Shown here: one piece after another, positions 1 through 41,682 of the stretch
Layout: each line of letters opens with the position of its first letter
Numbering within the stretch: position 1 is the stretch's first letter
Source: Acidimicrobiaceae bacterium
GTDB lineage: Bacteria; Actinomycetota; Acidimicrobiia; Acidimicrobiales; RAAP-2
Length of the DNA: 41,682 bases
Assembly (NCBI GenBank): GCA_027315445.1
Contig: DAHUYA010000180.1
Location: 1-41,682 of the forward strand
Direction: 5' to 3'
Notes under the pieces: model-generated
Databases searched by the model: none
What the model was told of the DNA's origin: nothing
What the model saw: only the letters and a program-made list of their open reading frames with translations
Made by a program: the position numbers and the translations under genes

Positions 1-1
1 G

Positions 2-556
2 ACCCAGTTGACGATGTTGACCGCCCAGGACCTTTTGTTCGGGCCGACGCTGCGACGCTTCCCCGGGCTCCGGGTGGCGCTGTCGGAGGGCGGGATCGGG
101 TGGATCCCCTACTACCTCGACCGGATCGACCGGCACGTCCGGAACCAGACGTGGACCCACAACGACTTCGGGGACGAGCTCCCCTCGGAGGTCTTCGCCA
201 AGCACTTCCTCGCCTGCTTCATCACCGACCCCTCGGGGCTGAAGATGCGCCAGCGGATCGGTGTCGACGTCCTCGCGTGGGAATGCGACTACCCGCACTC
301 GGACACCACCTGGCCGGAATCGCCCGAGCTGCTCATGGACGAGCTCGACGGAGCCGGGGCGACCGACCAAGAGGTCCACAAGATCACCTGGGAGAACAGC
401 GCCCGCTTCTTCGACTGGGACCCGTTCGCCCACTTCACCAAGGCCCAGGCCACCGTCGGCGCCCTCCGGGCGCTGGCCACCGACGTGGACACCACCCGGG
501 CGTCCAAGGAAGAGTGGCGCCGGCGCAACGAGGCGGCCGGGATCGGCGCCGTCTAG
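2..556 (+). CDS. Amidohydrolase_2 family metal-dependent hydrolase, C-terminal part (5' truncated by window edge)
   Basis: ORF open to window start; ALSEGGIGWIPYYLDRIDRH...DVLAWECDYPHSDTTWPESPE resembles the C-terminal half of amidohydrolase_2 proteins. Confidence 0.85.
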   Translation, partial: TQLTMLTAQDLLFGPTLRRFPGLRVALSEGGIGWIPYYLDRIDRHVRNQTWTHNDFGDELPSEVFAKHFLACFITDPSGLKMRQRIGVDVLAWECDYPHSDTTWPESPELLMDELDGAGATDQEVHKITWENSARFFDWDPFAHFTKAQATVGALRALATDVDTTRASKEEWRRRNEAAGIGAV

Positions 557-572
557 CGGCGAGCGGTCCCGG

Positions 573-1793
573 TCAGGTCACGACACCGTCGACCTTCAGG
601 GACACCACCTCTTCCCAGTCGAGCCCGAGCCCGGTGAGCACCTCGTCGGTGTGCTCGGCGAAGCGCGGGGCGCGCCCCAGGTCGGGCGGCCGCTCGTCGA
701 ACTGCACCGGGCTGGCCACCAGCCGGTAGTCCGGTCCGTCGCCGCCGGGGACGGTGCGCAGGTACCCGTTGCTCCGGACCTGGGGATCGTCGGCCACCTG
801 CAGGGTGTCCTGCACCGGTGCCCATGGGCCGCTCAGGGTGGCGAGGGCGGCGGTCCAGTACGAGAGGGGCTGGGCCGCGATCGCCTCGGCGACGAGGGCC
901 GCCGCCTCCTCGGCATGGGCCGCGATGTCCTCGGCCGAGGCGAACCGGGGGTCCTCGGCCGCCTCCGGTCGCCCGATGTGCCGGCAGACCTCGGCCCAGT
1001 AGCGCCCGGGTTGGAGCATCACCAGGGACAGGTACCGGCCGTCGGCCGTCCGGTAGAGGGACGACAGGGGGTTGCCCGAGCCGAGGGTCCCGGTCCGGGG
1101 GGCCTCCCACGGCCGCCGCAGGAGCAGCGACGAGCTGACGGCCATGCCCATCGCCCACAGCCCGCTGCCGAGCAGCGAGACGTCGACGACCGAGGTCTCC
1201 CCGGTGCGCTCGCGGGCGAAGAGGGCGGCGGCGATCCCACCGGCCAGGTTGGTCCCCGAGATCGTGTCGCCGTAGGCCGGGGCGGGTGGGGGGATCAACC
1301 CCTCCACGTCCGGCGGGGTGATGCTGGCCGCGGTGGAGGCCCGGCTCCAGAAGGCCGTCATGTCGTAGCCGCCACGGTCCGCCTCCTCGCCCCGGGCGCC
1401 CAGCGCGCTACCCCGGGCGTAGACGATCCTCGGGTTCACCCCTCGGATGTGCTCGACGTCGATCTCGAAGCGCTGCCGGCTGCCCGGCAGGAGGCTGGTG
1501 AGGAAGACGTCGGACTGGCGGGCGAGCCGGTAGAGCACCTCGCGACCCCGCTCCTGTGTGAGGTCGAGCCCGATGCTCCGCTTGCCCCGGTTCGGGTGCT
1601 CGACGTTGGGGTTGAGGTCCCCCTCGACCACGAAGGACCCGGTGCGGCGCAGGCCCCGCTGCGGGTCCCCGGTCACCGCGTGCTCGACCTTCAGGACCTC
1701 GGCGCCCCAGTCGGCGAGCACGGCCCCCGCCGAGGTGACGAAGCCGTACATGGCGACCTCGAGCACTCGGACGCCGCTCATCGGGCTCTGCAT
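573..1793 (-). CDS. CaiB/BaiF family CoA-transferase
   Basis: MQSPMSGVRVLEVAMYGFVTSAGAVLADWGAEVLKVEH...GDPQRG is the typical CaiB/BaiF N-terminus; the longer upstream ORF extension is antisense to the next gene. Confidence 0.9.
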   Translation of the reverse strand: MQSPMSGVRVLEVAMYGFVTSAGAVLADWGAEVLKVEHAVTGDPQRGLRRTGSFVVEGDLNPNVEHPNRGKRSIGLDLTQERGREVLYRLARQSDVFLTSLLPGSRQRFEIDVEHIRGVNPRIVYARGSALGARGEEADRGGYDMTAFWSRASTAASITPPDVEGLIPPPAPAYGDTISGTNLAGGIAAALFARERTGETSVVDVSLLGSGLWAMGMAVSSSLLLRRPWEAPRTGTLGSGNPLSSLYRTADGRYLSLVMLQPGRYWAEVCRHIGRPEAAEDPRFASAEDIAAHAEEAAALVAEAIAAQPLSYWTAALATLSGPWAPVQDTLQVADDPQVRSNGYLRTVPGGDGPDYRLVASPVQFDERPPDLGRAPRFAEHTDEVLTGLGLDWEEVVSLKVDGVVT

Positions 1794-1893
1794 GGGCGAC
1801 CGCCCTCCGGAGATTCGGTTGCGCCGACCGACCGGTCGGACCAAGATGGTGGCGCTGACCGTCGCAGCTTCGTAAAGAACTGACCTGAACCTG

Positions 1894-1921
1894 TTGCGAA
1901 AACTAGCTTCTCTGTTACAGT
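1894..1921 (+). promoter_or_regulatory. candidate sigma70-type promoter for the substrate-binding protein gene
   Basis: TTGCGA (1894-1899), 16 nt, TACAGT (1916-1921) in the divergent intergenic region. Confidence 0.35.
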
Positions 1922-2003
1922 GAGACAAGTTTCCCGGCGATTGAGTTACGACGCACGGGGGCGCGCCGGCCACCGGGCCGCGCGGCGCGACGGGGGCAAC
2001 ACC

Positions 2004-3263
2004 ATGGGAGTGGGAGGGACGATGGGTCTTCGACTGGCAAAGGTTTCGCTCGCCGCGGCGACGCTGCTCGGCGTCCTCGGCGTGCTGTCGGGGCCGATGG
2101 CTCCGAGTGCCTCGGCCGCGCCGGCGCCGATCACGATCGCCTACATCAGCTCGCTCACCGGCCCCGGTGGACCCCAGGATGCCTCCTCGCCGGCCGGCTT
2201 CCTCGCCCGGATCGACCTCCAGAACGCCCAGGGCGGCGTGCACGGGCACAAGCTGGTGCCGCTCGTGCTCGACGACCAGACCAACCCGGCGGACATCGCC
2301 ACCGTGGTGCAGCTCGCCATCTCGAAGGGGGCCTTCGGGATCGTCTCGCAGAGCCCGCTGTTCTTCTTGGCCGCCAAGTACCCCCAGCAGGCCGGCGTCC
2401 CGGTGACCGGCTCCTACGACGACGGCCCGGAATGGGGCCAGCAGCCCTACACCAACATGTTCGCCTCCGACGAGGGCAGCGTCGACCCGAAGTACCCGGT
2501 CAACACCCAGCTGGGCGACCTCTTCAAGAAGCTCGGCGGCTCGGTGCTCGGCGCCTACGGCTACGGCATCTCGCCGTCCTCGAGCCGGGCGGCCATCGCC
2601 ACCGCCAAGTCGTTCGAGCACGCCGGGGGGAAGGTGGGCGTCCTCAACACCTCGGTTCCCTTCGGCGCGGTCGACTTCACCACCGACGCACTCATCGCCA
2701 AGCAGCACGGGATCAACGCCCTGTCGCCGGCGATGGACGGCAACTCCAACTACGCCCTGGCCACCGCGCTCGAGCAGGCCGGGGTCAAGCTGAAGGCGGT
2801 GGTCTTCGCCACGGGCTACGAGCCGGGCGTGATCCACTCGCCGGTGTGGAACACCCTGCAGGGTGACTACTTCCTGTCGCTGTTCCGCCCCTGGGACCTC
2901 CCCAACGCCGGCACCCGGCAGATGCAGGCCGCAATGGAGAAGTACCAGCACTTCACCAAGAGCCAGTTCCCCACCTTCGGCCAAGCCGAGGCGTGGGCGG
3001 GTGCCGACCTCATGATCAAGGGGCTCGAGATGGCAGGCAAGAACCCGACGAGGCCGGCGGTGATCAAGGACCTCCGTGGCCTGAAGGCGTACAACGACAA
3101 CGGCCAGCTGCCGATCACGATCAACTACTCGACCATCTTCGGCCACGACCCGGCCCAGACCTGCGCCTGGATCATGAAGGCGGTCAAGAACGGCTTCGTC
3201 CCCTGGTCGACCAAGCCCTTCTGCGGGACCGACCTGCCGGGCACCTCGACGGCCAGCTCCTAG
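2004..3263 (+). CDS. ABC transporter substrate-binding protein (branched-chain amino acid type, Peripla_BP_6)
   Basis: Signal peptide VSLAAATLLGVLGVLSGPMAPSASAAPAPITIAYISSLTGPGG, then periplasmic-binding fold; start 2004 or 2022. Confidence 0.88.
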   Translation: MGVGGTMGLRLAKVSLAAATLLGVLGVLSGPMAPSASAAPAPITIAYISSLTGPGGPQDASSPAGFLARIDLQNAQGGVHGHKLVPLVLDDQTNPADIATVVQLAISKGAFGIVSQSPLFFLAAKYPQQAGVPVTGSYDDGPEWGQQPYTNMFASDEGSVDPKYPVNTQLGDLFKKLGGSVLGAYGYGISPSSSRAAIATAKSFEHAGGKVGVLNTSVPFGAVDFTTDALIAKQHGINALSPAMDGNSNYALATALEQAGVKLKAVVFATGYEPGVIHSPVWNTLQGDYFLSLFRPWDLPNAGTRQMQAAMEKYQHFTKSQFPTFGQAEAWAGADLMIKGLEMAGKNPTRPAVIKDLRGLKAYNDNGQLPITINYSTIFGHDPAQTCAWIMKAVKNGFVPWSTKPFCGTDLPGTSTASS

Positions 3264-3276
3264 CCGCAGGCCGCCC

Positions 3277-3343
3277 GCACGGGGCCCCCGCACGGGGCCC
3301 CCGCACGGGGCCGTCATGCGGGGCCGTTATGCGGGGCCGTTCG
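3277..3343. repeat. 13-15-bp GC-rich tandem repeats downstream of the binding-protein gene
   Basis: gcacggggccccc / gcacggggccccc / gcacggggccgtcat / gcggggccgttat / gcggggccgttcg. Confidence 0.8.
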
Positions 3344-3415
3344 GGACAGCGGTGGAGCGCTCGGGGCGCCCCGCCGGCTCCCGACGGGCGCCTGCCAGCC
3401 CGTAGTCTCCCGTCC

Positions 3416-4168
3416 GTGAACCGCGGTGCCCGGACGGCGGACCAAGAGGAGCAGGAGGGTGAGGCGGTCCGGCCGCCGGGAGTCGACGGGGCCTTGCGCG
3501 GCACCCTGTTCACCCCCCCGGCGGGGCGGCGGTCCCCGGCGATCGTGGTGCTGCCGGAGATCGACGGCTACTCGGCCGGCACCGAGGCGGCCGCCCGGCG
3601 GCTGGCCGGCGGCGGGTACCTGGCGCTTGCCCTCGACCCCTTCGCCGGAGTCGGCGGGACGCCCCCACTGCGGTCGCGGGCCGACACCGTCGCCTGGGTG
3701 CTCTCCCTCAACGAGCGGCGGCACCTTTCCGACGTGGCCCAGGCCATCGCCTGGCTCCGGGCACACCCGACAGCCGACGGGCGTCTGGGCCTGCTCGGCT
3801 TCTCGGCCGGGGGTCGCTACTCGCTCCTGCTCGCCACCGAGCCCCACGGCATCGACGCCGTCGTCACCTTCTACGCCCCGCCCTGGCCGCGCGAGTCGCT
3901 GCAGACCGTGATGGCCTCGGGCGACCACCTCCCGCGCGTGCGCCCCCCGATCTGCGCCCTCTTCGCCGAGCAGGACGACTTCGTCCCGCCGGCGGTGCTC
4001 GACCGGTACCGGGCGGCGACCACCGGCCGGGTCGGCGACGAGATCCACGTCCTGCCGGGACGGCACCTGTTCGCCAACCCGGTCCGGCGGGCCTACCAGG
4101 CCGACTCGACGGAGCAGGCCTGGCGCCTCGCCCTCGCCTTCCTCGGCCGCCACCTCGGACCGCACTAG
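3416..4168 (+). CDS. dienelactone hydrolase family protein
   Basis: GTG start; AIVVLPEIDGYSAGTEAAARRLAGGGYLALALDPFAG...LGLLGFSAGGRYSLLLATE; DLH-type alpha/beta hydrolase. Confidence 0.85.
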   Translation: MNRGARTADQEEQEGEAVRPPGVDGALRGTLFTPPAGRRSPAIVVLPEIDGYSAGTEAAARRLAGGGYLALALDPFAGVGGTPPLRSRADTVAWVLSLNERRHLSDVAQAIAWLRAHPTADGRLGLLGFSAGGRYSLLLATEPHGIDAVVTFYAPPWPRESLQTVMASGDHLPRVRPPICALFAEQDDFVPPAVLDRYRAATTGRVGDEIHVLPGRHLFANPVRRAYQADSTEQAWRLALAFLGRHLGPH

Positions 4169-4181
4169 CGAGCCGTCACGC

Positions 4182-4210
4182 TTGCTGCGATGGGGGCTCT
4201 CACTTACGAT
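4182..4210 (+). promoter_or_regulatory. candidate sigma70-type promoter upstream of amidohydrolase
   Basis: TTGCTG (4182-4187), 17 nt, TACGAT (4205-4210); AGGAGG Shine-Dalgarno before ATG 4243. Confidence 0.45.
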
Positions 4211-4242
4211 AATGGCGTTCTCAGCAGACGAGGAGGAGCCTC

Positions 4243-5426
4243 ATGTCCAGAGTCCCGCTGTTCGACGCCGACAACCACATGTACGAGACGAAGGACGCCC
4301 TGACCAAGTTCCTCCCCGACCGCTACCGCGGGGTGATCGACTACGTGGACGTGCGCGGCCGGACCAAGATCGTGGTGCGCGGCCAGATCAGCGAGTACAT
4401 CCCCAACCCCACCTTCGACGTGGTGGCCAGACCCGGCGCGCAGGAGGACTACTACCGGGGGGGAACCCCGAGGGGAAGAGCCGCCGCGAGATCTTCGGCG
4501 AGCCCATCCGCGCCATTCCGGCCTTCCGGGAGCCGGCGCCCCGCCTCGAGCTGATGGACGAGCAGGGGGTCGACCGGGCCCTCATGTTCCCGACCCTGGC
4601 CAGTCTGATCGAGGAGCGGCTGCGCGACGACCCAGACCTCATCCACGTCGTGGTCCACGCCCTCAACCAGTGGATGCACGAGACCTGGTCCTTCAACTAC
4701 CAGGACCGGATCTTCGCCACTCCGGTCATCAGCCTCCCGGTGGTCGAGAAGGCGATCGAGGAGCTCGAGTGGGTGGTGGCCCGTGGCGCCCGGGCGATCC
4801 TGATCCGCCCGGCACCGGTCCCCGGCCACCGCGGTCCCCGGTCCTTCGGCCTGCCCGAGTTCGATCCCTTCTGGGAGAAGGTCGTGGAGGCGGACCTCCT
4901 GGTCGGCATGCACTCGTCCGACAGCGGCTACTCCCGCTACGCCAACGAGTGGACGGGCGGCCACGCCGAGATGCTCCCGTTCCAGCCGCAGGCCTTCCGG
5001 ATGCTGCTCGAATGGCGCCCGATCGAGGACGCGGTGGCCGCCATGGTGTGCCACGGCGCCCTCTCACGCTTCCCCCGGCTCAAGGTGGCGGTGATCGAGA
5101 ACGGCAGCAGCTGGGTGGAGCCGCTCCTCAAGGCCATGGCCGACGTCTACGAGAAGATGCCCCAGGACTTCATGGAGGACCCGGTAGACGTGGTCAAGCG
5201 CAACGTCTCCATCAGCCCCTTCTGGGAAGAGGATCTCGGGGCGCTGGCCGAGGTGCTGGGCGAGGACCACGTGCTGTTCGGGTCCGACTACCCCCACCCC
5301 GAGGGCCTGGCCGAGCCGGCGACCTTCACCGACGGGCTCTCCCACTTGCCGGAGCCGACGGTCGCCAAGATCATGGGCGGGAACTTGGCCCGTCTGATGA
5401 ACGTCGCCGACGTCGCGGCCGCCTGA
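4243..5426 (+). CDS. Amidohydrolase_2 family protein, interrupted by an apparent frameshift at a G7 run (about 4457-4463)
   Basis: Frame 1 MSRVPLFDADNHMYETKDAL...AQEDYYRGG continues in another frame as NPEGKSRREIFGEPIRAIPAFREPAPRLELMDEQGVDRALMFPTLA...FGSDYPHPEGLAEP. Confidence 0.82.
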
Positions 5427-5450
5427 CCGCCGCCCGAGACAGGAGGAGCG

Positions 5451-6716
5451 ATGCCCCGCCCCCGGACCCCGCCGGCCCCGATCCGCCTGCGGGCCGCCCG
5501 CATGCTCGACGTCGTCACCGGCGAGCTCGTCACGCCGGGTGACCTGCTGATCGAGGACGGCCGCATCGTCTCCCTCTCCCCCACCTCGGTCCCCTCGGGA
5601 TCAGAGGAGATCGATCTCGGCGACCTGACGCTCCTCCCCGGACTGATGGACATGGAGGTCAACCTCCTCCTCGGCGGCCCGAACCACGAGAGCCCCCTCA
5701 ACCCGGTGCAGGACGACCCGGCGCTGCGCACCCTGCGGGCGGTGGCCAACGCCCGTCGCACCCTGCGGGCGGGGTTCACCACCGTCCGCAACCTGGGGCT
5801 CTTCGTCCAGACCGGCGGCCTGCTGCTCGACGTCGCCCTCAAGAGGGCCATCGACTTCGGCTGGATCGAGGGCCCCCGGGTGGTCCCGGCCGGCCACGCC
5901 ATCGCCCCCACCGGGGGGCACCTCGACCCCACCATGTTCCAGGCGCTCGCTCCCCACATCATGCCGCTCACCGTCGAGGAGGGCATCGCCAACGGCGTGG
6001 CCGAGGTCCGAAAGGCGGTCCGCTACCAGATCAAGTACGGGGCCGAGCTGATCAAGGTCTGCGCCTCCAACGGGGTCATGTCCCACACCGGCCCCGCCGG
6101 CGCCCAGCAGTACTCGGACGAGGAATTGCGGGCCATCGCCGACGAGGCCCACCGGGCCGGGCGAAAGGTGGCGGCCCACTGCATGGGCGACGGCGCGGTC
6201 CGGGCGGCGGTCGAGGCGGGGATCGACTGCATCGAGCACGGCTTCCTGGCCGGCAAGGACACGCTCGACCTGATGGCCGAGCGGGGCACCTTCCTGGTGG
6301 CGACCAGCTACCTGGCCGACGGGATGGACGTCTCGCGGGCCGCCCCCGAGCTGCAGGCCAAGGCGGCCGAGGTGTTCCCCCGGTCACGGGCGACCATCAG
6401 CATGGCGATCGAGCAGGGTGTGCGCATCGCCTGCGGCACCGACGCCCCCGCGATCCCGCACGGGCGCAACGCCAAGGAGCTGCTCGCCCTGGTCGACCGG
6501 GGCATGACCCCGCTGCAGGCGATCCGGGCGGCCACGGTGGTCTCGGCCGAGCTCATCGCGGCCGAGGACCGCGGCAGGCTCGAGGAGGGCCTGCTGGCCG
6601 ACGTGATCGCCGTGGCGGGCGACCCGACGTCCGACATCACCGCCACCGAGCGGGTGGCCTTCGTGATGAAGGGCGGCACCGTCTACCGCAACGACGCGGC
6701 CGGACCCCGAAGGTAG
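5451..6716 (+). CDS. amidohydrolase family protein (imidazolonepropionase/prolidase-like metal-dependent hydrolase)
   Basis: GDLLIEDGRIVSL..., GFTTVRNLG, AHCMGDGAVRAAVEAGIDCIEHG, IACGTDAPAIPHG motifs. Confidence 0.9.
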   Translation: MPRPRTPPAPIRLRAARMLDVVTGELVTPGDLLIEDGRIVSLSPTSVPSGSEEIDLGDLTLLPGLMDMEVNLLLGGPNHESPLNPVQDDPALRTLRAVANARRTLRAGFTTVRNLGLFVQTGGLLLDVALKRAIDFGWIEGPRVVPAGHAIAPTGGHLDPTMFQALAPHIMPLTVEEGIANGVAEVRKAVRYQIKYGAELIKVCASNGVMSHTGPAGAQQYSDEELRAIADEAHRAGRKVAAHCMGDGAVRAAVEAGIDCIEHGFLAGKDTLDLMAERGTFLVATSYLADGMDVSRAAPELQAKAAEVFPRSRATISMAIEQGVRIACGTDAPAIPHGRNAKELLALVDRGMTPLQAIRAATVVSAELIAAEDRGRLEEGLLADVIAVAGDPTSDITATERVAFVMKGGTVYRNDAAGPRR

Positions 6717-6728
6717 CCCGAAGGCAGG

Positions 6729-6764
6729 GCGCCACCGCCGCCGTGGGCGCCACCGCCGCCGTGG
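6729..6764. repeat. exact 18-bp tandem duplication between convergent genes
   Basis: gcgccaccgccgccgtgg x2. Confidence 0.85.
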
Positions 6765-6778
6765 AGAGGCAGCCCGGT

Positions 6779-7105
6779 CTACGGGACGGGCTCGACGACC
6801 ACGTCGATCGACGAGGCCCCGCTGTCGGGCACCCTCGGCTGGCGCCAGACCTCCACCGGGAAGGAGACGGTGACCAGCGAGGAGAACAGCCAGAGCAGGT
6901 TGCGGTCCTGCTCGGCGATGCCCTCGATGGGCACGCCCTTCAGGTACTCCACCCCGTCCTCGAGCCGCGGGAACGCGGCGTCGTAGAAGGCCTGCAGCTC
7001 GTCCATCGAGCTGGCCAGGCGCTTGGCGAACCGGTCGCGCTCGCTGGGCAACACCCAGTCGGCGAACGGCTCGAGCTCGGCGAACACTTGGGGAAGGATC
7101 GGCAT
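6779..7105 (-). CDS. small conserved-looking protein of unknown function, gene directly downstream of the Rieske oxygenase
   Basis: ORF MPILPQVFAELEPFADWVLPSERDRFAKRLASSMDELQAFYDAAFPRLEDGVEYLKGVPIEGIAEQDRNLLWLFSSLVTVSFPVEVWRQ; 13-nt gap after the Rieske stop. Confidence 0.75.
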   Translation of the reverse strand: MPILPQVFAELEPFADWVLPSERDRFAKRLASSMDELQAFYDAAFPRLEDGVEYLKGVPIEGIAEQDRNLLWLFSSLVTVSFPVEVWRQPRVPDSGASSIDVVVEPVP

Positions 7106-7118
7106 CTCGGTGCTCCTG

Positions 7119-8402
7119 TCACGAGGCGGCCGACACCCGCACCGTCGTGCGGGTCGGCCCACCCTGGTGGTCGGCGACGTACTGGCGGCAGGTCCGATGC
7201 AGATGGCGGAGCATGACCTCCTGGTCGCAGAGGGGGAACTCCCGCACGGCGCCGGTCTCGATCATCATTTGGGTCGCCTCGAGGGTGTTGCCGTCCTGCA
7301 GTCCGAACTCCTTGAAGGTCACCACCGCGAGCTCCTGCTCGAGCCGCTCGTAGGCGTTGGCCGGCGGCACGAAGTAGAGCGAGGTCTCGAAGACGTGAGT
7401 GTGGTGGGACGTCGGCCAGTAGTGGTAGGTGAGGTACCAGTTCGGCTTCCAGATCAGGATCATGAAATTCGGGAAGAACAGGTAGGAGTCGAGGCCCCAG
7501 GCAGGATGGCCCGAAGGGTTGAGCCCGGACGGGAGCGCGCCGATGTCCGGTGCGTCCCAGGGGCCGAACAGCCCGCTGCGCAGGACCCGGTCGATCGGCT
7601 TCACCATGCCGAGGTCCTTGGGCGGCGACATCCCGCCCCACGAGGACACCATCGCGTGCGGACCGTCGATGTCGTAGGCCAGCGCCTCGTAGCCGAAACT
7701 CTGGAGCTTGCGGGACTCCTCCTCGGTCGCCTGCTTCGCGTGGAGCACGGGTGCGTGGTAGAACTCGACGAAGGCGTCGATGAAGAGCTTCCAGTTGCTC
7801 CCCACCTCGGCCCGGTAGGTGTGCTTCTGGGTCATCAGGTGGAACGGGTAGCCCTCGATGCCGGCTCCGAGACGTCCCATGTACTCCCTGAGCGGCGGCG
7901 CGTCGGGGTCGAGGGTGACGAAGACGAACCCCTCCCAGACGTCGGTCCGGACCGGTGCCAGCCCGAAATTCGACTTGTCGAGGTTGAAGAATTCGTCCTC
8001 CTGCTGGACGAAGGTCAGGTTCCCCTGCAGGTCGTAGCGCCAGCCGTGGTACTTGCAGGTGAACTGGCGGCAGACCCCCTGGGTCTCCTCGCGGGGGTAG
8101 TCCTGCCACACCAGCTTGTTGCCGCGATGCCGGCACATGTTGTGGTAGGAGCGGACCTCGTCGTCCATGTCCCGGACGACGAGGACGGCGGTCCGGGCCG
8201 CATCGAGCTCCTTGGTGAAGTAGCTCCCCTTCCTCGGCAGCTGCTCCACCCGGCCGACGTTGAGCCAGGTACGCCGGAAGATGGCGTCGCGCTCGAGCTC
8301 GTAGAACTCCGGCGAGGTCGAGTCGTCGTAGACGACCGGCTCGGTGGCCAGCCCGAAGTGCTCGGTCCAGCTGCCCTCGGCAGGCTTGGTGAAGTGCGCC
8401 AT
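7119..8402 (-). CDS. Rieske [2Fe-2S] aromatic ring-hydroxylating oxygenase, alpha subunit-like
   Basis: CRHRGNKLVW...CRQFTCKYHGWRYDLQGNL Rieske motif; catalytic-domain region DAFVEFYHAPVLH. Confidence 0.92.
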   Translation of the reverse strand: MAHFTKPAEGSWTEHFGLATEPVVYDDSTSPEFYELERDAIFRRTWLNVGRVEQLPRKGSYFTKELDAARTAVLVVRDMDDEVRSYHNMCRHRGNKLVWQDYPREETQGVCRQFTCKYHGWRYDLQGNLTFVQQEDEFFNLDKSNFGLAPVRTDVWEGFVFVTLDPDAPPLREYMGRLGAGIEGYPFHLMTQKHTYRAEVGSNWKLFIDAFVEFYHAPVLHAKQATEEESRKLQSFGYEALAYDIDGPHAMVSSWGGMSPPKDLGMVKPIDRVLRSGLFGPWDAPDIGALPSGLNPSGHPAWGLDSYLFFPNFMILIWKPNWYLTYHYWPTSHHTHVFETSLYFVPPANAYERLEQELAVVTFKEFGLQDGNTLEATQMMIETGAVREFPLCDQEVMLRHLHRTCRQYVADHQGGPTRTTVRVSAAS

Positions 8403-8606
8403 GTGCGTCGTCCTCCCTCGGCGTTCCCCCGGAACGGTATCACTGCTCTCCATCTCTGAGAAACCCGTTTCCGAATGTAGTCCGACCAGGGACGCCCGGC
8501 GGTGGCTCCCGGTGCAGGGGCGCCGGCATGGGCGGCTCGGAAATGTTATGTTCGCGAAACGGGAACTTGGTTACCACCAGGCCCTCGACCCGACGTGGGA
8601 GCAGCC

Positions 8607-9893
8607 TTGAGCGACCTCGACTTCGAGACCATCGACTACTTCCGGACCGAAGCCCTGACGGAGGACCCCTACCCGTACTGGGACCACCTGCGGGCGAGAT
8701 GCCCGATCACCAAGGAGTCGAACCACGACGTCTACATGGTGACGGGCTACGACGAGGCGATCGCCGTCTACCACGACCAGGCGACCTTCTCGAGCTGCAA
8801 CTCCGTCGTCGGTCCATTCGCCAGGTTCTCGGTGCCGCTCGAGGGCGACGACGTGACCGAGATCATCGCCACCCATCGGGACGAGCTGCCCTTCAGCGAC
8901 CAGCTGCCCTCCTTCGACCCGCCCAAGCACACCGCCCACCGCGGCCTTCTGATGCGTCTCATCACCCCGAAGCGGCTGCGCGAGAACGAGGAGTTCATGC
9001 GCCGGTTGGCCGACCGCCAGGTCGACGAGTTCCACGCCAAGGGCGAGTGCGACTTCATCGCCGACTACGCCGGGCCGTTCACCCTGCTCGTGATCGCCGA
9101 CCTGCTGGGTGTCCCCGAGGAGGACCACCAGCGGTTCCTCGACAAGCTCGAGCGCCGCCGCCGCCCCGAGGCCACCCTGGGGAACACCGGGGACCAGTCG
9201 ATGCGACACAAACCGCTCGAGTACCTCTACCAGCAATTCACCGCGTACATCGAGGACCGCCGGCGCCAACCGCGCCACGACGTCATGACCGGCCTCGCCA
9301 CCGCCACCTTCCCCGACGGCACCCTTCCGCCCGTCGAGGACGTCATGCGGATCGCCGCCAACCTCTTCGCCGCCGGCCAGGAGACCACGGCCCGCCTGCT
9401 CAGCACGGCCCTGCAGATCCTCGGCGAGCGGCCCGAGCTGCAACGGCAGCTGCGCGAGGACCGCAGCCTGATCCCCGTCTTCATCGAGGAGACGCTGCGG
9501 CTCGAGAGCCCGATCAAGGGCGACTTCCGCCTCTCACGCGTGCCGACGACCATCGGCGACGTCGAGATCCCCGCCGGCAGCACGGTCATGGTCCTGCCCG
9601 GCGCGGCCAACCGAGACCCCCGCGAGTTCGACCACCCCGAGGAGCTCCGCCTCGACCGGCCGAACGTCCGGCAGCACATCGCGTTCGGCCACGGCATCCA
9701 CACGTGCGCCGGAGCGCCGTTGGCCCGGGCCGAAGCCAACGTGACCCTCCACCGGTTCCTCGACCGGATGCAGGACATCCGGATCTCCGAGGCGCACCAC
9801 GGACCTCCGGGCGCCCGCCGCTGGGAGTACTCGCCGACCTTCATGCTCCGGGGCCTGCAGCAGCTCCATCTCGAGTTCACCCCCGTCGGCTGA
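8607..9893 (+). CDS. cytochrome P450
   Basis: I-helix AGQETTARLL, EETLRLESP (ExxR), heme loop FGHGIHTCAGAPLARAE; TTG start assumed. Confidence 0.93.
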   Translation: MSDLDFETIDYFRTEALTEDPYPYWDHLRARCPITKESNHDVYMVTGYDEAIAVYHDQATFSSCNSVVGPFARFSVPLEGDDVTEIIATHRDELPFSDQLPSFDPPKHTAHRGLLMRLITPKRLRENEEFMRRLADRQVDEFHAKGECDFIADYAGPFTLLVIADLLGVPEEDHQRFLDKLERRRRPEATLGNTGDQSMRHKPLEYLYQQFTAYIEDRRRQPRHDVMTGLATATFPDGTLPPVEDVMRIAANLFAAGQETTARLLSTALQILGERPELQRQLREDRSLIPVFIEETLRLESPIKGDFRLSRVPTTIGDVEIPAGSTVMVLPGAANRDPREFDHPEELRLDRPNVRQHIAFGHGIHTCAGAPLARAEANVTLHRFLDRMQDIRISEAHHGPPGARRWEYSPTFMLRGLQQLHLEFTPVG

Positions 9894-10015
9894 CCTTCGG
9901 TCCGATCCGGCCGCCGGGGTCCCGGACGGGCCATCCCGGGCCGCCCGCCCGAGCACCGAGATGGCAGAATCTCTGCGCGGTGCCGAACGCCAGCGGTCGC
10001 AGGAGGGGGTAGGTC

Positions 10016-10510
10016 GTGAGCGAAGGAACATCGGGGGCGGTGACCGGTCCGGGGCAGGACAGCGCCATCCTGTTCAACCACGTCGGGCTCTGCGTCACCG
10101 ACCTCGACCGATCCCGCCGCTTCTACGAGGAGGTCCTCGGCTTCCGCCACTGGTGGGAGATGGACGTGCCCGACGAGGGCACCAGCCGGCTGTTGCAGCT
10201 CGAGCCTCCCCTCGGTGTGAAGGCCGTCTACCTGGTGAAGGACCGCTTCGTGGTCGAGCTCCTCCACTACTCGACTGGGGTCACCCGCCCGGCGACCAGG
10301 CGCACGATGAACGACCCGGGGTTGACCCACCTGTCGGTGTCCGTCGCCGACATCCCCGCCGTGCTCGAGAAGGTGGCCGCCCATGGCGGGGAGGTGCTCG
10401 AGGACACCAACATGGGAGGGCTGGCGGTGATGCTGCGGGATCCCGACGGGCAGCTGATCGAGCTGACCACCCACCGGTTCCACCAGAGCCGGCCGGCGTG
10501 GCCCGACTGA
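10016..10510 (+). CDS. VOC family protein (glyoxalase/bleomycin resistance/dioxygenase fold)
   Basis: FNHVGLCVTDLDRSRRFYEEVLGFRHWWE...GGLAVMLRDPDGQLIELTTH. Confidence 0.9.
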   Translation: MSEGTSGAVTGPGQDSAILFNHVGLCVTDLDRSRRFYEEVLGFRHWWEMDVPDEGTSRLLQLEPPLGVKAVYLVKDRFVVELLHYSTGVTRPATRRTMNDPGLTHLSVSVADIPAVLEKVAAHGGEVLEDTNMGGLAVMLRDPDGQLIELTTHRFHQSRPAWPD

Positions 10511-11229
10511 CCGCCCGCCCGAGGGCGTCGGCCCGGCCGGCGGAGACCGCCACCCCGGCCGGGCCCGTGCCGGCCGACGCCGCAGCCGGGGACAGGGACG
10601 AGCCGAGCCGCTCCCTCGCCCGGGAGATCCGGGCGAAGCGCTCGGCGATGATGTCGGCCGAGGTGGAGGCGGTGGCCCTCCGGCTGTTCCACGAGCGCGG
10701 GATCGGTGAGGTGACGGTCGACGAGATCGCATCGACGGCCCACATCTCGCCCCGCACCTTCTACCGCTACTTCGGCACCAAGGACGACGTCATGCAGGTG
10801 CGGATCGACCGGCGCAGCGAGGCCCTCCGGGTGGCGCTGTCCCGCCGCCCTGCCGACGAGCCGCCGCTGCAGTCGCTCCGCCTGGCTCTCGAGGAGGCCG
10901 TGTCGGCCGAGGACCCGGACCTCATCTGGCGCTGGAGCGACATCGTGTCCCACACCCCGAGCCTGATGAAGAGCGTCCTCGGCGGCATCCAGCTGAAGTC
11001 GAACCGGGTCGTGGCCGAGTTCCTGGGGGAGCGCCTCGGGACGCCGGCCGACGCACTGGTCCCCACCATGCTGGCGGCCGCCGTGGCCGGGGTCATCCAG
11101 GCGGCGCAGACCCAGTGGTACCTGCGGGGCGGGGACCTCACGACGAGGTTGTCAGAGGGACTCGCCGTCCTGGAGCGGGCGATCGGCGCCGATCCCGCCA
11201 CCTGGTCGGAAGGGTCCGCCCGGCGTTGA
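10498..11229 (+). CDS. TetR family transcriptional regulator
   Basis: VEAVALRLFHERGIGEVTVDEIASTAHISPRTFYRYFGTKDDVM HTH; GTG start overlaps VOC gene. Confidence 0.9.
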   Translation: MARLTARPRASARPAETATPAGPVPADAAAGDRDEPSRSLAREIRAKRSAMMSAEVEAVALRLFHERGIGEVTVDEIASTAHISPRTFYRYFGTKDDVMQVRIDRRSEALRVALSRRPADEPPLQSLRLALEEAVSAEDPDLIWRWSDIVSHTPSLMKSVLGGIQLKSNRVVAEFLGERLGTPADALVPTMLAAAVAGVIQAAQTQWYLRGGDLTTRLSEGLAVLERAIGADPATWSEGSARR

Positions 11230-11298
11230 CATGATCTGAAGGAGTTGACACAATCTGCCACGGCCACCGGGGGTCCGGTCCGTCCGAGGGGGCAGCCT

Positions 11299-12474
11299 GT
11301 GGAACGAGCCGGGACGACAGACGCCAGTCACCGCGCACCGAGTTGCCGCGTACCGAGTCGCCGCGCACCGAGTTGCCGCGTACCGAGTCGCCGCGCACCG
11401 AGTCGCCGCGCACCGAGTCGCCGTCGGGTCGCCGCCGCGACCGGTGCGCTGGCGGTGACCGTCACCCTGGCCGCGGCCCTCGGCGCGTGGGGTGGCCCGG
11501 CCGGTGCCGTCGGGGCGACCCCGCGGGGGAGCGAACGCCCGGTGGCCTCGCCGGGTTGCCGTGCGAGCACGCCGCCGGTCACCGGGGAGTCGACGCCGAC
11601 CTTCTCGTCGGGCGGCATCACCGGCACCTACATCGAGGACGCGCCCGCCCCGCACATCGAGGGGCGGCCGTTGCCGGTGGTCGTCGACCTGCACGGCTAC
11701 CTCGAGCCGGCGACCCTCGAGCACGCCGGGACCGGCCTCGCCGCCTACGGTGACGCCCACGGCTTCGTGACCATCACGCCGCAGATCTCCCAGAGCGGCG
11801 TTCCCCGCTGGGACTACGGCCCCCACAGTGCGGACATCGCCTGGCTCGGCCACCTGCTCACCCACCTCGAGGATTCGACGTGCGTGGACGAGCGGCGGGT
11901 GTTCGTGACCGGTCTCTCCATGGGCGCCTTCACCACGTCGGCCGTCGCCTGTGAGCTCTCGAGGCGGGTCGCCGCCGTGGCGCCGGTGGCCGGGCTCCAG
12001 GCGTTCCCGTGGTGCCGCCCGGCCCGAAAGGTGCCCGTCGTGGCCTTCCAGGGGACGGCCGACCCCTTCGTCGACTACCACGGCGGCCCCGGTCCGAACG
12101 CGCTGAAGCTGCCGGCTCCCGACGGCTCGGGGATGACCATCGGCGAAGAGATCAAGCTCCACCCGAACGCCAAGGGCAATCCCCTGCCCGAGAGCATCCC
12201 GGTCCAGGTGGCGACCTGGGCGAAGCGCAACGGTTGCGGTCCCAGGCCATCCACGGCCCGGATCGCCTCCGACGTCACCCGCCTCTCCTATCCCTGCCCG
12301 CCCGACACCTCGGTCGTCTTCTACGTGATCGAGGGAGGGGGCCACACCTGGCCGGGCGGCACCGCCGGGATCTACCCGGCATCCCTCGTCGGGAGGATGA
12401 CGACCTCGATCAGCGCCGACCAGGTCATGTGGCACTTCTTCGAAGCCCATCCCCTCCCCGGCCGCGTCGGCTGA
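11299..12474 (+). CDS. secreted esterase, PHB depolymerase / LpqC-like family
   Basis: Signal-like RRVAAATGALAVTVTLAAALGAW; PVVVDLHGYLEP; nucleophile elbow GLSMGAF; GGGHTWPGG; N-terminus contains 15-bp repeats, start (GTG 11299) uncertain. Confidence 0.82.
   Translation: MERAGTTDASHRAPSCRVPSRRAPSCRVPSRRAPSRRAPSRRRVAAATGALAVTVTLAAALGAWGGPAGAVGATPRGSERPVASPGCRASTPPVTGESTPTFSSGGITGTYIEDAPAPHIEGRPLPVVVDLHGYLEPATLEHAGTGLAAYGDAHGFVTITPQISQSGVPRWDYGPHSADIAWLGHLLTHLEDSTCVDERRVFVTGLSMGAFTTSAVACELSRRVAAVAPVAGLQAFPWCRPARKVPVVAFQGTADPFVDYHGGPGPNALKLPAPDGSGMTIGEEIKLHPNAKGNPLPESIPVQVATWAKRNGCGPRPSTARIASDVTRLSYPCPPDTSVVFYVIEGGGHTWPGGTAGIYPASLVGRMTTSISADQVMWHFFEAHPLPGRVG
11331..11420. repeat. 15-bp tandem repeat, 6 units
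   Basis: ccgcgYaccgagtYg x6; units 1-2 are repeated exactly as units 3-4. Confidence 0.95.
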
Positions 12475-12499
12475 GCCACGGGCGGCGGTAACTCCCCGA

Positions 12500-12553
12500 C
12501 GGCCCAGCGAAGCCGGGCGGCCCAGCGAAGCCGGGCGGCCCACCGAAGCCGGG
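12500..12553. repeat. 18-bp tandem repeat, 3 units, intergenic
   Basis: cggcccagcgaagccggg x2 plus cggcccaccgaagccggg. Confidence 0.95.
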
Positions 12554-12685
12554 CGGATGGCCGAGGGTGGTGACGTCGCCTCGAGTCGCGATCGCCCCCG
12601 GGCCCAATGGCCCTACCCAAAATCCCTTGTCGTCCGTACCATCCCCTTCATCAGCATCGGGCAGGGGCTCTCGGATGCCTCGGGT

Positions 12686-13411
12686 GTGAAGACCGAGGCG
12701 TCGGCGATCATTGCCTTGCACGGCGCGACCAAGCGCTTCGAGACCCCCGGCGGGACGGTGGTGGCTCTGGACCATGCCACGCTGTCCATCGCTCCCCGGC
12801 AGCTCGTGGTCGTCCTCGGTCCGTCGGGGAGCGGCAAGACGACCCTCCTCAACCTCATCGGGGCGCTCGACACGCCCACCGAGGGGGAGATCCTGGTCGA
12901 GGGCAGGCGCATCTCGACCCTCAGCCGAGCACAGCTCTTCGCCTTCCGGCGCAAGACGGTGACCTTCGTCTTCCAGGCGTTCAACCTCTTCCCCGAACTG
13001 ACCGCCCTCGAGAACGTCCGCTTCGCCGCCGAGAACGCCGGCCGGCCGGATGCGACGCAGCTGGCGACCAGGATGCTCGAGGACGTCGAACTGGGCCACC
13101 GGCTCCATCACTTCCCGCACGAGCTCTCGGGAGGCGAGCAGCAACGGGTGGCCATCGCCCGTTCCCTGGCCACCGGGAACCCCATCGTCCTGGCCGACGA
13201 ACCGACCGGGGAGCTCGACTTTCGAACGGGAATCCAGATCCTCGGCCTGCTCCGGAGCCGGGCGAGCGCCGGTCAGACCGTCCTCGTGGTCACGCACAAC
13301 CGCGAGATCGCCCGCATGGCCGATGTCGTGGTCGAGCTCAGCAACGGGCGAATCGGGTCGGTTGCCGCACCGCCGGGCGGGCCGGTCGACGTCGCCGCGC
13401 TCCGGTGGTAG
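12686..13411 (+). CDS. ABC transporter ATP-binding protein (MacB/LolD-like)
   Basis: Walker [10 protein letters not shown]; signature [16 protein letters not shown]; Walker [14 protein letters not shown]; start uncertain (ATG 12557 possible). Confidence 0.9.
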
Positions 13412-13415
13412 GCCG

Positions 13416-15845
13416 ATGCATCTCACCTTCTGGCTGCGCTGGACGTGGCGTGACCTCCGCCAGCACCTCGTTCAGGTCCTCGCGATCGCCGCGATCATCG
13501 CCCTCGGCTCCGGCATCTACGCGGGCCTGGGCAGCACGTCGGCGTGGCGGACCCTGTCGCTGGACACCACCTTCTCCCGCCTTCGCGCCCATGACGTCGA
13601 GGTGAGCCTGGTCCCCGGGACCACACTGGGTTCCCGGCAGCTGCGCCGGGCCGTCGAGGCCGCCGGGGGTCGCAGCCTGACCGACAGCGAGACTCGCTTG
13701 GTCGTGTACCTCCCGGTACGGGCCGGACCTCGGGGGAGCGTCCCTGCGGCCGGGGTGATCGTCGGGGTCGATGTCCGCACCGGGCCGCGGATCGACCGGT
13801 GGAAGGTGATGTCCGGTCGCTCGATCGGGAGCTCCGACGCGAACGGCTCGTCGGTGGTCCTCGACGAGCACTTCGCCCAGCAGCACCACCTGCCGCCCGA
13901 GGGCACGCTGACCATCGCGGGGATCCCCGTCACCTACGTCGGGACCGTCCTCGAGCCGGAGTACCTCAACATCACGACGACCCTCGGGGCGACGATCCAG
14001 GGCGCCGCCACCCGGGCCGTGATCTTCGCCCCCATCGGGCTCGTGCAACGGCTGGCCGCGCTCTCGGGTCAGGCCGACGACGTCGTCGCCACGGTGCGCC
14101 CGGGCACCGACGTCCCCCAGCTCGCGCGCTCGATGACCCGGCGGCTCACCACCCTCTTGCCCTTCACGGCACTCACGGTGACCGCCCGCGGGGACGACCC
14201 GAGGACCCTCGCCCTCTACGACGAGGTCGACACCGAACAGAAGATATTCGACGTGTTCGCCCTCCTGCTGCTGGCCGGCGCCGGGTTCGCCACCTTCAAC
14301 CTGACCCGGCGCATGGTCGAGTCCCAGCGACGGGACATCGGCATCTCGATGTCGCTGGGCGTCCCACCCCTCGAGATCGCGATCCGTCCCGTCGTGTTCG
14401 CAGCCGAGGTGGCGGTCATCGGCGCGCTCCTGGGCATCCTCGCCGGATGGGCGATCGGGGTCTGGGTGATCACCATCATCCAGACCCGCACGCCGTTGCC
14501 GTTCTGGACCACGCCCTGGCAGGGCAACCTCTTCCTCCTGGGGGCCGCCCTCGGGTTGGCGATCCCACTGGCCGGGTGTTCCTACCCGGTCTGGCGTGCG
14601 GTCAGGGTGCCACCCACCGATGCCCTCCTCCCGCCTCACCTCCGAGGGACTCGTCACCGTCTCACCGGGCTCTTCCGGGGGATGCCCTTCCCTCGCTCCA
14701 CGATGGCCCAGGCGCCGCTTCGCAGGATCACGATCGCGCCGGTCCGCTCCCTGATGACGGTCCTGGCCATCGCCCTGATCCTGGCGCCGCTCGTGGCCGC
14801 ACTCGGCACAACCGATTCCGCCACGGCCACCATCGACGCGGGGACGGAGATCTTGGCCGGCCGCGGCGGAGACCGCCTGCTCGTGGACCTGAGCAGCTAT
14901 CAGCCGGCGACGTCGTCCACGGTCGCCTCCGTGGTCGGCTCACCCCTGGTGGGACAACACGAGCTCGGCCTCAACACCGGCGGCTACCTCGTCGGGCGCG
15001 GCACGACGATCGGGGTCTCGATCAGCATGGTGGACCTCTCGAGCCCCCTCGTCGTGCCGGCCGCGGTGGCCTCGGCCCGGGTTCCCCCGAATGCCATCGT
15101 GATCTCGTCGAAGGCCGCGTCCGACCTCGGGCTCCAACCGGGGAGCCGGGTGATCCTTCGTCATCCGATCGCCCAGGGCACGGGATACCGCTTCGCGGAC
15201 ACCGCCCTACCGGTCGGCGCGGTCGTGACCACGCCTTATCGCTTCCTCGCGTACATGGACCTACGCGACGAGCGCGTCATGGGACTGTCGGGGATCGTCA
15301 ACACGGCGACCCTCGTTCCACGCCCCGGCGTGAGCATGGACCGACTCCAGCGCAGCATCTCCTCGTTGCCGGGTGTGGCCTCGGCCCTGCCGGCCAGCTC
15401 CCTCTCGAGCACCATGCGGGACATCCTCTCGGCGGTGACGAACTTCTTCATCGTCCTGCAGCTCATCATCGGCCTGCTGGCCTTCCTCGTCGCCTACAAC
15501 AGCTCCAAGATCGCCAGCGACGAGCGGTCCCGCGAACACGCGACCATGATGGCCTTCGGCGTGCGGGTGCGGCAGGTGATCGGGATCGGGGTCGCCGAGA
15601 GCCTCATCCTCGGCATCGTCGCCACCGGTGTCGGGTTCGGACTCGGTGTCCTCTTCTTGCACTGGATCCTCGACACCGTGTTCCCGGCGGCGGTACCCGA
15701 GCTCTCCGTGCTGCAGTCGGTGCGCATCTGGTCGTTCGCCGTGACGGCCCTGATCGGGATCACTGCCACGGCCGCCGCCCCGGTCTTCCTCGCGCCGCGG
15801 CTGCGGCGCTCGAACCTTCCGAACGCGCTCCGTTACGTCGAGTAG
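13416..15845 (+). CDS. ABC transporter permease, FtsX/MacB-like
   Basis: N-terminal TM VLAIAAIIALGSGIYAGL, then extracytoplasmic region and two TM clusters (FALLLLAGAGFATFNLTRRMVESQRRDIGISMSLGV; FIVLQLIIGLLAFLVAYNSSKIASDERSREHATMMAFGV). Confidence 0.88.
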   Translation: MHLTFWLRWTWRDLRQHLVQVLAIAAIIALGSGIYAGLGSTSAWRTLSLDTTFSRLRAHDVEVSLVPGTTLGSRQLRRAVEAAGGRSLTDSETRLVVYLPVRAGPRGSVPAAGVIVGVDVRTGPRIDRWKVMSGRSIGSSDANGSSVVLDEHFAQQHHLPPEGTLTIAGIPVTYVGTVLEPEYLNITTTLGATIQGAATRAVIFAPIGLVQRLAALSGQADDVVATVRPGTDVPQLARSMTRRLTTLLPFTALTVTARGDDPRTLALYDEVDTEQKIFDVFALLLLAGAGFATFNLTRRMVESQRRDIGISMSLGVPPLEIAIRPVVFAAEVAVIGALLGILAGWAIGVWVITIIQTRTPLPFWTTPWQGNLFLLGAALGLAIPLAGCSYPVWRAVRVPPTDALLPPHLRGTRHRLTGLFRGMPFPRSTMAQAPLRRITIAPVRSLMTVLAIALILAPLVAALGTTDSATATIDAGTEILAGRGGDRLLVDLSSYQPATSSTVASVVGSPLVGQHELGLNTGGYLVGRGTTIGVSISMVDLSSPLVVPAAVASARVPPNAIVISSKAASDLGLQPGSRVILRHPIAQGTGYRFADTALPVGAVVTTPYRFLAYMDLRDERVMGLSGIVNTATLVPRPGVSMDRLQRSISSLPGVASALPASSLSSTMRDILSAVTNFFIVLQLIIGLLAFLVAYNSSKIASDERSREHATMMAFGVRVRQVIGIGVAESLILGIVATGVGFGLGVLFLHWILDTVFPAAVPELSVLQSVRIWSFAVTALIGITATAAAPVFLAPRLRRSNLPNALRYVE

Positions 15846-15900
15846 GCGGCTCCCCGGGCAGGCGCCCGCGTGCCACCAGCCAGTTCGTAGGCACATCCGT

Positions 15901-17115
15901 TCACAGTCGCGTCAGGCGCCACACGAGCGACGCCGATCCAAGGCTTCGGGACGTGACGAGGCGAGCCCGGTTGTCCTGGATCGTCCGATGGTCACGAAGG
16001 CCCACCGAGGCCGTCCCGATCGGGTGGCCCTTGGGGATCGGATAGCCGATCCGTGTCGGCACGAAGATCTTGGTCAGGACGTGCTGCCCGGGAAGTCCCG
16101 TGAGCGCCATCGCATGCGACGTCTCGAGAGCGACCGGCGGGCTCCAGGGGGCATCGATATGGCCGAGGAGGGCGCCGGTGTTGAGCACGGTCGCCCGTTC
16201 GAGGAGGTGCCCGGTGCTCGTGAGGAGCGTCTCGGATGCAGTGAAGACGTTCGTGAGGGCACTCGGATGACCGGGCGTCGCGAACTGGCCGAGGTCGACG
16301 CCGACGATGGTCTCGGTGCCCCCCCGCAACGAGGCGGTCGCCGCGAATGCGAAGCACGCCCCGGCCGCCGGCGTGAAGCCGGTCTTCACGCCGACGATGC
16401 CATCCGTGCCGAGCTGGGAATCAACGTTGAACGCCACCCCGGCGACCGGAAGCGTCACCTGGGTCATGGCGACGATCCCCGCGAACACCGGGTTCTGCAG
16501 GGCGGTCATGGTCAGCCGGAGCTGGTCCCGGGCCGTGCTGACCGTCTCGGGAGAGACGCCGCTGACGTCGGCGTAATGCGTGTGGTCGAGGCCCAGCCGT
16601 TGGGCCTCGGCGTTCATCCTGGCCACGAAGGCCGGCACGCTGCCGGCGTCCCAGTCGGCGAGGAGTGTCGCGACGTTGTCGCCGGAGGGAACGAGCAGCC
16701 CTTCGAGGGCCTGCAGCTCGCTCATCTGCTCGCCGACCTGCACCTCGACCACCGAGTCACCGTTCGCCAGGTCCTTCTGGTAGACGGCAACGTCCTGCGG
16801 GCTCACCACGATCTCCGGTCCGCTCGCCGAGATGGCAAGGGGATGGTCCTGGAGCACGACGTAGGCCATCATGATCTTGGTCAAGCTGGCAATCGGCGTC
16901 TCGCTCTGAGCACCATGGGTCTCGAGCACGCCGGACCCCTCCACCCCGATGGCCGACTCGCCCTCCACCGGCCAGGTCGGCGTAGCGGGGACACCGGGCA
17001 TCCTTGCCGCGACGGTGATGGCACTCACCCGCACCCCTGGCACCGGTCGCAGGAGCTGGACGACCACGTAGACGACGGCGAGGAGAACGATCACGAGCAC
17101 GAGCGGGCGGCGCAC
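15901..17115 (-). CDS. serine-type D-Ala-D-Ala carboxypeptidase (peptidase S11 family)
   Basis: PIASLTKIMMAYVVL (SxxK), LVPSGDNVATLLA, VGVKTGFTPAAGACFAFAA (KTG); N-terminal TM/signal anchor. Confidence 0.88.
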   Translation of the reverse strand: MRRPLVLVIVLLAVVYVVVQLLRPVPGVRVSAITVAARMPGVPATPTWPVEGESAIGVEGSGVLETHGAQSETPIASLTKIMMAYVVLQDHPLAISASGPEIVVSPQDVAVYQKDLANGDSVVEVQVGEQMSELQALEGLLVPSGDNVATLLADWDAGSVPAFVARMNAEAQRLGLDHTHYADVSGVSPETVSTARDQLRLTMTALQNPVFAGIVAMTQVTLPVAGVAFNVDSQLGTDGIVGVKTGFTPAAGACFAFAATASLRGGTETIVGVDLGQFATPGHPSALTNVFTASETLLTSTGHLLERATVLNTGALLGHIDAPWSPPVALETSHAMALTGLPGQHVLTKIFVPTRIGYPIPKGHPIGTASVGLRDHRTIQDNRARLVTSRSLGSASLVWRLTRL

Positions 17116-17261
17116 CAGCCCCCATGTTCACACTGGAACCGTCGCATGGGGTGTCGCCCCGAGCACCCCACACGGGTCTGGCCGGGCCCCTCGACGACCA
17201 CGTCTTCGCCACCGGCACCGTCCGGCGAGCCAGCCCTCCTCGATGCAACGAAGTCCTGACC

Positions 17262-17303
17262 ACGACGGCCTGAGCATGACGGCCTGAGCACGACGGCCTG
17301 ACA
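17262..17303. repeat. 14-bp tandem repeat, 3 units, in divergent intergenic region
   Basis: acgacggcctgagc / atgacggcctgagc / acgacggcctgaca. Confidence 0.9.
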
Positions 17304-17340
17304 CTCCTTCACCCCCCCCGGGGCCATAGGGTGCAGTGGC

Positions 17341-18531
17341 GTGCGACGCGGTCGACTCGCCGTCCTTCTCGCGTTCGGGGGAATGGGCCTCCTGGCCGGC
17401 TACTACGCCTTCGTGGCCCCCCCTGCGCCCAGCACCCCACGCCGCCCGATCGACACGCCGCGGTTCGCGAGTGCCGCGCACAGGCAGAGCAGCGCGGCGT
17501 CGGCCAGGGGTCTGCCGTTCTCCTCGCCCGGCGGCTACGCGGCAACCGCCCTGCTCAAACCGGGGCCCAACCTGCAGCCGGGGTCGCAACCGTCCGCGCT
17601 CCCCAGCGACGTCCTCATCGCCGATCGCAACAACAACCGGCTGCTCATCGTGAACCCCCAGGGCAACATCGTCTGGCAATTCCCCCGTCCGGGTGACCTG
17701 GCGCGTGGTCAGACGTTCCTTGCTCCCGACGACGCCTTTTTCACTCCGAGCGGCAAGGACATCATCGTCACGCAGGAGAGCCAGTTCGTCATTTCGGAGA
17801 TCTCGGTCACCACCGACCGGATCGTGTGGCAGTACGGCCACCCGGGGGTCCCCGGATCCGGGCCCGACTACCTCGACAATCCCGATGACGCCATGATGCT
17901 CCCCAACGGCGAGGTCGTCACCGCCGACATCAAGAACTGCCGCCTCCTGGTGCTCGATCCCCCGCACCATTCCCCGGTCAAGATCATCGGCGAGACCACC
18001 TCGTACTGCTATCACCAGCCGCCGGCCCGATGGGGCAGCCCCAACGGGGTGTTTCCGATGACCAACGGGCGTTGGCTCGTCACCGAGATCAACGGTGACT
18101 GGGTGGATCAGCTCAACCTGGCCACGGACCATGTCGCCTGGACGACGAACCCTCCGGGTGTGTACTACCCCTCCGACACCAACGAGATCGCCCCCAACGA
18201 CTTCCTCACGGCCGCCTACACCGATCCGGGCCAAGTCGTGGAGTTCACCTCCAGCGGCCAGGTGCTGTGGCGTTACGCGCCCACGGGTGCGCAGGCCCTC
18301 GATCGACCGTCCCTCGCGCTGCCCCTACCCAACGGCGACGTCATCGTCAACGACGACTGGAACCACAGGGTCATCGTGATCGACCCGAAGACCGACCAGA
18401 TCGTCTGGCAATACGGCCACACCGGGAAGCCCGGCTCGGCTCTGGGATACCTCGACAAGCCGGACGGGATCGACCTGGCTCCGCCGTACTCGTTGACCAT
18501 GACGCACGCTTCCACCATGGGACTGCCCTGA
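17341..18531 (+). CDS. secreted/anchored beta-propeller protein (arylsulfotransferase/PQQ-like repeats)
   Basis: N-terminal TM LAVLLAFGGMGLLAGYYAFVAP; repeated VLIADRNNNRLLIVNPQGNIVWQF, ITVTTDRIVWQYGHPG-type, VIVIDPKTDQIVWQYGHTG blades. Confidence 0.75.
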   Translation: MRRGRLAVLLAFGGMGLLAGYYAFVAPPAPSTPRRPIDTPRFASAAHRQSSAASARGLPFSSPGGYAATALLKPGPNLQPGSQPSALPSDVLIADRNNNRLLIVNPQGNIVWQFPRPGDLARGQTFLAPDDAFFTPSGKDIIVTQESQFVISEISVTTDRIVWQYGHPGVPGSGPDYLDNPDDAMMLPNGEVVTADIKNCRLLVLDPPHHSPVKIIGETTSYCYHQPPARWGSPNGVFPMTNGRWLVTEINGDWVDQLNLATDHVAWTTNPPGVYYPSDTNEIAPNDFLTAAYTDPGQVVEFTSSGQVLWRYAPTGAQALDRPSLALPLPNGDVIVNDDWNHRVIVIDPKTDQIVWQYGHTGKPGSALGYLDKPDGIDLAPPYSLTMTHASTMGLP

Positions 18532-18948
18532 CCGCCGCAGGGTGCATGCCACAGGATTCGCGAGCTCCACGACGACCCCGCCGCCCGTGCAGCCGAGCTG
18601 CGAGGGCGGTGGGGAGGGCTCGTGAGCGACCGCTACATCGGCCGTGAGTACGACTCGATGGACACCGGCCCAGCCGACAACACCGTCACGCTGCGCAGCG
18701 ACACGTGCAACACGACCGGCGGCTTGATGGTCGCGCCGCTGTCCATCAGCTCGCCGGAGGGCGCGGTCGGCTCCGATCGGGAGACGGTGCCGAACCCCGT
18801 GATCTCGGACCGGTGGCTCTCCTCCCCGATCGGCCCCGACACGAGCATGCGGACCTCCACCGCGGAAGCCTTTGGATCACCCCAGGGACCCTTCAGCCGT
18901 TCGGTCCACCCCGATCAACGCTGGGAGCCGTCCACGAACTCGCGTTGA
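18532..18948 (+). pseudogene. possible gene remnant (enzyme fragment of uncertain family, no initiation region)
   Basis: Frame is open directly after the propeller stop: RIRELHDDPAARAAELRGRWGGLVSDRYIGREYDSMDTGPADNTVTLRSDTCNTTGGLMVAPLS; C-terminus loses coding character. Confidence 0.3.
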
Positions 18949-20054
18949 AGGGCTTCGACGAGCTCTTCGCCGTGGTGCCGAACATCACCAAGATCGTGCT
19001 CCCAGTGCTTGGCGTGGCGGGTGAAGAGATGAAGATCGTGCTCCATCATGAACGCCAGCCCGGCGAAGACCTCGTGAGCCCGCTGGGTCATGTGCGCGGC
19101 CGCCCTGCTCGCATGGAGCTTTGCCGCCGCGGCAGCCCGCTGATGAGGCCGCCCGGTGTCGATCAGCCACGCGGCGCGTCGGGCCAGCAGATCCGTGAGG
19201 TGCGATGCGATGCCTATGTCGGTGCAGAGGTACTGCACTGCCTGGTAGGACCCGACTGCCTTCCCGAACTGCTGACGCGACTTCGCGTACTCGACCGTCA
19301 TCTCGAGGATGCGCTCACCTGCTCCGGCCGTCTCCGCCGCCCGGAGCACCGCGCCCCGAGCGAGTGCCGGCGCGAGTTGCGGCCATCCCCCACCTGCCCG
19401 GCCGACGAGCTCGTCGACCTCGACCCCTTCCATCACGACGGCGCACAATGGCAGCGACGCCAGGTTGTCGGTCGGGGTGATCGAGACGCCCGTGGCAGCC
19501 GGGTCCACGAGGACGATGCTCACGCCGTCCCTGTCCCGGACAGTCGCGAGGAGGCGATCCGCGACGTCGGCGAACGGCACCAGGACCTTGGTGCCCGTCA
19601 CCTTCGCCGTGCCACCACTCCGCTCCAACCGGGTCTCGACCCCACGCTCGTCCCACACTCCTCCCGGCTCGAGCAGCGCCGGCGCGACGATCGACGCTCC
19701 GCTTGCCAGCCGACCAAGGAGCTCGGCCACCCGCTGGTTTCCCTCGGCAGCACCGACAAGGACATGGGCTGCCACTACCGACGAGGGAATCAGAGGCGAC
19801 GAGACGACTGCTCGACCCGACTCGAGACACACCGCGTAGAGGTCGAGGATGCCGCCACCGCTCCCGCCATACGCTTCGGGCACGGCGAGGCCGGCCCAAT
19901 CGAGCTCGATCATCGTCCGCCACAATGCCCGAGAGAAGTAGGCCCTCGTCTCGAAGAGCTCACGCGCCAGGGCCAACCCCCCTGCCTGTTCAAAGACTCG
20001 TCGAGCGGTCGCTCCCAGCTCGCGCTGATCGTCGTTCAGGTCGTAGTCGAACAT
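18915..20054 (-). CDS. acyl-CoA dehydrogenase family protein
   Basis: MFDYDLNDDQRELGATARRVFEQ...GLAVPEAYGGSGGG...TVEYAKSRQQFGKAVGSYQAVQ. Confidence 0.9.
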   Translation of the reverse strand: MFDYDLNDDQRELGATARRVFEQAGGLALARELFETRAYFSRALWRTMIELDWAGLAVPEAYGGSGGGILDLYAVCLESGRAVVSSPLIPSSVVAAHVLVGAAEGNQRVAELLGRLASGASIVAPALLEPGGVWDERGVETRLERSGGTAKVTGTKVLVPFADVADRLLATVRDRDGVSIVLVDPAATGVSITPTDNLASLPLCAVVMEGVEVDELVGRAGGGWPQLAPALARGAVLRAAETAGAGERILEMTVEYAKSRQQFGKAVGSYQAVQYLCTDIGIASHLTDLLARRAAWLIDTGRPHQRAAAAAKLHASRAAAHMTQRAHEVFAGLAFMMEHDLHLFTRHAKHWEHDLGDVRHHGEELVEALQREFVDGSQR

Positions 20055-20067
20055 CGGCCCCTGCCCG

Positions 20068-21237
20068 TCAGCGCGGGAGTCCAAGACCGCGGGTTGCCAT
20101 CACCATGCGCTTGACCTGCGGAGTACCGCCAGCATGGTTGTTGATGCCGCGCAAGAACCATTCGGCCGGACGTCCGGTCATCGGCGCGGCCGGGGACTCG
20201 CCCCGAACCTGACTGAGCGGTCCCACGATCTCGCTGATGGTTTGGGAGAACTGCGGTCGCATCTCCTTCGACACGACCGTGTTCAGGGCCCCGCCGAAGC
20301 GAGGGGGCCGCCGGTGCAGGAAGTTCGACAGCCCCTCGTAGCTCAGTACCCGACTGATCTCGGTCATGACGGCCAGCTCGGCGAGCCGCTCCCGCACATA
20401 GGGATCTTCGATCAGCGGACGACCGTAGCGACCGACGGTGCTGCACCAGCGCGTCAGCTCCGCCAAGCGGTTCTCCTGCTCGCACTCCATCCCACCCATT
20501 GGCCCACCCGCGTAGAACGAGCCCATGATGTAGTCCCATCCGTGGCCCACCTCGCCGATGAGGCAGTCGGCGGGAACGATCACGTCGTCGAAGTAGGTGT
20601 GGTTCTGACGACCACCGGCGATGTTGTGAAGCGGTGAGAAGCTCACGCCCGGAGCACGCAGGTCCAGACAGAAGATGCTGATACCCCGGTGCTTCGGTTG
20701 CGCGGGATCGGTCCGTGCGGCCAGATAGAGCACGTCGGCGTGTGTTCCCCACGTCGTGAAGGTCTTTTGCCCATTCACGATCCAATGCTCGCCGGTCCAA
20801 TCTGCGGAGGTGCGCAAGGACGCCAAGTCCGAGCCGGCGTCGGGCTCGGTGAGGCCTTCTGCCCAGAAGGTCTCCATGCGGGCGATCGGCGGGAGGAACC
20901 TGAGCTTTTGCTCATGAGTGCCACCTGCCAGGAGGGCGTTCGCCGCCAGACCCCAACCGATGTGGTTGACGACGGGGGCGTTCGCCCGGATGAGCTCCTC
21001 CCAGAGGATGAAACGGTCGATCGCCGGCCGCGCCAGACCGCCGTACTCCATTGGCCAGGTGAGCCCGATCCAGCCTCTGCCGGCGACCTTGCGGGTGAAG
21101 TCGAGGGCGAACGCCCAACCCTCCTCGTCCTCGTCGTACTCGCTGTTCCAGTCGAAGTCCGCAGGAAGTTCGGCGGTCAGGAACGTCCGCACCTCGTCGC
21201 GCCACTCTTCCTGCTCGGAACTGAATGTCAGGTCCAT
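20068..21237 (-). CDS. acyl-CoA dehydrogenase family protein
   Basis: WPMEYGGLA..., WAEGLTEPDAGSDLASLRTSA, HWIVNGQKTFTTWGTHADVLYLAART; 13-nt gap to downstream paralogue. Confidence 0.93.
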   Translation of the reverse strand: MDLTFSSEQEEWRDEVRTFLTAELPADFDWNSEYDEDEEGWAFALDFTRKVAGRGWIGLTWPMEYGGLARPAIDRFILWEELIRANAPVVNHIGWGLAANALLAGGTHEQKLRFLPPIARMETFWAEGLTEPDAGSDLASLRTSADWTGEHWIVNGQKTFTTWGTHADVLYLAARTDPAQPKHRGISIFCLDLRAPGVSFSPLHNIAGGRQNHTYFDDVIVPADCLIGEVGHGWDYIMGSFYAGGPMGGMECEQENRLAELTRWCSTVGRYGRPLIEDPYVRERLAELAVMTEISRVLSYEGLSNFLHRRPPRFGGALNTVVSKEMRPQFSQTISEIVGPLSQVRGESPAAPMTGRPAEWFLRGINNHAGGTPQVKRMVMATRGLGLPR

Positions 21238-21404
21238 GAGGCCGCGAATCTATCGCTCCACGTGACGAACGAGCCTCATGCCGCCGCCCACCGCCCGGCG
21301 ATCAGCGGATGCTCAGCGCCGTGGTCTGGGCCAACAACTGGTGGAGGAGAAGGCCAGGAGAAGGCCAGGAACAGGCCACCCGGCGACGACGAACTCCCCG
21401 CGCA

Positions 21405-21462
21405 GGGGGCGAGGGAAGGGAACCGGGAACGGGACACGGGCGGGGGGCGGGGCGGGAGGGGG
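21405..21462 (+). other. G-run cluster (potential G-quadruplex)
   Basis: Ten runs of at least 3 G in 58 nt: gggggcgagggaagggaaccgggaacgggacacgggcggggggcggggcgggaggggg. Confidence 0.7.
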
Positions 21463-21834
21463 CCACAGCGGCCATCTACGGGCGCGCCGGGGCGCAGGAC
21501 GGGTCCGGTTGGCACCAGGGCACCCGGCTGCGCATCTCGGAGCCCAGCGGGCTCATGCCAGCCGACAGCCGCATCGTCGCCCTCACCGCAGCTGGGCCCG
21601 ACCGCCTCGTCGTCGAGATCCAAGAGACGGGGCCGGTGGGCTGCCAGATGAGGTGCTTCGATGGCCGGCTCGACGCAGCGGTGCGGCGGGTCGTGAAGAC
21701 GCTCCTTCCCGCCGTTTCGGTCGGCGTGGCCACGGGATCGTCAGGTCAGGGTGTCGGACCCACTGATTCGACCCGCTGACAACACGGTCGATCGCTCACC
21801 GGAGTCCGATCGAGCAGGTGCCCACGAGAGGGGG

Positions 21835-22608
21835 TCAACCGCAACCGGTGTCCGTATCCACGCCACCTATCCTCCCGCCTTGGACGACCCACACGGGCGC
21901 CCCGCTGAAGCCGGTCGCGTTGCAGCTGAGACCGGGTCCCCAGTCGCCGGGGAAGGGTGGCGTGGCTGTGAATCCACGCCCGACGATCTTGTCCCAGGCC
22001 GACGCGTACGAATACACGCCCCAGCTGCCGGACCCGTGCTGCTGCATCTCGTAGGAGATGCCATCGACGGCGTATTGGTTCACGGTCTGGTTCGTCGACC
22101 AGCTGTTGCCCGTTTCGATGTCCGCCCACCACACGCTCGGGGTCTGGTTGCCGGTGAGCGCGGTCGCAGCCGCGTAGGCGGACTCACTGCAGCCGATCTC
22201 CCATGCCTTGGCGTAGGTGCTCTGGTCGTGCCTGGGCAACCCAGCGACGGATGGCCCGGCATAGGTCGCGCACGAAGATGTCACGTCGCGCCCATAGGCA
22301 CCGGCATAGCCGGTGTTGAAGTACAGCGCCGGGCCGGGAGTGGCACCGATACCGGAGGCCGTCGACCACTCGCTCGAAAGGCAGGCGTTCGTCGTGAAGG
22401 GACGCCCGCCGCCAAGACCCACGATGCCGAAGCCACCGGGGGGAGTCTCGCTGCAGTTGGGCTGGGCGACGTCGTAGCCGGTGGAACCCGCCGAGTAGGG
22501 GTTGGCGGTCGATGCACCGGCGGGGACGACCCAGCCGAGCATCACGACCACGGTGACCATCCCGCTCAGCCACCAAGGACGCCGCCACCGGCTGCGTGCG
22601 TTCCTCAT
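21835..22608 (-). CDS. secreted GH25/DUF1906-like (lysozyme-fold-like) protein
   Basis: Signal peptide LSGMVTVVVMLGWVVPAGAS; GYDVAQPNCSETPPGGFGIVGLGGGRPFTTN...WWADIETGNSWS...GYGVYS-type segment; stops at TDTGCG. Confidence 0.7.
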   Translation of the reverse strand: MRNARSRWRRPWWLSGMVTVVVMLGWVVPAGASTANPYSAGSTGYDVAQPNCSETPPGGFGIVGLGGGRPFTTNACLSSEWSTASGIGATPGPALYFNTGYAGAYGRDVTSSCATYAGPSVAGLPRHDQSTYAKAWEIGCSESAYAAATALTGNQTPSVWWADIETGNSWSTNQTVNQYAVDGISYEMQQHGSGSWGVYSYASAWDKIVGRGFTATPPFPGDWGPGLSCNATGFSGAPVWVVQGGRIGGVDTDTGCG

Positions 22609-23159
22609 CGTCACCGTTCCCTTCTGCCAACGTATCGTGCGGCACGGATGGTACCAGCGACTTCTCGGCTCAGGGAACGTCTGGTGGAGCGCTCCGGCTG
22701 GGTTCTTCGTGCTCCTCAGCTCTTTCTGCTTCCGGGTCAACTGCACGTAGATCCCCACCCCCACGCCCGCGGCGACAGGAAGGAACGTGGGGATGATCCC
22801 GCTCGCTTCGTCGGACGGCTCCACTCTCCAGGGGCTGTCATCGCACGACGCATCGCCGAGGTCCGTCGACCCGCTCTGCCGCCCAAGTGCACCACGCTCC
22901 GACAGCGTCGATCAGCGCTGCTACGCCAACGAGTAGTTGGATCATGGCTTCCCCGGAGCTCCCCGACGACAAGAACGACCATGCTGGCAAGGCCGAGCAC
23001 GACGAGGCGCCTCTCGATCCGGGAGCCGGACCGTGGATGTCCGCCTCGTCGGTCTCCCGGCTGGTCGCCACCGAGTCACACTCCGGTGGTACGACGGTGG
23101 TGGATCCACACGTAGAGTCGGCCCCGAACGAAACCTGAAGACCTCGGTGGACGAGTCGA

Positions 23160-23199
23160 GAGCGGACGACGGCGAACCCGCGACCCTCACCATGGCAAG
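23160..23199 (-). repeat. degenerate copy of tRNA-Gly 3' half (candidate distal att site)
   Basis: Minus strand CTTGCCATGGTGAGGGTCGCGGGTTCGCCGTCGTCCGCTC vs tRNA 27189-27232 CTTGCCAAGGTGAGGGTCGCGGGTTCGAATCCCGTCGTCCGCTC: 1 mismatch, 4-nt deletion. Confidence 0.9.
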
Positions 23200-23383
23200 C
23201 TCGAAAAAGAGCCTCGGGGGTTCGGCGGAATGCTGTCCACTGCCTCTCCGTCCATCGAGTTTCCACCCTGTCCTCCGTCCGCCCCTGTTGTAGAGCGCTC
23301 TACTACGACATCGCGGACCTCGATCGGTCACCTGCGACCACGAACTCCCGCGGGCAGAGCCTCCTGGCAGCCGCCTCACGTAC

Positions 23384-23397
23384 GTACAATGTTGTAC
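23384..23397. promoter_or_regulatory. palindromic operator candidate upstream of Phd/PIN TA genes
   Basis: GTACAA-TG-TTGTAC, overlapping a TACAAT -10-like hexamer; outer ACGTAC/GTACGT arms at 23378-23383 and 23404-23409. Confidence 0.55.
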
Positions 23398-23407
23398 ACT
23401 ACTGTAC

Positions 23408-23701
23408 GTGGCCACGATGACGATCAGCGAGGCACGGGCAGCACTTCCCGAAGTGGTTGACCGCGTGGGCAGGGGGGAAGAGATCACGATCACTCGCCAC
23501 GGTCGGCCGGTGGCGGTCGTCGTGCGGCCAGATGCGCTTCGTAGCCGTCGCGCCGAGCAAGCGTTGAGAACGGCAGAGCAGACCCGGGCGCTACTCGAGA
23601 CAGGTCGGCGGAGTGCCCTGTCGCGCGCGACCGGCATCACGGCTGACCGCGCCGACGAGTTGGTGAGCGCGATCAGGACAGATCGAGACGCGCGGCCCTG
23701 A
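23408..23701 (+). CDS. Phd/YefM-type antitoxin (VapB-like partner)
   Basis: MTISEARAALPEVVDRVGRGEEITITRHGRPVAVVV prevent-host-death motif; stop overlaps the PIN gene start. Confidence 0.9.
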   Translation: MATMTISEARAALPEVVDRVGRGEEITITRHGRPVAVVVRPDALRSRRAEQALRTAEQTRALLETGRRSALSRATGITADRADELVSAIRTDRDARP

Positions 23702-24117
23702 TGGACGCGTTCGACGCGGACGTATTGATCTATGCCGCGGTACCCGGCCATCCTCTTGGCACACCGGTGTTGGCGCTGTTCCCCGAGCAGCCGCTCGACG
23801 AAGCCGGCATCTTCGCAGGAGTCGGGTCCACGCTGCTCCTACCCGAAGTGCTCGCCAAGCCGACGCGCGATGGCACCGACGACGAGGTCGCGGTCCTCGC
23901 TGCACTGCTCGCCCGACTCGATCTACGCCCCGCCGACGAGGCGATCGCCACGCTTGCCGTGGCGCTCGGTTCCTCGTACGGGTTGAGGCCAACGGATGCC
24001 ATCCATCTCGCCACGGCTGTGTGCGCCTGCGCCGACCGCTTCATCACCAACAATCGACGCGACTTCTCTCAGTCGATCGAAGAGGTCTCGGTCACGTATC
24101 CGACAGACCTGCCGTAG
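23701..24117 (+). CDS. PIN-domain toxin (VapC-like ribonuclease)
   Basis: MDAFDADVLIYAA...E...GLRPTDAIHLATAVCACADRFITNNRRDF PIN signature. Confidence 0.9.
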   Translation: MDAFDADVLIYAAVPGHPLGTPVLALFPEQPLDEAGIFAGVGSTLLLPEVLAKPTRDGTDDEVAVLAALLARLDLRPADEAIATLAVALGSSYGLRPTDAIHLATAVCACADRFITNNRRDFSQSIEEVSVTYPTDLP

Positions 24118-24540
24118 CGCTCCGGGCCGGGTCGAAGGAGTTCGCATTCGTCTGCAACGCGTCAGTCACTCGGACCCTTCCCCCAAGGTTCTCCCCGCCT
24201 CCAGCCGTTCTGACGCCAGCCGAATAGATGGCGTGCTCATCGCGAACACCCACCGCCAGGAGACCACGCGTCGATGCGTCCGGCTCGGCGTAGACCAGCC
24301 GGAATCGCCGGGTCGGACTGTCCGGTAGGTCGCATTTCACACTCGCGAGGCCGGTCAGGTCACCACTCCCGTGACGCACCCCGAGGGCCTTCCCCGTGAG
24401 ACGGCCGTGGGCGAGGTCATCGAGCACGACCCGCAGCGCGGCAATGACCTCCGGGCCGTAGGACGCCATCGCCGACAGATCGTCTGCAGTCCCGGGTGCG
24501 CCAGGAGGCCGAAGCGGGGATGTGGCGACCGGCCTGTCAC
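24092..24540 (-). pseudogene. RelE/ParE-like toxin with an apparent 1-nt frameshift near 24490
   Basis: GTG 24540 overlaps antitoxin TGA; frame A VTGRSPHPRFGLLAHPG, then frame B TADDLSAMASYGPEVIAALRVVLDDLAHGRLTGKALGVRHGSGDLTGLASVKCDLPDSPTRRFRLVYAEPD. Confidence 0.6.
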
Positions 24541-24785
24541 CGAGTCCGGGCGGCGTCCTCGGCCGCCCGGTCGAGCGCGGCGTCCAGCTGCTCGGCGCTC
24601 AGCCACGGTCGCTTGTCGGCCAGACGCTCACGGGCCACCTCGCGGTCCAGGTCGTCCTCGACTGCCGCCAGCAGGCGCTCCCACGTGGCGATGGGCACCA
24701 GCACTGCCTGGGGCCGGCGATGCGAGCCGAAGAACACCGGCTCGGTGTCGCCCGCGTCGAAACGCCTGGTGATCTGGCCAACCAC
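24537..24785 (-). pseudogene. N-terminally truncated Phd-like antitoxin
   Basis: ITRRFDAGDTEPVFFGSHRRPQAVLVPIATWERLLAAVEDDL matches the middle/C-terminal part of Phd-type antitoxins; its start lies in transposase-derived sequence. Confidence 0.65.
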
Positions 24786-24786
24786 G

Positions 24787-25111
24787 CCTCGGCCAGACGA
24801 CCCAGACGGAGCAGGTCGGCCAGGTCCTCTGCGTCACGGGTGTTCTTCACCCGCCGGTGCCCCCAGTCGTTGCCCAGGGGATGGGCGAGATGGACGTTGC
24901 AGCCAAGCTCTTTGAGCAGGTCTGCCGCCCAGTACCAGCCGTAGGCGGCTTTCAGGACGACTTCGGGGTGCTCACCGGCGGCGGAAACCGCCCTCGAGAA
25001 GGGCGCCGCGTGTTCGTTCATAACCTGGGTGACGTCGACGGTGTTGCCCTCCTGGTCACGCCGCACGATCACACTGCGGCGGCGGTGCAGGTCGATACTG
25101 AGCGGGACACG
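24787..25111 (-). mobile_element. IS110-family (DEDD) transposase N-terminal remnant
   Basis: LSIDLHRRRSVIVRRDQEGNTV...VVLKAAYGWYWAADLLKELGCNVHLAHPLGNDWGHRRVKNTRDAEDLADLLRLGRLAEAWLA; ends abruptly. Confidence 0.8.
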
Positions 25112-25214
25112 TCAGGTCCCGTGGGTCGGCGCCCGGGTCCCGCTCCTCTGTTTGCGGGCCCTCACGCGAGAGCGGCGAGGCGCTCCTTCATCACATCAAC
25201 AGTTTTGCAAGAAC

Positions 25215-26483
25215 TCACCAACGACGAGGTACACGGCGAGCTGGTTCGCTCGTGCGAGGGTCACCTTCAGGACTTGCCAGCTGGCGCTCCAGGTCCGTAA
25301 ACGCAGCAATGATGTCCGGTGCTTCGTACGCACGGTTGCGTCGTCCGATGTTCACCTGGCGCAGTACACCTGCTTTCACCAGCTGGGTGACGGCATTGTT
25401 CGCTGCAGGGTACGTCCTGTCGATGAGGGCAGCAGCACTGTTCACGGTCACAACTGGTGCACCGAGGAGAGCACGGAGCAAGATGTCGGCCGCAGAGTTC
25501 CTTCGGACAGACGGTATTCGCTCCCGCCACCCCCTCTCGATTTCTCGGGTTCGCTCCTCGAAGGCATCAGCATCGGCAACAGCACGGACGCAAGCCCCTG
25601 CAAACTGGGCGATCCATTGGTTCATACCGACGTGTGCTTCTTTGGATGTCGATGGTCCTCGATAGCGAGCACCAGTCAGACCGTTGATGTACGCCTTCGC
25701 CCAGGTGGCAAGGATCAGGGAAACGGGAGGAAGGACCCGCAGTGCCAAGCCTCGTCGTCGAAGCACGAGGTGAATGAGGGCACGTCCTGTTCGTCCGTTG
25801 CCGTCCACGAACGGGTGGATGGTCTCGAACTGGGCATGGGCAATGGCAGCTTGCGCAACAGTAGGGAGTGAGCCGTTGTTGCAGAAGGTGCAGAGATCGG
25901 CCATGAGGTCTCCGACAAACTCCGGAGGGGGAGGGACGAAGGCTGCAGAGCACGGGTTGTAGGAGCCACCACCGATCCAGTTCTGTTCCTCACGGAACCG
26001 TCCGCCATAGGATTCAAGCCGTGTTCCGGCAAGGAGGCGACGGTGGACATCGAGCAGCAGGTCCACCGTGATCTGGTCCCCCTCGCCAACGGCTTCGATG
26101 CCGAAGACCATGGCATCGATGTTGCCGAGCACCTCGGTTGCTGTGACATCGGATGGAGCTTCTCCGAACCCTCTCCCGACCTCAGCGTGCAGGAGTCGCC
26201 GGGCTCCGATGTCCAGCCCCTCGATCCGGGAGGAGGCGACCGCCTCGGCCCGAAGTAGGATGCGAGCCAGAGCCTCAGTATCGGTGAGGGCAGATGCCTG
26301 AACGTTCAACCGATGGATGGCAGCCTCTGCATCAGCAATTTCGGCAGCAACGCCCCCGTCTAGGGAGAAGCTCCTGCCTACGAGCAGGTCAGGGATGTAC
26401 GCCTCGTACTCGCACGAGCGGCGATCTCCCTTGGTCTGACCCGAGTAGTCGCTGATCCAGCGTCGTCGAACAACCTTTGACAT
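25215..26483 (-). CDS. Fic family protein (AMPylation-type catalytic motif), C-terminal winged-helix-like region
   Basis: HPFVDGNGRTGR core motif; SSRIEG matches the (S/T)xxxE(G/N) inhibitory motif; C-terminal AALIDRTYPAANNAVTQLVKAGVLRQV. Confidence 0.95.
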   Translation of the reverse strand: MSKVVRRRWISDYSGQTKGDRRSCEYEAYIPDLLVGRSFSLDGGVAAEIADAEAAIHRLNVQASALTDTEALARILLRAEAVASSRIEGLDIGARRLLHAEVGRGFGEAPSDVTATEVLGNIDAMVFGIEAVGEGDQITVDLLLDVHRRLLAGTRLESYGGRFREEQNWIGGGSYNPCSAAFVPPPPEFVGDLMADLCTFCNNGSLPTVAQAAIAHAQFETIHPFVDGNGRTGRALIHLVLRRRGLALRVLPPVSLILATWAKAYINGLTGARYRGPSTSKEAHVGMNQWIAQFAGACVRAVADADAFEERTREIERGWRERIPSVRRNSAADILLRALLGAPVVTVNSAAALIDRTYPAANNAVTQLVKAGVLRQVNIGRRNRAYEAPDIIAAFTDLERQLASPEGDPRTSEPARRVPRRW

Positions 26484-26493
26484 GGAATCTCCT

Positions 26494-26522
26494 TATGGAA
26501 GGTTATTCTACAACCTTCCATA
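26494..26522 (-). promoter_or_regulatory. perfect 11-bp inverted repeat (7-nt loop) upstream of fic start
   Basis: Minus strand TATGGAAGGTT-GTAGAAT-AACCTTCCATA followed by AAGGAGA and ATG; TAGAAT -10-like hexamer in the loop. Confidence 0.65.
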
Positions 26523-26537
26523 CTCGGAATCCATATT

Positions 26538-26973
26538 GTGGTTTACGAACCTGCCCGCCCTGCGCTCTCCAGCATCCTCTCCAGTGCGATCTTCGGGACG
26601 AGGATGCGCAACCTCCCGGTCCTTGGTTGCGTGCTGGTAGATGAGTTGCTCAGGTCCTTGTCGCCGAGCGTCGGCTTGATGTGCAACCGGAGGTTCGTCT
26701 CGTACTGCTCCTGGCTGCGGGGCCGAAGGCTCGGCTTCTTCTGTTCGAGCCACTTGTCGGCGTACTCCCGGAGCGGGATGCGTCCCTGCTCCGGAGAAAT
26801 CCAGGTTCCTCGCTCGATGTCTGCCCGTGTTGCGGCCAGGAAGGCCTCTGCGTCCCGTTGGTCTTGTAGGTGGCGGGAGCAGCCCGCCACGGACCATCGG
26901 CCCGGTAGCGGGCCTGCCAGCGCCCTGAAGGCAATTTCCGGGTGCTGCCCCATGAGCTGCGGTTCCGAGTCAC
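26538..26973 (-). pseudogene. tyrosine recombinase (integrase) remnant, frameshifted and lacking the catalytic domain
   Basis: Frame A SSWGSTRKLPSGRWQARYRADGPWRAAPATYKT, then frame B RDAEAFLAATRADIERGTWISPEQGRIPLREYADKWLEQKKPSLRPRSQEQYETNLRLHIKPTLGDKDLS. Confidence 0.8.
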
Positions 26974-27137
26974 GACCGCAGCCTCCAGCTTACGAAGGAC
27001 TGAGTCAGTGTCGCCCAGGTACCGGAACCACGCCGGAAAGTGTCAAACAGGTGCCGGAACCACGCCGTCAAGCATGAACCGGAATTTCACAGAGTCCTTG
27101 TGGCGCGTATGTGGCACGGACCTGTTGTGGCATGCGA

Positions 27138-27161
27138 AAGGGGCTCCAGACGGAGCCCCTT
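27138..27161 (-). terminator. candidate terminator downstream of tRNA-Gly
   Basis: Perfect 10-bp stem AAGGGGCTCC-GTCT-GGAGCCCCTT, 28 nt past the tRNA 3' end; short T-run. Confidence 0.6.
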
Positions 27162-27189
27162 GCACTCGCCTGGCCTGGACTTTCTCTGG

Positions 27190-27262
27190 AGCGGACGACG
27201 GGATTCGAACCCGCGACCCTCACCTTGGCAAGGTGATGCTCTACCAACTGAGCCACGTCCGC
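27190..27262 (-). tRNA. tRNA-Gly (anticodon GCC)
   Basis: Cloverleaf GCGGACG TG GCTC AGTTGGTA GAGC A TCACC TTGCCAA GGTGA GGGTC GCGGG TTCGAAT CCCGT CGTCCGC T. Confidence 0.96.
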
Positions 27263-27277
27263 GTCTAAGCCGACACT

Positions 27278-28753
27278 CTACCCCTCCCCCGCGGCCGGCG
27301 GGAGCTCCCGCACTCCGGTGACCCGGCCGGTGCCGACGGCCGCCGCCACCAACTCCGCGAATGCGTCGTCGAGGCAGATGGCCAGGTCCTGCACGTCGGG
27401 GACGAGGCGCCGGCAGCCGAGGAGCCCGAAATAGAGGGTGTCCTCATAGCTCATCGCGGTGACGTTGAGCCCCATCCCCTCGGCCACCGGCCCGATCGGG
27501 TACAGGGCCACCACCCGGGCCCCCGCACAGAAGAGGCCCATCGGTGGCCCCGGGACGCTCGACACGGTCAGGTTGGCGAGCGGGGGAAGACGGTCGAAGA
27601 CCCGAAGGCCGGCCGCCCAGCGGGCCAGCCTCGAGGCCACCACCGGCGGCGCCATCCGGGCCAGGTCCTCCACGAGCCTTCCCCCGGTCATCGGTTGCTG
27701 CGCCTTGGCCTCCGCCGTGCCCCGGGCGATCGTCACCAGCCGTGCCACGGGGTCGTCGAGCTCGGTGGCCAGCGAGATCAGCATGCCCCCCACCCGGTTG
27801 CCGAGCGCGCCCCGTTCCTCCTCGTCGCGTGTGGAGACCGGCACCAGGGCGACCAGTGACCCCGTGGGGGTCTCTTCCCGGCGCTCGAGCAGCCGACGCA
27901 CCGCTCCGGCCACCCCGGCCAGCACCACGTCGTTGACCGTGCCCCCGAAAGCGGACCGCACCAGCTTGGCGTCCTGCAGCGGCAGGGTCAGGGTGGCGAG
28001 CCGCCGGCGGTCGGAGAGGCTGCCGTTGAGCGAGGTCCGCGGGGCCCGGAAGGGTGAGGGCGGAGGCCGCTGGCCCACCTCGGCCAGCCGCTGGTTGTGC
28101 TCGGCCACCCCCACGACGGTGTCGACTCCCCGTTGCAGGACGCCGAGCACCGTCTCGGGCTGGCGGGCCAGGCCGCCGAGGGCGTGCTTCCACCGTGCCG
28201 GCGAGGACGGCAGGGGCGGTGGGTCCCATGGCCCGGCCGGCCCGGCCACCGGGGACGAATGCGGTCGGAGGTCGAAGAAGGCTGCCAGCACAGTGGCACC
28301 GGACACGCCGTCGAGGATGGCGTGGTGCAGCCGGGCGGCCACCGCGGTGCGGTCCTGGCGGAGACCCTCCACCACCACCATCTCCCACAGTGGGCGGGAG
28401 AGGTCGAGAGGGCGGGCCAGCAGGTCGGCCACCAGCTCCTCCAGCTCGCGTGGGCCACCGGGGGCGGGGATGCTGGCCCGTCGCAGATGGTCGTCGAGAT
28501 CGAAGGCGGGGTCGTCCACCCACACCGGGTGGTGCAGGCCGAGCGGCGCCCGAACCACCCGCTGGCGGAGCGGCGGGACGAGGTGGAGTCGCTCCTCCAC
28601 CAGGCGGCGGATCTGGGCGAACCGGGTCGACGGGCTGAACAGGGACCGGCGGCCCTCCGGCGGGTCGAGGACCAGGACGGCCCCCACGTGGAGGCGGTTG
28701 TGCCCCTCCTCCAGCGAGAGGAAGGCGGCATCCAGGCCGTCGAGCGGTCGCAC
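27278..28753 (-). CDS. wax ester synthase/diacylglycerol acyltransferase (WS/DGAT) family O-acyltransferase
   Basis: MRPLDGLDAAFLSLEEG...RLHHAILDGVSG (HHxxxDG)...GNRVGGMLISL. Confidence 0.93.
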   Translation of the reverse strand: MRPLDGLDAAFLSLEEGHNRLHVGAVLVLDPPEGRRSLFSPSTRFAQIRRLVEERLHLVPPLRQRVVRAPLGLHHPVWVDDPAFDLDDHLRRASIPAPGGPRELEELVADLLARPLDLSRPLWEMVVVEGLRQDRTAVAARLHHAILDGVSGATVLAAFFDLRPHSSPVAGPAGPWDPPPLPSSPARWKHALGGLARQPETVLGVLQRGVDTVVGVAEHNQRLAEVGQRPPPSPFRAPRTSLNGSLSDRRRLATLTLPLQDAKLVRSAFGGTVNDVVLAGVAGAVRRLLERREETPTGSLVALVPVSTRDEEERGALGNRVGGMLISLATELDDPVARLVTIARGTAEAKAQQPMTGGRLVEDLARMAPPVVASRLARWAAGLRVFDRLPPLANLTVSSVPGPPMGLFCAGARVVALYPIGPVAEGMGLNVTAMSYEDTLYFGLLGCRRLVPDVQDLAICLDDAFAELVAAAVGTGRVTGVRELPPAAGEG

Positions 28754-28754
28754 C

Positions 28755-29198
28755 TCAGCGCCCGCTGTGGCCGAAGCCTCCAGCCCCGCGCTCGGCAGGC
28801 GGCAGGTCGGCCTCGGCCACCACCACGAAGCTCGCCTCCTCCACCCGCTGGATCACGAGCTGGGCAACCCGGTCCCCCCGGTTGACCTCGTAGTCCTCCT
28901 TTGGGTCCGTGTTGACCAACAGCACCGAGAGCTCGCCCCGGTAGCCGGCGTCGATCAGCCCCGGGGTGTTGAGGCAGGTGACCCCGTGACGCAGCGCCAG
29001 CCCGCTGCGGGGCTGGACGAAGCCGGCGTAGCCCTCCGGGATGGCCACCACCACCCCGGTCGGCACCAGCGCCCGCCCCCCGCCGGCCACGAGCAGCGCA
29101 CCCTCGCGGGCGAAGAGATCGGCGCCGGCGTCGCCGGGGCGCGCGTAGCCGGGCACGGGGAGCTCGGGGTCGAGCTGGTGGAGCGCAACGGCGAGCAC
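28755..29198 (-). CDS. dut: dUTP diphosphatase
   Basis: PGDAGADLFA, QPRSGLALRHGV, GLIDAGYRGELSV, NRGDRVAQLVI, RGAGGFGHSGR dUTPase motifs. Confidence 0.96.
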   Translation of the reverse strand: MLAVALHQLDPELPVPGYARPGDAGADLFAREGALLVAGGGRALVPTGVVVAIPEGYAGFVQPRSGLALRHGVTCLNTPGLIDAGYRGELSVLLVNTDPKEDYEVNRGDRVAQLVIQRVEEASFVVVAEADLPPAERGAGGFGHSGR

Positions 29199-29258
29199 GG
29201 CGTGACACTACCGACCCCGGGTCACCCTCCACCGTGCCGCCGGTAGCATCACTCTCCG

Positions 29259-29885
29259 ATGTTGGCCTGGATGGACCTCGAGATGACCGGCCTCGACCCG
29301 GCCCGTCACCGAATCGTCGAGATCGCCACCCTGCTGACCGACGACGACCTGGCGGTGGTGGCCGAGGGCCCCGACCTGGTGGTGAGGGTGAGCCACGAGG
29401 ACCTCGGCGCCATGGACGAGGTGGTGCGCAACATGCACACCCGCTCCGGGCTACTGGCGGCCATCGAGTCCTCGAGCGTCGGCCTCGCCGACGCCGGTCG
29501 CGCCACGCTCGAGTTCCTCCGCTCCCACATCGCCGAGCCCGGCACCGTGCCGCTCGCCGGGAACTCGATCGGGACGGACCGGCGGTTCCTGGCCGCCCAG
29601 CTCCCGGAGATCGAGGCCTTCTTCCATTACCGGTCGGTCGACGTCTCGACGGTGAAGGAGCTCTGCCGCCGGTGGTACCCCGACGCCCTCGCCGGGGCAC
29701 CCCGCAAACGCACCGCCCACCGGGCGATGGACGACATCAAGGAGAGCGTTGCCGAGCTGACGTACTACCGGCGGTCCATCTTCCGACCTGCGGAGCCCGC
29801 GGTCGGGTCCGCGATCGGGCGTGCGGCGCTGGTCGAGGCCGCCGAGTCGGCGCCCGCACCGGCGGCCGGCCCCGACCCGGCATGA
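29259..29885 (+). CDS. orn: oligoribonuclease
   Basis: LAWMDLEMTGLDPARHRIVEIATLLTD...GNSIGTDRRFL...HRAMDDIKESVAEL (DEDDh exonuclease). Confidence 0.95.
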   Translation: MLAWMDLEMTGLDPARHRIVEIATLLTDDDLAVVAEGPDLVVRVSHEDLGAMDEVVRNMHTRSGLLAAIESSSVGLADAGRATLEFLRSHIAEPGTVPLAGNSIGTDRRFLAAQLPEIEAFFHYRSVDVSTVKELCRRWYPDALAGAPRKRTAHRAMDDIKESVAELTYYRRSIFRPAEPAVGSAIGRAALVEAAESAPAPAAGPDPA

Positions 29886-31822
29886 CCAGCCGTGAGGAGG
29901 TGCGGGCGACCCTCAGTCGAGCCGAGGCGACGGCGAGGTTGACCGCCATCGGCGAACGGTTCGAGATGGCCGAGGTGGAGATCCGAGGGGTCCCCACGAG
30001 GACCTGGGTCCACGCCCCGGCCTCGCTGCGGGCCGTGCTCGAGCGCTCGCTCCGCTACGGCGACGACGTCTTCCTCGTCTACGAGGACGAGCGGATCACC
30101 TTCGGCGAGCACTTCCGGCAGGCGGCCACCCTGGCGCGTCGGCTGGGTGAGCGCTTCGGGATCGGCAAGGGCGACCGGGTGGCGATCGCCATGCGGAACC
30201 TGCCCGAGTGGGTGGTGGCCTTCTGGGCGGCCACGCTGGCGGGGGCGGTGGTGGTCCCGCTCAACGCCTGGTGGACCGGCGACGAGCTGCGCTTCGCCCT
30301 CGAGGACTCTGGGTCGGTGGTCGTAGTGGCCGACGAGGAGCGGGCCGACCGCCTAGGCGGTGGTGGGACGGCGCTTCCCGACCTCCGGGCGATGGTGGTC
30401 ACGAGCGAGCACCGGCACCCGGAGCCGGCCGCCCCCACCCGTGGCGTGGCACCCGAGGAGGTCTCGTTCGCCGATGCCCTGGGTGAGGTCGACCCGCACG
30501 CCGAGGCGCCCGAGATCGTCCTCGAGCCGGAGGACGACGCCACCATCTTCTACACCTCGGGCACCACCGGTCGGCCGAAAGGGGCGGTGGGCACCCACCG
30601 CAACATCTGCACCAACCTGATGAACCTGACCTTCGTGAACGCCCTGAACGCCCTGCGTTTCGGCAGTGGGGACCCCCCACCGGCCACGGCGCGCGACGGG
30701 GGTGCCGAGGGGGACACAGCCGGGGTGGCGGCCAGCGGCCCGGCCGGGGACACAGCCGGGGGGGCGGCCAGCGGCCCGGCCGGGGACACGGCCGGGGAGC
30801 CGGTCGGGACCCGGCAGCCGAACATCTCGCTGTTGTCGGTGCCCCTCTTCCACGCCACCGGCTGCCACTCCGTGCTGGTCCCGAACACGGCCAGCGGTGG
30901 GCGGCTCGTCATGATGCACCACTTCGACCCCGAGCGGGCGCTCGAGCTGATCGAGCGCGAGCGGGTGACCACCTTCGGCGGCGTCCCGACCATGGTGATG
31001 CGGGTTCTCGATTCGCCCGACTTCGCCCGCCGCGACGTCTCCTCCGTCCGCTCCGTCTCCTACGGAGGCGCCCCCGCTCCGCCCGAGCTGGTCCGCCGGA
31101 TCCGGTCCCACTTCCCGGCCGGCCGGCCCGGCAACGGCTACGGGCTGACCGAGACCTCCTCGGTCACGTGCATGCTCAGCGGTGAGGACTACGTGGCCCA
31201 CCCCGACACCGTCGGGGCGCCGGTCCCGGTGGCCGACGTGGCCGTGGTGCCCGAGGACTTCGAGGGCGAGGAGCCGGACCCCTCCCTTCCCTCGGGCCCG
31301 GAGGTGACCGGAGAGCTCTGGATCAAGGGCCCCCAGGTGGTCCGCGGCTACTGGCGGCGCCCCGACGAGACGGCCCGCACCTTCACCCGCGGCTGGCTCC
31401 ACACCGGCGACATCGCCCGGATCGACCACGAGGGCTACGTCTCGATCGTCGACCGCGCGAAGGACGTGGTCATCCGGGGCGGCGAGAACGTGTACTCGGC
31501 CGAGGTCGAGGACGCCCTCTACGAGCACCCGGCGGTGGCCGAGTGCGCCGTCATCGGCGTGCCGCACCCCGTCCTCGGCGAAGAGGTCGGTGTCGTGGTG
31601 GTGCTCCGGCCCGGCCACAAGGTGACGGCCGAGGAGCTGACCCTGCACGTGCGGGACCGGCTGGCCGCCTTCAAGGCGCCCACCCGGGTCTGGTTCCGCG
31701 GAGCCGGCCTACCGCGCAACCCGGCCGGAAAGCTCCTGAAGCGCCCGCTGCGCCAGGAGGTGCTCGGCGGGGGTCCGGCGACGGGGGCCGGCGAGCCGCA
31801 GCCGGCCCAGGGGCCGGCCTGA
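29882..31822 (+). CDS. AMP-dependent acyl-CoA synthetase/ligase
   Basis: YTSGTTGRPKGAVGTHRN; GYGLTETSS; YWRRPDETARTF...GWLHTGDIARIDHEGYVSIVDRAKDVVIRGGENV; ATGA overlap with orn. Confidence 0.93.
   Translation: MTSREEVRATLSRAEATARLTAIGERFEMAEVEIRGVPTRTWVHAPASLRAVLERSLRYGDDVFLVYEDERITFGEHFRQAATLARRLGERFGIGKGDRVAIAMRNLPEWVVAFWAATLAGAVVVPLNAWWTGDELRFALEDSGSVVVVADEERADRLGGGGTALPDLRAMVVTSEHRHPEPAAPTRGVAPEEVSFADALGEVDPHAEAPEIVLEPEDDATIFYTSGTTGRPKGAVGTHRNICTNLMNLTFVNALNALRFGSGDPPPATARDGGAEGDTAGVAASGPAGDTAGGAASGPAGDTAGEPVGTRQPNISLLSVPLFHATGCHSVLVPNTASGGRLVMMHHFDPERALELIERERVTTFGGVPTMVMRVLDSPDFARRDVSSVRSVSYGGAPAPPELVRRIRSHFPAGRPGNGYGLTETSSVTCMLSGEDYVAHPDTVGAPVPVADVAVVPEDFEGEEPDPSLPSGPEVTGELWIKGPQVVRGYWRRPDETARTFTRGWLHTGDIARIDHEGYVSIVDRAKDVVIRGGENVYSAEVEDALYEHPAVAECAVIGVPHPVLGEEVGVVVVLRPGHKVTAEELTLHVRDRLAAFKAPTRVWFRGAGLPRNPAGKLLKRPLRQEVLGGGPATGAGEPQPAQGPA
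30713..30796. repeat. 36-bp in-frame tandem repeat inside acyl-CoA synthetase
   Basis: DTAGVAASGPAG / DTAGGAASGPAG / DTAGEPVG coded by near-identical 36-bp units. Confidence 0.9.
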
Positions 31823-31823
31823 T

Positions 31824-31843
31824 CGCGCCGGGGCCCCGGCGCG
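31824..31843. terminator. perfect 20-bp GC palindrome between convergent genes, candidate bidirectional terminator
   Basis: cgcgccgggg|ccccggcgcg immediately after the acyl-CoA synthetase stop. Confidence 0.45.
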
Positions 31844-31885
31844 TCGGGGGGCCGGCGGCCGGGGTGCCCGCGGTCGGGGGGCGGA

Positions 31886-32521
31886 CTACTTGTTGGGCTG
31901 CGGGGTGATCCGGAGGTAGGGCTTGAGGGTCTTGAAGCCCTTCGGGAACCGCGTCTTGGCCTCGTCGTCGGGGATGGCCGGGGCGATGATCACGTCGCCG
32001 CCGTCCACCCAGTTCACCGGGGTGGAGACCTGGTAGTCGGCGGTCAGCTGCAGCGAGTCGAGGACCCGGATGACCTCGTCCACGTTGCGTCCGGTGGAGG
32101 CGGGGTAGGTGAGGGTCAGCTTGACCTTCTTGTCCGGGCCGATGATGAACACTGAACGGACGGTCAGGGTGTCGTTGGCGTTCGGGTGGATCATGTCGTA
32201 GAGATCCGCCACCTGGTGCCCTTCGTCGCCGATCAAGGGGAAGTTCAGGGGTTGTCCCTGCGTCTCGGCGATGTCCCCCGCCCAGCCGTTGTGCGACTCC
32301 ACCGAGTCCACCGACAGGCCGATGAGCTTCGTGTTGCGCTTGTCGAACTCGCCCTTGGCCTTGGCGAAGGCCCCCAGCTCGGTCGTGCAGACCGGGGTGA
32401 AGTCCTTCGGGTGGGAGAACAGGATCCCCCAGCTGTCGCCCAGCCACTCGTGGAAGTGGATGGTCCCCTCGGTGGTCTCGGCCGTGAAGTCAGGTGCGGT
32501 GTCGCCGAGTCGAACAGTCAT
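31886..32521 (-). CDS. peroxiredoxin, 1-Cys (Prx6-like) type
   Basis: MTVRLGDTAPDFTAETTEGTIHFHEWLGDSWGILFSHPKDFTPVCTTELG...STGRNVDEVIRVLDSLQLT. Confidence 0.93.
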   Translation of the reverse strand: MTVRLGDTAPDFTAETTEGTIHFHEWLGDSWGILFSHPKDFTPVCTTELGAFAKAKGEFDKRNTKLIGLSVDSVESHNGWAGDIAETQGQPLNFPLIGDEGHQVADLYDMIHPNANDTLTVRSVFIIGPDKKVKLTLTYPASTGRNVDEVIRVLDSLQLTADYQVSTPVNWVDGGDVIIAPAIPDDEAKTRFPKGFKTLKPYLRITPQPNK

Positions 32522-32716
32522 GGAGCAAGTCCTCCTAGTCACCGGGGCCAGGGCGCCAGTCGCCCTCGTGCCGATGTCGTCCTCGCCGGAAGCCTAGCGA
32601 GGTCCACGGCAATTGTCGACTCAGAAGGTCAAGATTGTGGAACCTCTCCTGACCAGGGGCGGGACGGACGGCCCATCGTCCGGGGCGGTGCCCCGGCCGT
32701 GCGAGAATCAATCGTC

Positions 32717-33529
32717 ATGGCCTCGGGTGAGGGAGTCCAGCCGCCCGTCGGCCCAAGTCTTCCGGGCACGGTGCGCGTCACCTCGGGCCAGTCGGTGACG
32801 GTGGTCGCCATCGACCGACCCGAGGTGCGCAACGCCGTCGACAGCGCCACCGCCGACGCCCTCCGCCGGGCCTTCGAGGCCTTCGAGGCCGACCCGGCGG
32901 CCCGGGTGGCGGTGCTGACCGGCACCGGGGGCCACTTCTGCGCCGGGGCCGACCTGAAGGCGCTGGCCGTCGGCGACCGCCGGCCGGTCCCCGACGAGGG
33001 GCCGGGGCCGATGGGCCCGACCCGCATGACGCTCTCCAAGCCGGTGATCGCCGCCGTCGAGGGCTACGCGGTGGCCGGCGGCCTCGAACTTGCCCTCTGG
33101 TGCGACCTCCGGGTGGCGGCCGAGGGGGCGGTCTTCGGCGTCTTCTGCCGCCGCTTCGGGGTGCCCCTGGCCGACCTCGGCACCGTCCGGCTCCCCCGCC
33201 TGATCGGCCATGGCCGAGCCATGGACCTGAGCCTCACCGGCAGGGGGGTGACGGCGGCCGAGGCGCTCGAGATGGGCCTGGCCAACAGGGTGGTGCCGGA
33301 CGGGCAGGCCCTCGAGGCGGCAGTCGCCCTCGCCGGGGACCTCGCCGCCCTGCCTCAGCTGTGTCTCCGCAGCGACCGGCTCTCCGCCCTCGAGCAGTGG
33401 GGGCTGGCCGAGGAGGAGGCGGCCGCCAACGAGGCCCGAAGGGGCCGAGAGGTGATCGCCAGTGGCGAGACCCTGCAGGGGGCGGCCCGCTTCGCCGGGG
33501 GGGCCGGCCGCGGAGGGGCGCCGGCGTGA
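32717..33529 (+). CDS. enoyl-CoA hydratase/isomerase family (crotonase) protein
   Basis: VAIDRPEVRNAVD, HFCAGADLKAL, KPVIAAVEGYAVAGGLELALWCDLRVA. Confidence 0.93.
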   Translation: MASGEGVQPPVGPSLPGTVRVTSGQSVTVVAIDRPEVRNAVDSATADALRRAFEAFEADPAARVAVLTGTGGHFCAGADLKALAVGDRRPVPDEGPGPMGPTRMTLSKPVIAAVEGYAVAGGLELALWCDLRVAAEGAVFGVFCRRFGVPLADLGTVRLPRLIGHGRAMDLSLTGRGVTAAEALEMGLANRVVPDGQALEAAVALAGDLAALPQLCLRSDRLSALEQWGLAEEEAAANEARRGREVIASGETLQGAARFAGGAGRGGAPA

Positions 33530-34233
33530 GCGGCCCGACCGGCGAGCCGGTCACCGTCGCCGCCTTCGACTTCGACGGGACCCTCACCCGGGGCGGCAGC
33601 GTCTTCCCCTTCTTGGTGGCGGTGCGGGGCACCCTGCCCGTCCTGGGCGCCGTGGTGGCGGGCCTGCCCTCCCTGGTGCGCGGCGGCCTCCTCTCCGGGG
33701 CCGACGCCGACCGGGCCAAGGAGCAGCTGTTCATCCGCCTGCTGGCCGGACTGCCGATCGAGCAGGTGGAGGGGGTGGCCCGGGAGTTCGCCGAGCGCCA
33801 CCTGCGCCTGCGGCTGCGGGCTGATGCCAGGGACCGCCTCGACTGGCACCGGAAGCAGGGGCACCGGGTGGTGCTGGTGTCGGCCTCCCCCGAGGCCTAC
33901 GTGCAGGTGGCCGCCGAGATCCTCGGAGCCGACGGGGCGGTGGCCACCCGGCTGCAGGTGGGCGGCGGCGGCCTCCTGACCGGCCGCTACGAGGGGAAGA
34001 ACTGCCGGGGGGCCGAGAAGTACGCCCGGGTGGTCGGGTGGCTGCGGGCCACCGGGCTGGTGGGCAGCGGGGAGCTGCAGCCCGAGCTGTGGGCCTACGG
34101 CAACTCGAGGGGCGACCTGCGCCTGCTGCAGGCGGCCGACCACGGGGTCAACGCGGGCAGGCTGGGCCGCCTGGGACGCCTCCGCCGGTTCGCCACGCTC
34201 TCGCGGGTCATGGCGGCCGCCCCTCCCCCCTGA
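33526..34233 (+). CDS. HAD-IB family hydrolase (SerB-like phosphatase fold)
   Basis: AAFDFDGTLTRGGS (DxDGT), VVLVSASPEAYV, LWAYGNSRGDLRLL; GTG overlaps ECH stop. Confidence 0.9.
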   Translation: MSGPTGEPVTVAAFDFDGTLTRGGSVFPFLVAVRGTLPVLGAVVAGLPSLVRGGLLSGADADRAKEQLFIRLLAGLPIEQVEGVAREFAERHLRLRLRADARDRLDWHRKQGHRVVLVSASPEAYVQVAAEILGADGAVATRLQVGGGGLLTGRYEGKNCRGAEKYARVVGWLRATGLVGSGELQPELWAYGNSRGDLRLLQAADHGVNAGRLGRLGRLRRFATLSRVMAAAPPP

Positions 34234-34257
34234 CGGTCGCCGGGCGGCGCCGGTCGG

Positions 34258-36238
34258 TCAGCCCGGGGAGGTGGCCATCGCCACCACATGGCCCTGGTAG
34301 CCCGGCACGGCCGTGGTCATGTCACCCATCGACGGCGCGTCGCCGAAGCTGCTCACCTGCCCCGCCCCGTTGACGATCAGATAGCCCTGGCCCGTGGCCG
34401 TGCTGACGATGCCCACCGCGCCCGAGCCGGCGGCGGTGCCGGTGGCCGAGCCCCCGAACCCGGCGTCCCCGAAGGCGAAGATGCCGCCGTCGGCGGCCAC
34501 CAGCCAGTAGCCGCCGCCGTCGGGGGTGGCGGCCATGCCCACGATGGGCTGGTTGAGGGGCTGGCCCCCCATCGACCCGTAGAACTGGGCGTCCCCGAAG
34601 GCGAAGATGCCGCCGTCGGAGGCCACCAGCCAGTAGCCGCCGCCGTCGGGGGTGGCCGTCATGCCCACGATGGGCTTGTTGAGGGGCTGGCCCCCCATCG
34701 ATCCGTAGAAGTGGGCGTCCCCGAAGCTGAAGATGCCGCCGTCGGAGGCCACCTGCCAATAGCCGCCCCGATCGGCCGTCGGCGTCATGCCGACCATCGG
34801 CTGGTTGAGGGGCTGGCCCCCCAGCGACCCGTAGACCTGGGCGTTCCCGAAGCTGAAGATCCCGCCGTCGGACGCCGACAGCCAGTAGCCGCCCACGCCG
34901 CCGCTCGGCTGGTTCTCGATGGTGAACCAGTCGGACTTGAGACCGAGGTCGGAGGCGAAGGTGTCCCCGCTCACCGTCACCGAGCCGGCGTTGCCCACCA
35001 CGTTCACCGTGAGCGCCCGCCCCCCGAAGTCCCCGAGGCCGTTGCGTTGGGTGACGAAGATCGCCTGCAGCGTGCCGATGGCCGGCCACTGGGCCTCGAC
35101 GGAGGACACCGGGACCTGCACGGTCCAGCTGTGGTTGGGGTTGCAGGCCCCGGGCACGCACACCGAGTCGCCGGCGTCGGCGACCGGCGTGAAGACGGGA
35201 CCCGAGGTGTAGCCGCCGGTCGAGGCCGAGTACGTGGTCTCGGCGATCGCCCCCGAGGTGGTCTGCATCACCTGGCCGGCCGTGTCGGTGACCGCCTGGG
35301 CGGTGTAGGGGTTGGACTGGTTGGCCAGCCCGGTATAGGCCTGGCAGGCGGTGGTGTCGCAGATGTCGGCGTAGCCGAAGTAGCCGCCGGACGCCTTGTA
35401 GGCCAGGACGTAGGAGCGGGCGGCCACCGCCTGGGCCTCGAGCTCCTGAAAGCCCCACGGCTCGTTCTGGGGGCCGGGCCCGCCGAGGCTCCCCCAGCTC
35501 GACGGCGACTCGCTGGGCACCACCCCGTCGAGGTACTGGGCCAGCGGCAGGGTGTTGACCGTCCGCTCGGCGCCGGCCGAGTTGAGCACCGGCCCGAGCG
35601 ATCCGTCGACCGAGAGGTTGCCGCCGGTCTGGCACAGCTGCACCGGGCCACCGCCCGAGTCCGACGCCTGGGGGTTGGCCACCCCGGTCGCCTTCAGGGT
35701 CCAGTTCTGCGGGGGGTTCAGGTCGGTGCCGCCGGCGCAGTCGGTGCCGGTGTAGACGTCCCAGCCGGAACCGACCGGGGCGAAGTACACGGCCTGGGCG
35801 CCGGTGACCACCCCGGGGACCACGAGGTTGGCGCCGCCTGGGTCGTAGACGATCGTGTTCTGGTCGTTGTTCTCGAGCAGGGCCACCCGGATGCTCTCCG
35901 AGTCGCTGGGATCTCCGGCGTTGGTGGCCAGCGTGGTGCCCCCGTAGAAGTGGGCCAGGATGTTCTGGTAGGTCGTGTTGCCTGCGCCGGCGTCCTGCCC
36001 GATGGCGTAGCCGAGGGCGCCCCACTGCCCCATCCCGTCGCCCCCGCCCCAGCCGTGGCCGGTGATCTCGACGGTCGCGGTCGGGTACGCGCCGGCCGGC
36101 GACGCGGCGGCCGACAGCAGGCCCACCGACACGGCCGAGGCGATTGCCAGCACCGACGCCAGGGAGATGCGCGGGGAGCGCCGCCCTCGACGGCCGGGAG
36201 GGGACGCGTCGCAGCGCCAGGGAGGTGAGCCGGGGATG
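34258..36238 (-). CDS. SpoIID/LytB-domain secreted protein with C-terminal 42-aa repeats (5' end uncertain)
   Basis: Signal SLASVLAIASAVSVGLLSAAASPAGA; GHGWGGGDGMGQWGALGYA; YLDGVVPSESPSSWG...ELEAQAVAARSYVLAY; no ATG/GTG/TTG near the expected start. Confidence 0.85.
34469..34970. repeat. four 126-bp (42-aa) repeats in SpoIID-domain protein C-terminus
   Basis: GGYWLVASDGGIFAFGDAQFYGSMGGQPLNQPIVGMAATPDG-type units; homologous positions at 34471, 34597, 34723, 34849. Confidence 0.9.
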
Positions 36239-36328
36239 ATGCGGCATCCTAGCCAGGGCCCTCGTCCGCCTGAGGGACCGCCGCCCGGGCCCGGGGGGCC
36301 GCGGGAGCCACCACTACACTCCGCAGCC

Positions 36329-37405
36329 GTGCGCGTGGACCAGGTCATCCCGTCCCTGGCCAGCCGCGACGCCATCGGCGCCCACACCGTGGCCCTGACC
36401 GAGGGCCTCCGGGAGGCCGGCATCGAGTCGGAGATCTTCTACGGCAACTGCACCCCTGACGTGGCCCACCTCGGCCGCCCGATCGGGGAGCTCGGCCGCA
36501 CCGGGCGCAACCGGTGGCTCCTCTACCAGTCGTCCATCGGCAGCCCGGTCTACGACGTGCTGGCGGCCCGTGACGAGCCCAAGCTGGTCAACTACCACAA
36601 CATCACCCCGGCCAGGCTGCTCGAGCAGTGGGAGCCCGCAGTCGGCTACGAGGTCCGGCTCGGGCGCACCCAGCTCGAGCGGCTGGCTCCCGAGAGCCGC
36701 TTGGCGGTGGCGGATTCGGCGTACAACGAGACCGAGCTCCACCAGGCGGGTTACACCGAGACCGCGGTCGTCCCGCTCCTCATCGACATGACCGCCACCG
36801 GAGCCGATCCGGACCCCGGCGTCGAGGGCCGGCTGGCGGCCGCCAAGGAGCGCGGCGGGATCGACCTGCTCTTCGTGGGCAAGGTGTCACCGCACAAGGC
36901 GCCGCACGACCTGGTGAAGATGCTGTCGGTCCTCCGCCGCCTCTACGACCCGGCGGCCCGGCTGCACCTGGTCGGCTCGCCGCTCGGTGAACGCTACGGC
37001 CCGGCGCTGGCGGCCTTCGTGGCCGAGCTCGGGCTGGAGGACGCCGTGTCGGTCACCGGCTCGGTCAGCCCGGCCGAGCTCGAGGCGTACTACCGCGCCG
37101 CCGACATCTTCGTCTGCGCCTCCGACCACGAGGGGTTCTGTGTTCCCATCGTGGAGGCCATGGGGCACGGGGTCCCGGTGGTGGCCTACGGGGTCACCGC
37201 CGTCCCCGAGACGGTGGGCGACGCCGGTCTCTGCCTCCCGGACAAGTCGCCGTTGCGATTCGCGGCCGCCGTGCACCGGGTGGTGGAGGACGGCGCACTG
37301 CGGGGACGGCTCGCCGCGGCGGCGGCCCACCGGGCGGCCGGTTTCTCGGTCACCCGCTCGCGGGCCCGGTTCGTCGAGCTCGTGCGCCAGGCAGTCGGCG
37401 CCTGA
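36329..37405 (+). CDS. glycosyltransferase family 4
   Basis: DLLFVGKVSPHKAPHDLVKML...YYRAADIFVCASDHEGFCVPIVEAMGHGVPVVAYGVTAVPETVGDAG. Confidence 0.92.
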   Translation: MRVDQVIPSLASRDAIGAHTVALTEGLREAGIESEIFYGNCTPDVAHLGRPIGELGRTGRNRWLLYQSSIGSPVYDVLAARDEPKLVNYHNITPARLLEQWEPAVGYEVRLGRTQLERLAPESRLAVADSAYNETELHQAGYTETAVVPLLIDMTATGADPDPGVEGRLAAAKERGGIDLLFVGKVSPHKAPHDLVKMLSVLRRLYDPAARLHLVGSPLGERYGPALAAFVAELGLEDAVSVTGSVSPAELEAYYRAADIFVCASDHEGFCVPIVEAMGHGVPVVAYGVTAVPETVGDAGLCLPDKSPLRFAAAVHRVVEDGALRGRLAAAAAHRAAGFSVTRSRARFVELVRQAVGA

Positions 37406-37424
37406 GCGTCGCCGGTGCGGCGGC

Positions 37425-38615
37425 CTAGCGGGTCGCCGTCCGAACCTCCCCAGGCCACGGCCGCCGGTCACGGGCCGCCAGCAGCAGGTCGACCAGTCGC
37501 CGACCGGCACCGGCCAGACCGAGCGACACCATCCGGTCGCACCCGTTCGCCACGGCCCGGGCACGGGCGGCTTTGTCCGACTGCAGGGTCCACACCGCGT
37601 CGGCCACCGTCAGCGGATCGGGCTCGTCGAGTAGGACGCCGGCGCCTCCCAGCACCTCGGGCAGGGCGCCGCGAGCGAGCGCGACCACCGGCAGCCGGTG
37701 CGCCATCGCCTCCACCACCGGCAGGCAGAACCCCTCGTGCGCCGACACCACCACCAGGACGTCGGCCGAGCGGTAGAGCCCGGCCAGGGTCCGGTCGCTG
37801 ACCCGGCCCTCGAAGTGGACGGCCCGGGCCAGGCCCAGCTCGGCGGCGAAACGCCGGAGCGCCCGCGCGTAGGCGGGGAAGGCCGGCCGCCCGGCGATCA
37901 CCAGCTCGGCATCGGGATCGTGGCGCATGCGGTAGGCGAGCAGCGACACCATCGCATGCTCGAGCGCCTTGTTGGGTGCCAGCCGGCCGACCGACAGCCA
38001 TCGGGCGCCCCGTCGACGGGGACGTGCCGCCCCCTCGGCGCCGACCTCGGTCCCCTCGGCGCCGACCTCGGTCCTCTCGGTGCCGACCTCCGGCGGACCG
38101 CCCGCCCGCCCGCCGGCGTCGAGGTCGGCCGCGCCGCACCCGTCGATCAGCCGGACGATCGGCGGGACGACGGCGGTCGCCCGGTACCCGGCCGCCACCA
38201 GGTCGGCCCGGTTCACTTCGGAGACGGCCACCCCCAGCACCGACCGGCCCGCCAGCCGGTCGCGCTCCCCGGTCGCCCTGACCTGGTGGCGTGCCAGGCC
38301 GTTGTCCCAGGGCGCAATCAGCTCGGGAGGGGTCAGGTTGTGGTAGTTGACCACCAGGGGCTCCTGGCGCGACGCAAGCCAGCCCGCCATGTCCGACGCG
38401 GTGGCCAGCTGGTACACGAGGAGGTCGCCGGGCGCCGCGTCGACGGCGTACCGGTCCATGTGCCGCGTGAGGTGACCCGTCTCGGGATCCTCGAGCTCGA
38501 CGTAGATCTCGGAGCGCACCCCGAGCCGGCGAAGGAGCGCCTGCAGCTCCTCGGTGTGCTGGCCCACTGCGTCCCCGAGGTGGAGCATGGGGACGAACTG
38601 GTGGACGCCGCTCAC
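37425..38615 (-). CDS. glycosyltransferase family 4
   Basis: RWLSVGRLAPNKALEHAM...LYRSADVLVVVSAHEGFCLPVVEAMAHRLPVVALARGALPEVLGGAG; GTG start overlaps upstream TGA. Confidence 0.92.
   Translation of the reverse strand: MSGVHQFVPMLHLGDAVGQHTEELQALLRRLGVRSEIYVELEDPETGHLTRHMDRYAVDAAPGDLLVYQLATASDMAGWLASRQEPLVVNYHNLTPPELIAPWDNGLARHQVRATGERDRLAGRSVLGVAVSEVNRADLVAAGYRATAVVPPIVRLIDGCGAADLDAGGRAGGPPEVGTERTEVGAEGTEVGAEGAARPRRRGARWLSVGRLAPNKALEHAMVSLLAYRMRHDPDAELVIAGRPAFPAYARALRRFAAELGLARAVHFEGRVSDRTLAGLYRSADVLVVVSAHEGFCLPVVEAMAHRLPVVALARGALPEVLGGAGVLLDEPDPLTVADAVWTLQSDKAARARAVANGCDRMVSLGLAGAGRRLVDLLLAARDRRPWPGEVRTATR
38034..38096. repeat. 21-bp in-frame tandem repeat (3 units) inside GT4 gene
   Basis: Encodes TEVGTER / TEVGAEG / TEVGAEG. 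Confidence 0.85.
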
Positions 38616-39604
38616 GGCCGCCTCCCACCGACGGCGAAGGTCGACCCGGCGGTGACCTCGGCGGGGGGCTCGAGCGTGGCCACCTCCCGGTAGCCGGAAC
38701 GCTCGAGCAACAGCGCCCAGGTCTCGGGGCGCAGGGGGTGGCCCGGCAGGAGTTCCCCGGCCAGCGGGTCGGCGGGGACCACCGCCGGGTCGGTGCCGAT
38801 GACCACCAGCACCCCGCCGTGCTGGAGTCGCCCGGTGGCCAGCTCCACCAGTGCCAGGAGATCCTCGAGCGCGAGGCGGTCGACCACGCCCGAGAGCACC
38901 AGCGCCCCCAGGACCTCCGGCTCGAGCGCCGCCAGGTGATCGGGGACCGGCACGGGGTGCACCCGCAGGCCCGCCTCGGTGGCCGTCCAGGCGACGCCAC
39001 TGCGGGGTTCGACGCCTTCGACGACCCGGTCGATGGCCAACGCGAGGGCGAGCTCCCCGGCGCCGCACTCGGCGTGGAGCACCGGCCCCCCGGCTCCCGC
39101 CAGCCGGTCCGACACCGGGCCGGCCCAGTGCCCCAGGGGTTGCGGGGCCATGAGCCAGTCGAGGCCGTCGACCGGCCGGCGGTGCAGCTCGGCCGCGTCC
39201 TCCAGTGCCTCCACCCTCGCCGTCAGGTAGCGCAGCGCCTCCAGGGCGGCGTCGAGGGCCTCGGTCATCTCGCGCCAGCGGGCATCCTGGCGATCCTGCG
39301 GTGCCGCCGTCTCGAAGAGCGGACGCAGCCTGGCCCGTGCCCGCCCGAGCACGTCGAGCGACGGCGTCCGGGCGCCTCGGCGCTCGCCGCCGTCCGGGCC
39401 GGCGCCCCCCCTCGGCTGCGGCTGCTGGTCCCCTATGTCCTCGAGGAGCCGGGCCCGCGACCGCTCGAGCCGGACCCAGGCGTCGGAGAAGTTCCAGCGG
39501 AGGCTGCCCTGGGGACGCAACCGGCGGAAGCTGCCGGTCAGCTCGCGGAGGAAGGCCGGAAGGGTGCCGGCCCCGTCGTCAGGGGTCGGGCCGGCGGACG
39601 TCAC
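38612..39604 (-). CDS. putative SAM-dependent methyltransferase-like protein
   Basis: PVLHAECGAGELALALAIDRVVEGVEPRSG motif-I-like; LGALVLSGVVDRLALEDLLALVELATGRLQHGGVLVVIG; coupled to downstream GT4. Confidence 0.6.
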   Translation of the reverse strand: MTSAGPTPDDGAGTLPAFLRELTGSFRRLRPQGSLRWNFSDAWVRLERSRARLLEDIGDQQPQPRGGAGPDGGERRGARTPSLDVLGRARARLRPLFETAAPQDRQDARWREMTEALDAALEALRYLTARVEALEDAAELHRRPVDGLDWLMAPQPLGHWAGPVSDRLAGAGGPVLHAECGAGELALALAIDRVVEGVEPRSGVAWTATEAGLRVHPVPVPDHLAALEPEVLGALVLSGVVDRLALEDLLALVELATGRLQHGGVLVVIGTDPAVVPADPLAGELLPGHPLRPETWALLLERSGYREVATLEPPAEVTAGSTFAVGGRRP

Positions 39605-39832
39605 GTCCGGGAATGCTATCGGGGGGTCGGCCGATCACCCTGGTGAACCGGGTACCTCCTCACCGTGCCGGATGCGACGCGCCGTCGTCCCGCATCGCGG
39701 AATACCGCCCTCTCGCCGGTGCCGCCGAGTAGCGTGCCGGATGCCGGGCGGTCGGCTGTGGCCACGCCCGGCTGGAGGAGGTCCACCGCCTTCCTCCTGT
39801 CGCCACCAGCACGTCGTCAGGAAGGGGCAGGC

Positions 39833-41682
39833 ATGCGAGACCGGGCGAGGACGCACCAGCGAGCCGCCGGGCAGCGACCGAGGCGGCGCCGCCGGGTGGC
39901 CCGGCTCGCAACGGCGGCTGGCGTGTTGGGCTTCGCGGGCACGGCCGGCGTGCTCGCCCTCTCGGGAGGCGTCCCACCGGCGGCCGCGGCGGTCGGTCCC
40001 CGTGCCGCCCTGCCGGCCATCAACCTGGTCTGGAGCCAGACCCTCAACGACGTGGGCAACGGCATCTTCCTGTCGTCGCCCAACGTGGCCAACCTCGCCA
40101 ACGGTCCGGCCGTGGTGGTGGGCGACACCGCCGGCCACGTCTACGCCTACGACCTGGCCACCGGGTCCTCCGACTGGACCTACGACACGGGGGCGCCGGT
40201 CAACGCGACCCCCTCGGTCGCCCCCACCACCCCCGGCAGCAACCTCGACTCGGTCTTCGTGGGCACCGGTGACGCCGCCAACCCGACCTCCGGCGGCTAC
40301 CAGGCCATCTCCCCGAGCGGTGGCGACCAGTGGTTCGCCCAGGAGACCAACCCGCCGACCGACGCCACCGCCCACAACGGCGTGCAGTCCGGGCTGGCGG
40401 TGGGCAACCTGCAGGGCGGCACCGACGTGGTGTCGGGCTCGCTGGGCGAGGAGGGGTACGCCATGAACGCCGGCAACGGCGCCGTCCTGGGCGGCTTCCC
40501 CTGGTTCGAGGCCGACAGCAACTTCACGACCCCGGCGCTGGCCGACGTGGAGGGGAACGGGCAGACCCAGATCGTCGAGGGCGGCGACTCGAGCCAGGGC
40601 CTGGCCTACAACTACCAGTACCAGAACGGCGGCCACCTGCGGATCCTCAGCCCGAACGGCAACGCCGGGCAGCCCCAGCCCAACGACGGGCTGGTGTGCC
40701 AGTACAACACCGACGAGGTGGTGCAGTCCTCGCCGGCGGTCGGGACCTTCCTCTCGGGCGGCGCCGTGGGCATCGCCTTCGGGACCGGCGACCACTACGG
40801 CGCCAGCACGACCGACGAGGTGCTGGCGGTGAACAACCAGTGCGGCCTCGCCTGGCAGACCAAGCTCGACGGCGACACCAGCAGCAGCCCGGCGCTGGCC
40901 GACGCCATGGGCAACGGCCAGCTGCAGGTGGTCGAGGGCACCCAGGTCGGCAGCTCCGGCGGCACCGTCTACGTGCTGAACGGCGCCACCGGCGCCGTCG
41001 AGTGGCAGGCCTCGACCGACGGGCCGGTCATCGGCTCGGTGACCACCGCCGACCTCTCGGGGACCGGCCACCAGGACCTCCTCGTGCCGACCACCGACGG
41101 CGTGGAGATCTTCGACGCCACCGCCGGGACCTCGCCGCTGGCCACCCTGGCCGGGGGGGCCACCCCCAACGCCAGCTTCCAGAACGCGCCGCTCGTGACC
41201 GACGATCCCAACGGGACCATCGGCATCACGATCGCCGGGTCGCTCAACGCCAACCAGCAGGGCGTCATCTACCACTACGAGGTGAGCGGCTCCAACGGCG
41301 GGTCGGTCGACGAGACCGGTGCCTGGCCGATGTTCCACCACGACCCGTCACTGAGCGGCGACGCCGGCACCCCGGCGCCCAGCATCGAGGTGCCGTGCAA
41401 CGCCCCGTCGGGGACGCCGTCCGGCTACTACGAGTCGGCCAGCGACGGCGGGATCTTCTCCTACGGTGACCTGCCGTTCTGCGGCTCGACCGGCAGCATC
41501 GTGCTCAACCAGCCGGTCGTGGGCATGGCGGCCACCCCCGACGCCGGCGGCTACTGGGAGGTGGCCCGCGACGGCGGCCTGTTCGCCTTCGGCGACGCCG
41601 GGTTCTACGGTTCGATGGGCGGGCAGCCGCTCAACGCCCCGGTGGTCGGAATGGCGGCCACCCCCGACGGGAAGGGCTACTG
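39833..41682 (+). CDS. secreted FG-GAP/PQQ-like propeller protein with C-terminal 42-aa repeats (3' truncated by window)
   Basis: MRDRARTHQRAAGQRPRRRRRVARLATAAGVLGFAGTAGVLALSGG; NLVWSQTLNDVGNGIFLSSPNVANL...TTPALADVEGNGQTQIVEGGDS; SSSPALADAMGNGQLQVVEG; GGYWEVARDGGLFAFGDAGFYGSMGGQPLNAPVVGMAATPDG. Confidence 0.85.
   Translation, partial: MRDRARTHQRAAGQRPRRRRRVARLATAAGVLGFAGTAGVLALSGGVPPAAAAVGPRAALPAINLVWSQTLNDVGNGIFLSSPNVANLANGPAVVVGDTAGHVYAYDLATGSSDWTYDTGAPVNATPSVAPTTPGSNLDSVFVGTGDAANPTSGGYQAISPSGGDQWFAQETNPPTDATAHNGVQSGLAVGNLQGGTDVVSGSLGEEGYAMNAGNGAVLGGFPWFEADSNFTTPALADVEGNGQTQIVEGGDSSQGLAYNYQYQNGGHLRILSPNGNAGQPQPNDGLVCQYNTDEVVQSSPAVGTFLSGGAVGIAFGTGDHYGASTTDEVLAVNNQCGLAWQTKLDGDTSSSPALADAMGNGQLQVVEGTQVGSSGGTVYVLNGATGAVEWQASTDGPVIGSVTTADLSGTGHQDLLVPTTDGVEIFDATAGTSPLATLAGGATPNASFQNAPLVTDDPNGTIGITIAGSLNANQQGVIYHYEVSGSNGGSVDETGAWPMFHHDPSLSGDAGTPAPSIEVPCNAPSGTPSGYYESASDGGIFSYGDLPFCGSTGSIVLNQPVVGMAATPDAGGYWEVARDGGLFAFGDAGFYGSMGGQPLNAPVVGMAATPDGKGY

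Follow-up and report, generated by a model that had tools for sequence, protein, structure and literature searches.

Our study identified, between positions 23160 and 27262 of a 41,682-nucleotide stretch of DNA from an Acidimicrobiaceae bacterium (the window), what is very probably the remnant of an integrative element inserted in a tRNA-Gly(GCC) gene. The original prediction, made from the sequence alone, had read this region as a fossil tRNA-integrated element, and that reading is supported by related integrases found at tRNA-Gly, by an arm motif at a fixed spacing from tRNA fragments and by the recurrence of tRNA and fragment pairs in other genomes. The element belongs to a known kind, the tDNA-integrated island, in which integration splits a tRNA gene, which the island restores, leaving the displaced fragment as the marker of its far end (PMC4383910). 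It is a well-preserved example, new as a member of this kind, and its mechanism is ordinary; our literature search, which covered open-licence papers, returned no description of this island family. The features of the element are listed in Table 1.

Table 1. Features of the element remnant, from the tRNA gene to the far end (coordinates are those of the window)
Feature	Position	Strand	Details
Intact tRNA-Gly(GCC), putatively restored target gene, attL side	27187..27262	-	ARAGORN and Rfam
Left arm, directly downstream of the tRNA	27097..27186	-	Starts GAGAAAGTCCAGG; contains a direct repeat of type GTGCCACAtacGcGCCACA
Inserted repeat, about 85 bp	27007..27091	.	GAGTC direct repeats on either side (27002-27006, 27092-27096)
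Tyrosine integrase remnant	26603..26979	-	Frameshift near 26858; 697-nt internal deletion between 26646 and 26645, with the G032 gene as reference
Fic protein, 422 aa, intact	25215..26483	-	HPFVDGNGRTGR motif; SSRIEG inhibitory-helix-like motif; Pfam Fic (2e-21), Fic_N
IS110-family transposase remnant, N-terminal part	24776..25096	-	Match to a G007 ORF
Antitoxin-like ORF (Phd/RelB type)	24537..24785	-	5' end replaced by the IS110 piece
125-aa ORF beside the antitoxin-like ORF	24092..24469	-	Toxin partner by position only
PIN-domain toxin, intact	23701..24117	+	Pfam 6.1e-8; G068 homologue 77% aa
Phd/YefM antitoxin, intact	23408..23701	+	Pfam 2.6e-15
Right-arm motif	23281..23304	-	AGTAGAGCGCTCTACAACAGGGGC; 105 bp inside the tRNA fragment
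Displaced tRNA-Gly 3' fragment (attR)	23160..23199	-	tRNA positions 31-74; 4-nt deletion in the T-loop region

In the origin that we propose, a tyrosine integrase would have recombined attP with the part of the chromosomal tRNA-Gly(GCC) that runs from the anticodon loop to the 3' end, with the crossover probably in the anticodon loop; the element's own 3' tRNA half would have restored the gene, and the displaced 3' half of the host would have been left behind at the far end. The cargo aboard would have been of the addiction type, comprising the Phd/PIN pair, the antitoxin-like ORF with its neighbour, and Fic. Decay would have followed, presumably in this order, through an IS110 insertion that was cut down to a fragment, the insertion of the repeat of about 85 bp between the tRNA and the integrase, the frameshift and the 697-nt deletion in the integrase, and the 4-nt deletion in attR, and the element is probably immobile at present.

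The tRNA gene, its displaced fragment and the attachment arms

ARAGORN and Rfam agree on a single tRNA in the window, the tRNA-Gly(GCC) expected on the minus strand, at 27187/27190-27262. The partial copy of its 3' half was reproduced as well: 39 of 40 bases are identical, with one mismatch and one 4-nt gap, and the copy lies 4.0 kb downstream of the 3' end of the tRNA, on the same strand and in the same orientation, so that the intact gene stands at the integrase end and the fragment at the far end, as had been described. The local alignment score of this copy is 64, compared with no more than 31 at any other place in the window and with a best score of 32 in 60 Markov-shuffled windows. The match is not dispersed in the genome: in the whole 2.9-Mb source assembly (G000), which is fragmented and 81% complete, this is the sole copy of the 3' half (E 2e-9), and the remaining matches to tRNA-Gly resemble other tRNA genes or are short T-arm matches. 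The distal junction of the window, CTC|TCG, is similar to the sequence that follows the 3' end of tRNA-Gly in G002, G082 and G088, whose tRNA-Gly genes do not have the CTCCA-arm, as is expected for the host side.

Special consideration was given to the sequences inside the fragment. The 24-nt right-arm motif AGTAGANCGCTCTACAACAGGGGC occurs in 6 of 172 family genomes (at most 3 mismatches), and in G000, G001, G041, G042 and G080 a tRNA-Gly 3' fragment lies 99-105 bp downstream of its start; as a control, the reversed motif pattern gave a single match in each of four among the other 167 genomes and none in these five. Motif and fragment occur together at three loci of G042, one of them with a shorter fragment, and under looser matching three further fragments of G041 have the motif at 101-102 bp, while in G042 and G050 a few matches to the motif stand without a clear fragment alongside. 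Beyond the motif, the 150 nt inward from the fragment are 73% identical to the corresponding region of a G042 fragment, and part of them is 80% identical to that of a G080 fragment. Given this fixed spacing, we conclude that the window copy is a true right attachment site. It is extremely improbable that the copy arose as a stray duplicate of the 3' half of the tRNA, without any link to integration: its imperfection would suit such an origin, and tRNA fragments may also arise by other routes, but the copy lies downstream in the same orientation with an integrase remnant in between, and the conserved arm that it has in common with the fragments of other genomes contradicts this reading.

At the opposite end, the left arm is also found 3' of tRNA-Gly in G032 and at three further loci (L190, L191 and L193), and it is 93% identical to that of G032 over 171 nt, tRNA included. 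The repeat of about 85 bp is missing from the G032 arm, which is otherwise collinear, and a further copy (79%) is present in the same genome as the window, at C131:8227-8318 (L207). Its absence from G032, its 5-bp flanking repeats and a copy that G005 has beside a tRNA-Ala arm point to a small mobile repeat, and the segment 27002-27096 is possibly such a repeat or an IS end. We had also considered the insert as part of the attachment arm, since in three genomes it lies about 95 bp away from att sites, and dropped this idea. In other genomes, relatives of the repeat (L044, L045, L110, L116) lie near the attachment arms at tRNA-Gly and tRNA-Ala.

The integrase remnant, its intact relatives and known islands

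The tyrosine recombinase remnant proposed next to the tRNA was recognized by Pfam (Phage_int_SAM_3, 6.7e-11) and has an intact relative at the same tRNA in G032 (JAJZBS010000017.1), a genome of the same order and another family, where a 391-aa tyrosine integrase (Pfam Phage_integrase, 4.3e-20) lies about 117 nt after tRNA-Gly. Remnant and intact gene are 91% identical in nucleotides over 349 nt, whereas the neighbouring genes of the two genomes have protein identities of 46% (acyltransferase, DGAT), 69% (dUTPase, dut) and 66% (oligoribonuclease, orn); this difference indicates that the element moved by horizontal transfer. The mutated state of the gene, which had also been anticipated, is evident in the lesions given in Table 1: the deletion takes out the catalytic arginine, the lysine and the HxxR region and spares only a segment with the likely tyrosine (LIYQHATKD), these residues being assigned by motif, and the predicted product of the window copy cannot be an active enzyme.

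In four other MAGs (L190, L191, L192 and L193), some of which are named Acidimicrobiaceae bacterium, tRNA-Gly(GCC) has an intact relative of the integrase, of 70-88% amino acid identity, as its neighbour. Among 28 more distant homologues (about 43-60%), the short stretch around each gene contained tRNA-Gly in 16 cases, another tRNA (Ala, Glu, Leu) in 5 and none in 7. No viral contig matched the integrase query. Both arms and an integrase are now given for an island group in a little-studied lineage, some of whose carriers are named Acidimicrobiaceae.

Among the closest known counterparts are the Islander islands of the anticodon-centred (A) attP class, which likewise have an intact tDNA with a downstream 3' fragment in the same orientation, a tyrosine integrase in between and a crossover region that starts in the anticodon loop (PMC4383910). 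The window has the intact tRNA gene and its cognate fragment on the same replicon, and the 4.0-kb distance falls within the Islander range of 2-200 kb; it differs from these islands in the small internal deletion of its fragment and in the integrase between tRNA and fragment, of which only a broken remnant is present, one that may fail the Islander integrase filter. Since the integrase is only a remnant, we filed the window as the remnant of a tDNA-integrated island. The islands of G032 and G551, two Actinomycetes MAGs, have the same integrase family, tRNA and left arm as the window, but their integrase is intact and their cargo is other, and in G551 the fragment is 38 kb distant and has another right-arm type.

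In actinomycetes, integrative and conjugative elements of the pSAM2 type and temperate phages also have a tyrosine integrase that acts at the 3' end of a tRNA gene. Unlike them, the 4-kb element shows neither conjugation genes nor phage structural genes in the ORFs that were examined: Pfam and NCBIfam gave no phage structural or lysis genes among the main ORFs between the att sites, and the main ORFs of 23160-27186 include no relaxase or FtsK-type transfer gene, so that it is classed neither as a prophage nor as an integrative and conjugative element.

Cargo genes and composition

Toxin-antitoxin modules were expected in the cargo, and the Phd/YefM and PIN-domain genes were both assigned by Pfam; of the second pair, the antitoxin-like ORF has a partner by position only, and this 125-aa ORF had no match in Pfam or NCBIfam. 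The predicted Fic gene was likewise recognized. It keeps its active-site motif, and its dN/dS against its closer homologues is 0.06-0.13, with synonymous sites near saturation. The IS110 remnant was supported in part: taken alone, the piece is weak in NCBIfam (E 0.064), but it aligns to an IS110-like transposase ORF of G007 (L104), over the N-terminal part. In this decaying element the TA-like and Fic genes have outlasted the integrase. The GC content of 23160-27189 is 64.4%, and that of the flanks 69.6% and 73.7%. Just upstream of the Fic gene, at 26494-26522, there is a palindrome of the TATGGAAGGTTNTAGAATAACCTTCCATA type, a possible operator.

tRNA-Gly(GCC) as an insertion site in related genomes

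In many relatives the insertion target is one full tRNA-Gly(GCC), usually beside an acyltransferase-dut-orn group. We found no empty site that has these flanks: with the left-flank DNA (14000-23159) and the protein encoded at 21835-22821 as queries against 172 family genomes, homologues appeared only on contigs without the tRNA, and the left-flank genes sit elsewhere in relatives of other genera. A match between G086 and G073 near a lysozyme-like gene was considered as synteny and dropped because it falls in ABC-transporter-like genes.

A full tRNA and a 3' fragment in the same orientation occur on one contig in G067 (3.8 kb apart), G086 (3.2 kb, with integrase pieces), G080 (3.6 kb), G041 (5.9 kb) and G551 (JAKATT010000177.1). 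On this last contig the integrase is intact, and the full tRNA and its exact 43-nt fragment, in the same orientation, are 38 kb apart; this 38-kb stretch also holds housekeeping-like genes and may not be one element. Three genomes with one full tRNA-Gly(GCC) have several 3' fragments, five each in G041 and G042 and three in G047 (L219, L220, L222, L243-L248), which we read as putative tandem island arrays. The 3' fragments found begin at tRNA position 22-32, and after several of them comes a fresh left arm (AAAGTCCAGGTCA), a sign that islands may be stacked in tandem at tRNA-Gly. In this actinobacterial family, tRNA-Gly(GCC) is thereby confirmed as a hot spot of repeated insertion.

It is important to consider that the 4 kb of the window may be a composite of two islands of such an array, a deletion having joined one island's left end to the other's right end. 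This refines the preferred explanation and is not its opposite, and we regard it as possible but somewhat doubtful: arrays are known in the relatives just described, and the left and right arms belong to classes that differ in distribution, with G551, of the left-end class, having another right arm; however, no internal tRNA fragment is left in the window, and G042 has both right-arm types together with a related integrase, which means that the classes are not exclusive.

It is less probable still, and in our judgement unlikely, that the element was an islet without its own integrase, moved in trans, and that the integrase scrap comes from a different, later island. The units of G067 (3.7 kb) and G080 (3.5 kb), in which no integrase was detected, would fit this, and G080 has the right-arm type of the window, but these units may have lost their integrase or may use an unrelated one, and a matching integrase remnant is present in the window. 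A broader speculation, to which we give little credence, is that the type-A right-arm islands at tRNA-Gly(GCC) in this family would be arrays of small TA islets, mostly without their own integrase and dependent on a resident tRNA-Gly integrase for integration in trans, somewhat like cassettes, with the window containing a decayed one. Our preferred reading remains that of a decayed tRNA-Gly island.

Both units lie in the interval from tRNA-Gly to its 3' fragment and carry toxin-antitoxin genes: that of G067 (L107:5246-8976) contains a HicA-like toxin, and that of G080 (L126:3093-6637) a HepT/nucleotidyltransferase. In G554 (L198), a 5' half of tRNA-Gly (1-48) adjoins a partial integrase and the 3' half (32-76) lies 1.2 kb away; this tRNA locus was apparently damaged as an island decayed.
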